NCBI RefSeq assembly: GCF_014652935.1 | Contig: NZ_BMZT01000001.1 | Coordinates: 186,001 to 250,000, forward strand | Source: Luteimonas padinae | Lineage (GTDB): Bacteria > Pseudomonadota > Gammaproteobacteria > Xanthomonadales > Xanthomonadaceae | Direction: 5' to 3' | Length of the DNA stretch: 64,000 bases | Part shown: positions 1 through 64,000 of the stretch, one piece after another | How the letters are laid out: each line of letters opens with the position of its first letter | Position numbering within the stretch: the stretch's first letter is position 1 | Program-made: the position numbers and the translations under genes | Notes under the pieces: model-generated | Seen by the model: the letters and a program-made list of their open reading frames with translations, nothing else | The model's database searches: none | What the model was told of the DNA's origin: nothing

Positions 1-101
1 GGCCGCATCCCATGACCGGCAGCCTGCACGCCGGCGCCCCCGTGGTGGCCGGGGAAAAGTGGGTGGCGACGAAGTGGCTGCGCGTGGGTCGGTACGACTG
101 A
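1..101 (+). CDS. 2OG-Fe(II) oxygenase (prolyl 4-hydroxylase-like), C-terminal end only
   Basis: Only the last 32 codons are inside the window, read from base 3 to the TGA at 99-101. The tail contains SLHAGAPVVAGEKWVATKW, which matches the end of P4H-type 2-oxoglutarate/Fe(II) dioxygenases: the distal iron-binding His (in SLHAG) followed by the Lys that binds the 2-oxoglutarate carboxylate (in GEKWVATKW). The rest of the jelly-roll fold, including the HxD iron ligands, lies upstream of the window, so substrate and full length cannot be judged. The family assignment rests on this one conserved motif. Confidence 0.6.
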   Translation, partial: PHPMTGSLHAGAPVVAGEKWVATKWLRVGRYD

Positions 102-235
102 CCGACCGTTTGTCGGGCCATTGGTACCGCTCGTCATGCTGGCCGGTGTTTGTCATGGTGCTGTAACCCGCCAGGGGGCCGCGCGTAGTGTGATCGGGTC
201 ATCACCGACTTGGCGCCTGGCGCGGGAGCATCATC

Positions 236-925
236 ATGCAGCGGATCTCGATCTCACTTCTTCTCGGCCTGGCACTGCCGTGTGCGGCACTCGCCTCGGA
301 CGCGGAGCCCGCGACCCAACAGGTCTACACCTATGCGATCGAGCTCGGGGCCGACGGCCGCGTCGCCGACGTGTCCGCGCACGGACCCGTGCCCGGGACC
401 GCGGGCGATGCGCTGGCCCGCGAGGCGCGGGGCTGGGTGTTCAGCCCGGGGGCGTCCGGCGATGCGGCCGGCACCCGCACCTACCTCCGCGTCGTGGTCG
501 ACGAATCGGCCGACGGCAGCTGGCGCGTGGTCTCGGCCACCACCGGCCCGGCGCTCGCCGCCATGACGGCGCCCGGATATCCGGTGCGCGACCAGCTCGC
601 CGGCCACGAGGGCATGGTCGTGCTGCGGCTGCAGGTGGGCGCCGACGGCAGCGTGCAGGACACCGACGTGCATGCGGCCACGGGTTCGGTGTCGAAGGCG
701 ATGGCGCGCATGGCCGAGGAGGCCGCGCGCACGTGGCGCTTCTCGCCCGAGCAGGTGGCCGGACAGGCGGTGCCGTCGACCCTGCTGTGGCCGGTCTGCT
801 ACCTCGGCCCGGCGTCGCCGGTCTCGGCCTGCAGCTGGACCGGGCCCGACGCACAGCGGTTCTCGAGCAAGAGCGTGCTGCCGATCGATCCGACCGTAAC
901 CGTCAACTGGACCGCGGCGCGCTGA
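236..925 (+). CDS. Exported protein with two TonB-C-like repeats
   Basis: This 229-residue protein begins with a clear signal peptide (about residues 1-20, cleavage after AALA), so it should be periplasmic. Residues about 117-190 resemble the TonB/TolA C-terminal fold: a GYPVRDQLAG start, a strand with GADGSVQDTDV, and AARTWRFSP. Residues about 30-90 show a second, weaker copy (GADGRVADVSAHG ... ARGWVFSP), suggesting an internal duplication. There is no N-terminal membrane anchor plus proline-rich spacer as in true TonB, so it is unlikely to energise receptors by itself. It converges on nth with only 18 bp between stop codons. The function is unknown; the TonB-C-like fold is an inference from the motif pattern. 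Confidence 0.7.
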   Translation: MQRISISLLLGLALPCAALASDAEPATQQVYTYAIELGADGRVADVSAHGPVPGTAGDALAREARGWVFSPGASGDAAGTRTYLRVVVDESADGSWRVVSATTGPALAAMTAPGYPVRDQLAGHEGMVVLRLQVGADGSVQDTDVHAATGSVSKAMARMAEEAARTWRFSPEQVAGQAVPSTLLWPVCYLGPASPVSACSWTGPDAQRFSSKSVLPIDPTVTVNWTAAR

Positions 926-943
926 TCCACGCCGCCGGCGGAC

Positions 944-1591
944 TCAGCCCGGCGGCGCGCCGGGCGTCTTGTCGGGATACGTGCAGAGGTCGCGGATCAC
1001 GCAGGCCGGGCACTCCGGCCTGCGTGCCTTGCAGACATAGCGGCCGTGCAGGATCAGCCAGTGGTGCGCGTCCTGCAGGTAGGCCGCGGGCACGCGCCTG
1101 AGCAGCCGGTCCTCGACCGCGCGCACGTCCTTGCCCTGGGCCAGGCCGGTGCGGTTGGACACGCGGAAGATGTGCGTGTCCACCGCCATGGTCGGCTGGC
1201 CGAAGGCGGTGTTGAGCACCACGTTGGCGGTCTTGCGGCCGACGCCGGGCAGGGCTTCGAGCGCTTCGCGCGTGCGCGGGACCTCGCCGCCATGGCGTTC
1301 GATGAGCAGCTTCGCCATCGCCACCACGTTCGCGGCCTTGGCGTTGTACAGGCCGATGGTGTCGATGTACGGCTTCAGCCCGTCCTCGCCCAGCGCGGCG
1401 ATGGCCGCCGGCGTGTTGGCGACCGGAAACAGCCGGCGCGTCGCCTTGTTGACGCCGACGTCGGTGGCCTGCGCCGACAGCGTCATCGCGACCAGGAGTT
1501 CGTAGGGCGAGCTGTATTCCAGCTCGGTCACGGGGTTCGGGTTGAGTTCGCGCAGGCGCTCGAACATCTCCGGCACCCGCGCGTTGGGCAT
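944..1591 (-). CDS. nth: Endonuclease III (DNA glycosylase/AP lyase)
   Basis: Endonuclease III removes oxidised pyrimidines and cleaves abasic sites in base-excision repair. The 215 residues align without gaps at the N-terminus with the E. coli enzyme. The helix-hairpin-helix LPGVGRKTANVVL carries the catalytic Lys (about 120), and VDTHIFRV carries the catalytic Asp (about 138). A C-x6-C-x2-C-x5-C [4Fe-4S] cluster closes the C-terminus. The ATG at 1591 gives the family's usual start. A GTG at 1624 would overlap the upstream stop codon as GTGA and add 11 residues, so translational coupling from there is possible. It is the last gene of a minus-strand run after the crotonase and a small unknown gene. 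Confidence 0.95.
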   Translation of the reverse strand: MPNARVPEMFERLRELNPNPVTELEYSSPYELLVAMTLSAQATDVGVNKATRRLFPVANTPAAIAALGEDGLKPYIDTIGLYNAKAANVVAMAKLLIERHGGEVPRTREALEALPGVGRKTANVVLNTAFGQPTMAVDTHIFRVSNRTGLAQGKDVRAVEDRLLRRVPAAYLQDAHHWLILHGRYVCKARRPECPACVIRDLCTYPDKTPGAPPG

Positions 1592-1620
1592 CACCCGGCC
1601 GCGGCGTTCATGCGCGGCGC

Positions 1621-2052
1621 TCACGGGCTGCTCCCCGAGGCGCGCGCCCGCGCCCGCGCGAGGGCCGCGGCCGCGGCCGCGGGCAGCGCCGGGCGCGGCG
1701 GATCCGCAGGAGCCGTTGCCGCGCGCGCTCCCTGCCGCGTGGCCGCGGGGCCGGTGCCTGCATCCGCACGTGCAGTGCGTGCCTGCGTGCGCTCGTGCGC
1801 GATGCGCTCCAGGCGCAGTGCGCGTGCCCGATGACGCGCGCGCGCGGCCCAGGCGGCGAGCAGCCGGTCGCGGGCGTCGGCCAGCATGCGGTTGTCGCTG
1901 TCGCACAGCGCAGCCAGCGGCGCGAAGCCGGCGAGCCCGGCCTCGATCGCGCCGTCGACATCGTCATGGCGCAGCAGCTCCAGCAGCCGCAGCGCCTGCG
2001 CGGCATCGGGTGCCGGCGCGACGGGTGCGGCGCCGGTCCGTTCGATGGCCAT
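1621..2052 (-). CDS. Hypothetical protein, Ala/Arg-rich
   Basis: This 143-residue protein has a folded-looking N-terminal half. About residues 18-75 are predicted helices, with ALRLLELLRHDDVDGAIEAG and a helix containing LLAAWAARARHRAR. The C-terminal half is low complexity, rich in Ala, Pro and Arg, and probably disordered. It starts 8 bp downstream of the enoyl-CoA hydratase stop codon, and its TGA overlaps a possible GTG start of nth, so the three genes look like one operon. I do not recognise the family. The N-terminal half reads like a small helical-repeat protein, but no function can be assigned. Confidence 0.6.
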   Translation of the reverse strand: MAIERTGAAPVAPAPDAAQALRLLELLRHDDVDGAIEAGLAGFAPLAALCDSDNRMLADARDRLLAAWAARARHRARALRLERIAHERTQARTARADAGTGPAATRQGARAATAPADPPRPALPAAAAAALARARARASGSSP

Positions 2053-2060
2053 GCCGCGAC

Positions 2061-2840
2061 TCAGCGGTTGTTGAACGCCGGCTTGCGGCGCTCGAGAAAG
2101 GCGGCCATGCCCTCGCGCGCATCCTCGGTGGCGAAGGCCAGGCCGAACTGCGCGCTCTCGTATTCCAGGCCGTCGTCGATCGCGCACTCGCCGCCGACGT
2201 GGATGGCGTCGAGGATGCCGCGCATCGCCAGCGGCGCGTTGCCGGCCAGCGTCGCGGCGAGTTCCATGGTGTGCGCTTCGAGTTCGGCGGCCGGCACGAC
2301 GCGGTTGACCAGGCCCAGCGCCAGCGCGCGCGCGGCGTCGACCGGTGCGCCGGTCAGGGTCATCTCCAGCGCCGCGGCGCGCCCGACCAGGCGCAGCAGG
2401 CGCTGGCTGCCGCCGAAGCCGGGTAGCAGGCCCAGGGTCACCTCGGGCAGGCCGAGCTTCGCGCTGTCGGCGGCGATGCGGAGGTGGCAGCACATCGCCA
2501 GTTCCAGGCCGCCGCCCAGCGCGAAGCCGTTGACCATCGCCACCACCGGCTTGGGCATGCGCTCCATGCGCCGCATCAGGCGCTGGCCGACCAGCGAGAA
2601 ATCGCGGGCCTGGATCGGGCTCAGGCCCGACATCTCGGCGATGTCGGCGCCGGCGACGAAGGCCTTCGCACCCGCGCCGGTCAGCACCACGGCGCGCACC
2701 GCCTCGTCGGCCGCGGCGGCATCGAAGGCGGCGTGCAGGGCTTCGAGCGTGGCCCGGTTCAGCGCGTTCAGCTTGTCGGGGCGATTGACGGTGACGACGC
2801 GGACGGCGCCGTGGTCGGCGATGAGGACGGGGTCTGGCAT
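2061..2840 (-). CDS. Enoyl-CoA hydratase/isomerase family protein
   Basis: This 259-residue crotonase-fold enzyme probably hydrates trans-2-enoyl-CoA esters in fatty-acid or amino-acid degradation. The oxyanion-hole segment AFVAGADIAEM is followed by FALGGGLELAMCCHLRIA, which carries the first catalytic Glu. LGLPEVTLGLLPGFGGSQRL carries the second Glu. Both acidic residues used by true hydratases are present, unlike in the crotonase at 5576-6331. It is transcribed divergently from the FKBP gene, with a 177-bp shared upstream region. The exact acyl chain preference cannot be read from sequence. Confidence 0.88.
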   Translation of the reverse strand: MPDPVLIADHGAVRVVTVNRPDKLNALNRATLEALHAAFDAAAADEAVRAVVLTGAGAKAFVAGADIAEMSGLSPIQARDFSLVGQRLMRRMERMPKPVVAMVNGFALGGGLELAMCCHLRIAADSAKLGLPEVTLGLLPGFGGSQRLLRLVGRAAALEMTLTGAPVDAARALALGLVNRVVPAAELEAHTMELAATLAGNAPLAMRGILDAIHVGGECAIDDGLEYESAQFGLAFATEDAREGMAAFLERRKPAFNNR

Positions 2841-3017
2841 GGGATCGCTCGTGTTCGGGCCCGGCGCGGAACTTCCGCGGGCGGGCGGGGTCGGAGGCTG
2901 CGGTGTCAGTGGCGGTTAAGCCGTGGCCCCAGTATCCTAGCGTGTCCACACGGGGCGGCCAGTCCGTTCCCACGCATCCCCGGACACACCCAACTGCAAT
3001 CCCGGAGAGTCCCACGA

Positions 3018-3728
3018 ATGAAGTTGCGCCTGCTCGCTGCCGCCCTTGCGGCCACCACCCTGGTCGCCGGCACGGCCTCCGCCCAGGACACCACTTCCGA
3101 AAAGGGGAAGCTCAGCTACGCGATCGGTTACAACACCGGCGCCGAGCTCGCCGAGCTGACCGAGCGCGGTGAGGCCGTCGACGTCAACACCGTCATCAAG
3201 GCGCTGCAGGACGCGTACGGCAAGAAGGAGCCCACCGTCCCGGTCGACCAGCTGCGCACCGCGGTCGAGAACATGCAGAAGCGCCAGCAGGCCAAGATGG
3301 AGGCCGAGTTCCGCCAGCTCGCCGCCGCCAACAAGACCGCCAGCGACAGCTTCCTCGCCCAGAACAAGGCCAAGGCCGGCGTGCAAACGCTGCCCGGTGG
3401 CGTGCAGTACCGCGTGATCGAGACCGGCAATGGCGCCAAGCCGACCCAGGCCAGCGAGGTGCAGCTGACCTACAAGGGCTCGCTGCCCGACGGCACCGTG
3501 CTGGTCGACACCAACCAGGCGCCGCAGGGTCAGACCCCGGGCCCGGTGTCGCTGAAGGTCAGCCAGGTCCCGCTCGAGGGCCTGCGCGAGGCGCTGCTGC
3601 AGATGCCGGCCGGTTCGCGCTGGGAAGTCGTGATGCCAGGCGAGAAGGCCTACGGTTCGGACATCCGCGCCGGCCGCATGGCCAACCAGGCCGTCGTGTT
3701 CGACGTCAAGCTGGTCAGCGTCAAGTGA
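3018..3728 (+). CDS. FKBP-type peptidyl-prolyl cis-trans isomerase, periplasmic (Mip/FkpA-like)
   Basis: A 236-residue exported proline isomerase that should act as a folding helper in the periplasm. It has a signal peptide (about residues 1-22, ending in GTASA), a helical dimerisation domain of the FKBP_N type (about 28-125, including SYAIGYNTGAELAE and a long charged helix), and a C-terminal FKBP domain (about 140-236, with VQYRVIETGNGAKPT, VQLTYKGSLPDGTV and PEGL-like VPLEGLREALLQMP). The length and order match Mip/FkpA proteins. The start at 3018 is preceded by GGAGA at 3004-3008. A weak hairpin without a T-run follows the stop. Confidence 0.9.
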   Translation: MKLRLLAAALAATTLVAGTASAQDTTSEKGKLSYAIGYNTGAELAELTERGEAVDVNTVIKALQDAYGKKEPTVPVDQLRTAVENMQKRQQAKMEAEFRQLAAANKTASDSFLAQNKAKAGVQTLPGGVQYRVIETGNGAKPTQASEVQLTYKGSLPDGTVLVDTNQAPQGQTPGPVSLKVSQVPLEGLREALLQMPAGSRWEVVMPGEKAYGSDIRAGRMANQAVVFDVKLVSVK

Positions 3729-3732
3729 CCGC

Positions 3733-3751
3733 GGGGCGCCGCCGGCGCCCC
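3733..3751 (+). terminator. GC hairpin after FKBP gene (no T-run)
   Basis: An 8-bp perfect stem (GGGGCGCC / GGCGCCCC) with a 3-base loop sits 5 bases after the FKBP stop codon. No T-rich tail follows, so it may act weakly, with Rho, or only as an mRNA-stabilising 3' end. Confidence 0.4.
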
Positions 3752-3849
3752 AGCACTCCTGCGCGGTCCACGCCGCGCAATGTTCCACGGACGCGCCGGC
3801 CTCGTGCCGGCGCGTTCGCGTCTGCAACCCGTAACGGCCCGGAGGCGGG

Positions 3850-4038
3850 ATGAACACCGGAGTCCGCGCCGTGCAGAGCCCCTGCATCGGCGTCTGCACC
3901 CTCGACCCCGACGGCCTGTGCGACGGCTGCCTGCGCACCGGCGCCGAGATCGCCGGCTGGCTGGCGATGGACGACGCGCAGCGCGAGGACATGATGGAAC
4001 GCGTGCTGCCCGCGCGCGAGGCGCAGCGCGGCCGCTGA
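3850..4038 (+). CDS. DUF1289 domain-containing small protein
   Basis: A 62-residue protein with the DUF1289 signature: SPCIGVCTLDPDGLCDGCLRT followed by EIAGW. It has four conserved Cys in a CxxxC...CxxC layout that suggests metal or Fe-S binding, although its biochemical role is not established. The start at 3850 is preceded by a GGAGGCGGG ribosome-binding site. Its TGA overlaps the ATG of the Nudix gene by one base (TGATG), so the two are translationally coupled. This small-protein/hydrolase pairing is common in proteobacteria. Confidence 0.85.
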   Translation: MNTGVRAVQSPCIGVCTLDPDGLCDGCLRTGAEIAGWLAMDDAQREDMMERVLPAREAQRGR

Positions 4039-4673
4039 TGGCGCTGGACCCGGCCGACGCCGCGCTGCAGGCCGCGCTGGAGCCACCGGACGCGGTGCCG
4101 GCGGGCCCGGCCTGGAACCTCGACGAGCTGCGCGACCTGCTGCCCGCGCGCGCGGCGCTGGCCGACGCGGCGGTGCTGGTGCCGCTGCTGGACGAAGGCG
4201 GGACCCGCGTTATCCTGACCCGTCGCCACGACGGCCTGCGTCACCATGGCGGCCAGGTGAGTTTTCCCGGCGGGCGCGTGGACCCGGGCGATGCCGGCCC
4301 GCTGGCCGCCGCGCTGCGCGAGGCCGAGGAGGAGATCGGCCTGCCGCGCCGCGCCGCCCGCGTCCTCGGCTACCTCGATCCACTGGCCACGGTCTCCGGC
4401 TTCCGCGTGCTGCCGGTGGTGGCGCGCGTGCCCGCGGGCTTCGTGCCGCGGCCGCAGCCGGGCGAGGTGGCAGAGGTCTTCAGCCTGCCGCTGTCGTGGC
4501 TGATGGCGCCGGAGAACCTCGACCGCATCGCGATCACCTTCGGCGGCCGCGAGCGCCACGTCTTCGAGTACCAGCGCCACGCCGCCGCGCCCGGCCAGCG
4601 GGTCTGGGGCGCGACCGCTTCGATCCTGTACAACCTGCGCCAGCGACTGCTGGCCGCCGGAGGCCTGCCATGA
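4038..4673 (+). CDS. Nudix hydrolase, CoA pyrophosphatase-like (NudL family)
   Basis: A 211-residue Nudix enzyme that probably cleaves coenzyme A or acyl-CoA pyrophosphate. The NudL/UPF0035 signature LRHHGGQVSFPGGRVDPGD runs straight into the Nudix box, ending in ALREAEEEIGL (the REUxEExGU metal-binding part is intact). As in NudL proteins, the first Glu of the generic box is replaced by Asp. It starts within the stop codon of the DUF1289 gene, and its TGA overlaps the ATG of the sulfurtransferase gene (ATGA). The three genes therefore form a tightly coupled operon. Confidence 0.88.
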   Translation: MALDPADAALQAALEPPDAVPAGPAWNLDELRDLLPARAALADAAVLVPLLDEGGTRVILTRRHDGLRHHGGQVSFPGGRVDPGDAGPLAAALREAEEEIGLPRRAARVLGYLDPLATVSGFRVLPVVARVPAGFVPRPQPGEVAEVFSLPLSWLMAPENLDRIAITFGGRERHVFEYQRHAAAPGQRVWGATASILYNLRQRLLAAGGLP

Positions 4674-5536
4674 CCCGATCGACCGGATGGACCACGCTGG
4701 TCACGCCCGATGCGCTCGCGGCGGCGCTGGGCGACCCGATGCTGGTGGTGCTGGACGCGCGCTTCTCGCTGGCCGACCCCGCGGCGGGCGAGGCCGCGTG
4801 GCGCCAGGCCCGCATTCCGGGCGCGCGCTACGTGCACCTGGACCGCGACCTGTCCGGCGCGCATGCACCCGGCGCGGGGCGCCACCCTTGGCCGCAGGCG
4901 GCGGACTTCGGGCGCATGCTCGCGGCCCGCGGCATCACGCCCGCGCACCAGGTCGTCGTCTACGACGCCGCCGACGGCGCGTTCGCGGCGCGCGCCTGGT
5001 GCCTGCTGCGCCTGGCCGGGCATGCGGATGCCGCGGTGCTCGACGGCGGCTTCGAGGGCTGGCGCTCGCTCGGGCTGCCGCTGGACGATGCCGCGCCGGT
5101 GCCGGAGGCCGCCGCTGTCGCACCGTATCCCGCGGACTTCGAGCGCGCGCGTCTGTTCGATGCCGTGCGCGTGCGTGGGCACCTCGCGCAGGGCGGCCTG
5201 CTGCTCGACGCCCGCGCCGGGGAACGCTTCCGCGGTGACGTGGAGCCGATCGACGCCCGCGCCGGCCACGTGCCCGCCGCGGTGTCGCGGCCGTATGCCT
5301 GCAACCTCGCCGACGGCCGCTTCAAGCCGGCCGACGTGCTGGCCGGAGAGTTCGGGCCGCTGTTGGGCGAGGCGGGCGCGCCGGGCGCAGTGGTGATGTG
5401 CGGCTCCGGCGTGACCGCCTGCCACCACCTGCTGGCGATGGCCCACGCCGGGCTGGAGGGGGCCGGCCTGTACACCGGTTCGTGGAGCGGCTGGATCGAG
5501 GATCCTGCCCGCCCGGTGTCCACCGGGCCGGACTGA
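4670..5536 (+). CDS. sseA: Thiosulfate/3-mercaptopyruvate sulfurtransferase (two rhodanese domains)
   Basis: A 288-residue tandem rhodanese that transfers sulfane sulfur. The N-terminal inactive domain spans about residues 5-140 (DARFSLADP ... RIPGARYVHLD ... VVYDAADGAFAARAWCLLR ... LDGGFEGWRSLGLPL). The C-terminal catalytic domain spans about 165-285 and has the active-site loop CGSGVTAC, with nucleophile Cys near residue 244. A CGSGVTA loop is typical of mercaptopyruvate sulfurtransferases, so the SseA name is reasonable, but thiosulfate activity cannot be excluded. It is the last gene of the DUF1289-Nudix operon and converges on the isomerase gene at 5576. Confidence 0.88.
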   Translation: MTRSTGWTTLVTPDALAAALGDPMLVVLDARFSLADPAAGEAAWRQARIPGARYVHLDRDLSGAHAPGAGRHPWPQAADFGRMLAARGITPAHQVVVYDAADGAFAARAWCLLRLAGHADAAVLDGGFEGWRSLGLPLDDAAPVPEAAAVAPYPADFERARLFDAVRVRGHLAQGGLLLDARAGERFRGDVEPIDARAGHVPAAVSRPYACNLADGRFKPADVLAGEFGPLLGEAGAPGAVVMCGSGVTACHHLLAMAHAGLEGAGLYTGSWSGWIEDPARPVSTGPD

Positions 5537-5575
5537 GCACGGCCGCGCAGCCCGCTGCCGGCAGCGCGGTGTGTC

Positions 5576-6331
5576 CTACTTGCCCAGGCGCGCCACCAGC
5601 GCGCGCAGACCGGCCTGGGTATCGGGATCGTTCCAGGCGTCGACGAAGGTGTCGATGTCGATGTTCGCGGGGTCCAGCGCGGCGCGCAGGTCGGCGCGTG
5701 CGATGGCGCGCGTGCGCAGCACCGGTGCGGAGGGCAGGGCGAGCAGGGCGTCCAGCCACGCGATCGCGCGCGCGACGACGTCATCCGGCGCGGCGAGTTC
5801 GTCGACCAGGCCGATGTCGAGCGCGCGCGCGCTGTCGACCAGTTCGCCCGTCACCAGCAGCAGCCCGGCGCGATGGGCGCCCACCGCGCGCCGCATCAGG
5901 TGCTGGATGCCGTCGGGCGCAACCAGGCCCACCTGGGTTTCGTTGAGGCCGATGCGGAACGCCCCTTCGGCCATCACCCGGTAGTCGCAGCACAGCGCGA
6001 GCACGCAGCCGCCGGCCGGCGAATGCCCGGTGATCGCCGCGACCACGGGCACCGGCGAGGCCGCGATCGCGCGCGCGGCGTCGAGGAATGCCGTCCAGGC
6101 CGCACCCACCGCCTCGCGTGACTCCAGCGTCAGCAGGTGCGGCACGTCGAGGCCGGCCGAAAACACCTTCCCGCCCGACAGCACGATGCCCCTGGCGCCC
6201 GCCGTCACCGCCGCGTCCACCGCCGCCGCGATGCCCGCGCACAGCGCGGGGTCGAGGGCGTTGACCGGCGGACGCGCGAGCCGCAGCTCGACGATGGCGC
6301 CGTGTTCGATCGTGTCGATGGATGCGGTCAT
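5576..6331 (-). CDS. Delta3,Delta2-enoyl-CoA isomerase-like crotonase
   Basis: A 251-residue crotonase-family protein. It keeps only one of the two hydratase acids: the segment SPAGGCVLALCCDYRVM has Val where hydratases have Glu, while GLNETQVGL retains the other Glu. The PAGGC...CDYR plus GLNETQ pattern is that of mitochondrial-type enoyl-CoA isomerases (ECI1), which move a 3-enoyl double bond to position 2 for beta-oxidation of unsaturated fatty acids. I therefore prefer isomerase over hydratase; substrate identity is inferred. It is transcribed divergently from the PCuAC gene, with only 43 bp between the start codons. Confidence 0.8.
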   Translation of the reverse strand: MTASIDTIEHGAIVELRLARPPVNALDPALCAGIAAAVDAAVTAGARGIVLSGGKVFSAGLDVPHLLTLESREAVGAAWTAFLDAARAIAASPVPVVAAITGHSPAGGCVLALCCDYRVMAEGAFRIGLNETQVGLVAPDGIQHLMRRAVGAHRAGLLLVTGELVDSARALDIGLVDELAAPDDVVARAIAWLDALLALPSAPVLRTRAIARADLRAALDPANIDIDTFVDAWNDPDTQAGLRALVARLGK

Positions 6332-6362
6332 GCGTCGGCCCGGTGCTGTGGAAGAGGGGGGC

Positions 6363-6368
6363 TATCAT
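6363..6368 (+). promoter_or_regulatory. -10 box TATCAT placed for a leaderless transcript
   Basis: TATCAT ends only 6 bases before the ATG at 6375. Transcription starting 6-7 bases downstream would begin on or next to the start codon. No good -35 box is visible. Confidence 0.5.
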
Positions 6369-6374
6369 AGGCGC

Positions 6375-6866
6375 ATGGACACGACCGCCCGCTTCCTGCC
6401 CGCCGCCTTCCTGCCGCTGGCGCTGCTTTTCGCTCCCGTGCAGCAGGCCCTCGCATCCGGGCCTGCGGGCGAGGACGCTGCAGCCGAAACCGCGTGCCTG
6501 CCGCGCATCGAAGACGGCTGGCTGCGTGCGCCACCGATGCCGATGCCGATGGTGGCCGGCTTCGCGCGGGTGGTGAACCCGTGCGCGGGCGAGGTCGTGG
6601 TCACCGGCGCGCGCAGCGAGGCCTTCGCCGCCGTGGAGCTGCACGAGACCCGCGTGGTCGACGGCGTCAGCCGCATGCGCGCGCTGGACACGCTGCCCGT
6701 GGCCGCGGGCGGTGAAGCGGTGCTGCGCCCGGGCGGCCTGCACCTCATGCTGATGCGGCCGGCATCGCCGCTGGCCGAGGGCGACGTCGCACGCGTCGAG
6801 CTGGTGCTGGCCGATGGCCGCAGCATCTCCGCCGATTTCCCGGTGCGCGCGCCCGGAGCGCGCTGA
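6375..6866 (+). CDS. PCuAC-type periplasmic copper chaperone
   Basis: A 163-residue exported protein with a signal peptide (about residues 1-27) and a complete PCuAC copper-binding motif, H-x10-M-x21-H-x-M. The motif runs from HETRVVDGVSRM to LHLMLM. These proteins hold Cu(I) in the periplasm and deliver it to the CuA centre of cytochrome oxidase. All four ligands are present and correctly spaced. No Sco or cox gene is adjacent. The start codon lies 6 bases from a TATCAT box and has no Shine-Dalgarno sequence, which suggests a leaderless mRNA. Confidence 0.9.
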   Translation: MDTTARFLPAAFLPLALLFAPVQQALASGPAGEDAAAETACLPRIEDGWLRAPPMPMPMVAGFARVVNPCAGEVVVTGARSEAFAAVELHETRVVDGVSRMRALDTLPVAAGGEAVLRPGGLHLMLMRPASPLAEGDVARVELVLADGRSISADFPVRAPGAR

Positions 6867-7243
6867 CGGCCGTCCGGCATCGCGCCGGTGACGGGCGGCG
6901 CCGCGTTGCATCGATGAAACGTCGACTGGTGGCTGCGCCGGCACGCGCGGACGCGTGTGGTGGCGCGGGCCAGCGCGCCTGCAGGCGGGCATTCCGGCGC
7001 GCGGCCGGGGGCTTCGCCGCGCGGGGCTGTTTCGCGTCTGCAACGGTTTCGCGCCCGGATCGCCGCGCACGCGGCGAATGCGGCCATGGCAGTTCGGGTC
7101 GTGGCTGAAAAACATCGTCGGATCAGCAGCTTGCATGCACTCGCTGGAGGCTGGCACCAAACCTGCGTGATCGCCCTGGCTACGGCCTGCAGCCCCCTTC
7201 CCCCCCGCAGGCCGGCGCGACCATTCCCCCCAGGAGAACGACG
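6867..7243. other. 377-bp non-coding region upstream of the Fap-like cluster
   Basis: No convincing gene is seen here. It holds a GC-rich stretch at about 6990-7030 with short inverted repeats, then a slightly AT-richer patch near 7105-7120 (GCTGAAAAACATCG) that could suit a bending or activator site. A sigma-54-type promoter lies at 7152-7166, and there is a 5' leader of about 65 bases with an AGGAG ribosome-binding site at 7232-7236. Confidence 0.5.
7152..7166 (+). promoter_or_regulatory. Candidate sigma-54 promoter for the Fap-like cluster
   Basis: TGGCAC-N5-CTGC matches the RpoN consensus TGGCAC-N5-TTGC at 9 of 10 positions. The invariant GG (7153-7154) and GC (7165-7166) are separated by exactly 10 bases. 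It lies 78 bp upstream of the first gene. A gene for a sigma-54 activator sits at the other end of the cluster, which supports RpoN control of these genes. Confidence 0.7.
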
Positions 7244-8164
7244 ATGCGCATCCGCAAGAGCACGTTGGCCGCCGCCGTGGTACTTGGCATGGGCCTGTCC
7301 GCCCAGGCATGGGCCCAGGACAATACCCAGAACGAGCGCGGCGCAGGCGACAACAACGCCAGCAATACCGAAGACAACAGCAGCGGCGATGCCCGCGACA
7401 ACGCCGGCCTCGCCGACGCGTCCGGTGCTTCGGCCGCCTCCGCCAACAACGGCAGCGCCGCCAGCACGAGCATCGCCAGCTCGTTCAACACCAGCACGGC
7501 GGTGGCCAGCACCAGCCTCAGCGCGTCGGTGTCCGGCAACGGCGTGCAGGTGATGGGCAACATCGCCACCAACAACGGCAGCGCCGGCGGCGGCGCAGGT
7601 GGCGCGGCCCTGGGCGGTCTCGCACTCGCAGGCGGCGGCTCCGGCGGTGACGGTGGCGACGGCGGCGATGCCGGCGCGGCCAGCCTGCGCGACGGTGATG
7701 CCGCGGCGTCCGGCCTGGCCGGCACGCTGGGCGTGGCCGGTGCGGCATCCGCGGCCGGCGCGGCTGCGGACGGCGACGTCGGCGATGGCGACCTGGGCTG
7801 GGCGGACTCCGACGCCACGGCCACCGCGGGAGACGCCACGGCGTCGGCTGACGGCACGACCAGCGGCGGCGACACCGCGGCCGACAACTCCGGCAGCAGC
7901 GGCGATGCCACGGCCAGCGCCGGCGGCGGCGGCGCGGGTGGCGCGGCGGCTGGCGGCGCGGCGGCCGGCGGTGCGGCCACCGGTGGCGCGGGCGGTGCCG
8001 GCGGCTCCAGCTGGGCCCACGGCGGTGCCTTCGACATGTCGAACTCGATGGACGGCTCGGCCAACGCGGCCGCCGGCATCATGGTGCTGGCACAGAACAG
8101 CGGTGCGACCTCGCTCATCCAGCAGGGCGTGACCGTGCAGGCCAACCTCAACGTCGGTCCCTGA
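7244..8164 (+). CDS. Exported Gly/Ala/Asp/Ser-rich protein, candidate fibre (Fap-like) subunit
   Basis: A 306-residue protein with a classic signal peptide (about residues 1-24, cleavage near AWAQ). An Asn/Asp/Ser-rich segment (about 25-110) is followed by Gly- and Ala-rich low-complexity repeats (about 115-260). The last 25 residues contain VLAQNSGATSLIQQGVTVQ, a motif shared with the next gene's product (IQNSGANVLIQSGTAVNVQ). No catalytic domain is visible. Sec export, a repetitive small-residue composition and neighbours resembling FapD and FapF suggest an exported amyloid or fibre subunit like FapC; this is inference, and I cannot show homology. A 12-bp perfect hairpin follows the gene, which may give it higher mRNA levels than the rest of the operon. 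Confidence 0.65.
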   Translation: MRIRKSTLAAAVVLGMGLSAQAWAQDNTQNERGAGDNNASNTEDNSSGDARDNAGLADASGASAASANNGSAASTSIASSFNTSTAVASTSLSASVSGNGVQVMGNIATNNGSAGGGAGGAALGGLALAGGGSGGDGGDGGDAGAASLRDGDAAASGLAGTLGVAGAASAAGAAADGDVGDGDLGWADSDATATAGDATASADGTTSGGDTAADNSGSSGDATASAGGGGAGGAAAGGAAAGGAATGGAGGAGGSSWAHGGAFDMSNSMDGSANAAAGIMVLAQNSGATSLIQQGVTVQANLNVGP

Positions 8165-8181
8165 CGGGTCCGGGTCCAGGC

Positions 8182-8211
8182 GCGCGCCGCGGGTCGATTC
8201 CCGCGGCGCGC
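8182..8211 (+). terminator. Strong 12-bp intercistronic hairpin
   Basis: A perfect 12-bp GC stem (GCGCGCCGCGGG and its complement) with a 6-base loop lies 18 bases after the subunit gene and 26 bases before the next start codon. There is no T-run, so it more likely attenuates or protects the upstream mRNA than terminates fully. Similar placement after major fibre-subunit genes sets subunit stoichiometry in other systems. Confidence 0.55.
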
Positions 8212-8236
8212 TTCGCCGCTGTCCAGGAGGACGGAC

Positions 8237-8578
8237 ATGCCCGTCATCGTGATTCCAGTCATCGTCGGCGCGCTCGCGCTGGCGTCGCCACCGGCTGAGC
8301 CGGTGGCCGTCGAGGGCTTCGGCCAGGCCTTGGCCGGCCAGGCCCTCGCGGCCATGCGCGGCGGCGATTCGTCGAACGTGGTCGTGGTGGAGGCCAACAA
8401 CACCGGCACCGTGGACGGCAACAGCGCCGTGGGCACGGTTGGCGGTGCCAACACGGTCACCGGCGGCGCGTTCGGCAACGCCGCCGGCATCAATACCGTG
8501 ATCCAGAACAGCGGGGCCAACGTGCTGATCCAGAGCGGCACCGCGGTCAACGTGCAGTTCGGCGGGGGCGGCCCGTGA
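8237..8578 (+). CDS. Small repeat protein with AMRGG double-glycine-like site (Fap-like minor subunit)
   Basis: A 113-residue protein. The N-terminus is hydrophobic (about residues 1-20), followed by a leader-like stretch ending in AGQALAAMRGG at about residues 33-43. The remainder is Asn/Gly/Val-rich, with imperfect repeats such as NTGTVDGNSAVGTVGGANTV, and ends with IQNSGANVLIQSGTAVNVQ. The GG is a plausible cleavage point for the C39 peptidase encoded next, giving a mature product of about 70 residues. AGGAGG at 8225-8230 is a strong ribosome-binding site. Its TGA overlaps the GTG start of the peptidase gene. It may be a nucleator or minor subunit; function is inferred from context. Confidence 0.65.
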   Translation: MPVIVIPVIVGALALASPPAEPVAVEGFGQALAGQALAAMRGGDSSNVVVVEANNTGTVDGNSAVGTVGGANTVTGGAFGNAAGINTVIQNSGANVLIQSGTAVNVQFGGGGP

Positions 8579-9282
8579 GGCAGCGGCCCGCCGCGGCGGC
8601 CTCGTCGCTGCTGCTGGCCGCCGGCCTGGCCTGCCAGGCGGCCCTGCCGGCGCAGGCGTCGACCGCCGAGGTGCGGGTGCCCTCCGGTGGCAGCTACGCC
8701 GTGCCGGTGACCAGCCTGAAGGCCGCGCGCTACCGCACCACCGTTCCGCAGCAGCACGACTTCAGCTGCGGCTCGGCCGCGGTCGCGACCCTGCTGACGT
8801 TCCATTACGGGCAGCCGGTGGGCGAGGCGGAAGTGTTCCGCCAGATGTACGCCCTGGGTGACCAGGCACGGATCCGCCGCGAAGGGTTCTCGCTGCTCGA
8901 CATGCGCGCCTACTTGGAGGCGCAGGGCTACGCGGCGGACGGATTCGAGGTTCCGCTGGAGCGCCTGCTCGAGGAAGGCCTGCCGGCGATCGTGCTGCTC
9001 AACGACCGCGGCTACCGCCACTTCGTGGTGGTCAAGGGCCTGCGCGCCGGCCGCGTGCTGGTCGGCGATCCCGCGCGCGGCACGCGGCTGCTGCCCAGGC
9101 GCCAGTTCGACCGTCTGTGGGACAACGGCGTGCTCTTCGTCGTCCACAACCGCCGCGAGCTCGCGGCCTTCAATGCCGCGCGCGACTGGCGCCTGGCGCC
9201 CATGGCGCCGCTGGCCAGCGCGGTCCAGCGCGCCGGGCTGCAGGACGTGGTCCTGAGCCGCCGCGGACCGGGGGACATCTGA
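8575..9282 (+). CDS. Exported C39-family cysteine peptidase (FapD-like)
   Basis: A 235-residue protein with a signal peptide (about residues 1-28) and a single peptidase C39-like domain. The oxyanion Gln and nucleophile lie in QQHDFSCGSAA (Cys65), the catalytic His is in YRHFVVVKG (His149) and the Asp in VGDPARGT (Asp165). C39 domains normally sit on ABC transporters and cut leader peptides after a double glycine. Here the domain is free-standing and predicted to be periplasmic, as in FapD of the Pseudomonas Fap amyloid system. The GTG start overlaps the preceding stop codon (GTGA). Likely substrates are the AMRGG-containing proteins on either side. Confidence 0.8.
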   Translation: MRQRPAAAASSLLLAAGLACQAALPAQASTAEVRVPSGGSYAVPVTSLKAARYRTTVPQQHDFSCGSAAVATLLTFHYGQPVGEAEVFRQMYALGDQARIRREGFSLLDMRAYLEAQGYAADGFEVPLERLLEEGLPAIVLLNDRGYRHFVVVKGLRAGRVLVGDPARGTRLLPRRQFDRLWDNGVLFVVHNRRELAAFNAARDWRLAPMAPLASAVQRAGLQDVVLSRRGPGDI

Positions 9283-9283
9283 C

Positions 9284-9802
9284 ATGAAGATCCGTGACGC
9301 CAGGCGCATTGGATGGCCGCTGCTGGTGACGGCGCTGCTCGCCCTCGCCGCGGTCGGATGGACGGCACCCTCGGAGGCCGCGGAGCCGGCCCTTCCGGAC
9401 GGCTGGGTGCCGGTGTCCCCGGAGCGGCTCGGGGCGATGCGTGGCGGTTATGCGCTGCCCTCCGGCCTGGTGGTCGCCTTCGGCTTCGAGCGCCAGGCCT
9501 GGGTGAACGGTGCGCTGGTGGCATCGCTCAAGGTCGACATCCCCGACGTCGGGCGCATGAGCGCCGCCGAGGCGGGCGAACTGGCGCAGCTGCAGCAGAC
9601 CCGGGTGGTGCAGGTGGGGCCCGGCAACCTCGACGCGCTGGCGGGGGGCGCGGGCCTGGTCATCCAGAACACGCTCGACTCGGCCCAGATCCGCGTGCAG
9701 ACCACGGTCGATGCCGCCACCAGGACGCTCGGCCTGTTGCAGGCAATGCATTTCAGCGAAGCCCTGGGCCGCGCCGGGCTGGGCGCGGCGGGCGGGCCAT
9801 GA
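9284..9802 (+). CDS. Exported protein with AMRGG site (Fap-like cluster)
   Basis: A 172-residue protein with an N-terminal hydrophobic segment (about residues 10-32). The motif VSPERLGAMRGGYALPSGLV follows at about residues 44-63, again with a double glycine after AMR. After this come FGFERQAWVNGALVASLKVD and a central GAGLVIQNTLDSAQIRVQTT, which resembles the IQNS...IQ motif of the two subunit-like proteins. It starts 1 base after the peptidase stop codon, and its TGA overlaps the next ATG (ATGA). I do not recognise a named family. It could be a chaperone, minor subunit or assembly factor, and its position matches that of an accessory Fap gene. Confidence 0.6.
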   Translation: MKIRDARRIGWPLLVTALLALAAVGWTAPSEAAEPALPDGWVPVSPERLGAMRGGYALPSGLVVAFGFERQAWVNGALVASLKVDIPDVGRMSAAEAGELAQLQQTRVVQVGPGNLDALAGGAGLVIQNTLDSAQIRVQTTVDAATRTLGLLQAMHFSEALGRAGLGAAGGP

Positions 9803-11148
9803 CCGTCCCGCGCGGCGCAGGCCCGGCACTCGCCCTGCTGGCGGCGGCGCTGGCGATGCCGCTGCCGGCCTGGACGCAGGACGCCGGAACGCCGGCGGCG
9901 GACGAGGCGCGCATCCGCACGCTGGAAGCGCGGCTCGACGAACAGGCGCGCCAGATCCGCGAGCTGCGCGAGTACGTGCAAGGCCAGCGCGCGGGCTGGG
10001 ACGAGGCCGGGAGCGGCGTCGACGCGTGGCGGCTGGACGACCTGCGCGCGCGCGGCGCGGCAGGCGCGGCCCTCCCTGCCGCGCCGGCGATGGCGGCGGC
10101 GGGTGCTGCGGGCCAGTCGGGCGAGGACCGCCCGGTGCCGGTGGGGCAGGCACCGGAGGAGTCCACGCGGCCTCCCGAGGTCGCGCAGATCTTCGACCAG
10201 CCGGGCGTGCTGACGCCGCGCGGCACGCTGGTGCTCGAGCCGTCGCTGCAGACCGGTTACTACTCCAACGACCGCGTCGCGCTGATCGGCTACACCGTGA
10301 TCCCGGCCATCCTCATCGGCCTGATCGACGTGCGCCAGGTGAAGACCACCAGCCTGTCGGTCGGCCTGGCCGCGCGCTACGGCCTGGCCAACCGCTTCGA
10401 GCTCGAGCTGAAGGTGCCGTACATGTACATCCGCGGCGATACCGTCAGCCGCGAGATCTTCACCGGCTCGGCCCAGGACAGCGTGTTCAGCGCCGACGGC
10501 AGCGGCCTTGGCGACATCGAGATGACCGCGCGCTACCAGCTGCCGAACAAGGGCGCCGACCGGCCGTTCTACGTGCTCTGGCTGCGCTACAAGTCGCGCA
10601 CCGGCGAGGATCTGTTCGAGGTCACCACCGACTGCGTCACCCGCTGCGTGGCCAACGCCACCGGCACCGGCCTGCCGCTGGAGCTGCCCACCGGCAGCGG
10701 CTTCGCCTCGGTGCAGCCGGGCGTGACCTGGCTGTACGCCTCGGACCCCGTGGTGTTCTTCGGCAGCCTGAGCTACCTGCACAACTTCGCCCGCAAGGAC
10801 GTCTCGCGCACCACGCTCACCGGCGCGCCGGAGGGCTTTCCGCAGACCACCACCGAATACCTGGGCGAGGTCGACGCCGGCGACATCATCGGCTTCAACG
10901 TCGGTATCGGGCTCGCGCTCAACGAGCGCGCCGCGATCAGCATCGGCTACGACCACAACATCGTGCAGCGCTCGCAGCAGAACGGCAGCGACCTGCCGGG
11001 CTCGGTGCGCGTGGTGCTGGGCACGCTGATGCTCGGCGGCACCTACCGCATCAGCGAACGCACCAGCCTGAACATCGCGCTGGGCGCCGGCATGACCCGC
11101 GACACGCCCGACGTCACCCTGGTCGCGCGCCTGCCGATCCGGTTCTGA
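9799..11148 (+). CDS. Outer-membrane beta-barrel with N-terminal coiled coil (FapF-like exporter)
   Basis: A 449-residue protein. It has a signal peptide (about residues 1-27), a heptad-patterned helix (about 36-67, IRTLEARLDEQARQIRELRE) that should form an oligomeric coiled coil, and a Pro/Ala-rich linker (about 90-130). The long C-terminal region (about 135-449) has alternating hydrophobic/polar strands typical of a barrel and ends in LPIRF, with the C-terminal aromatic residue common in outer-membrane proteins. This layout is that of FapF, the trimeric pore that exports Fap amyloid subunits. A 10-bp inverted repeat with a 23-base loop (11164-11206) lies after the stop. Annotation pipelines may call it simply 'transporter'. 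Confidence 0.7.
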   Translation: MTVPRGAGPALALLAAALAMPLPAWTQDAGTPAADEARIRTLEARLDEQARQIRELREYVQGQRAGWDEAGSGVDAWRLDDLRARGAAGAALPAAPAMAAAGAAGQSGEDRPVPVGQAPEESTRPPEVAQIFDQPGVLTPRGTLVLEPSLQTGYYSNDRVALIGYTVIPAILIGLIDVRQVKTTSLSVGLAARYGLANRFELELKVPYMYIRGDTVSREIFTGSAQDSVFSADGSGLGDIEMTARYQLPNKGADRPFYVLWLRYKSRTGEDLFEVTTDCVTRCVANATGTGLPLELPTGSGFASVQPGVTWLYASDPVVFFGSLSYLHNFARKDVSRTTLTGAPEGFPQTTTEYLGEVDAGDIIGFNVGIGLALNERAAISIGYDHNIVQRSQQNGSDLPGSVRVVLGTLMLGGTYRISERTSLNIALGAGMTRDTPDVTLVARLPIRF

Positions 11149-11261
11149 ATCCGTCCCCGCGCGGCATCGGCCAGGCGGCGCGCGCGCGCCTGTCCGCTTG
11201 GCCGATGCGGGCGCGTTGGCGTTAGTGGGCACGGACACGGGAGGCCATCCGAAGGGGGCGG

Positions 11262-12411
11262 ATGCGGCGCAAGGGCATGCCGGGATGCACTGGAGTGCGC
11301 GGATTCATCCATTGGGTGGTGCCCGGGGGCGGCGTGGTCGAAGCCTTGCCCGCGGGCCTGGCCGAGCGCGGCTGGGAGCCGCGCCTGGTGTCGTCGGCCG
11401 ATGCGATCACGGCCCTGCCGGCGCGCGGTGCGGACGCGTGCTGCGCCGGCCTGCTGGACCTTCGCGGCAGCGGCGAGCCCTCGGCGCATGGGCTCGAACG
11501 CATCCGCGAGGTGCTCGCCCGCGGCGGGCTGGGCTGGGTGGCGGGCCTCGCCCCGGGCCAGGTGAAGCTTGAACCGGTGCGGCGGCTGGTGCGTGACCAC
11601 TGCCACGACTACGTGGTGCTGCCCTGCGAGGACGGCCTGCTCGCCACCGTGCTCGGTCATGCCCACGGCATGGCGCGGCTGGAGGACTGCAGCGGGGCCA
11701 TGCCACGTCCGGTGCCGTCGATGGACGGCATGGTCGGCGAGAGCCCGGTGATGCACGCGCTCTACCGGCAGCTGCAGCGCGCGGCGCTGACCGACGCGCC
11801 GGTGTGCATCGGCGGCGGCACCGGAACGGGCAAGGAGCTGGCGGCGGCCGCGATTCATCGCCATTCGAAGCGGCACGGAGCGCCGCTGGTGGTCATCAAC
11901 TGCGGCGCGATCCCGGAAAGCCTGGTGCAGTCCGAGCTGTTCGGCTTCGAGCGCGGCGCCTTCACCGGCGCCACCCAGCGCAAGCGCGGTCGCTTCGAGC
12001 ATGCCGACGGCGGCACCCTGTTCCTGGACGAGATCGGCGACCTGCCGCTGGAGTCGCAGGCGTCGCTGCTGCGCTTCCTCGAGCAGGGCACGATCCAGCG
12101 CCTGGGCGGGCACGAGGACATCGCGGTCGATGCGCGGATCATCTGCGCCACCCACGTCGACCTGGAGGCGGCTGTCGAGCGCGGGCGCTTCCGCGAGGAC
12201 CTGTACCACCGCCTGCGGGTGATCGAGCTGCACATGCCGGCGCTGCGCGAGCGCGGTGGCGATCGAGCGTGCGCTGCTGCGCAATGGCGGACGCCTGCAG
12301 GCCGCCGCGCGCGAGTTGGGGATCTCGCGCGTCACCCTGTACCGGCTGATGAACCGCCACGGCCTGCGCGGTGGCGAGGACGCCACCGGTGCCGGCACCG
12401 GTCGAGGCTGA
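11262..12411 (+). pseudogene. Sigma-54-dependent (VpsR-like) transcriptional activator, disrupted by internal deletion
   Basis: The reading frame from 11262 (ribosome-binding site AAGGGGG) encodes an N-terminal regulatory domain of the VpsR-like type (about residues 1-145). An AAA+ sigma-54 activation domain follows, with a Walker A-like GGGTGTGKE, the sigma-54 contact loop GAFTGA (about 232-237), Walker B GTLFLDEIGDL and FREDLYHRLRVIELHMPALRERGGD. After codon 334 the frame becomes nonsense. The Fis-type helix-turn-helix (NGGRLQAAARELGISRVTLY) is found from 12256 in another frame and ends at 12411. The roughly 60-70 residues that normally follow RERGGD, including the WPGNVREL sensor II region, are absent. 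This reads as a deletion plus frameshift, leaving a protein without a working ATPase end or DNA-binding domain; an assembly error is the main alternative. Confidence 0.75.
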
Positions 12412-12447
12412 AACGAGGCGGTCGCCGTCGGCGGCCGGGTCCGCGCC

Positions 12448-12863
12448 TCAGCCTCCGGCGACGCGCCTGACCGCCGCGGGCAGCGGCGTCGGGCGACCGC
12501 TGCCGCGGTCGATCCAGACCATCACCACGTGGCCGTCGGCGTGCAGCACGGTGCCGTCGGCGCTGGTGATGCGGTGGCCGAGGGTCACGCTGCTGGTGCC
12601 GACGCGGTCGGCAGTGAGTTCGACCACGATCGAGCCGGGGTAGGGGATGGGCTGCCGGTAGTTCATCTGCACCGCCGCCAGCAGCGGCGCGGTGGCGTCG
12701 GTGACCCATTCCTCGCCCAGCGATTCGAACCAGCGGATCCGCGCCTCCTCCAGGTAGGTCATGAAGTTGGAGTTGTTGACGTGGTTGAAGGCGTCGAGGT
12801 CGCGCCAGCGCAGCTCGATGGGCATGCGCTGGAGCACCTTCCCGTGTTCGGCGGGTTCGTGGC

Positions 12864-12867
<4 letters not shown>
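12448..12867 (-). CDS. Acyl-CoA thioesterase, hotdog fold (4HBT/YbgC-like)
   Basis: A 139-residue single-hotdog protein. [20 protein letters not shown] contains the conserved Asp and the HVNN turn of the 4-hydroxybenzoyl-CoA thioesterase family, followed by [13 protein letters not shown] on the central helix. These enzymes hydrolyse acyl-CoA thioesters; chain preference is unknown. Its ATG overlaps the uvrA stop codon (ATGA), so it is translated in coupling with uvrA even though the roles seem unrelated. It converges on the disrupted activator gene. Confidence 0.82.
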
Positions 12868-15815
<2,948 letters not shown>

Positions 15816-15930
15816 TCGGGTGGGGTCCGGGTCGGAGTGGGGGAGGTGGCGGGCGATCAACCAGCCTACCGAGCGCCTGTCATGGGGGCAAACCGTCGGA
15901 TTTCCAGCCGGGGTGCCGGGAACTGGAAGC

Positions 15931-15960
15931 AAAAGAAAGGGGCCCGGCGAACCGGGCCCC
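15931..15960 (-). terminator. Rho-independent terminator of the subtilase gene
   Basis: On the minus strand, a 9-bp perfect stem (GGGGCCCGG / CCGGGCCCC) with a 4-base loop is followed by TTTCTTTTGC. It sits 25 bases after the subtilase stop codon. Confidence 0.85.
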
Positions 15961-15984
15961 TCGCTTGTCACCTTGCGTCCCGTA

Positions 15985-18447
<2,463 letters not shown>

Positions 18448-19005
18448 TTCGATCCTCTCTCCTTTCGTCGATCCGAACGCGCATTGGCGATCGGCCCCAT
18501 CCACGCAGTGGCTGTTGCTACTCCAGTGGAAGCTGTACGCACGCCCGCGGCGCTGCCCGGAGGGGCTGCGGCCTGCAGGCGTGCAGAAGGCGGGCGCCGC
18601 GCGCCGGGTTGCGCGGCGATGGCTGGCGGGTCGCGGGGGACGCGCCGGCGGAAGATGGTGTGCAGGAGGTGCGGTTGCGCCGGCCAGCAGGCCGCGACGG
18701 ATGGGCGGGATGGTCCCCGACGGGTTCAGGCTGTTGCACTGACAGAGACTCTCCGGAAGGCGATCACGCCCCTTGCGGCGCATTACCACGGCGCCGGCGC
18801 GGGGTGCCTGACTGCTGGTCCTGCAGCGGATGGGCCCCTGTACCCGTCCGACATCCCGAACCTACCGGAAGCAGGCCCGCGTGCGCAACCGTATAGCCGC
18901 CATTCAGCCCGGTTTGACCCGGAATCGTGGATCCATCTACAATTCCGCTCCTGTCCGCCCTCGATGGCGGCAGGCGACCACAATAACTACAGAGGAAGTC
19001 TGGTC
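18448..19005. other. 558-bp divergent intergenic region, subtilase / rplU
   Basis: No convincing gene is present; the frames here are short or start within GC-rich shadow sequence. The rplU promoter lies at 18914-18943 and a ribosome-binding site AGAGGA at 18991-18996. The minus-strand leader of the subtilase occupies the other end. The middle part (about 18540-18900) shows no repeat, hairpin or operator that I can name. Confidence 0.5.
18914..18943 (+). promoter_or_regulatory. Sigma-70 promoter of rplU-rpmA
   Basis: TTGACC and TACAAT are separated by 18 bases, the best canonical -35/-10 pair in the window. Transcription would start near 18950, giving a leader of about 55 bases before rplU. 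Confidence 0.75.
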
Positions 19006-19326
19006 ATGTACGCAGTCCTGGTAACGGGCGGCAAGCAGTACCGCGTGATGCAGGGTGAGACCCTGCGCGTGGAACTGCTCGACGTCGAGGCCGGCAAGGA
19101 GATCACGTTCGACAACGTGCTCATGCTCGGCGATTCCGATGGCATCAAGGTGGGCGACGCGCTGAAGGGCGCCACCGTCACCGCCACCGTCAAGGCCCAC
19201 GGCCGCGCCGACAAGGTGCGCATCGTGAAGTTCCGCCGCCGCAAGCACCATCGCAAGCAGATGGGCCACCGGCAGCACTACACCGAAATCGAGATCACCG
19301 GCATTGCCGGTGGCGACAAGAAGTAA
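19006..19326 (+). CDS. rplU: 50S ribosomal protein L21
   Basis: A 106-residue ribosomal protein with the usual [14 protein letters not shown] start, a basic [22 protein letters not shown]-binding segment and the [10 protein letters not shown] end. It binds 23S rRNA in the large subunit. It is the first gene of the rplU-rpmA pair, 12 bp before rpmA, with a strong upstream promoter. Confidence 0.97.
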
Positions 19327-19338
19327 GGAGACGCAGCC

Positions 19339-19599
19339 ATGGCACATAAAAAGGGCGTAGGTTCCTCGCGCAACGGCCGCGACTCAAACCCGAAGTACCT
19401 CGGCGTGAAGATGTACGGTGGCCAGGCGATCGACGCCGGCAACATCATCGTCCGCCAGCGCGGCACCCAGTTCCACCCGGGTTCGGGCGTGGGCCTCGGC
19501 CGCGACCACACCCTGTTCGCGCTGATCGACGGCACGGTCGAGTTCACGACCAAGGGCCCGAAGAAGCGCCGCACCGTGAACGTGATCGCCGGGGCCTGA
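19339..19599 (+). CDS. rpmA: 50S ribosomal protein L27
   Basis: An 86-residue protein that begins [19 protein letters not shown] and so has the short N-terminal tail that reaches the peptidyl-transferase centre, without a Firmicutes-type cleavable leader. The core [20 protein letters not shown] is standard. It is followed by a strong terminator at 19624, so obgE must have its own promoter or rely on read-through. Confidence 0.97.
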
Positions 19600-19623
19600 G
19601 TCCCGCGCCACGTTCCGTGAAGG

Positions 19624-19650
19624 GCCCCGCTCCGGCGGGGCTTTTCGTTT
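19624..19650 (+). terminator. Rho-independent terminator after rpmA
   Basis: The stem GCCCCGC / GCGGGGC with loop TCCG is followed by TTTTCGTTT, 25 bases after the rpmA stop codon. Confidence 0.85.
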
Positions 19651-19664
19651 CCGGGCATCCTTGA

Positions 19665-20759
<1,095 letters not shown>

Positions 20760-20762
20760 AAA

Positions 20763-20870
20763 GCTCTTTTGCCACGGATTTACGCGGATCACGCGGATTG
20801 ACACGGATAAAGCAGAACGTTCGGGGGGCTTTGGCTCTATCCGCGTGATCCGCGTGATCCGTGGCAAAGC
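20763..20870. repeat. Long imperfect palindrome with internal 9-bp direct repeats
   Basis: Two arms of about 30 bases (about 20767-20800 and 20838-20869) are nearly perfect inverted copies. They contain the words TTTGCCACGGAT and tandem CGCGGATCA / TGATCCGCG units. The element fills the gap between obgE and the rpsT terminator. Its base composition is less GC-rich than its surroundings. It looks like a dispersed intergenic repeat rather than a terminator, since the loop is long and neither side has a T-run. Confidence 0.65.
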
Positions 20871-20910
20871 TGTTGCTCTGACGCAGCATCCCTGCCGGAA
20901 CCGCACGCAA

Positions 20911-20938
20911 ACGAAAAGCCCGGCCAAGGGCCGGGCTT
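20911..20938 (-). terminator. Rho-independent terminator of rpsT
   Basis: On the minus strand, a 10-bp stem (AAGCCCGGCC / GGCCGGGCTT) with a 3-base loop is followed by TTCGTTTGCG, 25 bases beyond the rpsT stop codon. Confidence 0.82.
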
Positions 20939-20962
20939 CCGGGGTGACGCGGTGCGGCGGCC

Positions 20963-21235
20963 TCAGGCGGCGCTGGCGATCGCCTTGATGCGCGCGGCCA
21001 GGCGGCTCTTGTGGCGCGCGGCCTTGTTCTTGTGGATCAGGCCGCGGGCGCTGAACCGGTCGAGCAGCGGCTGCGCGGCCTTGAAAGCCTCCTGCGCGCC
21101 GGCGGCGTCATTGGCGTCGAGCGCCTTCAGCACCTTCTTGACGGCGGTGCGCATCTGCGAGCGCTGGCTGTTGTTGCGCAGGTTGCGCACGACGGCCTGC
21201 TTGGCGCGCTTCTTGGAGGACTTGATGTTGGCCAC
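20963..21235 (-). CDS. rpsT: 30S ribosomal protein S20
   Basis: A 90-residue, very basic helical protein ([20 protein letters not shown] ... [19 protein letters not shown]) that binds 16S rRNA. The only sensible start is GTG at 21235, with AGGAT upstream. E. coli rpsT also uses a weak start codon (UUG) as part of autoregulation, so the non-ATG start here may be functional. It is divergent from murJ with a 110-bp gap. Confidence 0.96.
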
Positions 21236-21345
21236 GGCGGGATCCTGGAAACGGGTGTAAAGATGGAATTCGGGTCGATCGAGCAGGAAAGTATGGCCGA
21301 ATCATGGATTTGCGTCAACAATCCCCCGGTCACGGGATGGATCGC

Positions 21346-23058
21346 ATGAGCGCAACGATACAGGACGGGCCAAAGGGGGAGGGCGGGGGCGGCGCGGCCG
21401 GGGCCGCGGGGCTGGACCCGGCCGCCTCGATGCCGGCGACGAAGGCCGCGGCCGATGGCGGTGGCCAGCCTCCGGCGCCGGGTGATGGGCCGAAGCCGCG
21501 CCGCGGCGGCGGGCTGCTGCGCTCCACCGCGGTGTTCAGCGCCATGACCCTGCTGTCGCGCATCGCGGGCTTCCTGCGCGACGCGCTGCAGTCGCGCGTG
21601 TTCGGCGTCTCGGTGGCGATGGACGCCTTCGTCATCGCCTACCGGATCCCGAACTACCTGCGCCGGATCTTCGCCGAGGGCTCGGTGCAGATGGCCTTCG
21701 TGCCGGTGTTCAACGAGCTGCGCGAGCGCGGCGACCCGAAGGCGCTGAAGGACTTCCTGGACGCCATGGCCGGTGCGCTGCTGGCCGTGGTGCTGGTGTT
21801 CGCGGCCATCGGCATGCTGGCTGCGCCGCTGCTGGCGCGCATGTTCGCGCCCGGCGCCATCGACGATCCGGAGAAGCTGGCGCTGATCGCCGGCATGCTG
21901 CGGATCACCTTCCCGTACCTGGTGTGCATCTCGCTGATGGCGCTGGTGGCCTCGGTGCTCAACAGCTTCGGCCGCTTCGCGCTGCCGGCGGTGACGCCGG
22001 TGCTGCACAACCTGGTGATGATCGCCGCCATCGTCTGGGCCTCGCGCTGGTTCGCCGAGCCGGTGAAGGCCCTGGCCTGGGGCGTGCTGGTGGCGGGCGT
22101 GCTGCAGCTGGCCCTGCTGTGGCCGGCGCTGGGGCGGCTGGGGATGCGGCCGCGCTTCAGGCCCGGATTCCACCATCCCGACGTGCGCCGGGTCGCGAAG
22201 CTGATGGTGCCGACGCTGTTCTCGTCGTCCGTGGCCCAGCTGAACCTGCTGGTGGGCACGATCTTCGCGTCGCTGCTGGTGACCGGCAGCCAGACCTGGC
22301 TGTACCTGTCCGACCGCCTGGTGGAGTTTCCGCTCGGCCTGTTCGGCGTGGCCATCGGCACCGTGATCCTGCCGCACCTCTCGCGCCGGCACGCGGCCGA
22401 GGACGGCGAAGGCTATGGCGCCACGCTCGACTGGGCGCTGCGCATGGCGCTGCTGGCCGGCGTGCCGGCGGCGGTCGGCCTGCTGCTGCTGGCCGAGCCG
22501 CTGACCGCGGTGGTCTACCAGGGCGGGCGCTTCACCCCGCACGACACCCGCATGGCGGCGCTCAGCCTGGCGGCGATGAGCATCGGCATCCCGGCGTTCA
22601 TGCTCACCAAGGTGCTGGCCCCGGCCTTCTACGCCCGCCAGGACACGAAGACGCCGATGCGCGCGGCCATCATCACCGTCATCGCCAACGTGGTGATGAC
22701 CATCGCCTTCACCACGCCGCTGTGGCTGTGGAACGTACCCGGGGCGCACGGCGGCATCGCGCTGGCGACCGCGCTGGCGGGCATCGTCAACGCCTGGCTG
22801 CTGTGGCGCTACCTGAAGCGCGCCGGCCTGGCGCGGCTGCAGCCCGGCTGGGGCGTGTTCTGGCTGCGGATGATCGTGGCCTGCGCCGGGATGGCGGCGA
22901 CCGTGCTGGCGCTGATCGCGTGGATTGGCGACTGGACGGCGATCGGGAGCCTGCTGCTGCGCGCGGCCCTGCTGCTGGCGGTGGTGGCCGCCGGGGCCCT
23001 GGCCTATGGCGTGGCGATGTTCGCGCTGGGCCTGCGGCCGCGGGACCTGCGGCACTGA
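21346..23058 (+). CDS. murJ: Lipid II flippase MurJ
   Basis: A 570-residue MOP-superfamily membrane protein that flips the peptidoglycan precursor lipid II across the inner membrane. About 14 hydrophobic segments follow an unusually long, Gly/Pro/Ala-rich cytoplasmic N-terminus (about residues 1-48). The family motif begins at STAVFSAMTLLSRIAGFLRD. Essential charged residues sit in MDAFVIAYRIPNYLRRIFAEG. The start is ambiguous: ATG at 21346 or the in-frame ATG at 21304; neither has a strong ribosome-binding site. It heads the murJ-ribF-ileS-lspA run. Confidence 0.93.
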   Translation: MSATIQDGPKGEGGGGAAGAAGLDPAASMPATKAAADGGGQPPAPGDGPKPRRGGGLLRSTAVFSAMTLLSRIAGFLRDALQSRVFGVSVAMDAFVIAYRIPNYLRRIFAEGSVQMAFVPVFNELRERGDPKALKDFLDAMAGALLAVVLVFAAIGMLAAPLLARMFAPGAIDDPEKLALIAGMLRITFPYLVCISLMALVASVLNSFGRFALPAVTPVLHNLVMIAAIVWASRWFAEPVKALAWGVLVAGVLQLALLWPALGRLGMRPRFRPGFHHPDVRRVAKLMVPTLFSSSVAQLNLLVGTIFASLLVTGSQTWLYLSDRLVEFPLGLFGVAIGTVILPHLSRRHAAEDGEGYGATLDWALRMALLAGVPAAVGLLLLAEPLTAVVYQGGRFTPHDTRMAALSLAAMSIGIPAFMLTKVLAPAFYARQDTKTPMRAAIITVIANVVMTIAFTTPLWLWNVPGAHGGIALATALAGIVNAWLLWRYLKRAGLARLQPGWGVFWLRMIVACAGMAATVLALIAWIGDWTAIGSLLLRAALLLAVVAAGALAYGVAMFALGLRPRDLRH

Positions 23059-23095
23059 GCGCGCGGCCTGTCCGCGGCGGCTTCCGCGCGGCCGC

Positions 23096-23101
23096 TATAC
23101 T
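23096..23101 (+). promoter_or_regulatory. -10 box TATACT upstream of ribF
   Basis: TATACT lies 63 bases before the ribF start codon, in the 106-bp gap after murJ. No recognisable -35 box accompanies it. Confidence 0.4.
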
Positions 23102-23164
23102 TGCGGGCCGACCCCGGTCGGGCGCGCTGCCCCGGGCGGCCGCGCCACACCACACCTGGATCCC

Positions 23165-24115
23165 ATGAAGCAGCTGTTCCGCGACGTCGACGGCGGGCCC
23201 CTGTGCCCCGAAGGCAGCGTGGCCTGCATCGGCGCCTTCGACGGCCTGCACCTGGGCCACCGCGCGCTGGTGCGCCACGCCGCCGGCCGCGCGCGCGCGC
23301 TCGGCCTGCCGCTGGCGACGCTGAGCTTCGAGCCGCTGCCGCGCGAATTCTTCGCCCCCGACGCCCCGCCGCCGCGGCTGATGCTGCCGCGCGCGCGCGC
23401 CGAAGGGCTGTGTGTGCTGGGTGCCGATGTGGTGGGCCTGCTGCGCTTCAATGCAGGGTTCGCGGCGATGTCGCCGGACGACTTCGCCGCGCGCGTGCTG
23501 GCCGGTAGGCTGCGCGCGCGCGAGGTCTGGGTCGGCCCCGGCTTCCGCTATGGCAGCCGGCGCGCCGGCGACCTTGCCAGCCTGCAGGCCTCGGGCGAAC
23601 GCCTGGGCTTTGCGGCGAACGGGATCGAGCCGGTGCTGCTGGACGGCGAGCGGGTGTCCAGCACGCGCATTCGCGCCGCGCTGGTGGCCGGTGATTTCGC
23701 CACCGCCGCGCGCCTGCTCGGGCGGCCCTACGCCATCGGCGGACGCGTGGTGCGCGGCCGCCAGCTCGGGCGCACGCTCGGCTTCCCCACCGCCAACCTG
23801 CGCTTCGGCGGCAAGGTGCCGGCGCTGCAGGGCATCTATGCCACCCGCGTGCACGGCGTCGCCGACGCGCCCTGGCCGTCGGTGTCGAGCTTCGGCACCC
23901 GGCCCACGGTCGATGGCGTCGAGCCGCTGCTCGAGGCCCACCTGTTCGATTTCGACGGCGACCTGTACGGTCGGCGCATCGAAGTGGAATTCGTCGCGCG
24001 CCTGCGCGACGAGGAGAAATACCCCGACCTGCCGACCCTGGTCGCGCAGATGGACCGCGACGCCGCCCGCGCGCGCGCGATCCTGATGCAGGCCCCCCAG
24101 CGAGCAACCGCGTGA
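23165..24115 (+). CDS. ribF: Bifunctional riboflavin kinase / FAD synthetase
   Basis: A 316-residue enzyme that makes FMN and then FAD. The N-terminal nucleotidyltransferase domain has [15 protein letters not shown] (HxGH-like motif) and [11 protein letters not shown]. The C-terminal riboflavin-kinase domain has [11 protein letters not shown] (the PTAN motif), YATRV and [20 protein letters not shown]. The TGA overlaps the GTG start of ileS (GTGA), so the two are translationally coupled. This ribF-ileS-lspA order is common in proteobacteria. Confidence 0.96.
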
Positions 24116-26958
24116 CCGACGACAGCCAGCGCTACAAGCCGACCATCCTCCTGCCCGAGACCGCGTTCCCGATGCGCGGCGACCTGCCGAAGCGGGAGCC
24201 GGGCACCCTCGAGCGCTGGGAGGCCGAGGGCCTGTACCGGCAGCTGCGCGAGCGCGCCGCGGGCCGGCCACGCTTCGTGCTGCACGACGGCCCGCCCTAT
24301 GCCAACGGCGCGATCCACCTCGGGCATGCGGTCAACAAGATCCTCAAGGACATCATCGTCCGCTCGAAGACCGTCGCCGGCTTCGACGCGCCCTATGTCC
24401 CGGGCTGGGACTGCCACGGCCTGCCGATCGAGATCGCGATCGAGAAGAAGCACGGCCGCGTCGGCGCGAAGCTCGACGCCGCGGCGTTCCGCCAGGCCTG
24501 CCGCGAATACGCGCTGTCGCAGGTCGAGCTGCAGAAGCGGGATTTCAAGCGCCTGGGCGTGCTCGGCGATTGGGACGACCCCTATCTCTCGCTGGACCCG
24601 AAGTTCGAGGCCGACGAGATGCGCGCGCTGGCCAAGGTGATCGACAACGGCCACCTCGTGCGCGGCGCAAAGCCGGTGTACTGGTGCTTCGACTGCGGCT
24701 CGGCGCTGGCCGAGGCCGAGATCGAATACCAGGACAAGGTGTCGCCCGCCGTGGACGTGGCCTATCCGGCGCGCGAGTCCGACGCGGTGGCGCGCGTTTT
24801 TGGCGCGGTGCTGTCGGCGGGCGTCGAGGTCGCCGTGCCGATCTGGACCACCACGCCGTGGACGCTGCCGGCGTCGCTGGCGGTGTCGCTGGGTCCGGAG
24901 ATCGAATACGCGCTGGTCGAAGGCCCGCCGCACGGCGGGCACGCGCGCTGGCTGGTGGTGGCCGCGTCGCTGGCCGCGAAGGTGCTGGCGCGCTACGGCG
25001 TCGACGGCGAGCCGGTGGTCCACGGCCACGCCAAGGGCGCCGCGCTGGAAGGCCTGCTGTTCGCGCATCCCTTCTATGCCGAGCGCGACATCCCGGTGAT
25101 CCTGGGCGACCACGTCACCGACGACGACGGCACCGGCGCGGTGCACACCGCCCCGGGCCACGGCCAGGAGGACTTCGCGGCAGCCCGCGCCTACGGCATC
25201 GTCGAGCGCTACACCGCCGCGCAGATGAACCCGGTGGACGGCCGCGGCGTGTACCTGCCGTCGACGCCGGCGGTGCACGGCACGGAGCTGGCCGGCACCC
25301 ACATCTGGAAGGCCAACGACGCCATCATCGAGGCGCTGCGTGCCAGCGGTGCGCTGCTGGCGCTGGCGAAGATCGGGCACAGCTATCCGCACTGCTGGCG
25401 GCATCGCACGCCGGTGGCCTTCCGCGCCACGCCGCAGTGGTTCATCTCGATGGACCAGGCCGGGCTGCGCCGCGACGCGCTGGCCGCGATCGAGGGCGTG
25501 GAGTGGTTCCCGGGCTGGGGCGAGGCGCGCATCGCCGGCATGGTCGAGGGCCGTCCGGACTGGACGATCTCGCGCCAGCGCACCTGGGGCGTGCCGATCG
25601 CGCTGTTCGTGCACCGCGAGACCGGCGAGCCGCATCCGCGCTCCAGCGAGCTGATGCGCGCGGCCGCCGAGCGCGTGGAGCAGGGCGGCATCGACGCCTG
25701 GTTCGACCTGGACGCCGCCGAACTGCTTGGCGACGAGGCCGCGGACTACGACAAGGTCACCGACATCCTCGACGTCTGGTTCGACTCCGGCGTCACCCAC
25801 GAGTGCGTGCTCGCCGCGCGCGGCCTGGGCAAGCCGGCCGATCTCTATCTGGAAGGCTCCGACCAGCACCGCGGCTGGTTCCAGTCGTCGCTGCTGACCG
25901 GCGTCGCGATCGACGGCGCTGCGCCGTACCGGCAGTGCCTGACCCACGGCTTCACCGTGGACGAGCACGGCCGCAAGATGTCGAAGTCGCTCGGCAACGG
26001 CATCGAGCCGCAGGAGATCATGAAGACCCTGGGCGCGGACATCCTGCGCCTGTGGATCGCCAGCGCCGACTACAGCAACGAGATGTCGCTGTCGAAGGAG
26101 ATCCTCAAGCGCAACGCCGACGCCTACCGCCGCATCCGCAACACCGCGCGCTTCCTGCTCGGAAACCTGCACGGCTTCGATCCCGCGGCGCACCTGCTGC
26201 CGCCCGACGACATGCTCGCGCTCGACCGCTGGATCGTGCACCGCGCCTGGGAGCTGCAGGAGAAGGTCACCGATGCCTACGCGCGCTACGACTTCGCCGA
26301 AGTGGTGCAGCTTCTGATGAACTTCTGCAGCGTCGATCTCGGCTCGCTGTACCTGGACGTCACCAAGGACCGCCTGTACACGATGCGCGAGGACTCGCGC
26401 GGGCGGCGCAGCGCGCAGTCGGCGATGTACCGCATCGCCGCGGCCTTCGTGCGCTGGATCGCGCCGGTGCTGGCGTTCACAGCCGACGAGATGTGGGCCC
26501 ACCTGCCGGGCGCGCGCGAGGACAACGTGCTGTTCGCCACCTGGTACGAGGGCCTGGCGCCGCTGCCGGACGGTGCGCGGCTGTCGGCACGCGCCTTCGA
26601 CGACCTGCTGCGCCTGCGCGAGCAGGTGGCCAGGGTGCTCGAGCCGATGCGTGCCAGCGGCGCGATCGGCGCGGCGCTGGATGCCGAGATCACCCTGACC
26701 TGTGGCGTGGCCGACCAGAACTGGCTCTCGGGCCTGGTCGACGAGCTGCGCTTCTTCTTCATCAGCGGCGACGTGGCCCTGGTGGCCGACGAGGACGCGG
26801 AGTCGATCCGCGTGTCGGCGACGCCCACGGAGAAGCCCAAGTGCGTGCGCTGCTGGCAGCACCGAGGCGACGTCGGCGTGGCGGAGGCGCACCCGCAGCT
26901 GTGCGGCCGCTGCGTGTCCAACGTCGAAGGGGAAGGGGAGGACCGCCAATGGTTCTGA
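24112..26958 (+). CDS. ileS: Isoleucyl-tRNA synthetase
   Basis: A 948-residue class I synthetase. The HIGH motif is HLGH at residues 69-72 ([12 protein letters not shown]) and the KMSKS loop is at 622-626. The editing domain (about 200-400) has [13 protein letters not shown] and the conserved [10 protein letters not shown]. The C-terminal zinc module has CVRCWQH ... LCGRCVSN. The domain order and length match bacterial type I IleRS. The GTG start overlaps the ribF stop codon, and its own last 10 bases overlap lspA. Confidence 0.97.
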
Positions 26959-27446
26959 AGCCTCGCCCGAATGCGCTGTCCTGGCTGCTGCTTTCGCTGC
27001 TGGTGCTGGTGCTCGACCAGCTGAGCAAGCAGTGGGTGCTGACCAGCCTGCCGGAGTACACCGCGATCCCGGTGATCGAGGGGTTCTGGAACTGGTACCG
27101 GACCTACAACACCGGCGCCGCGTTCAGCTTCCTGTCCGACGCCGGCGGCTGGCAGAAGTGGTTCTTCACGGTGCTGGCCTTCGGCATCAGCGGGCTGCTG
27201 GCGGTGTGGCTGTCGCGCACGCCGCGCGGCGACTGGCGCACGGCGCTGCCGTTCGCGCTGGTGATCGGCGGCGCCATCGGCAATGTCGTCGACCGCCTGC
27301 AGCACGGCCACGTCATCGACTTCATCCAGTGGCACTGGCGCGACCACTACTGGCCCGCGTTCAACATCGCCGACGCCGCGATCGTCGGCGGGGCGATCGG
27401 GATCGCGCTGTTCGGGCTGCTGGCCCCGAAGCAGCCGAAGGGCTGA
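26949..27446 (+). CDS. lspA: Lipoprotein signal peptidase (signal peptidase II)
   Basis: A 165-residue inner-membrane aspartyl protease that removes signal peptides from prolipoproteins. Four membrane segments are evident. The catalytic Asp residues lie in [15 protein letters not shown] and FNIADAAI, and NTGAAFS is the conserved third box. It begins inside the end of ileS and is followed by a REP element before ispH. The predicted lipoprotein downstream (28697) is a natural substrate. Confidence 0.96.
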
Positions 27447-27495
27447 GCTGCGGAGCGGGCTGTCCGGGGGCGGGTACCTGCCGCGACCCCGGTCT

Positions 27496-27555
27496 GTGGG
27501 AGCGGCTATAGCCGCGATCCGGGCAACGCGCCATCGCGGCTGTAGCCGCTCCCAC
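27496..27555. repeat. Paired REP element (lspA-ispH gap)
   Basis: Two inverted copies of a GTGGGAGCGGCTATAGCCGC-type hairpin (27496-27518 and 27533-27555) face each other across a short spacer. This belongs to the REP family repeated at 33075, 33328, 36745, 42397, 62352 and 62876. Confidence 0.85.
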
Positions 27556-27570
27556 GTGGGGTAGCGCGGG

Positions 27571-27576
27571 TAGAAT
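27571..27576 (+). promoter_or_regulatory. -10 box TAGAAT placed for a leaderless ispH transcript
   Basis: TAGAAT ends 7 bases before the ATG at 27584, so transcription should start on the start codon. An alternative in-frame ATG at 27575 overlaps the box itself and is therefore unlikely to be used. Confidence 0.5.
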
Positions 27577-27583
27577 GGCCGCC

Positions 27584-28534
27584 ATGGATATCGTCCTCGC
27601 CAACCCCCGCGGCTTCTGCGCCGGCGTCGATCGCGCGATCGAGATCGTCAAGCGCGCGATCGAAACGCTGGGCGCGCCGATCTACGTCCGCCACGAGGTG
27701 GTGCACAACCGCTACGTGGTCGACGACCTGAAGCAGCGCGGCGCCATCTTCGTCGAGGAACTGGACGAGGTTCCCGACGGCAACACGGTGATCTTCAGCG
27801 CCCACGGCGTCTCGCAGGCCGTGCGCAACGAGGCCGAGCGCCGCGGCCTCAAGGTGTTCGACGCGACCTGCCCGCTGGTGACCAAGGTGCACTTCGAGGT
27901 CGCGCGCCACTGCCGTGCAGGCCGCGACGTGGTGCTGATCGGCCACGCCGGGCATCCCGAAGTCGAGGGCACGATGGGGCAGTGGAACCGCGAGCGCGGC
28001 ATCGGCTCGATCTACCTGGTCGAGGACGTGGACGACGTCGCGGCGCTGGTCGTGGGCCAGCCGGAAAACCTCGCCTATACCACCCAGACCACGCTGTCGG
28101 TCGACGACACGCGCGGCGTGATCCAGGCCCTGCGCGAGCGCTTCCCCGCCATCCAGGGCCCGAAGAACGACGACATCTGCTACGCCACCCAGAACCGCCA
28201 GGACGCCGTGCGCGAGCTCGCCGCCGAATGCGACCTGGTGCTGGTGGTCGGCTCGCCCAACAGCTCCAACTCCAACCGGCTGCGCGAGCTCGCCGAGCGC
28301 GAGGGCGTGGACGCCTACCTGATCGATGGCGCCGAGGAGATCGACCCGCGCTGGGTGGAAGGGCGCCGCCATGTCGGCGTGACCGCCGGCGCCTCGGCCC
28401 CGGACATCCTGGTCGAAGGCGTGCTGGCCCGGCTGCGCGAGCTCGGCGCCGGCGGCGTGCGCGAACTCTCCGGCGAGCCCGAGAGCATGGTCTTCGCCCT
28501 GCCCAAGGAACTGCGGCTGCACCTGGTGGAGTAG
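27584..28534 (+). CDS. ispH: 4-hydroxy-3-methylbut-2-enyl diphosphate reductase
   Basis: A 316-residue Fe-S enzyme (LytB) for the last step of the MEP isoprenoid pathway, producing IPP and DMAPP. The three cluster Cys lie in [16 protein letters not shown] and DDICYATQ. Active-site motifs [17 protein letters not shown] and [13 protein letters not shown] are intact. The start at 27584 is chosen because the alternative ATG at 27575 sits in the -10 box. There is no Shine-Dalgarno sequence, consistent with a leaderless message. Confidence 0.96.
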
Positions 28535-28696
28535 CGCCTGCGGGCCGGTCCGGGCCCCAGCGTTTGCGCCACCGTCGCGGCGTGACTGCCTGAACCTTGA
28601 TCCCGTACTCAAAGCCGATGGACGCGGAAGGCCTATCCTCGCGGATGCCGGGCGCGCCGCGCTGGCAGGCATCCCGGGGAACAAGGAGCAGGACAT

Positions 28697-29260
28697 ATGG
28701 AAGTGGCTGGACGATATTGCATGGCAGGCGTGCTGGTGCTCGCCCTGATCGCCGGGGGCTGCGCGCAGTCCGCGGCGCAGCAGGCCGCGCACGAGGGGGT
28801 GCCCGCCCGGCAACCCGAGGCCCTGGCGATTCCCGGAGCGCCGGAAGGTCCTGCGCATCTGGGTGGCAACTGGTCCGTGGAGTGGTGCGACCGTTCGCAG
28901 CCGGAGCTCGACTGTGGCTTCTTCAACGTCACGCTCGTACAGCACGGGGACAGGCTCTGCGGCGACTACGGCGGCGCGCTGGTCGCCCAGCGACAGGTAG
29001 ATGAAGGCGACATCGTCGGCAGCGTGGTGGGCAACACCGCGGTGCTGGCGGTGGAGAGCGGGCGCAACGGCATGATCGCCCTGGTTCGCGCCGAGCTGCA
29101 GGGCGGTGCGCTCCACTGGCGCGAGGTGGACAACATCCGCCAGGGCGGCGCCGACACCGCGGTCATCGCCACCGACGACAGGCTGACCCCCGCGCATTCC
29201 GCGCGTACGACCCTTCCGCGCCGCTGTGGTGGCGATGCCGCCGCACAGGGAGAGGGCTGA
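28697..29260 (+). CDS. Predicted lipoprotein, candidate immunity protein to the adjacent lysozyme
   Basis: A 187-residue protein with a lipoprotein signal peptide (lipobox LIAGGC, Cys at about residue 22). A beta-rich domain follows, with three further Cys (WCDRSQPELDCGFF ... RLCGDYGG). It ends 1 base before the lysozyme gene and shares a ribosome-binding context with it. In Xanthomonas-type antibacterial loci, periplasmic lipoproteins encoded next to a peptidoglycan hydrolase neutralise it, so immunity is the best guess. This is contextual inference; I do not recognise the fold from sequence. The ribosome-binding site AAGGAG at 28683 supports the start. Confidence 0.6.
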   Translation: MEVAGRYCMAGVLVLALIAGGCAQSAAQQAAHEGVPARQPEALAIPGAPEGPAHLGGNWSVEWCDRSQPELDCGFFNVTLVQHGDRLCGDYGGALVAQRQVDEGDIVGSVVGNTAVLAVESGRNGMIALVRAELQGGALHWREVDNIRQGGADTAVIATDDRLTPAHSARTTLPRRCGGDAAAQGEG

Positions 29261-29261
29261 G

Positions 29262-30365
29262 ATGGACTACAGGGAGCTGACGCAGGACGAGTACGACACC
29301 CGGCTGCGCACGGTGATCGTCGGGACCGAGGGCCTGCACGCGAGCGCGATGGATGTCGGCGACAATCGCGCCACCATCGGCTGGGGCTACACCCTCAACC
29401 GCAACAACAACGTCGAGATCTGGGAGCGGTCGGGCCTGGAGTTGAGCGAGGCGGATTGGGACACCCTCAGGCGCGTCGACGCTGAACCCACGCTGGCGGG
29501 CAAGACGCGCATCGGCCTGACCCTGACCCGCGAACTCGACGAGACCGAGGCCGACAGCCTGTTCCGGGCGTCGGTGCGCGAGTACGAGGGCCACGCGATC
29601 ACGGCGGGCATGCCGCTGTCGGACGAACGCATCGCGCTCGTGTCGGTGACCTACAACCGCGGGGTGGGGGCGATGCAGGGCCACGCCGTGCTCGACGCGA
29701 TCGCCGACGACGACCGCGCGGAAGCGTGGTACCAGATGCGCTACAACGGCTGGGGCAGCCGCGAGGACATGGAGGGCGGCCTTCGCAAGCGCCGCTTCGC
29801 GGAGTCGGAAGTCTTCGGTCTCTATGACGACCGCGACAGGGTCGGGGTCGAGGAAGCCGCGGACGTCTACCGGATGTACCAGGCGAATCGCGATGAAATC
29901 ACGCGGGTCGAGCAGGCCTTCGGCGTCCCGCTGGACGGCGATGAGGCGACGCCGAATCGGATTGCCCACGCCAATCGCGACTATCCCGCCATCGTCGCTG
30001 CGTACGGCCCTGTCAGGACGCTGGAGGCGTCGCTGGAGCCGGCGCGCACTGTGCTTCTCGAACACCTGCGTGAACGGTATCCGGCAGATGCCGCACAGTT
30101 TACCGACGCCCGCTTCAATGCCGGGGACATCGACCTGACGCGCCATCCCGTTCAAGCTGGACCCGAGGCCGCCGTAACCGAAGCTGCAGGTCCCTCCACG
30201 GTGCTAGGCGCCCTCGAGGCCGGCGACGTCGACCTTCTGGACCGGCTCTCGGATGCGTTTGCCCGGTCGCCCGAAGGGCGGGCGCTCGCGCACGAAGGAG
30301 ACCATCTGGTTGCGCAGCAGCAGGCCGCGGAACAACGGGAACAGGGCCTGGCGCAGGTGCGGTGA
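29262..30365 (+). CDS. GH24/phage-type lysozyme-like protein, candidate secreted effector
   Basis: A 367-residue protein. The first about 190 residues match lysozyme-like peptidoglycan hydrolases. A catalytic Glu lies in VGTEGLHASAMD, then comes DNRATIGWGYTL (Asp/Thr positions of the GH24 motif), LVSVTYNRGVG, AEAWYQMRYNGWG and LRKRRFAESEVFGLYD. It lacks a signal peptide. The C-terminal 175 residues are helical and end in a Gln-rich tail (HLVAQQQAAEQREQGLAQ). Q-rich tails occur on Xanthomonas T4SS effectors, but I do not see a proper XVIPCD domain. Together with the upstream lipoprotein and downstream membrane protein it looks like an interbacterial toxin operon; the delivery route is unknown. 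Confidence 0.7.
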   Translation: MDYRELTQDEYDTRLRTVIVGTEGLHASAMDVGDNRATIGWGYTLNRNNNVEIWERSGLELSEADWDTLRRVDAEPTLAGKTRIGLTLTRELDETEADSLFRASVREYEGHAITAGMPLSDERIALVSVTYNRGVGAMQGHAVLDAIADDDRAEAWYQMRYNGWGSREDMEGGLRKRRFAESEVFGLYDDRDRVGVEEAADVYRMYQANRDEITRVEQAFGVPLDGDEATPNRIAHANRDYPAIVAAYGPVRTLEASLEPARTVLLEHLRERYPADAAQFTDARFNAGDIDLTRHPVQAGPEAAVTEAAGPSTVLGALEAGDVDLLDRLSDAFARSPEGRALAHEGDHLVAQQQAAEQREQGLAQVR

Positions 30366-30394
30366 GGCAGGCGTCCGTCGGGAGTGAAGGATTG

Positions 30395-30937
30395 ATGACG
30401 CACGTTGAATTGCAGGACGCGGTGAAGGCGATTCTCATGCTGCGCTCGGAAATGACCCAGCGCGAGGCCCGGGTGGCTGCTGCGCTCGAGGCGCACATGC
30501 AGGCCCTCCGAAGCGATGCCGCACGTCTCAGGGAAGAACTCGACGGGTTGGTCGGGGGGGCCGCGGACCGCATCGTCCAGGAAGCGCGCAAGGCCGTCGT
30601 ACCGGTCGTGGCCGAATGTGATCGTGCGGCCAGCCGGACCTCGGCGCGTCTGCAGGGTGCCTCGCGGGCAGTGTTGGCCTGGTTTGGCGCCACGGCAGCC
30701 GTCGTTGCACTGGTACTGCTTTCGGGGTGGATGCTGCTGGGTCATGTCCGCGGCGAGCTGGCCGGCATGGAGGCCGAACTCAAGCGCTACGAGAGCGCGC
30801 TGCCGGTCGTACAGGCGTTCTACGCATCGGATGCCGTCATCTGTGGCGAACGGATGTGCGTGAATGTCGATCCTGATGGCCAGCACCAAGGCGGGCAGCA
30901 GCAGTACCGGCAGGCACGTCCACGCCCCTCGCGATGA
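30395..30937 (+). CDS. Small membrane protein with coiled coil ('relaxation protein'-like)
   Basis: A 180-residue protein with a long N-terminal helical, coiled-coil-prone region (about residues 1-90), one strong transmembrane segment (about 101-122, AVVALVLLSGWMLLG) and a short tail. The tail contains AVICGERMCVNVDP and ends QQYRQARPRPSR. This pattern of helix, membrane segment, CGxxxC-V-D and a QYRxAxPR-like end resembles proteins called 'relaxation protein' in Lysobacter/Stenotrophomonas, often next to lysozyme-like effectors. The ATG at 30395 has GAAGG upstream. An in-frame GTG at 30362 would overlap the lysozyme stop codon and is also possible. Its function is not established. Confidence 0.6.
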   Translation: MTHVELQDAVKAILMLRSEMTQREARVAAALEAHMQALRSDAARLREELDGLVGGAADRIVQEARKAVVPVVAECDRAASRTSARLQGASRAVLAWFGATAAVVALVLLSGWMLLGHVRGELAGMEAELKRYESALPVVQAFYASDAVICGERMCVNVDPDGQHQGGQQQYRQARPRPSR

Positions 30938-31018
30938 CGGGTGCGATGCAGCTCGGCGGATCCGCGAGAGCCTTGGCGTCGCGCCTGGGACTTGCCCCGG
31001 TTGGCCCCTGCGACGCGA

Positions 31019-31750
31019 TCAGTCGCTGGCCCCGGCCTGCAGCGGCACTCCGTTGGCTTCCAGCCACCCGGTGACGGCAGCGCGCTCGCCGCGCGCCTGT
31101 TCGCTGAGCTTGTCCGCGGGCAGCTTGTAGTAGTAGGCCTGGAACGTCGCGTCCTGCGCGTTCTTCGCCGATGCCGGTGCGCCGTGTTCCAGCAGCTGCA
31201 GCACATGTGCGCCGGCGTTGATCATCGCCGCCTTGTGCAGCGGCGTGTTGCCGGTCCGGTCGGCGATCGACGGGTCGGCACCGGCCTCCAGCAGCATGCG
31301 GAACTGGGCGTCGGTGCGCGGGCCGGCGGCGTCGGCCAGGGCCGTGCCGCCGGTCTGGCCGTGGCGGGCGTCGGGATCGGCGCGGTGGTCGAGCAGGATG
31401 CGCAGGTAGCCGGGGTCATCGGCGATCGCCGCGCTGTGCACGGCAGTGCGCCCGGCAAGTCCCGGCACCGAGGCGTCGGCGCCGGCCGCCATCAATGCCT
31501 CCACGCCGGGCTTGCTCTGCGCCAGCATCGCGTACTGCAGCGGTGTGACCTGGTCGGCGCCGCGCGCATCCGGGTCGGCCCCGGCCGCCACGTGCCGCTG
31601 GACCTCGGCGACATCGCCGTCGGCGGCGGCCTGCGCCAGGGCGGCAACCGCGGGATCGGGAAAGGCCTTGCTCGCATCCATCGCATGTCCTTGGCAGGCG
31701 GCGCCCGCGAGCACCAGCGCCAACAGCAGGAGGGTGGCAGGCGTGCGCAT
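31019..31750 (-). CDS. Exported ankyrin-repeat protein, candidate lipase immunity
   Basis: A 243-residue protein with an N-terminal signal sequence ending in ALVLAGAAC; the Cys could be lipidated, but Gly at -3 makes the lipobox imperfect. At least four ankyrin repeats follow (VAAGADPDARGADQVTPLQY, MAAGADASVPGLAGRTAVHS, LLDHRADPDARHGQTGGTAL, LLEAGADPSIADRTGNTPLH). It is encoded 52 bp downstream of the lipase gene on the same strand. Periplasmic ankyrin proteins paired with lipase or phospholipase toxins act as immunity proteins in other interbacterial systems, and I infer the same here. Confidence 0.7.
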   Translation of the reverse strand: MRTPATLLLLALVLAGAACQGHAMDASKAFPDPAVAALAQAAADGDVAEVQRHVAAGADPDARGADQVTPLQYAMLAQSKPGVEALMAAGADASVPGLAGRTAVHSAAIADDPGYLRILLDHRADPDARHGQTGGTALADAAGPRTDAQFRMLLEAGADPSIADRTGNTPLHKAAMINAGAHVLQLLEHGAPASAKNAQDATFQAYYYKLPADKLSEQARGERAAVTGWLEANGVPLQAGASD

Positions 31751-31802
31751 CGGGCCGATTATGTCACGCGGTTCCGCGCGGCCAGGCCAGGGGAGGAAAG
31801 CG

Positions 31803-32801
31803 TCAGTCGTTCCAGGGCTGCTGCTGCGCAAGTGCGTCGAGCACGCCCTGCTGCCCATGCAGCGCGCCCGTGCGTTCCAGCTTCGCCTGGCCGTGTTCAT
31901 AGAGTCGCTGGCCCATCTCGATAGGGTTCCAGGTGAACTCCGGGCCCTCGATCGGCGGATAGGGATCGGCCAGGTTGATCTCGTGCCCGGGCGCGTCCGG
32001 CATCAGGGTGCGCGTGCCCCAGGTGTCTTCCTGCGCGGCGGTCAGCGGATCCCCGGAGATGTTGTAGCGGCGGATCTGGCCGTCGGCGGCATCGGCGCGG
32101 GCGGTATCGGGATCCAGGCCCAGGCGCTCCATCGTGCGGTCGTGGACGCCGGAGGCGTTGAAGGTCACCGCGGCGTTGCCGGTGGCGAGCGAGGCCGTGG
32201 CGGCCAGGCCGCCGCCCAGCGAATGGCCGGTGATCACCAGCGAGTCCCCGAAGGCCATGTCGGCGAGCTGGGCCAGCTCCACGGCCTGGTCGTACTGCTC
32301 GTTCTGCCAGCCGATGCCCTGTTCGAAGTTGGGGCCGGTCCAGTCCTGCAGTTCGTTGCTGCCCGCGAATGCCAGCACGTGGCGGCCTTCGCCGTCGGTG
32401 TAGATGCCGGCGCGGAAGCCGGTGTCCGGATTCTCCAGCAGCGAGGGATCGATGCCGGCCTCGAGCAGCTGGGCGTCGGTCAGGCGCGTCCAGTCGCCGA
32501 CTCCGGTCACCGCGGGGTCGTAGACGGCGGACGCGACCTCCATCATCTCCATGTCGATCGCGCGCGCGTCCTGGCCCCGGACCTCCGCGTCGAAGTCGAC
32601 CTTGCCGGCCGCGGAAGAGGCCGGCCCCTGGCCGGGCGGGAGCGCGGGAAGCAGGCCGGCGAGCACGGGATTCCAGGACGGCTCCGGGCGCCAGGGGCCG
32701 CTGGAGAAGGCCTGCGGGCCGGCGGGCTCCCGGCTGGCGGCATCGGCCGGCCGGTAGGCGGTGGTGTCGATCTGGCTGCCGCGGATGCCGTCGATGCTCA
32801 T
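31803..32801 (-). CDS. Alpha/beta-hydrolase lipase (DUF2974/Mbeg1-like), candidate effector
   Basis: A 332-residue protein without a signal peptide. A class-3-lipase-like core has an oxyanion segment (HVLAFAGSNELQDW) and the nucleophile elbow ITGHSLGGGLA, with Ser at residue 194. The N-terminal 65 residues are Pro/Ser-rich and probably disordered. The C-terminus ends in DALAQQQPWND. The combination of a cytoplasmic-looking lipase and a neighbouring exported ankyrin protein suggests a phospholipase toxin with its antidote. No XVIPCD or other secretion-targeting domain is recognised, so the secretion route is open. The ATG at 32801 has a GGGAAGGG ribosome-binding site. Confidence 0.7.
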   Translation of the reverse strand: MSIDGIRGSQIDTTAYRPADAASREPAGPQAFSSGPWRPEPSWNPVLAGLLPALPPGQGPASSAAGKVDFDAEVRGQDARAIDMEMMEVASAVYDPAVTGVGDWTRLTDAQLLEAGIDPSLLENPDTGFRAGIYTDGEGRHVLAFAGSNELQDWTGPNFEQGIGWQNEQYDQAVELAQLADMAFGDSLVITGHSLGGGLAATASLATGNAAVTFNASGVHDRTMERLGLDPDTARADAADGQIRRYNISGDPLTAAQEDTWGTRTLMPDAPGHEINLADPYPPIEGPEFTWNPIEMGQRLYEHGQAKLERTGALHGQQGVLDALAQQQPWND

Positions 32802-32905
32802 GGCCACGCCCTTCCCGAGAGTCTGCGCCGACCCTAGCGCCGCTGCCGGACGCGTCACAGCTGGGGTGGACCCCAGCAGTTCCGTTGGGGCGCGCGCTGC
32901 CCACC

Positions 32906-33010
32906 GCGATGCAGGGGGGGATGCCCAGCCGGAATATGCGCTGTCCTGCTCCCAGTTCCGGCCGCCGGCCATCCATGGCCGGCTCTGGGCATCCCCTCCT
33001 GCATCCGCGC
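32906..33010. repeat. Palindromic element, copy 1 (about 105 bp)
   Basis: Outer arms of about 24 bases (GCAGGGGGGGATGCCC on the left, GGGCATCCCCTCCTGC on the right) enclose a core. The core contains TCCTGCTCCCAG and the palindrome GCCGGCCATCCATGGCCGGC. The core is shared with copies 2 and 3, but the arms have a different sequence and stay self-complementary. Confidence 0.8.
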
Positions 33011-33074
33011 CGGGCACCACCTCCGTCGCGATCTGGAAGCAAGCACACCGCGACCCGCGGCGTTCACGCACTCC

Positions 33075-33099
33075 TGTAGGAGCCGCTATAGCGGCGACC
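33075..33099. repeat. REP hairpin (single unit)
   Basis: TGTAGGAGCCGCTATAGCGG followed by CGACC. The stem uses GCCGC/GCGGC where other copies have GCGGC/GCCGC or GCAGC/GCTGC, so base pairing is kept. Confidence 0.75.
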
Positions 33100-33159
33100 G
33101 CTCCTGCTCTTGCCCTGCTGTCGCCCTTGACCTTCGTCCCGAAGCCGGAAAACGCCACA

Positions 33160-33276
33160 GCCCGTCCCGCGTACAGGGGGTGTGCGGAGAGCCGGCCATG
33201 GATGGCCGGCGCCCGGCCGCTGGGAGCAGGATGCGGAAACGGCCGGCGCAGCACACCCCCTGTGCGCGGGACGGGC
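33160..33276. repeat. Palindromic element, copy 2 (117 bp, inverted relative to copy 1)
   Basis: The 26-base terminal arms (33160-33185 and 33251-33276) are inverted repeats with one mismatch and include the words ACAGGGGGTGTGC / GCACACCCCCTGT. The core has GCCGGCCATGGATGGCCGGC and TGGGAGCAGGA, i.e. the copy 1 core in reverse. Similarity to copy 3 continues for about 50 bases beyond the arm. Confidence 0.85.
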
Positions 33277-33327
33277 AGCGCTGGACCCCAGCGGAGCCGC
33301 TTCCCTCACAACGGCCGGGGGGGCACC

Positions 33328-33351
33328 GATCGCGGCTGTAGCCGCTCCCAC
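33328..33351. repeat. REP hairpin (single unit, inverted)
   Basis: GATCGCGGCTGTAGCCGCTC followed by CCAC. It faces the unit at 33075 across palindromic copy 2. Confidence 0.75.
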
Positions 33352-33364
33352 TGGAGCAAACAAA

Positions 33365-33394
33365 AAGCCCCGGGAAGCGGACTTCCCGGGGCTT
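33365..33394 (-). terminator. Rho-independent terminator of tRNA-Thr
   Basis: On the minus strand, a 13-bp perfect stem (AAGCCCCGGGAAG and its complement) with a 4-base loop is followed by TTTG. It lies 7 bases beyond the tRNA 3' end. Confidence 0.85.
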
Positions 33395-33400
33395 GCCTGC

Positions 33401-33476
<76 letters not shown>

Positions 33477-33519
33477 GGGCCGCGTATTGTAGGGGGCCGT
33501 ACGCGCCACGGTCAAAGCG

Positions 33520-35190
33520 TCAGAGCCCCACGATCTCCAGTCCCGTGCGCAAGCGGTCGGCCAGGCGCACGGCCAGGGCCACGATCGTGAAGGTCGGAAA
33601 CGCCCAGCCCCCGGTGGGGAAGACCGAACTGCCGGCCACGTGGAGGTTTTCCATGCCGTGCACCCGGCAGTCGCGGTCGACCACGCCGTCCTCGGGACGC
33701 CCGGACATGCGCGTGGTGCCGATGTGGTGGGCGGTGCCGACCACGTCGGGCCGGATCGCGGCATCCCCGACCCAGCGCTCGGCCTCGAACCGGCCGCCGC
33801 AGCAGCGCGCCGCCTCCTCGCCAAGCAGCGCCGCGCTGGTGCGATAGGATGCGTAGTCGAGTTCGGTCAGGCGCCAGTCCACGCGCACCTTGCGCATGCC
33901 GAGCGCGTCGCGTGCCTCCGACAGGGTGATCCGGCTGTCGGGGTTGGGCGCCTGTTCGAAGTAGGTCATGAGGTCGACGCGGCGGTAGCGGTCCACCGGG
34001 CGGTTGCGCAGCCGGCGGGCCACCGCCCCGGCGACGTCGCCGGCGTTCATGCCCACGCGCAGCGCCAGCCGCGCCCGCCGTCCCGCGCCGCGGCGCAGGG
34101 CTGGCGCGGGCCCGCCGATGCCGGCCGCCAGCGCGCGCTGCACCCCGCCTTCGACCTCGTTCGCGCTTTCCACCGCCGGGGCGCGGAACGTGGCGCGCAG
34201 CTCGCGCAGCGCCTGCAGTCCGGCCGGAGTCGCATCGGCGACCGGGATCGGCCGGGCGCGGGCGTTGAGCAGGCCGAGCCTGCGCTGGGCGCCGTCGGCG
34301 AGCGCGAGCTCCCGGTACAGCGGCCGGCTCTCGCGCTGGCCGTCGCGGTCGTAGGGCCGCAGCAGGGAGGCGAGGTCGCCGCCCACCACCTGGCCGGCCA
34401 GGCAGCGCGGATGGTCCATGAAGTGGCGGCCGACCTGGTCGTGGCCGTTGCCGAGCCCGCGCGGATGCACGCTGTCCGAGGCCAGCAGCAGCCGCGCGTT
34501 CTCGATGCCGCCGGCGGCCAGCACGTAGTGGCGGGCGCGGACGGTGCCGCGTCGGCCGTCCAGGGCGCCGATGCGGGCGGCCTGCACGCGGTCGGCGTCT
34601 GGCGCCGCAGCGAGTTCCATCAGGTTGGCGTGCAGCAGCAGGGTGATGTTGCCTGCGTCCTGCAGCAGCTGCGTGTAGTGGGCCTGGAACAGCACCGGGC
34701 TTTCGATGCAAACCCGGTCCACCGCGTCGTCCCCACGCAGCGGCAGCGCATGAATGAAGCGTGCGTTGGCGAACGAGCCGTCGGCGATGTCGTGGCGCGG
34801 ATCGATGCCGCAGGTCTCGCGGGCCTGCCGGCACCAGGCGGCGAGTTCGTCGAAGTCGATCGGCCAGCCGCTGGACGGCACCCACGGCCGCGAGGCCAGG
34901 TCCAGCCGGGTCAGCGGCACGCAGCCGCCGCCCCAGAGGCGGCAGCTCCCGCCCAGGGCGCGGAGGCGGCACAGCGCGGGGTCGAGCATCGCCGTGCCCA
35001 CCGAGTCGCCGCCGTTGAGCGCCTGGCTGGCTTCTTCGCTGTCCAGCCCGCCGCTTTCGAGCACGCAGACGGTGAACCGGCTGTGCGCGAACGCGTTGGC
35101 GATGGCGATGCCCGCGGGCCCGGCCCCGATGACGCAGACGTGGCAGTCGAAGTCGTCGGGCGTGGACGGGTCGAGGTAATCGAGGATCAA
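33520..35190 (-). CDS. GMC-family FAD-dependent oxidoreductase
   Basis: A 556-residue flavoprotein. The N-terminal FAD site is VCVIGAGPAGIAIANAF with the ribose-binding Glu in VCVLESGG. RALGGSCRLWGGGCVPL is the GMC substrate/FAD loop, and the C-terminal GMC module has AHHIGTTRMSGRPEDGVVD and VAGSSVFPTGGWAFPTFTI. The likely reaction is oxidation of an alcohol or sugar, and the substrate is unknown. No ATG lies near the fold start. TTG at 35190, preceded by CGGAG nine bases upstream, gives a start (M-ILDYLDPSTPDDFDC) that fits the family. Upstream ATG frames would add 50 Arg-rich residues that overlap the radA promoter region. Confidence 0.88.
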   Translation of the reverse strand: MILDYLDPSTPDDFDCHVCVIGAGPAGIAIANAFAHSRFTVCVLESGGLDSEEASQALNGGDSVGTAMLDPALCRLRALGGSCRLWGGGCVPLTRLDLASRPWVPSSGWPIDFDELAAWCRQARETCGIDPRHDIADGSFANARFIHALPLRGDDAVDRVCIESPVLFQAHYTQLLQDAGNITLLLHANLMELAAAPDADRVQAARIGALDGRRGTVRARHYVLAAGGIENARLLLASDSVHPRGLGNGHDQVGRHFMDHPRCLAGQVVGGDLASLLRPYDRDGQRESRPLYRELALADGAQRRLGLLNARARPIPVADATPAGLQALRELRATFRAPAVESANEVEGGVQRALAAGIGGPAPALRRGAGRRARLALRVGMNAGDVAGAVARRLRNRPVDRYRRVDLMTYFEQAPNPDSRITLSEARDALGMRKVRVDWRLTELDYASYRTSAALLGEEAARCCGGRFEAERWVGDAAIRPDVVGTAHHIGTTRMSGRPEDGVVDRDCRVHGMENLHVAGSSVFPTGGWAFPTFTIVALAVRLADRLRTGLEIVGL

Positions 35191-35338
35191 GGGCCGGCTC
35201 CGGGCGTGCCGCCGGAAGGCAGCGGGGACCCGGGTGGAAACGCGGGCCGCGGCGGGCAACGGACACCGCCGGTCTCGCCCGGCGCGACGCGCGGCCGCTA
35301 TCCTGCCGGCCCACCCGAGATTCCAGGCAGCCCGATCC

Positions 35339-36718
35339 ATGGCCAAAGTCCGCACCGCTTACGTCTGCAACGAATGCGGCGCCGATTTCAGCAAGTGGCA
35401 GGGCCAGTGCGGCGCCTGCGGGGCCTGGGACACGCTGGCGGAGATCGTGCTCGAAACCGCCGCGTCGGCGAAGGCGGCCGCGCCCGCGCGCCGCGGCGGC
35501 TGGGCGGGCAAGGCCGAGGCGCCGAAGGTCACGCCGCTGGCGGAGGTGCGCCAGGCCGACGAGGTGCGGGTGACCACCGGCATCGGCGAGTTCGACCGGG
35601 TACTGGGCGGTGGCCTGGTGGAAGGCGCGGTGGTGCTGGTGGGCGGCGATCCCGGCATCGGCAAGTCGACCCTGCTGCTGCAGGCGGTGGCCAGCATGTC
35701 GGCGGCGCTGCCGGGCCTGTACGTGACCGGCGAGGAGTCGCTGGCCCAGGTGGCCGGCCGCGGGCACCGCCTTGGTCTGCCGCTGGACGGGGTCAATGCG
35801 CTGGCCGAGACCTGCGTCGAGCACATCCTCGGGCACGCCTCGAAGCTCCGGCCGCGGCTGATCGTGGCCGATTCGGTGCAGACGCTCTGGACCGAGACCC
35901 TCACCGCCGCCCCGGGCTCGGTCAGCCAGGTGCGCGAGTCCGCGGCGCGCCTGGTGCGGTATGCGAAGGAGACCGGCACCGCGGTCTTCCTCGTCGGCCA
36001 CGTCACCAAGGAGGGCGGCATCGCCGGCCCGCGCGTGCTCGAGCACATGGTGGACGCGGTGCTGTATTTCGAAGGCGATTCCGGCAGCCGCTTCCGCGTG
36101 CTGCGCGCGTTCAAGAACCGCTTCGGCGCGGTCAACGAACTCGGCGTGTTCGCGATGGGCGACAAGGGGCTGAAGGAAGTGCCCAATCCTTCGGCGATCT
36201 TCCTGTCCGGCGCGTCGCGCCAGCCCGGCAGCTGCGTAATGGTGACGCGCGAAGGCACGCGGCCGCTGCTGGTAGAGGTGCAGGCGCTGGTCGACAGCTC
36301 GCCGCTGTCCAACCCGCGCCGCGTGGCCGTGGGCATGGAGCAGAACCGGCTGGCGATGCTGCTGGCGGTGCTGCACCGGCACGGCGGCATCGCCACTGGC
36401 GACCAGGACGTGTTCGTCAACGTCGTCGGCGGCATCCGCGTGCAGGAGACCGCGGCCGATCTGCCGGTGCTGCTGTCGGTGCTGTCGTCGCTGCAGGACC
36501 GGCCGCTGGCGGACAAGACCAGCGCCTTCGGCGAGGTCGGCCTGTCGGGCGAGATCCGTCCAGTGCCCAACGGCGAGGAGCGGCTGAAGGAGGCCGCGAC
36601 CCACGGTTTCAGGCGCGCGATCGTTCCGAAGGCCAATGCACCGAAGTCCGGCGCCTACAAGGGCCTGGAGGTGGTCGCGGTGGAGCGCCTGGCCGATGCC
36701 ATCGACGCCGCCGGGTAG
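35339..36718 (+). CDS. radA: DNA repair protein RadA
   Basis: A 459-residue RecA-like ATPase that drives branch migration during recombination. It has an N-terminal zinc finger (CNECGADFSKWQGQCGACG), Walker A GGDPGIGKSTLL, the RadA-specific KNRFG motif and a C-terminal Lon-like domain (GGIRVQETAADLPVL ... GEVGLSGEIRPVPNGEERL). Length and order are standard. A REP pair and a 21-bp tandem repeat fill the gap to the convergent ccsA-like gene. Confidence 0.97.
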   Translation: MAKVRTAYVCNECGADFSKWQGQCGACGAWDTLAEIVLETAASAKAAAPARRGGWAGKAEAPKVTPLAEVRQADEVRVTTGIGEFDRVLGGGLVEGAVVLVGGDPGIGKSTLLLQAVASMSAALPGLYVTGEESLAQVAGRGHRLGLPLDGVNALAETCVEHILGHASKLRPRLIVADSVQTLWTETLTAAPGSVSQVRESAARLVRYAKETGTAVFLVGHVTKEGGIAGPRVLEHMVDAVLYFEGDSGSRFRVLRAFKNRFGAVNELGVFAMGDKGLKEVPNPSAIFLSGASRQPGSCVMVTREGTRPLLVEVQALVDSSPLSNPRRVAVGMEQNRLAMLLAVLHRHGGIATGDQDVFVNVVGGIRVQETAADLPVLLSVLSSLQDRPLADKTSAFGEVGLSGEIRPVPNGEERLKEAATHGFRRAIVPKANAPKSGAYKGLEVVAVERLADAIDAAG

Positions 36719-36744
36719 CCCCACCGGCGAGTGCCTCGCCCCAA

Positions 36745-36815
36745 TATGTAGGAGCAGCTATAGCTGCGACCGCTGTGTCGCCAGCCCGGGTCGCAGCTAT
36801 AGCTGCTCCTACATA
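36745..36815. repeat. Paired REP element (radA-ccsA gap)
   Basis: Inverted copies of TATGTAGGAGCAGCTATAGC (36745-36771) and its complement (36788-36815). The stem carries A-T pairs (GCAGC/GCTGC) in place of the G-C pairs of other copies. It lies between two convergent genes and may end transcripts from both sides. Confidence 0.88.
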
Positions 36816-36895
36816 CAGTGGCGGCCGATGTTCAGTCAGTGGCGGCCGATGTTCAGTCAGTGGCGGCCGGTGTTCAGGGGCGGCCGGTGTTGTCA
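36816..36895. repeat. 21-bp tandem repeat, about 3.5 units
   Basis: The unit CAGTGGCGGCCGATGTTCAG(T) occurs at 36816, 36837 and 36858, with a degenerate partial fourth unit that reaches the stop codon of the ccsA-like gene. The first two units are identical; the third differs by A to G. Confidence 0.88.
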
Positions 36896-37675
36896 GGCGC
36901 GCTGCAGCACCAGCTCCAGCACGAACTTGCTGCCGAAGAAGGCCAGCACCAGCAGCGCCATCGCCGCCAGCGTCCAGTGCACCGCCTTGCGGCCGCGCCA
37001 GCCGAAGCGCCAGCGCCCGAGCAGCAGCACGCCGAACACCAGCCATGACAGCAGGCTGAGCACGGTCTTGTGCACGAGGTGCTGGGCCAGCAGGTCCTCG
37101 ACGAACAGCACGCCGGTCAGCAGGGTGGCGCTGAGCAGGACGAAGCCGGTGGCGATGGTGCGGAACAGCAGGATCTCGAGCTCGACCAGCGGCGGCAGTG
37201 CGCGCAGCCAGCCTTGGATCTCGCGGCGACTGAGCGCGCGCTCCTGCAGCCACAGCATCACCGCCAGCAGCGCCGCCACGGCCAGGGTGGCATAGGCCAG
37301 CAGCGCCAGCCAGGCATGCAGCTGCAAGCGCCAGTCCAGCGGCTCCGGCGGACGATGGCCCTGGAGATGGCTGCCCAGCAGGGCCAGCGCCGCGATCGGA
37401 TAGACCACCACGCCCAGGCTGCCCAGGCGGCCGCGCGCGCCCACGGCCGTGGTCAGCAGCGCCATGCCCAGGGTGACCAGCGAGAGCGCGGCGTAGAAGT
37501 GCATGTCGACGCCGCCCTGCGCGCGCCAGGCCGGCAGCGGTTCGATGGCGTGGGCCAGCAGTCCCGCGCAGGCCGGCCAGAGCCAGGCGCGGCCAGGACG
37601 CCCGCGGCGGATTCCCGCCACCAGCAGGCTGCTCGCCAGGAGATAGGACACGACGGCAATGAGGACGGGAATCAT
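36893..37675 (-). CDS. CcsA/YpjD-like cytochrome c assembly family membrane protein
   Basis: A 260-residue inner-membrane protein with about eight transmembrane segments. HAWLALLAYATLAVAALLAV and VHKTVLSLLSWLVFG carry the conserved His positions of the CcsA/CcmC-like family. In E. coli the related ypjD is encoded divergently next to ffh. Here ffh is 4.9 kb away, separated by the molybdenum cofactor operon. A true heme-handling role is not established for YpjD-type proteins, so I leave the symbol empty. The last codon overlaps the tandem repeat at 36816-36895. Confidence 0.82.
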   Translation of the reverse strand: MIPVLIAVVSYLLASSLLVAGIRRGRPGRAWLWPACAGLLAHAIEPLPAWRAQGGVDMHFYAALSLVTLGMALLTTAVGARGRLGSLGVVVYPIAALALLGSHLQGHRPPEPLDWRLQLHAWLALLAYATLAVAALLAVMLWLQERALSRREIQGWLRALPPLVELEILLFRTIATGFVLLSATLLTGVLFVEDLLAQHLVHKTVLSLLSWLVFGVLLLGRWRFGWRGRKAVHWTLAAMALLVLAFFGSKFVLELVLQRA

Positions 37676-37893
37676 CCACGCAGTGTCTCACAGCGTCGCG
37701 CGCGCCTGAACGGGTGGGGACGCCCGAGTCTGGAACGGATATGCTGGCTGGACGCGCGGGGCCCGGGTCCCGCGCGGACTCCAAGCCTGGCCGCCTGTGT
37801 CCTCTGGATATGGCAGCCGGGCCGCGGCCTTCGCGGGTCGCCGGGTCGGACTGGAAACGGGCCGGCTTCCCTGTATCGGAATGGAGCACATCG

Positions 37894-38874
37894 ATGGTGG
37901 CCCTGGTCGACCGGTTCGGGCGGTCGTTCCCCTATCTGCGCCTCTCGCTGACGGAGGCCTGCAACTACCGCTGCAGCTACTGCCTGCCGGACGGCTATCG
38001 CGCCGAGGGCCGCGCGCGCTTCCTCGAGCTCGACGAGATCCGGCGCCTGGTCCGCGGCTTCGCCGCGCTCGGCATGAGCAAGCTGCGCCTGACCGGCGGC
38101 GAGCCGACGCTGCGCAAGGACCTGCTGCCGATCATCTCGGCCGTGGCCTCGGTGCCGGGCATCCGCCGCGTCGCCATCACCACCAACGGCACCCACCTGC
38201 CGCGCCACGTCGGCGCCTGGCGCGAGGCCGGCCTGACCGCGCTCAACGTCAGCCTGGATACGCTCGATGCGGAGCGCTTCCACGCGATCACCGGGCACGA
38301 CCGCTTTGCCGAGGTCACCGAAGGCGTGGAGATGGCGCTGGGCCTGGGCTTCGATTCGGTCAAGCTCAACGCGGTGCTGCTGCGCGGACGCAACGACGAC
38401 GAGCTGCCGGCCTGGTTCGACTACCTGCGCGAACGCGATGTCGCGATCCGCTTCATCGAGCTGATGCGCACCGGCGACAACCGCGAGTTCTTCGAGCGCC
38501 ACCACCTGCGCGCCGAGGCGATCGAGGAGCAGCTGGCGGCGGCCGGCTGGACGCTGCGCCCGCGTGCGCCCGACGCCGGCCCGGCGCGCGAGTACGCGCA
38601 TCCCGGCTACCGCGGCCGCATCGGCATCATCGCGCCGTACTCGAAGGATTTCTGCAAGGGCTGCAACCGCCTGCGGGTGACCGCACGCGGCGACCTGCGC
38701 CTGTGCCTGTTCGGCGACTTCGGCATCGGCCTGCGCGAGCTGCTGCAGTCCGACGACGATTTCGACGCGCTGGTCGCGCGCATCAGCACCCAGCTCGGCC
38801 TCAAGGCCGCCGGCCACGGCCTGCACCAGGGCGAGACCGGCCTCACTCCACACCTGGCCTCCATCGGAGGATGA
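37894..38874 (+). CDS. moaA: GTP 3',8-cyclase MoaA
   Basis: A 326-residue radical SAM enzyme catalysing the first step of molybdopterin synthesis. It has the N-terminal cluster CNYRCSYC (Cys23, 27, 30), the LRLTGGEPTLRKDL SAM-binding region and the C-terminal cluster FCKGCNRLRV ... LCLF (Cys254, 257, 271). The end is the required Gly-Gly tail (HLASIGG). Its stop codon overlaps an ATG of moaCB. No Moco riboswitch is recognisable in the 218 bp upstream. Confidence 0.96.
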   Translation: MVALVDRFGRSFPYLRLSLTEACNYRCSYCLPDGYRAEGRARFLELDEIRRLVRGFAALGMSKLRLTGGEPTLRKDLLPIISAVASVPGIRRVAITTNGTHLPRHVGAWREAGLTALNVSLDTLDAERFHAITGHDRFAEVTEGVEMALGLGFDSVKLNAVLLRGRNDDELPAWFDYLRERDVAIRFIELMRTGDNREFFERHHLRAEAIEEQLAAAGWTLRPRAPDAGPAREYAHPGYRGRIGIIAPYSKDFCKGCNRLRVTARGDLRLCLFGDFGIGLRELLQSDDDFDALVARISTQLGLKAAGHGLHQGETGLTPHLASIGG

Positions 38875-38882
38875 ACCACCGC

Positions 38883-39881
38883 ATGGGCAACGACAGTCCG
38901 GCCGCGTTCCACATGGCCGACATCCGCAACAAGCGACCGACCCGCCGCCGCGCGGTGGCCGTGGGCGAACTGGCCGCCGGCCCCCACGCGTTCCCGCTGA
39001 TCGTCGAGCGCCGCCTGCCCAAGGGCGATGCGCTGGTGATGGCCGAGATCGCCGGCCTGCAGGGCGCGAAGATGGCATCAGCCCTGATGCCGCTGTGCCA
39101 TCCGCTGCCGCTGGAGCTGGTACAGCTGCGCTGCGTGCCGGTGCCGGAGCGCCACGCCATCCGCGTGTACTGCGAATGCGCCACCGAAGCCCGCACCGGC
39201 GTCGAGATGGAAGCGCTGGCGGGTGCCAACGCCGCGCTGCTGACGCTGTACGACCTGACCAAGCCGGTCGAACCCGCGCTGGGCATCGGCGGCATCCGCC
39301 TGCTGTTCAAGGAAGGCGGAAAAAGCGGGCTGTGGCTGCACCCCGAAGGCATGGACGACGATGAGCGCGCGCACTACCGCCCTCGCGACCTCGCGCGCCT
39401 GGACGACGTGCCCTGCGCGGTGCTGACGCTCAGCGACCGCGCGAGCCGCGGCGAGTACGAGGACCGCTCGGGCCCGGTGCTGGTGGACGGGCTGCGCCGC
39501 CTGGGCGCGCGCGTGGCCGACGCCGAGGTCCTGCCTGACGGCATCGAGCCGCTGGCGACACGCCTGCGCGCGCTGGCGGGCGAGGGCGTGCGCATCGCGC
39601 TGTGCACCGGCGGCACCGGCCTGGGCCCGAACGACGCCACGCCGGACGCGCTGCGAGCGGTTGCCGACCGCAGCGTCGCCGGGCTGGCCGAGATGTTCCG
39701 CAGCGAGAGTGCGAAGCACACGCCGCTGGCCTGGTTGAGCCGGGCCGAGGTGGTGCAGGTTGGACGCATGCTGGTGTTCGCCTTGCCGGGCAGCCAGCGG
39801 GCGGCGAAGCAGGGCATGGACATCCTCGCGCCGCTGCTGGCGCATGCGCTGGCGATGGTCGACGGCGAGGGCCATCCGTGA
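38883..39881 (+). CDS. moaCB: Bifunctional MoaC-MoaB/MogA fusion
   Basis: A 332-residue fusion. Residues about 1-160 are MoaC, which makes cyclic pyranopterin monophosphate: FHMADIRNKRPTRR, AKMASALMPLCHPLPL, RTGVEMEALAGANAALLTLY, with catalytic Lys in DLTKP and GGKSG. Residues about 170-330 are MoaB/MogA, molybdopterin adenylylation: AVLTLSDRASRGEYEDRSGP, LCTGGTGLGPNDATPDAL and LPGSQRA. An in-frame ATG at 38871 overlaps the moaA stop codon, but the GGAGG at 38866-38870 abuts it with no spacer. ATG 38883 is therefore preferred, though its 12-base spacing is long. Fused MoaC/MoaB proteins are known in Xanthomonadaceae. Confidence 0.93.
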   Translation: MGNDSPAAFHMADIRNKRPTRRRAVAVGELAAGPHAFPLIVERRLPKGDALVMAEIAGLQGAKMASALMPLCHPLPLELVQLRCVPVPERHAIRVYCECATEARTGVEMEALAGANAALLTLYDLTKPVEPALGIGGIRLLFKEGGKSGLWLHPEGMDDDERAHYRPRDLARLDDVPCAVLTLSDRASRGEYEDRSGPVLVDGLRRLGARVADAEVLPDGIEPLATRLRALAGEGVRIALCTGGTGLGPNDATPDALRAVADRSVAGLAEMFRSESAKHTPLAWLSRAEVVQVGRMLVFALPGSQRAAKQGMDILAPLLAHALAMVDGEGHP

Positions 39882-41140
39882 GCGCGGTGCTTTCCTACGA
39901 AGATGCGCTGGCCGTCGTGCTGCGCGAGGCACGGGCGCTGCCGGTCGAGCGCCGCGCACCGGAGGACGCGCAGGGCCTGGTGCTGGCCGAACCGGTCGAC
40001 AGCGGCGTCGACCTCCCGCCCTTCGACAACTCCGCGATGGACGGCTTCGCGCTGCGCGCGGCGGGCGCGGTGCTGGCCGCGGGGCGCGAATTCGAGGTGC
40101 GCGGTTCGCAGGTGGCCGGCGACGACGCCGCGACCGCGGGCGAGGGCGCCTGGGAGATCATGACCGGCGCGCGCATGCCCGAGGGGCTGGACAGCGTGGT
40201 GCCGATCGAGCGCGTTGAAATCCTCGAGCGCGACGGCGAAGGGCGCCCGCGGCTGATCCGCCTGGCCGCCGACGTTGCCCCCGGCGACAACGTGCGCCTG
40301 CGCGCCGAGGACATCGCCCGCGGCGCCCTGGCGGTGCCGGCGGGCCGCCGCATCGGCGCGAACGAGCGGATGGTGCTGGCATCGCTGGGCGCGACCACGG
40401 TGGCCGTGCGGCGCCGCGTGCGCGTGGCGATCATCAACACCGGCCGCGAGCTGGTCGACGATCCGGCGCGCCCGCTCGCCTCGGGCGAGATCCGCAACAG
40501 CAACGGGCCCTACCTGGCCGCGCGGGTCGAGGCCGCGGGTGCCGAGGTGGTGCTGCGCGAGACCGTCACCGACGAGCCCGCGGTCTTCCTGGGCGTGCTC
40601 GAGCGCGCGCTCGCCGCCGGCGCCGACGTGGTGCTGAGCACCGGCGCGGTGTCGATGGGCCGCCACGACTTCGTGCCCGACGCGCTGCGCGGCATTGGCG
40701 CCGACATCCTGTTCCACAAGGTGCAGATCCGTCCCGGCCGGCCGCTGCTGTTCGCGCGCCTGGCCGGCGGCGCGCTGTACTTCGGCCTGCCGGGCAATCC
40801 GGCCTCGGGCGCGGTCGGCTTCCGCTTCTTTGCCGAGGCCGCGCTGCGCGCGATGTCGGGCATGACGCCCGAGCAACCGCTGCGGATGCCGCTGGCCGCG
40901 CCCTGGAGCAAGCGCGCCGCGCTGCGCTTCCACCTCAAGGGCCTGGTGGAGCTTGCCGACGGCCGCCTGTCGGCGCGGGTGCTGAAGGGGCAGGAGTCGT
41001 TCAAGGTGCTGCCGCTGCTGCTGGCGAACGCCTGGATCGTGGTGCCGGTGGATGCGATGGCGCTGGACGCGGGCGACATGGTCGATGTCTACGGCCCGGG
41101 GCACCTGGAGGCCCCGATGATCGGAGAGAGGTTGGAGTGA
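39878..41140 (+). CDS. moeA: Molybdopterin molybdenumtransferase MoeA
   Basis: A 420-residue enzyme that inserts molybdate into adenylylated molybdopterin. Conserved parts are LPPFDNSAMDGFAL, EIMTGARMPEGLDSVVPIE, the NTGRELVD strand, STGAVSMGRHDFVPDAL and GLPGNPASGAVGF. The GTG start overlaps the moaCB stop codon (GTGA), and its own stop overlaps the GTG start of moaD, showing chain translational coupling. Confidence 0.95.
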   Translation: MSAVLSYEDALAVVLREARALPVERRAPEDAQGLVLAEPVDSGVDLPPFDNSAMDGFALRAAGAVLAAGREFEVRGSQVAGDDAATAGEGAWEIMTGARMPEGLDSVVPIERVEILERDGEGRPRLIRLAADVAPGDNVRLRAEDIARGALAVPAGRRIGANERMVLASLGATTVAVRRRVRVAIINTGRELVDDPARPLASGEIRNSNGPYLAARVEAAGAEVVLRETVTDEPAVFLGVLERALAAGADVVLSTGAVSMGRHDFVPDALRGIGADILFHKVQIRPGRPLLFARLAGGALYFGLPGNPASGAVGFRFFAEAALRAMSGMTPEQPLRMPLAAPWSKRAALRFHLKGLVELADGRLSARVLKGQESFKVLPLLLANAWIVVPVDAMALDAGDMVDVYGPGHLEAPMIGERLE

Positions 41141-41397
41141 AGGTCGAAGTGAAGCTGTTCGGCGCCTTCCGGGCGCATGATCCCGGCGCGACGCTGGAGC
41201 TGGAGCTGCCCGACGGGGCGCGCGTGGCCGACCTGCGCGAGGCGCTCGACCGCCATGCGCGCGCGCACTGGCCCGCCTACCGGCCGGAGCTGCTGAAGGC
41301 CTCGGCCTTCGCCAGCGAGACCACCGTGCTGCGCGATGCCGAGCACGTGCCCGACGGCGTACCGATGGCGGTGCTGCCGCCCGTGAGCGGGGGTTGA
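41137..41397 (+). CDS. moaD: Molybdopterin synthase sulfur carrier subunit
   Basis: An 86-residue ubiquitin-like protein ending in the essential Gly-Gly (LPPVSGG), which becomes a thiocarboxylate and donates sulfur to MoaE. The beta-grasp pattern VKLFGAFRAHDPGATLELEL and FASETTVLRDAEHVPDG is typical. It starts with GTG inside the moeA stop codon. The activating MoeB is not encoded in this window. Confidence 0.93.
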   Translation: MKVEVKLFGAFRAHDPGATLELELPDGARVADLREALDRHARAHWPAYRPELLKASAFASETTVLRDAEHVPDGVPMAVLPPVSGG

Positions 41398-41399
41398 GC

Positions 41400-41984
41400 A
41401 TGGAGCGCTTCCACTGCGCGGTGACCGACATCGCGGAGGGTCCACTGGATCCGGCCGCGGCGATCGCATTCGTGTCCGACCCGGGCTTCGGCGGCATGAC
41501 CATGTTCGCCGGCCGCGTGCGCGACCTGAACCACGGCCGTGTGGTCACCGGCGTCAGCTACGACATGTTCGAGCCGCTGGCGCTGAACGGCTTCCGCGGA
41601 ATCTGCGAGGACATGGACACCCGCTTCGGGCCGAAGGTGAAGCTGTATGTGGCGCATGCGAAGGGCCGGCTGGGCGTCGGCGACCTGGCGGTGGTGATCG
41701 CCGCCGGCACCCCGCACCGCGACGAGGCCTTCCGCGCCTGCCGCGAGCTGATCGAGCGCGTGAAGCACACCAGCCCGATCTGGAAGCAGGAACACTACGA
41801 GGACGGCGACAGCGTGTGGAGCGAAGGCTGCTCGCTGTGCGGCGTGGACGAGGCCGGTGCCGATGCCGGCCATGCCGCCGGCCCGGGCCACGGGCACGAC
41901 GATGCCGCGACCAGGCCTGAGGCGCCTGACGGGGGCCCTGCCGCATCGCCAGCGGTGGTGTCGCGACCGGATGCGGCGCGGTGA
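41400..41984 (+). CDS. moaE: Molybdopterin synthase catalytic subunit, with His-rich tail
   Basis: A 194-residue protein whose first about 150 residues match MoaE: FAGRVRDLNHGRVVTGVSYD, IAAGTPHRDEAFRACRELIE, and the catalytic Lys segment IERVKHTSPIWKQEHYEDGD. It converts cPMP to molybdopterin with MoaD. MoaE is usually about 150 residues. Here an extra 40-residue tail has a Cys pair (EGCSLCG) and GHAAGPGHGHDD, then a Pro/Ala-rich end. The tail could bind metal but may be spacer; its role is unknown. It starts 2 bases after moaD. Confidence 0.93.
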   Translation: MERFHCAVTDIAEGPLDPAAAIAFVSDPGFGGMTMFAGRVRDLNHGRVVTGVSYDMFEPLALNGFRGICEDMDTRFGPKVKLYVAHAKGRLGVGDLAVVIAAGTPHRDEAFRACRELIERVKHTSPIWKQEHYEDGDSVWSEGCSLCGVDEAGADAGHAAGPGHGHDDAATRPEAPDGGPAASPAVVSRPDAAR

Positions 41985-42373
41985 AAGTCCAGCTGCAGGG
42001 CCAGTCGCTGCGCCTGCGCATCGGCGAGGACGAGCTCGCGCGGCTGCTGGCCGGCGAGGATGTCCTCAATGCCACCGCGCCTGCGCCCGGCGTCGCGTTC
42101 CGGCAGCGCCTGCGGCTGCGACCTGATGCGCTCGCGATCGAAGAGGGGCGGGAAGAGCCGGTCGCTGGTTTCGAGGCCGATGCCGGCACCTGGTGCTTCG
42201 AGCTCCCCGAAGCTGCGGTCCGCGACTACGTCGCCAGGCTGCCGTGCCGCGACGCGCTGGAATTCGGACTGCAGGGTGGCGGGACAGCGCTGAAGCTCGC
42301 CTTCGAGGTCGACGTCCGCGACAGCGTGCGCCACCGCGGCCCGCCGGCGCGCCGCAAACCCCGGACCGACTGA
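41981..42373 (+). CDS. Hypothetical protein of the molybdenum cofactor operon
   Basis: A 130-residue protein with a beta-rich pattern (VKVQLQGQSLRLRIGEDELA ... FRQRLRLRPDALAI ... TWCFELPEAAVRDYVARLP ... ALEFGLQ ... LKLAFEVDV) and a basic tail. The GTG start overlaps the moaE stop codon, so it is the last translationally coupled gene of the operon. Similar small proteins occur beside moa genes in other bacteria, but I cannot name a biochemical role. Confidence 0.7.
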   Translation: MKVQLQGQSLRLRIGEDELARLLAGEDVLNATAPAPGVAFRQRLRLRPDALAIEEGREEPVAGFEADAGTWCFELPEAAVRDYVARLPCRDALEFGLQGGGTALKLAFEVDVRDSVRHRGPPARRKPRTD

Positions 42374-42396
42374 CCCCCTCACGCCGTCCGGCCCCT

Positions 42397-42466
42397 TGCA
42401 GGAGCGGCCATGGCCGCGACCGCTTTTCCGAAGCGACACGCGGTCGCGGCTGTAGCCGCTCCTGCA
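42397..42466. repeat. Paired REP element (moa operon-ffh gap)
   Basis: TGCAGGAGCGGCCATGGCCG (42397-42416) continues to 42423 and is mirrored at 42440-42466. It follows the last moa-operon gene by 24 bases and precedes the ffh promoter. Confidence 0.85.
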
Positions 42467-42515
42467 GGTGCGGGTGCGCCACAGGGGGCGGAGCCTCGGC
42501 CCCGGGACCGAAAGC

Positions 42516-42521
42516 TATACT
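42516..42521 (+). promoter_or_regulatory. -10 box TATACT upstream of ffh
   Basis: TATACT lies 32 bases before the ffh start codon. No clear -35 hexamer accompanies it. Confidence 0.45.
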
Positions 42522-42553
42522 GGTCGGCCCGATCCACCGCCCCAGGTCCCCGC

Positions 42554-43921
42554 ATGTTCGAATCCCTCACCCAGCGCCTCTCCGGCACCATCGAGCGCCT
42601 GCGCGGCCGTGGCCGGCTGACCGAGGAGAACATCCGCGAGGCCACCCGCGAGGTCCGTATCGCGCTGCTCGAGGCCGACGTCGCGCTGCCGGTGGTCCAG
42701 GCCCTGATCGAGCGCATCAAGGTGCGCGCGGTCGGCCAGGAGGTGCTGAAGTCGCTGACCCCTGGCCAGGCGCTGATCAAGGTCGTGCGCGACGAGCTGA
42801 CCGCGGTCATGGGCTCGGCCGCCACCGAGCTCAACCTCAATGTTCCGGCCCCGGCCGTGGTGCTGATGGCCGGCCTGCAGGGCGCGGGCAAGACCACCAC
42901 CGTCGGCAAGCTCGCCAAGCTCCTGAAGGAGAAGCGGAAGAAGAAGGTCATGGTGGTCAGCGCCGACGTCTACCGTCCGGCCGCCATCGCACAGCTGGAA
43001 ACGCTGGCGCAGCAGGTCGACGTGCGCTTCTTCCCGTCCGACGCCGCGCAGAAGCCGGTCGACATCGTCCGCGCCGCGATCGAGGACGCGAGGAAGTCCT
43101 TCATCGACGTGCTGCTGGTCGACACCGCCGGCCGCCTCGCCATCGACGAGGCGATGATGGCCGAGATCAAGGCGCTGCACGCCGCCGTGAACCCGGTCGA
43201 GACCCTGTTCGTGGTCGACGCCATGACCGGCCAGGACGCCGCCAACACGGCGAAGGCGTTCAGCGAGGCGCTGCCGCTGACCGGCGTGGTGCTGACCAAG
43301 ACCGACGGCGACGCCCGCGGCGGCGCCGCGCTCAGCGTGCGCTACATCACCGGCCGCCCGATCAAGTTCATCGGCACCGGCGAGAAGGTCGACGGGCTGG
43401 ACGTGTTCCATCCCGACCGCATCGCCAGCCGCGTCCTCGACATGGGCGACGTGCTGTCGCTGGTCGAGCAGGTGGAAAGCCAGGTCGACAAGGACAAGGC
43501 GCAGAAGCTCGCCGAGAAGGTCGCCAAGGGCAAGAAGTTCGATTTGAACGACATGCGCGACCAGCTCGAGCAGATGCAGAACATGGGCGGCATCCACGGC
43601 CTGATGGACAAGCTGCCGGGCATGGGCCAGATCCCCGACACGGTGAAGAACCAGGTCACCGGCAAGGAAGTGCCGCGCATGGTCGCGATCATCAATTCGA
43701 TGACGAAGAAGGAGCGCCGCAACCCGGCGCTGCTCAACGGCTCGCGCCGCAAGCGCATCGCCGCCGGCTCCGGCGTGACGCCCGCCGACGTCAACAAGCT
43801 GATGAAGCAGTACCAGCAGATGGAAAAGATGATGGGCAAGCTGGGCCGCGGCGGCATGAAGGGCATGATGCGCGGCCTGCAGGGCATGATGGGCGGCCGC
43901 GGCGCGATGCCGTTCCGCTGA
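42554..43921 (+). CDS. ffh: Signal recognition particle protein Ffh
   Basis: A 455-residue SRP54-type GTPase that targets membrane proteins co-translationally with 4.5S RNA and FtsY. It has an N domain (about residues 1-85), a G domain with GLQGAGKTTTVGKLA, DTAGRLAID and TKTDGDARGGAALS, and a methionine-rich M domain at the end (MEKMMGKLGRGGMKGMMRGL). Length is standard. Its partner RNA gene is not in the window. Confidence 0.97.
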   Translation: MFESLTQRLSGTIERLRGRGRLTEENIREATREVRIALLEADVALPVVQALIERIKVRAVGQEVLKSLTPGQALIKVVRDELTAVMGSAATELNLNVPAPAVVLMAGLQGAGKTTTVGKLAKLLKEKRKKKVMVVSADVYRPAAIAQLETLAQQVDVRFFPSDAAQKPVDIVRAAIEDARKSFIDVLLVDTAGRLAIDEAMMAEIKALHAAVNPVETLFVVDAMTGQDAANTAKAFSEALPLTGVVLTKTDGDARGGAALSVRYITGRPIKFIGTGEKVDGLDVFHPDRIASRVLDMGDVLSLVEQVESQVDKDKAQKLAEKVAKGKKFDLNDMRDQLEQMQNMGGIHGLMDKLPGMGQIPDTVKNQVTGKEVPRMVAIINSMTKKERRNPALLNGSRRKRIAAGSGVTPADVNKLMKQYQQMEKMMGKLGRGGMKGMMRGLQGMMGGRGAMPFR

Positions 43922-43937
43922 GGTCAGCGGCGGCCGC

Positions 43938-44786
43938 ATGACCGGGACGCCCGTTCGGGATGCCATGGCCGCCGGCGATGCCAGTGATCCGGCAGCGGCC
44001 GGGCACTTCACCACGATGCAGTTGCGGGGCGGCAGGGCCCAGGGCCGCGACTTGCACATCGCGCGCCTGGTCGCGGCATCCCACGCGCTCTACGGCGTCG
44101 TGCCCGACGCGGACGCGCTGCGTACGGAAGCCCGCAGGGCGCTGGCCAGGGCGGGCATGGAGGCGGGCGACTGCACGCTCCGCATCCGCATCCGCGCCGA
44201 CACCCGTGGAAGCGATGATGGCGGCGATGGCCGCCCGTGGATGCCGATCGCGGCCATGGCCGGGCCCGCTGGGAGCGGGGCGGGACGGCTCGAGTCAGGC
44301 ATTGACATCGAGGCGCCACGCCACGCCGCTGCGCATCCGCTGCGCCTGCGCACGCACGCAGGCATCCGCGCCTGCCCCGACATCAAGCACCTGGCGCTGG
44401 AGCCACAGCTGGACGCGCGCCGTGCCGCACGCGACGCCGGGTTCGACGATGCGCTGCTGGTCGCCGCGGACGGCCGTGTCGCGGAAGGCACGTTCTGGAA
44501 CATCGTCTTCCTGGACGCAGGCGGGCTGGTCTGGCCCGAAGGACCCGCGCTGCACGGGGTGACGCAGCAGCTGCTGCAGGGAGCCCCTGGCGGCCCGGGA
44601 GGCCTGCCGGAACGCCGGGAGCCCGTCCACGTCGCGGCGATGCAGCGCTTCATCGCGGCCTGGGCGCTCAACTCCACCGGCATCCAGGACATCGCCTCCA
44701 TCGACGGCCACCGGTTCGGTGGCGACGCGGGAGCCGGGGAGGCGCTGCGCGGACGGCTCGCCGCCTCCCCGCGCGAGCCGTTCTGA
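43938..44786 (+). CDS. PLP-dependent aminotransferase class IV (ADC lyase / D-amino acid transaminase-like)
   Basis: A 282-residue fold-type IV PLP protein. The catalytic Lys is in PDIKHLALE and the PLP-phosphate-binding region is [20 protein letters not shown]. The TFWNIVF strand and the end motif [16 protein letters not shown] are also family-like. The sequence best suits the 4-amino-4-deoxychorismate lyase/branched-chain group, but pabB is not nearby and specificity cannot be decided. Residues about 94-120 ([17 protein letters not shown]) look like an unusual Gly/Ala-rich insertion near a surface loop. It begins 16 bases after ffh and could be co-transcribed. Confidence 0.75.
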
Positions 44787-44836
44787 GGCCGCGGACAGGC
44801 GCCGGGCAGGGTGTCGCGCGCCGTCGCGGCTTCCGC

Positions 44837-44842
44837 TACAAT
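44837..44842 (+). promoter_or_regulatory. -10 box TACAAT of the rpsP operon
   Basis: TACAAT in the context CGCTACAATGCCC lies 48 bases before rpsP. The same word with similar flanks precedes rplS. No good -35 box is seen. Confidence 0.5.
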
Positions 44843-44890
44843 GCCCGGCTTACCTCGCCATCCTGGCGACTGGGCAACACGGAAACCACC

Positions 44891-45154
44891 ATGGTCAAGA
44901 TCCGCCTCACCCGCGGCGGCGCCAAGAAGCGCCCCTTCTACCACATCATCGTCACCGACTCCCGCAGCGCGCGGGACGGCCGCAACATCGAGCGCGTGGG
45001 CTACTACAACCCCGTCGCCCAGGGCGCCGAGCAGCGCGTGGTGCTCGACACCACCCGCGTCGACCACTGGGTCAAGCAGGGCGCGCAGCTGACCGACAAG
45101 GTCCGCGACCTGTACAAGGAAGCGGCCAAGGCCGCGGCGGCCACCGCCGCCTGA
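44891..45154 (+). CDS. rpsP: 30S ribosomal protein S16
   Basis: An 87-residue protein with the usual [20 protein letters not shown] start, the [14 protein letters not shown] core and an Ala-rich end. It binds 16S rRNA. It is the first gene of the conserved rpsP-rimM-trmD-rplS operon. Confidence 0.97.
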
Positions 45155-45194
45155 TGCGCCGGCCGCGCCCTCCGCGCGCGGCCGCATCCTGCAC

Positions 45195-45707
45195 ATGGAT
45201 ACCCAAGGGCGCCGCATCCTGCTGGGCAGGGTCCACGGCGCCTTTGGCGTGCGTGGCGAACTGAAGCTGGAATCGTTCACCGATCCGGAGCGGGCGATCT
45301 TCCGCTACCAGCCCTGGATCCTGCGCGACGCGCAGGGCCGGGAGCGCGAGCTTTCGGGCGCGCGCGGCCGCGAGGGCGGCAAGGGCCTGGTGGCCACGAT
45401 CCCCGGCATCGAGGACCGGGACGCGGCCGAGGCCATGCGCGGCACCGAGGTCTGGGTGCCGCGTTCGGCGCTGCCGCCGCCGGCCCCGGGCGAGTACTAC
45501 TGGGTCGATCTCGAGGGCCTGCGGGTGGCCAACGTCGAGGGGGTGGACTTCGGCACCGTCTCGCACCTGTTCTCCACCGGCGCCAACGACGTGCTGGTCG
45601 CGCGCGGCGACCGTGAGCGCATGATCCCCTTCGTGACCCCGGACTACGTGGTCTCGGTGGATTTCGAGGCCGGCCTGGTCACGGTCGACTGGGATCCGGA
45701 GTTCTAG
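45195..45707 (+). CDS. rimM: Ribosome maturation factor RimM
   Basis: A 170-residue assembly factor for the 30S head. The N-terminal beta-barrel has [20 protein letters not shown] and the PRC-barrel half has [19 protein letters not shown] and [14 protein letters not shown]. It lies 40 bases after rpsP. Confidence 0.96.
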
Positions 45708-45709
45708 GC

Positions 45710-46552
45710 GTGGTCGGCGCAGGCGTCGACGTGCCCGTGTCCGGAGGCGGGGACGCCGCCGGCACCGCCCTGCGCATCGACATCGTCAGCCTCTTCCCCG
45801 ACTTCGTCGCCCAGGTCGCCGGGTACGGCGTGGTCGGGCGCGCGGGCGAGCGCGGGCTGCTGGCGCTGCAGGGCTGGAATCCGCGCGACCACGCCGAGGG
45901 CAACTACCGCCGCGTCGACGACCGGCCCTTCGGCGGAGGGCCCGGCATGGTGATGCTGGTCGACCCGCTGCGCACGACCTTGGCCGCGGTCCGCGCCGCC
46001 GATCCCCGGCCGGCGCACGTGGTCTACATGAGCCCGCAGGGCCGCCCGTTCGACCAGGCGAAGGCGCGCGAGCTGGCGGCGCTGCCGCGGCTGGTGCTGC
46101 TCTGCGGCCGTTACGAGGGCGTGGACGAGCGCCTGCTCGCGGCCGAGGTCGACGAAGAGATCTCGATCGGCGACTACGTGCTGTCGGGCGGCGAACTGGC
46201 CGCCGCGGTGGTGGTGGACGCCGTGGCCCGGCTGCTGCCGGGGGCGCTGAACGATGCCGAGTCCGCCGCCCAGGACAGCTTCGAGCCGTCCGCCGACGGT
46301 GGCGACGGCCCGCTGCTGCTGGACTGCCCGCACTACACCCGCCCGGTGGAGCACGCGCTGGGCACGGTGCCGCCGGTGCTGCTGTCGGGCAACCACGCCC
46401 TGATCGCGCGCTGGCGCCGGCAGCAGTCGCTGCTGCGCACCTGGCAGCGGCGGCCGGACCTCGTCGACCCCGCGACCCTCGCGAAGGCCGACCGCCGCCT
46501 GCTCGAGGAGGCACTGGCCGAGGCCGGCCTGCCGCCCCTGGGCGGAAGCTAA
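45710..46552 (+). CDS. trmD: tRNA (guanine37-N1)-methyltransferase
   Basis: A 280-residue trefoil-knot SPOUT methyltransferase that makes m1G37 in tRNA. Family motifs: [11 protein letters not shown] near the N-terminus, [48 protein letters not shown] and [16 protein letters not shown]. No ATG fits. GTG at 45710 with CCGGAG nine bases upstream is chosen, giving a 22-residue N-terminal extension beyond the usual MRIDV start. The codon at the normal position is CTG. It starts 2 bases after rimM. Confidence 0.94.
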
Positions 46553-46581
46553 GCCCCTAGCGCCAAAGGGAAACTCCGGGT

Positions 46582-46587
46582 TACAAT
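46582..46587 (+). promoter_or_regulatory. -10 box TACAAT before rplS
   Basis: TACAAT in the context GGTTACAATGCG lies 91 bases before rplS, just after trmD. It suggests that rplS has its own promoter in addition to operon read-through. Confidence 0.45.
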
Positions 46588-46678
46588 GCGCGGCTAGCTG
46601 TCACCACGCCAAGACGCGGGTCCACGTGCACTCGCGCTACAACAGCCCACAGGGCACTACCAACAGGCATCCCACACC

Positions 46679-47107
46679 ATGAACAAGCCCTCGCTCAACA
46701 CCCTGCTGCAGACCTTCGAGACCGAGCAGGCCACCCGCCAGCTCCCCGTCTTCGGCCCCGGCGACACCGTGATCGTCAACGTCAAGGTGAAGGAAGGCAA
46801 CCGCGAGCGCGTCCAGGCCTACGAGGGCGTGGTCATCGCGAAGAAGAACGCCGGCCTGAACTCCTCGTTCACCGTGCGCAAAATTTCCCACGGCTTCGGC
46901 GTCGAGCGCGTGTTCCAGAGCCACAGCGCCGCGATCGACTCGGTCGAAGTGAAGCGCCGCGGTGCCGTCCGCGCCGGCAAGCTGTACTACCTGCGCGAGC
47001 TCGAGGGCCGCAAGGCGCGCATCAAGGAAGACCTGGCGGGCAACGCCAAGGCGCGCGCCAAGGCCGCTGCCGAGGCCGCCGCGGCTGCCGAAGCCGCCGC
47101 CGAGTAA
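46679..47107 (+). CDS. rplS: 50S ribosomal protein L19
   Basis: A 142-residue protein. The core ([20 protein letters not shown] ... [20 protein letters not shown] ... [20 protein letters not shown]) is standard, followed by an Ala/Lys-rich tail of about 25 residues that is longer than in E. coli. It sits at the 30S-50S interface. The tail probably lies on the surface. Confidence 0.96.
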
Positions 47108-47142
47108 GCCACGGCACGGGGCACGCCCCGCCAGCAGGACGG

Positions 47143-47170
47143 ACGGCCGCCACAGGGCGGCCGTTCGCGT
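47143..47170 (+). terminator. Terminator of the rpsP-rplS operon
   Basis: A 9-bp perfect stem (ACGGCCGCC / GGCGGCCGT) with loop ACAG is followed by TCGCGTT, 35 bases after rplS. The tail is only weakly T-rich. Confidence 0.7.
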
Positions 47171-47182
47171 TCCCGGGCCCGC

Positions 47183-48667
47183 TCAGCTCCCGGCCACGGC
47201 GTCCGCGGCGCGCGTGCGCGGGCAAGGGTCGGCCACGGGCGCGGGCGGCTGCGCGGGCACCTCGGCGGGGATCGCCATGGCGTCGGTGTCCCTGTCGCCG
47301 GCCAGCATCCGCGCCTCGCGCCACTGGCCCCAGCGGTAGTAGGCCAGCGACAGCAACATCGCGCACAGCGCGCTCACCGGGAAGCTCAGCCAGATCGCAT
47401 CCGCGCCCAGCGCCGGCTGCAACAGGTTGGCGAAGGGGACGCGGATGCCCCACAGCGCGAACACCAGGATCAGCAGCGGCGGTACCACCGCGCCGGTCGA
47501 GCGCACCACGCCCGAGACCACGAAGTTCACGCCGAAGAACAGGAACGACCAGATCGCGACCAGGTTGATGTGCTGGCCCGCGGCGATCGACGGGCTGCCC
47601 GGCGGCAGGAACAGCGACAGGATCGATTCGCCGAACAGCAGCAGTGGCGCGATCAGCAGTCCGGTCAGCAGGAAGTTGAAGGCCACGCCCACGCGCATGG
47701 TGCCGTCGACCCGGTCCCAGCGCCCTGCGCCCACGTTCTGGGCCGCCATCGAAGTGCAGGCCGCGCCCATCGCCATCGCCGGCATCTGCACGTAGGTCCA
47801 GAGCTGCAGCGTGGCGCCGTAGGCCGATGCGGTGTCGACGCCGTAGGCATTGACCATGCTGATCATCACCAGCATCGCCAGCGACACCAGGATCATCTGC
47901 AGCCCCATCGGCACGCCCTTGACCACCAGCGCACGCACGATGGCGAAGTCCGGCACGTAGGCGCGCAGCTCGCCGCGCGGGATCCACAGCGGATGCCGGC
48001 GCCAGCGCAGCCAGGCGACAAGGGCCGCGAGACTGCAGGCATTGGCCACGAGCGTGGCTCCCGCCGAACCGGCGATCCCCATCTCCGGGAACGGGCCGAG
48101 CCCGAAGATCAGCACCGGGTTGACGATGATGTCGATCACCACCACCAGCGCCAGGAACACGAAGGGCGTGCGGGTGTCGCCGGCGCCGCGCAGGACGGCG
48201 CTGATGAAGGCGAACATGTAGAGGAAGGGCACGGCGAGGAAGATCACCTGCAGGTAGGCCTCGGCCAGCGGCAGCGAGGCGTCCGGCGTGCCCATCCAGG
48301 TCAGGATATGGCGCGCCAGCGGCAGCCCCGCTGCGGCCACCAGCAACGATATCGCGCCGAAGAACGTGGCGCTGCTGCCGATCACCCGTCGCGCCTGCAC
48401 CGGGTCCCGGGCGCCGATGGCCTGGGCGACGAGGATGGTCGCCGCCATGCCGATGCCGAACACCGAGCCCAGCAGGAAGAACATGATGTTGTTGGCGTTG
48501 GCGGTCGCCACCAGCGCCTCCTCGCCGAGGAAGCGGCCGACCCAGACCGCGTTCACCGAGCCGTTGAGCGACTGCAGCACGTTGCCGGCCAGGATCGGCA
48601 GCGCGAAGACCAGCAGGGTGGGAGCGATGGCACCGCGGGTGAGGTCGTGCGTGGAGGTCTTCGGCAT
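47183..48667 (-). CDS. MATE family efflux transporter
   Basis: A 494-residue membrane protein with twelve hydrophobic segments and the two-fold MATE repeat. Family segments are LPILAGNVLQSLNGSVNAVW, VFGIGMAATILVAQAIGARD and SAVLRGAGDTRTPF in the first half, and GAACTSMAAQNVGAGRWDRV in the second. It should export drugs or toxic cations in exchange for Na+ or H+. It has a Pro/Ala-rich cytoplasmic tail. It is divergent from hslR; substrate unknown. Confidence 0.92.
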   Translation of the reverse strand: MPKTSTHDLTRGAIAPTLLVFALPILAGNVLQSLNGSVNAVWVGRFLGEEALVATANANNIMFFLLGSVFGIGMAATILVAQAIGARDPVQARRVIGSSATFFGAISLLVAAAGLPLARHILTWMGTPDASLPLAEAYLQVIFLAVPFLYMFAFISAVLRGAGDTRTPFVFLALVVVIDIIVNPVLIFGLGPFPEMGIAGSAGATLVANACSLAALVAWLRWRRHPLWIPRGELRAYVPDFAIVRALVVKGVPMGLQMILVSLAMLVMISMVNAYGVDTASAYGATLQLWTYVQMPAMAMGAACTSMAAQNVGAGRWDRVDGTMRVGVAFNFLLTGLLIAPLLLFGESILSLFLPPGSPSIAAGQHINLVAIWSFLFFGVNFVVSGVVRSTGAVVPPLLILVFALWGIRVPFANLLQPALGADAIWLSFPVSALCAMLLSLAYYRWGQWREARMLAGDRDTDAMAIPAEVPAQPPAPVADPCPRTRAADAVAGS

Positions 48668-48723
48668 CCGCGCATCCTGCCAGAGCGCGCGTGATCGCCG
48701 GCTCGGGCAGGACTCCGCGACGC

Positions 48724-48729
48724 TAGAAT
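48724..48729 (+). promoter_or_regulatory. -10 box TAGAAT placed for a leaderless hslR transcript
   Basis: TAGAAT ends 6 bases before the ATG at 48736, with the same geometry as the boxes before ispH and the PCuAC gene. Confidence 0.45.
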
Positions 48730-48735
48730 CCGGGG

Positions 48736-49152
48736 ATGGCGCATGAGGCGAATGAAACCGGGCAGGCGAGCGCCGTCCGCATCGACGTGTGGCTGTGGGC
48801 CGCGCGCTTCTTCCGCACGCGGACCTTGGCGAAGCAGGCGGTCGAGACCGGCAAGGTCGAGGTCGGCGGGCAGCGGCCCAAGGCCTCGCGCACGGTGCGG
48901 GTGGGCGATGCGCTGCGCGTGGTGCGCGGCGAGGAGGTCTTCGAGATCGAGGTGCTGGGGATTTCGGACGACCGCGGCCCGGCGCCGGTCGCGCAGCAGC
49001 TCTACCGCGAGTCGGATGCCTCGGTGCAGGCGCGCGAGGAGATGCGGCTGGCCCGGCGAGCGGCGCGTGACGGCTACCGGCCGCCGGAGCATCGCCCGGA
49101 CAAGCGGGCGCGGCGCCTGATCCGGGCGCTGGGCGATATCGACCTGAGCTGA
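48736..49152 (+). CDS. hslR: Heat-shock RNA-binding protein Hsp15 (S4 domain)
   Basis: A 138-residue protein with an N-terminal S4 RNA-binding fold (VRIDVWLWAARFFRTRTLAK ... GKVEVGGQRPKASRTVRVGD) and a basic C-terminal helix (RPDKRARRLIRAL). Hsp15 rescues 50S subunits carrying stalled nascent chain-tRNA. It is divergent from the MATE gene, with 68 bp between the start codons. Confidence 0.92.
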   Translation: MAHEANETGQASAVRIDVWLWAARFFRTRTLAKQAVETGKVEVGGQRPKASRTVRVGDALRVVRGEEVFEIEVLGISDDRGPAPVAQQLYRESDASVQAREEMRLARRAARDGYRPPEHRPDKRARRLIRALGDIDLS

Positions 49153-49302
49153 GCGGCGGCAAGAAAAAGCTTCTTCTCCCAGGTGAGGGGAAGATGCTCG
49201 CGGTCGAGCTGGCTGTGGTGATGTTGGATCGGCGTCTGCTAAGGCCAGAGATGCTTGCGGGGTTGGGTCGTGATGCAAGTCGGCTCCGTGGTGGTGTACG
49301 CG

Positions 49303-49417
49303 GCCCGTCGCGCACACAGGGGGTGTGCTCCCCCGGCATCTGCGCGTCCTGCTCCCACTGCCGGCCGCCGGCCATCGATGGCCGGCTGTCCGCACACCCC
49401 CTGTGCGCGCGACGGGC
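49303..49417. repeat. Palindromic element, copy 3 (115 bp)
   Basis: The 26-base terminal arms (49303-49328 and 49392-49417) are inverted repeats with one mismatch and include ACAGGGGGTGTGC / GCACACCCCCTGT. The core has TCCTGCTCCCACTGCC and GCCGGCCATCGATGGCCGGC, in the same orientation as copy 1. Confidence 0.88.
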
Positions 49418-49713
49418 TGTGGCGAGGTCCGGCCTCGGGAAAGATCGAGGGCAACAGCAACAGCAACAACAGCAGCACCAGCACAGCACCGCAGCAAACC
49501 GCACCCGCAACGCCAGCATCAGCAGCAGGGCGACAGCGATCGCGGCGGCAGCCGCGACAGGGAGTGGCGAGACCGAGTCGGGAAGGAATCGCGCAGTCAG
49601 GGTTCGATGTCTTTCCAGACCGCGGGAAAGGTAGTGCCCCCTGCGTCCGCGTCGGGCCGCCGCAGCCCGAAAAACACCAACGCGAACATTCCCCCCGATT
49701 GGGCGAAGAACCA

Positions 49714-49748
49714 AGAAAAAGCCGCGGCCCCCCGGGGAGCCGCGGCTT
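49714..49748 (-). terminator. Rho-independent terminator of katA
   Basis: On the minus strand, a 10-bp stem (AAGCCGCGGC / GCCGCGGCTT) with a GC-rich loop that can pair further is followed by TTTTTCTTGG, 39 bases beyond the katA stop codon. Confidence 0.85.
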
Positions 49749-49786
49749 CGTGCTTGCCTGATCCCCTCGCGGGAAGTCGGCGGGCC

Positions 49787-51298
49787 TCAGTCGAGGCTGT
49801 TTGGAGAGTCCTCGCCCGCGAACGCACCCAGCTTGCGCAGCGCGGCCTCCACGCCCGCGCCGTAGGCCGGGTCGGCCTTCGTGCAGTTCTCCACGTGACG
49901 GCGCTTGATGAAGTCCGGCGCATCGCCCATGGCGCGGGCGGTGTTGTCGAACAGCAGCTGCTGCTTCTCCGGGGTCATCAGGCGGAACAGGTCGCCGGGC
50001 TGCTTGTAGTAGTTGGCATCGTCGTCGCGGAAGTTCCACCAGTCGGCGTCGCCGGTGATCTTCAGCGGCGGCTCGCGGAACTGCGGCTGCTCCTGCCACT
50101 GGTTGAAGCTGTTGGGCTCGTAGTGGGGCAGGCTGCCGTAGTTGCCGTCCACCCGGCCGATGCCGTCGCGGTGGTTGCTGTTGACCGGGCAGCGCGCCCT
50201 GTTCACCGGGATCTGCTGGTAGTTGGTGCCCAGGCGGTAGCGCTGCGCGTCGGCGTAGTTGAACAGGCGCGACTGCAGCATCTTGTCCGGCGAGGCGCCG
50301 ATGCCCGGCACCAGGTTCGACGGCGCGAAGGCGCTCTGCTCGACGTCGGCGAAGAAGTTCTCCGGATTCCTGTTGAGCTCGAACTCGCCGACCTCGATCA
50401 GCGGGTAGTCGCCCTTCGGCCACACCTTGGTCAGGTCGAAGGGGTGGTAGGGCACCTTCTCCGCGTCGGTCTCCGGCATGATCTGCACGTACATCTTCCA
50501 CTTCGGGAAGTCGCCGCGCTCGATCGCTTCGTACAGGTCGCGCTGGTGGGTCTCGCGGTCGTTGCCGATGGCCTCGGCGGCTTCGGCGTCGCTCAGGTTC
50601 TCGATGCCCTGCTGGGTGCGGAAGTGGAACTTCACCCAGTAGCGCTCGCCGGCTTCGTTCCAGAAGCTGTAGGTGTGGGAGCCGAAGCCGTGCATGTGGC
50701 GGTAGGACTTCGGGATGCCGCGGTCGCTCATCACGATGGTGACCTGGTGCAGGGCCTCGGGCAGCAGCGTCCACCAGTCCCAGTTGTTGGTGGCCGAACG
50801 CAGGTTGGTGCGCGGGTCGCGCTTCACCACCTTGTTGAGGTCGGGGAACTTGCGCGGGTCGCGGATGAAGAAGACCGGCGTGTTGTTGCCGACCATGTCC
50901 CAGTTGCCTTCCTCGGTGTAGAACTTCAGCGCGAAGCCGCGGATGTCGCGCTCGGCGTCGGCCGCGCCGCGCTCGCCGGCCACGGTGGTGAAGCGGGCGA
51001 ACATCTCGGTCTGCTTGCCGACCTTGGAGAAGATCGCGGCGCGGGTGTACCTGGTGATGTCGTTGGTGACGGTGAAGGTGCCGAAGGCACCCGAGCCCTT
51101 GGCGTGCATGCGGCGCTCCGGGATCACCTCGCGCACGAAGTTGCCGAGCTTCTCATGCAGCCAGACGTCCTGGGCCAGCAGCGGGCCGCGCGGGCCGGCG
51201 GTGAGGCTGTTCTGGTTGTCCGGCACCGGCGCACCGAAGTCGGTGGTCAGGTGCGTGACTGGGCACTTCTTCGGGGCGTTGTCGGAAGGCTTGCTCAT
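49787..51298 (-). CDS. katA: Monofunctional heme catalase
   Basis: A 503-residue small-subunit catalase that breaks down hydrogen peroxide. The catalytic His65 is in [13 protein letters not shown], the distal Asn in [12 protein letters not shown] and the proximal heme Tyr in [14 protein letters not shown]. There is no signal peptide, so it is cytoplasmic. It ends at its own terminator. The upstream gap of 121 bp contains an ATAG-N7-CTAT inverted repeat at 51395-51409 that could be half of an OxyR site. The symbol katA is used loosely for this clade. Confidence 0.94.
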
Positions 51299-51419
51299 TG
51301 CGCTGGCTCCTGGGTTCAGGTGGCTGACGAGGGTCTGCGATCGACTCTACGTCCGCCTGATAGAAAGGTGAAATCGAATGATGGAAATCGATCGATAGGG
51401 CGTCTCTATTGGCCCTGGC

Positions 51420-52031
51420 TCACTTCTTTCCGAACAGGCCCCCGAGCTTCATCAGGTCGCCGATGCCGAGCTCGCCGTCGCCGTCCTGGTCCAGCACGGC
51501 GCCGAGCAGGCCGCCGCCCAGGCCGCCCTGCTGGCGGATCTGCTGCTGCTCCTGGCCGAGCAGGCCGCCCAGTGCCTGGGCGCCGCCGGCCTGCTGCGAT
51601 GCGCCGCCGGACATCACCCGCTTTGCGAGATAGGCCATCACGATCGGCGCCAGCAGCTTCAGCAGCTGCCCGGCCTGGCCTTGGCCGAGGCCGGTGGCCT
51701 GGGCGACGCCGGTTTCCGCGCGGGCCTGCTGGCCGCCGAAGATGTGGCCGAGGATGCCCGTGCCGTCGGCCTGGCGTGCCTGGCTGCCGCCCAGCACCGC
51801 GCCCAGCACGCTGCCGATGTCCATGCCGGCGTGGTCCTTCTGCAGCGCACCGAACAGCGCCTGCGCGCCCTGTGGTTGGCTGGCGTTCCTGCCGAGCGCG
51901 CCCATGAGCAGCGGCAGCGCTGCGCTGATCGCCGCCGACGACTGCTCCTGGCTGATGCCCAACTGCTGCGCGAGCTGGCTGGTCGGCGCGCCGCGGAGCT
52001 GGGCGGCGAGGTCTTCGGTCAGGCTGGCCAT
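51420..52031 (-). CDS. DUF937 (YidB-like) protein with C-terminal EF-hand-like loop
   Basis: A 203-residue protein rich in Gly, Ala and Gln. The DUF937 region spans about residues 1-150 (LAQQLGISQEQSSAAISAAL, LPLLMGALGRNA, LLKLLAPIVMAYLAKRVM). Near the end, LDQDGDGELGIGDLM has the Asp/Gly spacing of a calcium-binding EF-hand or dockerin loop. AGGAG seven bases before the ATG at 52031 supports this start over the GTG at 52034. The function of DUF937 proteins is not established; calcium binding is an inference. Confidence 0.78.
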   Translation of the reverse strand: MASLTEDLAAQLRGAPTSQLAQQLGISQEQSSAAISAALPLLMGALGRNASQPQGAQALFGALQKDHAGMDIGSVLGAVLGGSQARQADGTGILGHIFGGQQARAETGVAQATGLGQGQAGQLLKLLAPIVMAYLAKRVMSGGASQQAGGAQALGGLLGQEQQQIRQQGGLGGGLLGAVLDQDGDGELGIGDLMKLGGLFGKK

Positions 52032-52094
52032 CACGGAACTCCTGTCACTGGGGTTCCCCCGATACTACGCGCGCGCCGTGGCGGCGTGGCCGTC

Positions 52095-52841
52095 TCAGCC
52101 CGGTGCGGGCCCGTCGATGCGACGGCCCCAGTCCTCGACCTGGCGGGACGCGAGCCGGCGCTCGAGCAGGGTGCGCCACGACGGCACCAGCGGCAGCTCC
52201 AGGGCTTCGGCCAACTGCTCTGGATCGAGCACGCGCTCGGCGAGCAGGCGCATCAGCCGGCGCAGCGGCCACGCCGGCCAGGGGCGCTCGAGCAGGACGA
52301 GCGCGTCGCCGGCCTGCGCGCTGCCGGGTTGCGGCACGCGGTAGTACCAGCCGGTGCGGCCGCTGCCCTGGACCCGCCGCGCCATGTCGCGCACGCCGAA
52401 GCGGTCGTTGAGCTTCCAGCACGGCTGCCGGCCCTGGCTGACCTCGAGCACCGCGCTGCCCAGCGCATAGCGGTCGCCGATGCACACGGTCGACTCGTCC
52501 AGGGCGTGGCTGCTGAGGTTCTCGCCGAAGGCGCCGGGCGTCGCCAGCACCGGCAGCTCGCCCAGTTCCGCGCGCCAGGCCGCGTAGTGCTCGAACGGGT
52601 AATGGTGCACGGCCTTGTCCACGCCGCCGTGCACGCGCAGGTCGCCCTGTTCGTCGCCTTCCAGGCCCTGCTCGCCGATGTGCACCGGGCCGCTGCGCGG
52701 CGACTTGGCGATCGCGCTGCGGCTGCCCGGGCGCGTGTAGGGCACCGCGGCGCCGGTGAGCAGGGCATCGATGCGCACGCCGGTTCCCGTATCCAGCGGA
52801 TGGCCGGCGCCGGCGGCATCGCCGCTGCGCCGCGTGCTCAC
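52095..52841 (-). CDS. MOSC domain protein (YiiM-like)
   Basis: A 248-residue protein with a MOSC domain: [51 protein letters not shown] and the Cys-bearing [19 protein letters not shown] proteins handle molybdenum cofactor or reduce N-hydroxylated compounds (YiiM). The GTG start overlaps the mutS stop codon (GTGA), so it is coupled to mutS. The conserved Cys that binds Moco is present. Possible dependence on the cofactor made by the 38-42 kb operon is inference. Confidence 0.85.
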
Positions 52842-55408
52842 GACAGCGCCTTGAGCCGGTACAGCGCCTCAAGGGCCTGCTTGGGCGTCAGATCGTCGGG
52901 ATCGATGCCGGCCAGCGCCTCCAGCGCGGCGGAGGAGGGCGCGAACAGCCCGAACTGCTGCGGCGCATCCAGCGCTTCCGGCGACAGCGGCGGCGAGGCC
53001 GGCGGCCCCTGCTGCTCCAGCTCGGCCAGCCGCGCGCGCGCCTGCCGCAGCACCAGCTTCGGCAGCCCCGCCAGCGCCGCCACCTGCAGGCCGAAGCTGC
53101 GGTTGGCCGGCCCGTCCTTGACCGCGTGCATGAACACCAGCGCGTCGCCATGCTCGACCGCGTCCAGGTGCACGTTGGCGATGCCGCTGCCCGGCGCGGC
53201 CAGCGCGGTGAGTTCGAAGTAGTGCGTCGCGAACAGGGTGTAGCAGCGGTTGTGCCCCGCCAGGTGGCGGGCGCAGGCCTCGGCCAGCGCCAGGCCGTCG
53301 TAGGTCGAAGTGCCGCGGCCGATCTCGTCCATCAGCACCAGCGACTGCGCGGTGGCGTGGTGGAGGATGTGGCTGGTCTCGCTCATCTCGACCATGAAGG
53401 TCGACTGGCCGCGGGCGAGGTCGTCGCCGGCACCGATGCGGGTCAGGATGCGGTCGATCGGGCCGATGCGCGCGGCGCTCGCCGGCACGAAGCTGCCGAT
53501 GTGCGCCAGCAGCACGATCAGCGCGTTCTGGCGCATGTAGGTGCTCTTGCCGCCCATGTTCGGGCCGGTGATCACCAGCATGCGGCGGTCCTCGCCCAGC
53601 ACCAGGTCGTTGGGCTCGAAGGGCTCGTCGCGCACCGCTTCCACCACCGGGTGGCGGCCACGCTGGATCTCCAGGCAGGCCTCGTCGACCAGCTCGGGGC
53701 GCGACCAGTCCAGGGCCTGCGCGCGCTCGGCGAGTCCGGCCAGCACGTCCAGCTCGGCCAGCGCGCCGGCGCAGCGCTTGAGCGATTCCAGGTGCAGGTT
53801 GAGCTCGTCCAGCAGCTGCTCGTACAGCAGGCGCTCGCGGGCCAGCGCGCGCTCGCGCGCGGACAGCACCTTGTCCTCGAAGCCCTTCAGCTCCTCGGTG
53901 ATGTAGCGTTCGGCGTTGGCCAGGGTCTGGCGGCGGGTGTAGTGGGTCGGTGCCTTCGCCGCGTGCGCCTTGCCGACTTCAAGGTAATAGCCGTGCACGC
54001 GGTTGTAGCCGACCTTGAGCGTGGGAATGCCGCTGGCCTCGCGTTCGCGGGCCTCGAGGTCGACGAGGAACTGGTCGGCGCTGGTCGACAGCCGGCGCAG
54101 CTCGGCCAGTTCGGCGTCGAAGCCGTCGGCGAAGACGCCGCCGTCGCGCGCCAGCACCGGCGGCTGTGCCACCAGGGCATCGGCCAGCAGCGCGGCCTGG
54201 TCGGCGTGCTCGCCCAGGGCGTCGATGAGCGCCTGCAGCCGCGGCGAATCGACATGCGCGAGCTGCGTGCGCACGCCGGGAAGCATGCCGAGCGCGTCGC
54301 GCAGCGTGGACAGGTCGCGGGGCCGCGCCGAACGCAGCGCGATGCGCGACAGGATGCGCTCGACGTCGCCCAGGCCCCGGAACAGCTCGCGCAGGTCGCC
54401 CTCGGCACCGGTGTCGATCAGCGCGGCCACGGCCTGTTGGCGCTGGCCGACGGTGTCGCGGTCGCGCAGCGGCCGGTGCAGCCAGCGCCGCAGCAGGCGC
54501 CCGCCCATCGGCGTCACGGTGCTGTCGAGCACGCCGAGCAGGGTGTGCTTCTGCTCGCCGTCGATGCGCGTGTCGAGCTCGAGGTGGCGGCGGGTGGCGG
54601 CGTTCATCGCGATCGCGCCGTCGCTGGACTCGAGCGCGATCGAGGTGAGGTGGGGCAGGCGCTGCTTCTGCGTCTCCTCGACGTAGCCGAGCAGGGCGGC
54701 GGCGGCGGCGATGGCCTGTGGCCGGTCGTCGATGCCGAAGGCAGCCAGGTCGTGCATCTCGAAGAAGCGCAGCAGCTGGCGGCGGCCGCTGTCGGCGTCG
54801 AACAGCCAGGGCGCGCGGCGACGCACGCCGCTGCGCGCGGTGGCGCAGGCCGGCCAGCCTTCCTCGTCGGGCAGCAGCAGCTCGGCGGGATCCAGCCGGG
54901 CGAGCTCGGCCTCCAGCGCGTCGTCGCCGCTGACCTCGTTGGCGAGGAAGCGCCCGGCCGACAGGTCGGCCCAGGCCAGGCCGTAGCCGTCGCGGCCGCG
55001 GCTGAGCGCGAGCAGCAGCGTGTCGCGGCGCTCCGACAGCAGGGCCTCGTCGGTCACCGTGCCGGGTGTGACGATCCGCACCACCTTGCGCTCGACCAGT
55101 CCCTTGCTGGTGGCGGGATCGCCGACCTGCTCGCAGATGGCGACCGACTCGCCCAGCGCGACCAGGCGCGCGAGGTAGCCCTCGGCGGCGTGGTGCGGCA
55201 CGCCGGCCATCGGGATCGGCTGCCCGCCGGAGCTGCCGCGCTGGGTCAGGGTGATGTCGAGCAGCCGCGCGGCCTTGCGCGCGTCGTCGTAGAACAGCTC
55301 GTAGAAATCGCCCATGCGGAAGAACAGCAGCACGTCGGCGTGCTCCGCCTTGGCGGCGAAGAACTGGCGCATCAGCGGGGTGTGTTCGGGCGTCTTGTCC
55401 AGCGTCAT
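52838..55408 (-). CDS. mutS: DNA mismatch repair protein MutS
   Basis: An 856-residue mismatch-recognition ATPase. The N-terminal mismatch-binding motif is [15 protein letters not shown] (Phe-x-Glu clamp), the lever/clamp domains follow, and the C-terminal ABC ATPase has Walker [34 protein letters not shown] and THYFELTAL. Length is standard. The ATG at 55408 matches the family start; longer frames are non-coding. Confidence 0.97.
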
Positions 55409-55478
55409 GCGTCCGGCGTGCGGGGCGCGCGGCGGTCGCGCGCGGGACAGCGGATTGTAGCCGGGCGGGGTCGGGGCT

Positions 55479-56966
55479 TCAGTGCTGCAGGGCGCGGACG
55501 CCGGGCGGGTCGGGCAGGTCGCCATCGTCCATGACGACGCGGTCGCGGCCGCCCCGCTTGGCCGCGTACATGGCGGCGTCGGCGCGCGCCAGCACGCGCT
55601 CGTAGTCCGGATGGCCGTCCTGGACGGCGACGCCGATGCTGCCGGTGAGTGACAGCGTGCTGCCGTCGGCCAGCGCCACCGGGGACGATGCGATCGCGTT
55701 GCGCAGGCCTTCGGCGATCGCCTTCGCGTCCTCGTGCGAGACCGAGCCCAGCACCACCACGAACTCCTCGCCGCCGTAGCGGAAGAGGTAGTCGCTGCCT
55801 CGGGTGTTGTCCACCAGCAGGGCGGCGACGTGCTTGAGCGCGCGGTCCCCGGCCTCGTGGCCGTGGGTGTCGTTGATCGACTTGAAGTGGTCGAGGTCGA
55901 GCATCAGCACCGCGAACTGGCGCCCGGTATTCGCCTGCAGCGCGATCTCGCGGCGCAGGATGGTCGGCAGGAAGCGGCGGTTGAGCAGGCGGGTCAGCGC
56001 GTCGCGGCCCGATTCCAGGTCGCCGATGCCGTCGAACATGATCGTGACCAGGCTGCGGATGGCGTCCGCGCCCGCGCGCAGTTCGTCGAGCAGCTCGCGG
56101 CGCGCGGCGATGGTGTCGGCCTCGGGCAGGCGCGCACGCAGGATGCTGTCCATGCGCGCGGCGATGAGGTTGACCTCGCGGGTTTCCGTGGTGTCGCCGA
56201 AGCTCGCCATGCCCTTGTGCAGGAACCACAGCCCGAACTCGGAGCGCGAGATCTGCAGCGGCGCCGGCGGGCCAGGGTGTTCCGAGGTCAGGGCGTAGAT
56301 CAGCGCGTTCTCCCAGGTCAGCAGCAGCGCGCGCTGGCGCTCGCGTTCGGTGCCGATGTTCTGGATCAGCGAGAACAGCCGGAAGGCGCCGTCGACCTGG
56401 CCGGCGGCCTCGCGCGAGCGGGTGTAGGCGCGGGTCATCGATTCCAGCGCGATGTCGACCAGGCCGTCGGCGCAGACGATGGCGTCCAGCGCCAGCCGGT
56501 CGCTGCCGGCATGCCTGCGGATGCCGGCGTGCAGGTCGTCCTTGAGCATGCGGCCGCCGCGGGCGACGAGGTCGACCGGGATGCCGATGCGGGCGTGGAC
56601 CTGGCCGACATGCTCCTGGGTGGCCTGCAGCGCGTCGATGTCGCCGGGTCGCGCGGCCAGCAGCGCGGCCAGCCAGCGCTGGAGCGAGGGCTTCAGGCGC
56701 TCGCGCACCTGGTCGACATCGAGATAGCGCGCCGCCCGCGGGTCCTCCAGCATGACGCCGTAGAAGTGGTCGGCCACGGCCGGGCCGCCCTCGGCGACGA
56801 CCACGGCCAGCAGCGCCCGGATCCCGTCCGACAGCGCGCCGACGCGGCGCGCCCAGTCCGCGAGCAGCCCCGGATCCGGCTGGACGGGGCTCGCGGGGCG
56901 GGCGTCGGCGGGGGCGTCGGGAGCGGCGCCGACGGGAGCGTCGGCAGGGGCGGATCTGGCGGTCAT
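55479..56966 (-). CDS. Globin-coupled sensor diguanylate cyclase (DosC-like)
   Basis: A 495-residue oxygen-sensing c-di-GMP synthase. After a 30-residue Ala/Pro tail, a globin-coupled sensor domain spans about residues 32-185. It has a probable proximal heme ligand His124 in [10 protein letters not shown] and a distal Tyr69 in HFYGVM. A middle linker (about 190-330) precedes the GGDEF domain, which has active site GGEEF (398-402) and an RxxD inhibitory site (389-392) five residues before it. The domain should therefore be active and product-inhibited. Because Fap-type amyloid genes are c-di-GMP-regulated elsewhere, a link with the 7-11 kb cluster is conceivable but not shown. Confidence 0.88.
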
Positions 56967-57183
56967 CCGCGTATTGTCCCCCGCCGCGGCAGCCCGGCGG
57001 TGAACGCGCCGTGCCGCCCGCCTGGACGCACATACGCACGCGTCCGGAATTGTGCTAGCGTCGCCGCAAGGTCGCGGTACCGCAGCGCCAGGCCAGTCCC
57101 CCACGCAGGCCCGGCGCATCCGCCATGGATCCCATGGTGGCGCCCGCACCGACGTCGATGACATCCATCCGTAGGGGGACACC

Positions 57184-59775
57184 ATGGTCTCAGGCCATCT
57201 GCAACGCCACGCGCTCGCCACCGCGCTCCTCGCCATCCTCGCAAGTCCCGCCCTGGTGTCCACGGCACATGCCCAGGACGCCGCGCCCGCGGCCGAGGAA
57301 CAAGCCACCACGCTTTCGGCCATCACGGTCACCGCGCAGAAGCGCGAGGAGGCCCTGCAGGACGTGCCGATCGTGGTCAACGTGCTGCCCGAACAGCTGC
57401 TGGTCGATACCGGCGTGCGCGACATCAAGGACATGCAGGTGCTGGTGCCCGGCCTGACCGTGACCAGCACGCAGTCGGCGGCGCAGACCACCGCGCGCAT
57501 CCGTGGCATCGGCACGGTGGGCGACAACCCTGGCCTGGAGTCGTCGGTCGGCGTGGTCATCGACGGCGTGTACCGCGCGCGCAACAGCGTCTCCTTCGGC
57601 GATCTGGGCGAACTCGACCGGATCGAGGTGCTCAAGGGCCCGCAGGGCACGGTGTTCGGCAAGAACACCTCGGCCGGCGTGATCAACGTGGTCACCCGCC
57701 GTCCGAGCTATTCGCAGAGCGCCGAGGCGGAAATCACCGCCGGCAACTACGGCATGTTCGGCGTGTCCGGTGCGTACAACGACGCGCTTGGCGAGAACGC
57801 CGCGTTCCGCATCTACGCCACCAAGCGCAAGCGCGACGGCGTGGACGACGTGAGCACCGGCGGCGGCCCGCGCCGGGAGACCGACGACGGCGACCAGAAC
57901 TACCACGCCGTGCGCGGCCAGCTGCTGTTGGAGCCGACCGACAACCTCAGCATCAACTTCGCCGCCGACTACGCCAGCCGCGAAGAGAACTGCTGCGTCA
58001 CGGTCACCACCCACCGCGGCCCGACCGCGGCGATCATCGACGCGCTGACCCCCGGCGGCGAGGGCATCATCCCGCAGGTCGACCTCGACCGCCGCCTGGC
58101 CTACGCCAACCGCACCACCGAGCAGGACCTCAAGGACAAGGGCGTCTCGGCCGAGGTCAACTGGACCACGCCCTGGGCCAACGAGGCCGTGCTGACCTCG
58201 ATCACCGCCTTCCGCGAGTGGGACGCGATCACCAGCATCGACTTCGACTACAGCGCCGCCGACATCATGTACCGGCCGCCGGAGGAGGACTATTCGCTGG
58301 TGGCGTTCGACACCTTCAGCCAGGAGTTCCGCCTGACCGGCTCCACCGACCGCGTCGACTGGATGGTGGGGCTGTTCTATTCCGACGAGGACCTGGCCCG
58401 CAACGATTCCTACTTCATGGGTGCCGCCTACGAGCCCTACCTGTCGACCCTGGTCGGCAGCCAGGTGCTGGCCGGGCTGGCGGGCGCGATCGCGACCCTG
58501 CCGCCGCAGCTGGGGCTGAGCGTGAACACGGCGATGCCCGCCACGTTCTTCTCCGAGATCACCGGGCAGCCCTTCGGCACCAACTTCACCGGCGTCGGCG
58601 CGCATGACAGGTACTCGCAGAACGCCAAGAGCGCGGCGATCTTCACCAACAACACCTTCCACGCCACCGACGACCTCGACATCACCGTCGGCCTGCGCTA
58701 CACCCGCGAGAAGAAGACGCTCGATTCGCAGTTCACCAATCCCAACGGCAGCGCGGCCTGCGGCCTGACCCTGTCCGATCCCACGGGCCGCGTGGGCGGG
58801 GCGATGCTGGGGCGCATCAACGGTTTTGCCAACCTGCCGCCAGCGCTGCAGCAGCAGCTGATCCAGCAGATGCTGCCGGCGCTGGCGCCGGCCATCCAGC
58901 AGGTCGCCGGCTACATGTGCCTGCCCTGGGCCAACGCGCTGCACAACGGCCGCGAAACCCGCGAGGAAGTGACGGAGAAGGAGTGGTCGGGCACGGTGAA
59001 GGTCGCCTACGACTTCAGCGACGACGTCATGGGCTACGTGTCGGCCGCGCGCGGCTACAAGGCCGGCGGCTTCAACCTCGACCGCGTCCAGGTCGGGGTC
59101 ACGCCGCAGGACGACACCTACTTCCCCGGCGAGTTCGTCAACAGCTACGAGCTGGGCCTGAAGACCACCTGGGCCGACGGCAACCTGCTGCTCAACGCGG
59201 CGGCCTTCCACCAGGAGTACGAGGACTTCCAGCTCAACAGCTTCCTCGGCACGGCCTTCGTGGTGCGCTCGATCCCGGAGGTCACCTCGACCGGCGTGGA
59301 CCTGGACCTGCTGTGGCAGCCGGGCATCCAGGGCCTGATGATCCAGGGCGGCCTGACCTATGCGAAGACCGAGTACGGCAACGACCTGCTGCCCGACGCC
59401 GACCTGGTGCTGCTGCCGGGCAACCAGATGAGCTTCGCGCCGGAATGGTCGGGCAACGCCTCGGTGACCTACGAGTGGGACTTCGGTGCCGACTACATCG
59501 GCCGCTTCAACATCGGCGCCAAGTACATGTCCGACTACAACACCGGCTCCGACCTTGATCCGCAGAAGGATCAGGACGCCTATGCCCTGGTCAATGCACG
59601 CATCGGCTTCGGCAGCAGGAACCGTCGCTGGATGGTCGAACTGTGGGGCCAGAACCTCACCGACGAGACCTACAAGCAGGTGGGCATCGACGCGCCGATC
59701 CAGTCCGGCTCGTGGAACGCCTTCCTCGGCGCGCCGCGGACCTATGGCGTGACCGTGCGCTTCAACTACTTCTGA
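57184..59775 (+). CDS. TonB-dependent receptor
   Basis: An 863-residue outer-membrane receptor. It has a signal peptide (about residues 1-30, ending in STAHAQ), a TonB box-like [14 protein letters not shown], a plug domain (about 55-165: [47 protein letters not shown]) and a 22-strand barrel. The end motif [18 protein letters not shown] terminates in the C-terminal Phe. Plug sequences of this type are common in broad-substrate receptors of Xanthomonadaceae and sphingomonads. The ligand is unknown and no transporter or enzyme for a specific nutrient lies next to it. AGGGGGA precedes the start. Confidence 0.93.
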
Positions 59776-59803
59776 CCCGCGGCCCTGCGCCGCTGCAGCA
59801 TCC

Positions 59804-59836
59804 GACGGCCCGCCAGCGCGGGCCGTCGTCTTTTCC
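59804..59836 (+). terminator. Rho-independent terminator of the TonB-dependent receptor gene
   Basis: A 10-bp perfect stem (GACGGCCCGC / GCGGGCCGTC) with loop CAGC is followed by GTCTTTTCC, 28 bases after the stop codon. Confidence 0.8.
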
Positions 59837-59900
59837 GGCGCGCACGCGACAAGCCGGACCGCAGGCCCGATACTGGACACTTTCGACGCGGAAGGATGCG

Positions 59901-60395
59901 ATGGAAGCCCCGGACGACGCGGAACTGGCGCGACTTGCGCGGGACACCGGCGCACGGCTGATGGCCAGCCGCGACATGCTGGTCACCGCCGAGAGCTGCA
60001 CCGGCGGCTGGATCGCGAAGGTCGTGACCGACATCGCCGGCTCTTCGGCATGGTTCGACTGCGGCATGGCCGTCTACAGCTACGAGGCCAAGCAGGCGCT
60101 GCTGGGCGTGCGCCCGCAGACGCTGGAGGAGCACGGCGCGGTCAGCCGCGAGACCGTGATCGAGATGGTCTCCGGCGCGCTGGTGCACTCGGGCGCCACC
60201 GTCGCGGTGGCGGTGACCGGCATCGCCGGCCCCGGCGGCGGCACCGGGGACAAGCCCGTGGGCACGGTGTGGATCGCCTGGAAGCGCCGCGGCGGCTATC
60301 CGCAGGCGGAAGTCTTCCACTTCGACGGCGACCGCGACGCGGTGCGCCGGCGCACCGTCGCCGAGGCCCTGCACGGGCTGGAGCGGCTGCTGTGA
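59901..60395 (+). CDS. pncC: Nicotinamide-nucleotide amidase (CinA C-terminal type)
   Basis: A 164-residue protein consisting only of the CinA C-terminal domain, which deamidates NMN to NaMN for NAD recycling. Conserved parts: [54 protein letters not shown] and [20 protein letters not shown]. The GGAAGGA ribosome-binding site supports ATG 59901. In Xanthomonas this gene lies directly before lexA-recA; here an ABC1-type kinase gene is in between. It may also be named cinA. Confidence 0.93.
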
Positions 60396-60414
60396 GCGGG
60401 CGGGCGCGGTGACC

Positions 60415-62097
60415 ATGCTCGACGCGCTCGCCGGCGTCCGCGACCTCGGCCGGCTGCAGGAAATCGCCAGCGTCTTCGTGCGCCACGGCTTCGGCGACCT
60501 GGTCCGGCGCAGCGGCATGGCCGGGGTGCTCGAGCGCGCCGGGCGGCTGCTGCACTGGGAGCACGCGGAAGAGCGCCCTGCATTGCTGCCGCCGGCGCGC
60601 CTGCGCCGCGCGCTGCAGGAGCTGGGGCCGACCTTCGTCAAGCTCGGCCAGGTGCTGGCCACGCGCGTGGACCTGCTGCCGCCGGAATGGATCGCCGAAC
60701 TGGGGCTGCTGCAGAACGCGGTGCCGGCGCTGTCGTGGGAGGCGGTGTATCCGCAGCTGGTCGAGGACCTGGGCATGGCGCCGGAGGAGGCCTTCGCCCG
60801 CGTGGAGACGGTGCCGGTGGCCGCGGCATCGCTGGCGCAGGCGCACCGCGCGTGGCTCCACGACGGCAGCCCGGTGATCCTGAAGGTGCGGCGCCCGGGA
60901 ATCACCGCCACGGTCGAGGCCGACCTGCGGCTGATGGCGCGACTGGCCGAGGTGATCGAATCGCAGCTGCCCGACCTGCGCCGCTACCGCCCGGTGGAGG
61001 TGGTGCGGCAGTTCCGCGACTCGCTGCGCCGCGAGCTCGATTTCGCTGCCGAATGCCGCAGCGCCGAGCGCATCGCCGCCAACTTCGCCGACGACCCGGG
61101 CCTGGTGGTGCCGCGGGTGCACTGGCGGTGGACCTCGGAGCGGCTCAACGTCCAGGACTTCATCGATGGCATTCCGGCGGGCGACCTGGCCGCCGTCGAT
61201 GCCGCGGGGCTGGACCGCACCGCGCTGGCGCGCGCCGGCGCCGGCATCGTGCTCGAGATGCTGCTCGAGGACGGCCTGTTCCACGCCGACCCGCATCCGG
61301 GGAACATCTTCTTCCTGCGTGACGGGCGCATCGCGCTGATCGATTTCGGCATGGTCGGCCACCTCGGCGAGCGCCGGCGGCTGGAGATCGCGCGCCTGCT
61401 GCACGGCATGGTGGTGCAGGACGCCGAGTCCGTGGCCGACATCCTGCTGGACTGGAGCCTGGGCGGCGAGGTCGACGAGGAGCGGCTGGAGTCCGACACC
61501 GCGACCCTGGTCGACCGCTACCGCGGCGTGCCGCTGAAGGACCTGCGCATGGGCACGATGCTGTCCGACGCCGCCGGCCTGCTGCGCGCCCACGGCCTGG
61601 TGCTGCCGCCGGACCTGGCGCTGGTGATCAAGGCCTTCCTGACGCTGGAAGGGTTCGGGCGCCAGCTCGATCCCGGCTTCGACATGGCGACCGAGGCGAA
61701 GCCCTGGCTGGAGCGGGTGCTGCTGCGCAGGTTCGCGCCGTCGGTGCTGGCGCGGCGCGGGCGCCGCGGGCTGGCCGGCATGCTGGAACTCGGCGCGGAA
61801 CTCCCGCGCGACCTGCGCCGGCTGCTGCGCGCCGCCCGCGGCGGGCGCCTGGGCGCGCGCATCGACATCCCCACGCTCGACGCCTTCGGCGACCGCATCG
61901 ACAGCGCCGCCAGCCGGCTGACGATGGGCGTGATCACCGCGGCACTGATCATCGGCTCCTCGATCGTGATGAACAGCGTCGGCGGCGGCGCACGCAACCA
62001 GTGGCTGATGGCGCTGGGCGTGGCCGGCTTCGTCGGGGCGGCGGCGCTGGGGGTCTGGATCGTCTATTCGATCTGGAAGGGCGCGCACCGGCGTTGA
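60415..62097 (+). CDS. ABC1/UbiB-family atypical kinase, membrane-anchored
   Basis: A 560-residue protein-kinase-like ATPase. It has the family KxGQ motif (LGPTFVKLGQVLATR), the Ala-rich nucleotide loop AAASLAQAH, the beta3 Lys in VILKVRRPG, the catalytic loop LFHADPHPGNIFF and the metal-binding DFG (ALIDFGMVGHLG). Two C-terminal transmembrane segments (about 505-525 and 532-553) anchor it. UbiB proteins support ubiquinone biosynthesis or lipid trafficking. This may be a second paralogue rather than the true ubiB, since no ubi genes are near. GTG at 60409 is an alternative start. It ends 33 bp before lexA. Confidence 0.88.
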   Translation: MLDALAGVRDLGRLQEIASVFVRHGFGDLVRRSGMAGVLERAGRLLHWEHAEERPALLPPARLRRALQELGPTFVKLGQVLATRVDLLPPEWIAELGLLQNAVPALSWEAVYPQLVEDLGMAPEEAFARVETVPVAAASLAQAHRAWLHDGSPVILKVRRPGITATVEADLRLMARLAEVIESQLPDLRRYRPVEVVRQFRDSLRRELDFAAECRSAERIAANFADDPGLVVPRVHWRWTSERLNVQDFIDGIPAGDLAAVDAAGLDRTALARAGAGIVLEMLLEDGLFHADPHPGNIFFLRDGRIALIDFGMVGHLGERRRLEIARLLHGMVVQDAESVADILLDWSLGGEVDEERLESDTATLVDRYRGVPLKDLRMGTMLSDAAGLLRAHGLVLPPDLALVIKAFLTLEGFGRQLDPGFDMATEAKPWLERVLLRRFAPSVLARRGRRGLAGMLELGAELPRDLRRLLRAARGGRLGARIDIPTLDAFGDRIDSAASRLTMGVITAALIIGSSIVMNSVGGGARNQWLMALGVAGFVGAAALGVWIVYSIWKGAHRR

Positions 62098-62122
62098 TTC
62101 CCGGGCGGGTTAGTAGTATTAC
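62094..62122 (+). promoter_or_regulatory. Predicted lexA promoter
   Basis: TTGATT (62094-62099) and TATTAC (62117-62122) are 17 bases apart. Transcription would start at about 62129-62131, on the start codon. The -10 box lies inside the LexA operator. Confidence 0.5.
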
Positions 62123-62128
62123 TGCTAA
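62110..62128. promoter_or_regulatory. LexA (SOS) box of lexA
   Basis: The minus strand reads TTAGCAGTAATACTACTAA, an exact match to the Xanthomonas LexA consensus TTAG-N6-TACTA and a near-perfect palindrome. It ends 2 bases before the lexA ATG, so bound LexA would cover the promoter and start codon (autoregulation). Confidence 0.9.
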
Positions 62129-62130
62129 CC

Positions 62131-62823
62131 ATGGACATCACCGACACCCAGCAGGCGGTCCTCGCCCTGATCGCCGAGCGCATCGCGGAGGAGGGCATGC
62201 CGCCCTCGCAGGCCGAGATCGCCCGCGCCTTCGGGTTCAGCAGCGTGCGCGCGGCGCAGTACCACCTCGAGGCGCTGGAAGCCGCCGGCGCCATCGAGCG
62301 CGTGCCGGGCCGGGCCCGCGGCATCCGCGTGCTGCGGGCACCCGGAGCAGCTGTAGGAGCAGCTACAGCTGCGACCCGGAATCCACCGAAATCCCGGGTC
62401 GTAGCTGCTCCTGCAGTCCCCCAGTCCCCTGCGGACGACCTCCTCGAACTCCCCGTCCTCGGCCAGGTCGCCGCCGGCGTCCCCATCGGCGCCGACATCG
62501 GCAGCGACCAGGTGGTGCTGATGGACCGCGCCTTCTTCTCCCCCGCGCCGGACTACCTGCTGCGCGTGCGCGGCGACTCGATGCGTGACGAGGGCATCTT
62601 CGACGGCGACCTGATCGGCGTGCACCGCACCGCGGATGCGCGCTCGGGCCAGATCGTGATCGCGCGCATCGACGACGAGATCACCGTCAAACTGCTGAAG
62701 GTCGGCAAGGACCGCATCCGCCTGCTGCCGCGCAACCCCGACTACGCGCCGATCGAGGTCGCGCCTGGCCAGGACTTCGCCATCGAGGGCCTGTACTGCG
62801 GCCTCGTAAGGCCCAACCGGTGA
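62131..62823 (+). CDS. lexA: LexA repressor, with REP-derived hinge insertion
   Basis: A 230-residue SOS repressor/protease. The winged-helix DNA-binding domain (about residues 1-70) contains PPSQAEIARAFGFSSVRAAQ. The C-terminal S24 domain has the cleavage site in VLGQVAAGVP (Ala-Gly), the catalytic Ser in RGDSMRDEGIFDGD and the Lys in ITVKLLK. The hinge, residues about 74-95 (VGAATAATRNPPKSRVVAAP), is encoded by a complete paired REP element. It makes the protein about 20 residues longer than usual Xanthomonadaceae LexA. There is no Shine-Dalgarno sequence, and a predicted promoter suggests a leaderless message. Confidence 0.95.
   Translation: MDITDTQQAVLALIAERIAEEGMPPSQAEIARAFGFSSVRAAQYHLEALEAAGAIERVPGRARGIRVLRAPGAAVGAATAATRNPPKSRVVAAPAVPQSPADDLLELPVLGQVAAGVPIGADIGSDQVVLMDRAFFSPAPDYLLRVRGDSMRDEGIFDGDLIGVHRTADARSGQIVIARIDDEITVKLLKVGKDRIRLLPRNPDYAPIEVAPGQDFAIEGLYCGLVRPNR
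62352..62415. repeat. Paired REP element inside the lexA coding sequence
   Basis: TGTAGGAGCAGCTACAGCTG (from 62352) continues with CGACCCGG and is mirrored by CCGGGTCGTAGCTGCTCCTG ending at 62415. It is read in frame through the LexA hinge without a stop codon. Confidence 0.9.
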
Positions 62824-62875
62824 GCGCTCCTGCAGGCCCCGCTTTTGTGGGGGAAGCCTTTGTGCAGGCGGCTTT

Positions 62876-62943
62876 TGTAGGAGCGGCTACAGCCGCGAAT
62901 GGCATCGCCACAGACATTCACCGCGGCTATAGCCGCTCCCCCA
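62876..62943. repeat. Paired REP element (lexA-recA gap)
   Basis: TGTAGGAGCGGCTACAGCCG (from 62876) is mirrored by CGCGGCTATAGCCGCTCCC towards 62943, the same family as the element in the lexA hinge. Confidence 0.85.
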
Positions 62944-63000
62944 AAGGCCGCTCCCGCAAAGGCCGCCCCCCCAAAGGCCGCCCCCACATTGGCCGCACCA
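62937..63000. repeat. Degenerate 14-16-bp tandem repeat
   Basis: Four consecutive units of the form AAAGGCCGCTCCCGC / AAAGGCCGCCCCCCC, the last one decayed (ATTGGCCGC), extend from the right arm of the REP element. Confidence 0.65.
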
Positions 63001-63199
63001 GCGGCAGCAGCAGCGGCAGTACCGGCGACAGTCGCGGCGGCATTTCCCCACCGGAATGCGCGGGGTCGCCCGCTGCCACCGCCGCTTCCAGGCGCCCAGT
63101 CTCAGTCCCGTGCCGACGCGTCGCAGCCTTTGCGACCCCGGCCGGCCACACTGCATCCAATCCCGAATCCCGCAATATCAAGACCTGAGGACACCACGA

Positions 63200-64000
<801 letters not shown>

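Follow-up and report, generated by a model that had tools for sequence, protein, structure and literature searches.

A Fap-related operon of Luteimonas padinae encodes a free-standing C39 peptidase flanked by two proteins with double-glycine leaders

Overview

The five-gene operon at positions 7244-11148 of the window (the whole stretch of L. padinae DNA analysed here, 64 kb long) appears, from sequence comparison, to be a sister of the Pseudomonas Fap system. The new observation is that S2 and E, the two proteins encoded on either side of the C39 peptidase gene, both bear a double-glycine leader. All five open reading frames that the sequence-only reading had placed here are present, consecutive and on the + strand, with overlapping or nearly abutting boundaries at 8575/8578, 9282/9284 and 9799/9802. 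Sec signals of the products were judged by eye from the N-termini. Three features are absent from the sequence-only reading: the RGG leaders of S2 and E, the upstream sigma54-like site and the downstream regulator of sigma54 type. The features are as follows.

7152..7167, + strand: sigma54-type (-24/-12) promoter-like site TGGCACCAAACCTGCG, located 92 bp upstream of the start at 7244, score 9/12
7244-8164, + strand: S1, proposed major surface subunit; 306 aa, exported, Gly/Ala-rich
8237-8578, + strand: S2, candidate C39 substrate, proposed as a nucleator or minor subunit; 113 aa
8575-9282, + strand: C39 peptidase, FapD homologue; 235 aa, GTG start, free-standing, with its own export signal
9284-9802, + strand: E, FapE-like, proposed C39 substrate; 172 aa, exported
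9799-11148, + strand: FapF-like protein; 449 aa, with signal, coiled coil and outer-membrane beta-barrel
11262..12470, + strand: VpsR-domain/sigma54-activator gene adjoining the operon (PF00158, 7.8e-68; PF20161, VpsR, 5.5e-10)

Conserved synteny, which the sequence-only reading had named as one of its own tests, holds: the order S1-S2-C39-E is found in 83 distinct loci of Lysobacterales and Burkholderiales. Given that these loci were picked on peptidase similarity alone, the recurrence of the gene order is not due to chance.

The peptidase and the barrel protein

The peptidase matches the NCBIfam profile NF058616 (8.4e-38, 129.9 bits; curated cut-off 330) and pfam profile PF03412 (4.1e-20); the latter has a single match genome-wide, so that this is the sole C39-domain protein found. 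The barrel protein matches NF058560 (4.4e-43, 147.7 bits; cut-off 700) and the FapF structures 5o65, 5o67 and 5o68 (2.4e-29 to 3.2e-28, the aligned part being residues 122-447 of the protein, submitted as a 448-aa form), and ends in Phe, as had been claimed. Both scores lie under the cut-offs, as do those of FapD (250.7 bits) and FapF (374.1 bits) from the canonical control operon L037. The earlier proposal that the two proteins are the FapD and FapF counterparts is thus upheld at the level of homology, by NCBIfam and by the FapF crystal chains. The predicted catalytic residues Cys65, His149 and Asp165 are all found in the sequence and, together with Q59, are invariant in 83/83 related peptidases and 23/23 canonical FapD proteins.

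Positions 61 and 67 are occupied by Y/F/H and S, respectively, in all 83 peptidases of this type and, in the 23 canonical FapD sequences, by T-A (19), F-A (3) or T-S (1). This pair was considered as a switch between GG and G-R/K specificity and rejected because loci L149, L150, L160 and L161 break the rule, combining a Y-S peptidase with an E leader ending in GG and an S2 leader ending in G-R or G-K. A pairing of charges, leader position -8 with residue 122 of the peptidase (Glu with Arg in Fap, Arg with Asp here), was also rejected: L149, L150 and L160 have Glu at -8 together with Asp at 122.

Double-glycine leaders of S2 and E

Leaders recognized by C39 peptidases have hydrophobic residues at -12, -7 and -4 and a double glycine at -2/-1. 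In E, the leader VSPERLGAMRGG spans residues 44-55 and is followed by a domain predicted to be rich in beta structure and, at the C-terminus, by a helix (AlphaFold2 model, mean pLDDT 74). In S2, an N-terminal Sec signal MPVIVIPVIVGALALASPPA that lacks a charged start and is, by eye, the weakest of the set precedes the leader LAGQALAAMRGG at residues 32-43; a helix is predicted at 34-40, directly before the GG (mean pLDDT 61), and the mature part of 70 aa carries a QNSGANVLIQ block at its end. The classical register is found in 83/83 E and 82/83 S2 proteins, the sole exception being S2 of L034, with GN in place of GG. Across these 83 E and 82 S2 leaders, position -7 is hydrophobic in 100% (L throughout, I once), -12 is bulky hydrophobic in 93-94% and -4 in 80-87%. 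A script count of the narrow form L...RGG gives 80/83 E and 53/83 S2, compared with 0/83 S1, 0/83 peptidases, 14/81 barrels and 3/163 other genes; shuffled proteins contain it in 1.7 and 0.8 of 83 on average, and S2 shuffles match a slightly broader leader pattern in 6.0/83 on average.

E, earlier described as an exported accessory protein, has an RGG leader in 83/83 loci and is better described as a FapE-like, leader-bearing putative substrate of the C39 peptidase. From the leader register, we strongly infer that the cuts would fall between ...MRGG and DSSN in S2 and between ...MRGG and YALP in E. The set of substrates may extend beyond S2 and E, since L...RGG occurs in 14 of the barrels and cleavage of FapF by FapD has been proposed (PMC5557850).

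Comparison with FapE

Canonical FapE shares this leader register in 39/39 proteins examined, but its leader ends in G (-2) followed by R or K (-1); none of these proteins is known to come from Pseudomonas. The P1 residue preferred by C39 enzymes is usually Gly, Ala or Ser, so that G-R/K in FapE is unusual. In four loci of distant relatives the S2 leader ends in G-K or G-R while that of E ends in GG, which links the two leader forms. An NCBIfam search with E yields no match to FapE. A comparison with a profile of canonical FapE gives a probability of 81.6%, which falls to 0.3% once the leader is removed; thus, the match rests on the leader. In two overlapping class-wide sets (274 and 377 genomes, not known to include Pseudomonas), no genome scores over the NF058559 cut-off.

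FapD is required for secretion of the Fap amyloid, is active in the periplasm, and loses its function in secretion upon Cys-to-Ala replacement (PMC5557850). Published accounts describe its substrate as undetermined; their authors saw none of the canonical C39 sequences among the Fap proteins and suspected FapE (PMC5557850, PMC6173800), on the basis of N-terminal peptides missing in mass spectrometry (PMC5557850). The leader data support FapE as a substrate of FapD and would locate its cut site. Neither a FapD cleavage site nor the sister system is named in the titles and abstracts found, with preprints and subscription journals outside the scope of that search.

Candidate subunits

S1 has no match in a Pfam search and no meaningful match in NCBIfam. 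Across 81 loci it has a median size of 327 aa with 27.2% Gly, and its C-terminal block is conserved (consensus FDMSN...AAGI...QNSG..SLIQQ..TVQANL), with QNSG...L(I/V/L)QQ in 77/81. NCBIfam detects no match of S1 or S2 to FapB or FapC, and profile-profile comparison gives a probability of 1.7% at most, bearing out the earlier remark that the subunits are unlike FapB/FapC; in a control canonical operon from the same genus, FapB and FapC are found by NCBIfam at 5e-25 and 1e-47, respectively. The idea that S2 and S1 are recognizable relatives of FapB and FapC was dropped, as the profile comparison gave it no support. Our best guess, from the sequences, is that S1 and S2 may form a divergent amyloid or fibre system.

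Promoter and regulator

Among 78 loci, the sigma54-like site upstream of S1 scores at least 9 in 65 and at least 10 in 43, compared with 42 and 4, respectively, of the 410 regions that precede other genes at these loci. In the window alone, the pattern is not significant (3 matches vs 2.44 expected). In this genome, the adjoining regulator gene seems to have an internal deletion that puts it out of frame: its relative in L031 aligns in two frames, over residues 1-329 and 410-455, with 330-409 absent. A relative of the regulator is present at only 12/83 loci, which speaks against the mechanism proposed below. The rpoN gene, along with the sigma54 sites, supports sigma54-dependent transcription.

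Relationship to other systems and alternative explanations

The C39 fold and the leader register are shared with PCAT/microcin type 1 exporters (PDB 6mpz, 4.7e-9), but the 235-aa peptidase is exported and free-standing, without a fused ABC transporter, so that leader recognition would take place in the periplasm and follow a Sec signal. The FilB and FilC profiles of the Acinetobacter Fil "putative pilus", to which the comparison was confined, match the peptidase (1.3e-33, 116.6 of 475 bits) and the barrel (1.8e-11, 44 of 630 bits), respectively, albeit far under their cut-offs.

By description, the operon also resembles the Neisseria nap island, which combines NapP (C39), the FapF-related channel NapF and the GG-containing peptides NapABC, with periplasmic processing proposed (PMC11798529). 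A release of small double-glycine peptides with a killing, autolytic or signalling role and without a fibre, for which this pairing and the small size of cleaved S2 (median 67 aa) speak, nevertheless seems unlikely. Naps are described as cationic (<10 kDa) and bacteriocin-like, whereas mature S2 is net negative (median charge -3; positive in 1/82), E is predicted to form a folded beta-rich domain, and S1 is large and Gly-rich; moreover, no immunity-like gene was noticed by eye in the loci inspected.

The operon resembles Fap in having a free-standing exported C39 peptidase beside a FapF-type coiled-coil/beta-barrel protein, a protein with a leader encoded between the two (FapE in Fap, E here), an upstream sigma54-type site and, within this genus, a comparable activator close by. 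The operon differs in the lack of FapA, in two leader-bearing proteins instead of one, in an E leader ending in GG rather than G-R/K, and in peptidase and barrel scores under the NCBIfam equivalog cut-offs. One published definition calls for at least four fap homologues per operon (PMC6173800); here there are two clear ones (D and F) and a third that is similar in its leader only. The same D-E-F order, in this genus a regulator and a sigma54-type site similar to those at canonical fap operons, and a loose resemblance, by eye, of the S2 C-terminus to the Fap repeat, could indicate a true fap operon, a fapBCDEF orthologue without fapA whose subunits diverged past recognition. This we consider improbable: fap operons are themselves present in this genus and family, and 11/149 family genomes contain both kinds of system at different places, the second locus having FapB-, C-, D-, E- and F-like genes in 10 of the 11 and being truncated by a contig end in the eleventh. 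Together with the failure of S1 and S2 to match FapB or FapC, these data argue that the operon is a distinct sister system and not a fap operon that has been rearranged. In a tree of 53 rows, canonical FapD also separates as a clade (100/98) that excludes the operon peptidase, and within the genus the operon lies at a different chromosomal site from fap. The sequence-only view that this cluster lies outside the usual Pseudomonas layout is therefore true but understated.

A reading in which the C39 protein serves only as a chaperone and the RGG motifs have a structural part, for which the existence of inactive, substrate-binding C39-like domains speaks (PMC5557850, PMC6173800), is highly improbable in view of the invariant Q59, C65, H149 and D165, the register of cleaved leaders, and the loss of secretion in the FapD Cys-to-Ala mutant.

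Proposed mechanism

For the sister system, the N-termini suggest that S1, S2, the peptidase, E and the barrel protein reach the periplasm by Sec. There, judging by the leader register, the peptidase would cut S2 and E after the double glycine and so remove a second leader from each, and by homology this trimming may free or license them for passage through the FapF-like coiled-coil/barrel channel. Outside the cell, S1 with S2 and E could form a surface fibre or matrix, with the QNSG..LIQ-type block common to the subunits as the likely contact unit. Transcription would be sigma54-dependent, as suggested by the promoter-like site and the activator adjacent in this genus. Canonical Fap would follow the same logic, FapE being cut by FapD at a leader whose last two residues are G-Arg/Lys and not G-Gly. 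The scheme as a whole, a second Fap-related secretion pathway with Sec export, C39 trimming, barrel passage and a fibre, strikes us as fairly probable. With slightly less confidence, the balance tips towards a general two-signal outer-membrane route, in which a periplasmic C39 peptidase reads a Sec-exported leader, on FapE in Fap and on S2 and E in a widespread, undescribed sister system, and cleavage licenses passage through FapF. Cleavage under this route would occur at G-Arg/Lys in FapE and at Gly-Gly in S2 and E, with some S2 proteins cut at G-Lys/Arg.

Implications

FapE would carry a disguised form of the signal that S2 and E of the sister system display undisguised. The exact predicted cut sites make the target of a FapD-type peptidase directly testable, and the sister system offers a second set of proteins for asking what cleavage contributes to secretion of the FapF type. 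Should the system make a fibre, S1 and S2 would represent a new family of fibre subunits.

Gene content and family assignment

The cluster consists of five tightly packed genes followed by a putative regulator, identified with Pfam:

7244-8164, + strand, S1, Gly-rich, predicted exported protein (proposed subunit)
8237-8578, + strand, S2, small, predicted exported protein (proposed subunit)
8575-9282, + strand, C39 peptidase
9284-9802, + strand, E, FapE-like protein
9799-11148, + strand, FapF-like barrel
11262-12470, downstream of the barrel gene, VpsR-domain sigma54 activator

In NCBIfam, the peptidase, the only C39 match in this genome, hits C39_FapD (8.4e-38) and the barrel hits FapF (4.4e-43), both well under the curated cut-offs. 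Crystal chains of FapF (5o65, 5o67 and 5o68) are matched by the barrel as well (2.4e-29 to 3.2e-28); the barrel query for the NCBIfam, Pfam and crystal-chain comparisons began at 9802, one codon short of the start. For S1, S2 and E, there is no meaningful match in NCBIfam or Pfam. The positive control, a canonical fap operon from the same genus (L037), yields FapA (2e-8), FapB (5e-25), FapC (1e-47), FapD (9e-75), FapE (1e-29) and FapF (8e-112), all under the cut-offs too. Thus, the peptidase and the barrel are relatives of FapD and FapF, and S1, S2 and E are not recognizably Fap.

Profile comparison gives S1 and S2 a probability of at most 1.7% against FapB and FapC, and E a probability of 0.0% against FapA and FapB. 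Against FapE, the probability is 81.6% for E and 71.7% for S2, falling to 0.3% and 2.1%, respectively, once the leader is removed. The C-terminal block of S1 is related to that of S2 (41%, 4.6e-5).

Conservation and spread

A match to the peptidase was found in 29 genomes of a 61-genome sample (own genome included): 7 at 69% identity or higher (own included), 15 at 38-43%, and 7 weak. The first group shares the order S1-S2-C39-E-barrel-regulator at an identical chromosomal site, one locus (L032) being cut inside S1 by a contig end. The 11 genomes examined from the second group have the fapABCDEF layout elsewhere in the chromosome; one of these (L037) was compared with NCBIfam. Scanning the peptidase alignment over named genome contigs produced at least 561 relatives, the best 80 of which were retained; these span Luteimonas, Lysobacter, Pseudoxanthomonas, Rhodanobacter, Dyella, Luteibacter, Pandoraea, Ralstonia, Variovorax, Polaromonas, Rhodoferax, Cupriavidus and others. 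The window, six loci from the same genus and 76 of these 80 (four same-contig duplicates dropped) make up a set of 83 loci, in which S1, S2 and E were assigned by position.

The catalytic residues named in the sequence-only reading, Cys65, His149 and Asp165, are borne out: together with Gln59, they are invariant in all 83 peptidases. The block QNSG...L(I/V/L)QQ is present in 77 of the 81 S1 proteins of sufficient length, and the C-terminal block of S2 in 80/83 loci; E has a QN(S/T) block in 76/81. A barrel relative is encoded in 81/83 loci, on the same strand in 68 and on the opposite strand in 13, every one from Burkholderiales; the two remaining loci (L074, L110) sit close to contig ends. 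In all 27 aligned barrels, residues 279 and 283 (window numbering) are an invariant Cys pair with three residues in between, possibly a disulphide or a metal site. A regulator relative occurs in only 12/83 loci (8 from the Luteimonas group, 4 from Burkholderiales), so that the regulator is not a fixed component of the system.

The E-like protein is found in 13/398 genomes of a phylum sample (own included), and plasmids of Polymorphobacter, Croceicoccus and Photobacterium carry similar layouts. In Photobacterium sp. DA100 (L162), two S1-like genes surround an RGG-bearing S2-like gene; next come the peptidase gene, an E gene whose product also has the RGG motif, and a regulator-like gene. The range of the system extends to Vibrionaceae.

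Double-glycine leaders of S2 and E

The predicted leaders, of the double-glycine type typical of C39 substrates, end in LAGQALAAMRGG|DSSN in S2 and VSPERLGAMRGG|YALP in E (the bar marks the predicted cut, from which positions are counted back). Leu at -7, Arg at -3 and GG are present in E in 83/83 loci; in S2, GG and Leu (once Ile) at -7 are found in 82/83. The sole exception, S2 of L034 (genome G036, 6035-6379), keeps the rest of the leader and ends in GN, with the E leader and the catalytic residues intact; this is perhaps a natural case of cleavage of E alone. Across the 83 loci, a bulky hydrophobic residue occupies -12 in 93-94% and -4 in 80-87% of the S2 and E leaders.

The broad form, L...(R/S/T/Q/C)GG, was detected by script alone in 80/83 E and 80/83 S2 proteins, compared to 7/83 for S1, 11/83 for the peptidase, 16/81 for the barrel, 11/163 for other genes, and means of 6.0/83 (S2) and 8.0/83 (E) in shuffled sequences. 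Reading added E of L069 (ORF not called), L092 (motif past residue 180) and L105, and S2 of L112 and L119 (motif too close to the called start). The narrow form, L...RGG, is found in 80/83 E and 53/83 S2, with 0/83 for S1, 0/83 for the peptidase, 14/81 for the barrel, 3/163 for other genes, and 1.7 and 0.8 in shuffled sequences. C39 leaders are expected to form a short helix before GG, and AlphaFold2 predicts one directly ahead of it (S2 34-40, E 46-53).

The leader of FapE

FapE carries a leader in the same register. Among 24 loci (11 operons that were read, plus 13 hits of a class-wide search, two of which have a stop within the matched region), -12 is hydrophobic in 24, -7 is Leu or Met in 24, -4 is hydrophobic in 23, -2 is Gly in 24/24, and every leader closes with Arg or Lys (24/24). 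With 15 further distinct loci (L167-L171, L173-L182; L166 repeats L040 and L172 repeats L134), the leader ends in G-R or G-K in 39/39, none of them identified as a Pseudomonas sequence; position -3 varies more, with Arg in 28/39. The leader of Aeromonas caviae FapE (L163) is LAHLRGR. Distant relatives of the window system mix both ends: E has GG in 8/9 (G-R in L159), and S2 has GG in L141, L146, L152 and L162 and G-R/K in L149, L150, L160 and L161. In L159, an Indioceanicola plasmid with a similar gene order, a motif scan found no leader in the small S2-like protein.

Rouse et al. (PMC5557850) describe Fap proteins as lacking canonical C39 sequences, FapD as acting in the periplasm and requiring its Cys, and N-terminal processing as complete for FapE alone, with FapE a suspected FapD substrate and FapF possibly another. 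The FapE leader described here fits these statements on FapD and FapE.

Regulation

The S1 gene has a sigma54-type site 92 bp upstream of it, and rpoN is present in the genome. The pattern is not significant within the window alone; upstream of S1 in 78 loci, 65 score at least 9/12 and 43 at least 10, compared to 42/410 and 4/410 control regions, some internal to operons. Canonical fapA has a site scoring at least 10 in 10/11 cases. Compared with its relative in L031, the activator matches residues 1-329 and 410-455 in two frames and misses 330-409; it appears to be internally deleted and frame-shifted in this assembly, through either real loss or assembly error.

A sister system of Fap

The window-type system is a sister of Fap, not a variant copy of the fap operon. 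Across 149 family genomes, the E profile has 34 matches, 31 at 1e-26 or better and 3 weak ones that fall on canonical FapE genes; FapE is matched in 32/149. Eleven genomes belong both to these 31 and to the 32, with the two matches in separate places. Because FapE is matched only weakly in 10 of the 11 (5e-9 to 2e-14), all 11 second loci were inspected: in 10, FapB-, FapC-, FapD-, FapE- and FapF-like genes are all present, and L181 has D, E and F up to the contig end. These fap operons (L173-L182) have up to three consecutive FapC-like genes, and their FapE leaders end in TGK or SGK, not RGR or RGK. When 53 peptidases are placed in one tree, the 12 canonical FapD rows fall into a single clade with support of 100/98; the tree has several long branches and a bootstrap that has not settled. 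PMC6173800 already notes FapD-FapF pairs outside Fap, in five further phyla.

Nap, the Neisseria GG-peptide island (PMC11798529), is the nearest precedent for combining a channel of the FapF type with a C39 peptidase and GG substrates, and makes this element, and this one alone, less new. Naps are described there as cationic, whereas mature S2 is acidic. S1 has a median length of 327 aa and 27.2% Gly (81 loci) with a conserved C-terminal block; in Paraburkholderia (L126, 3359-5840), it occurs in two tandem copies upstream of S2, as expected if S1 were a bulk subunit. The sequences themselves establish the gene order, the relationship of the peptidase and the barrel to FapD and FapF, the invariant catalytic residues and the almost invariant leader; we infer that the products would be exported by Sec, cleaved by the peptidase, secreted via the barrel and assembled into fibres.
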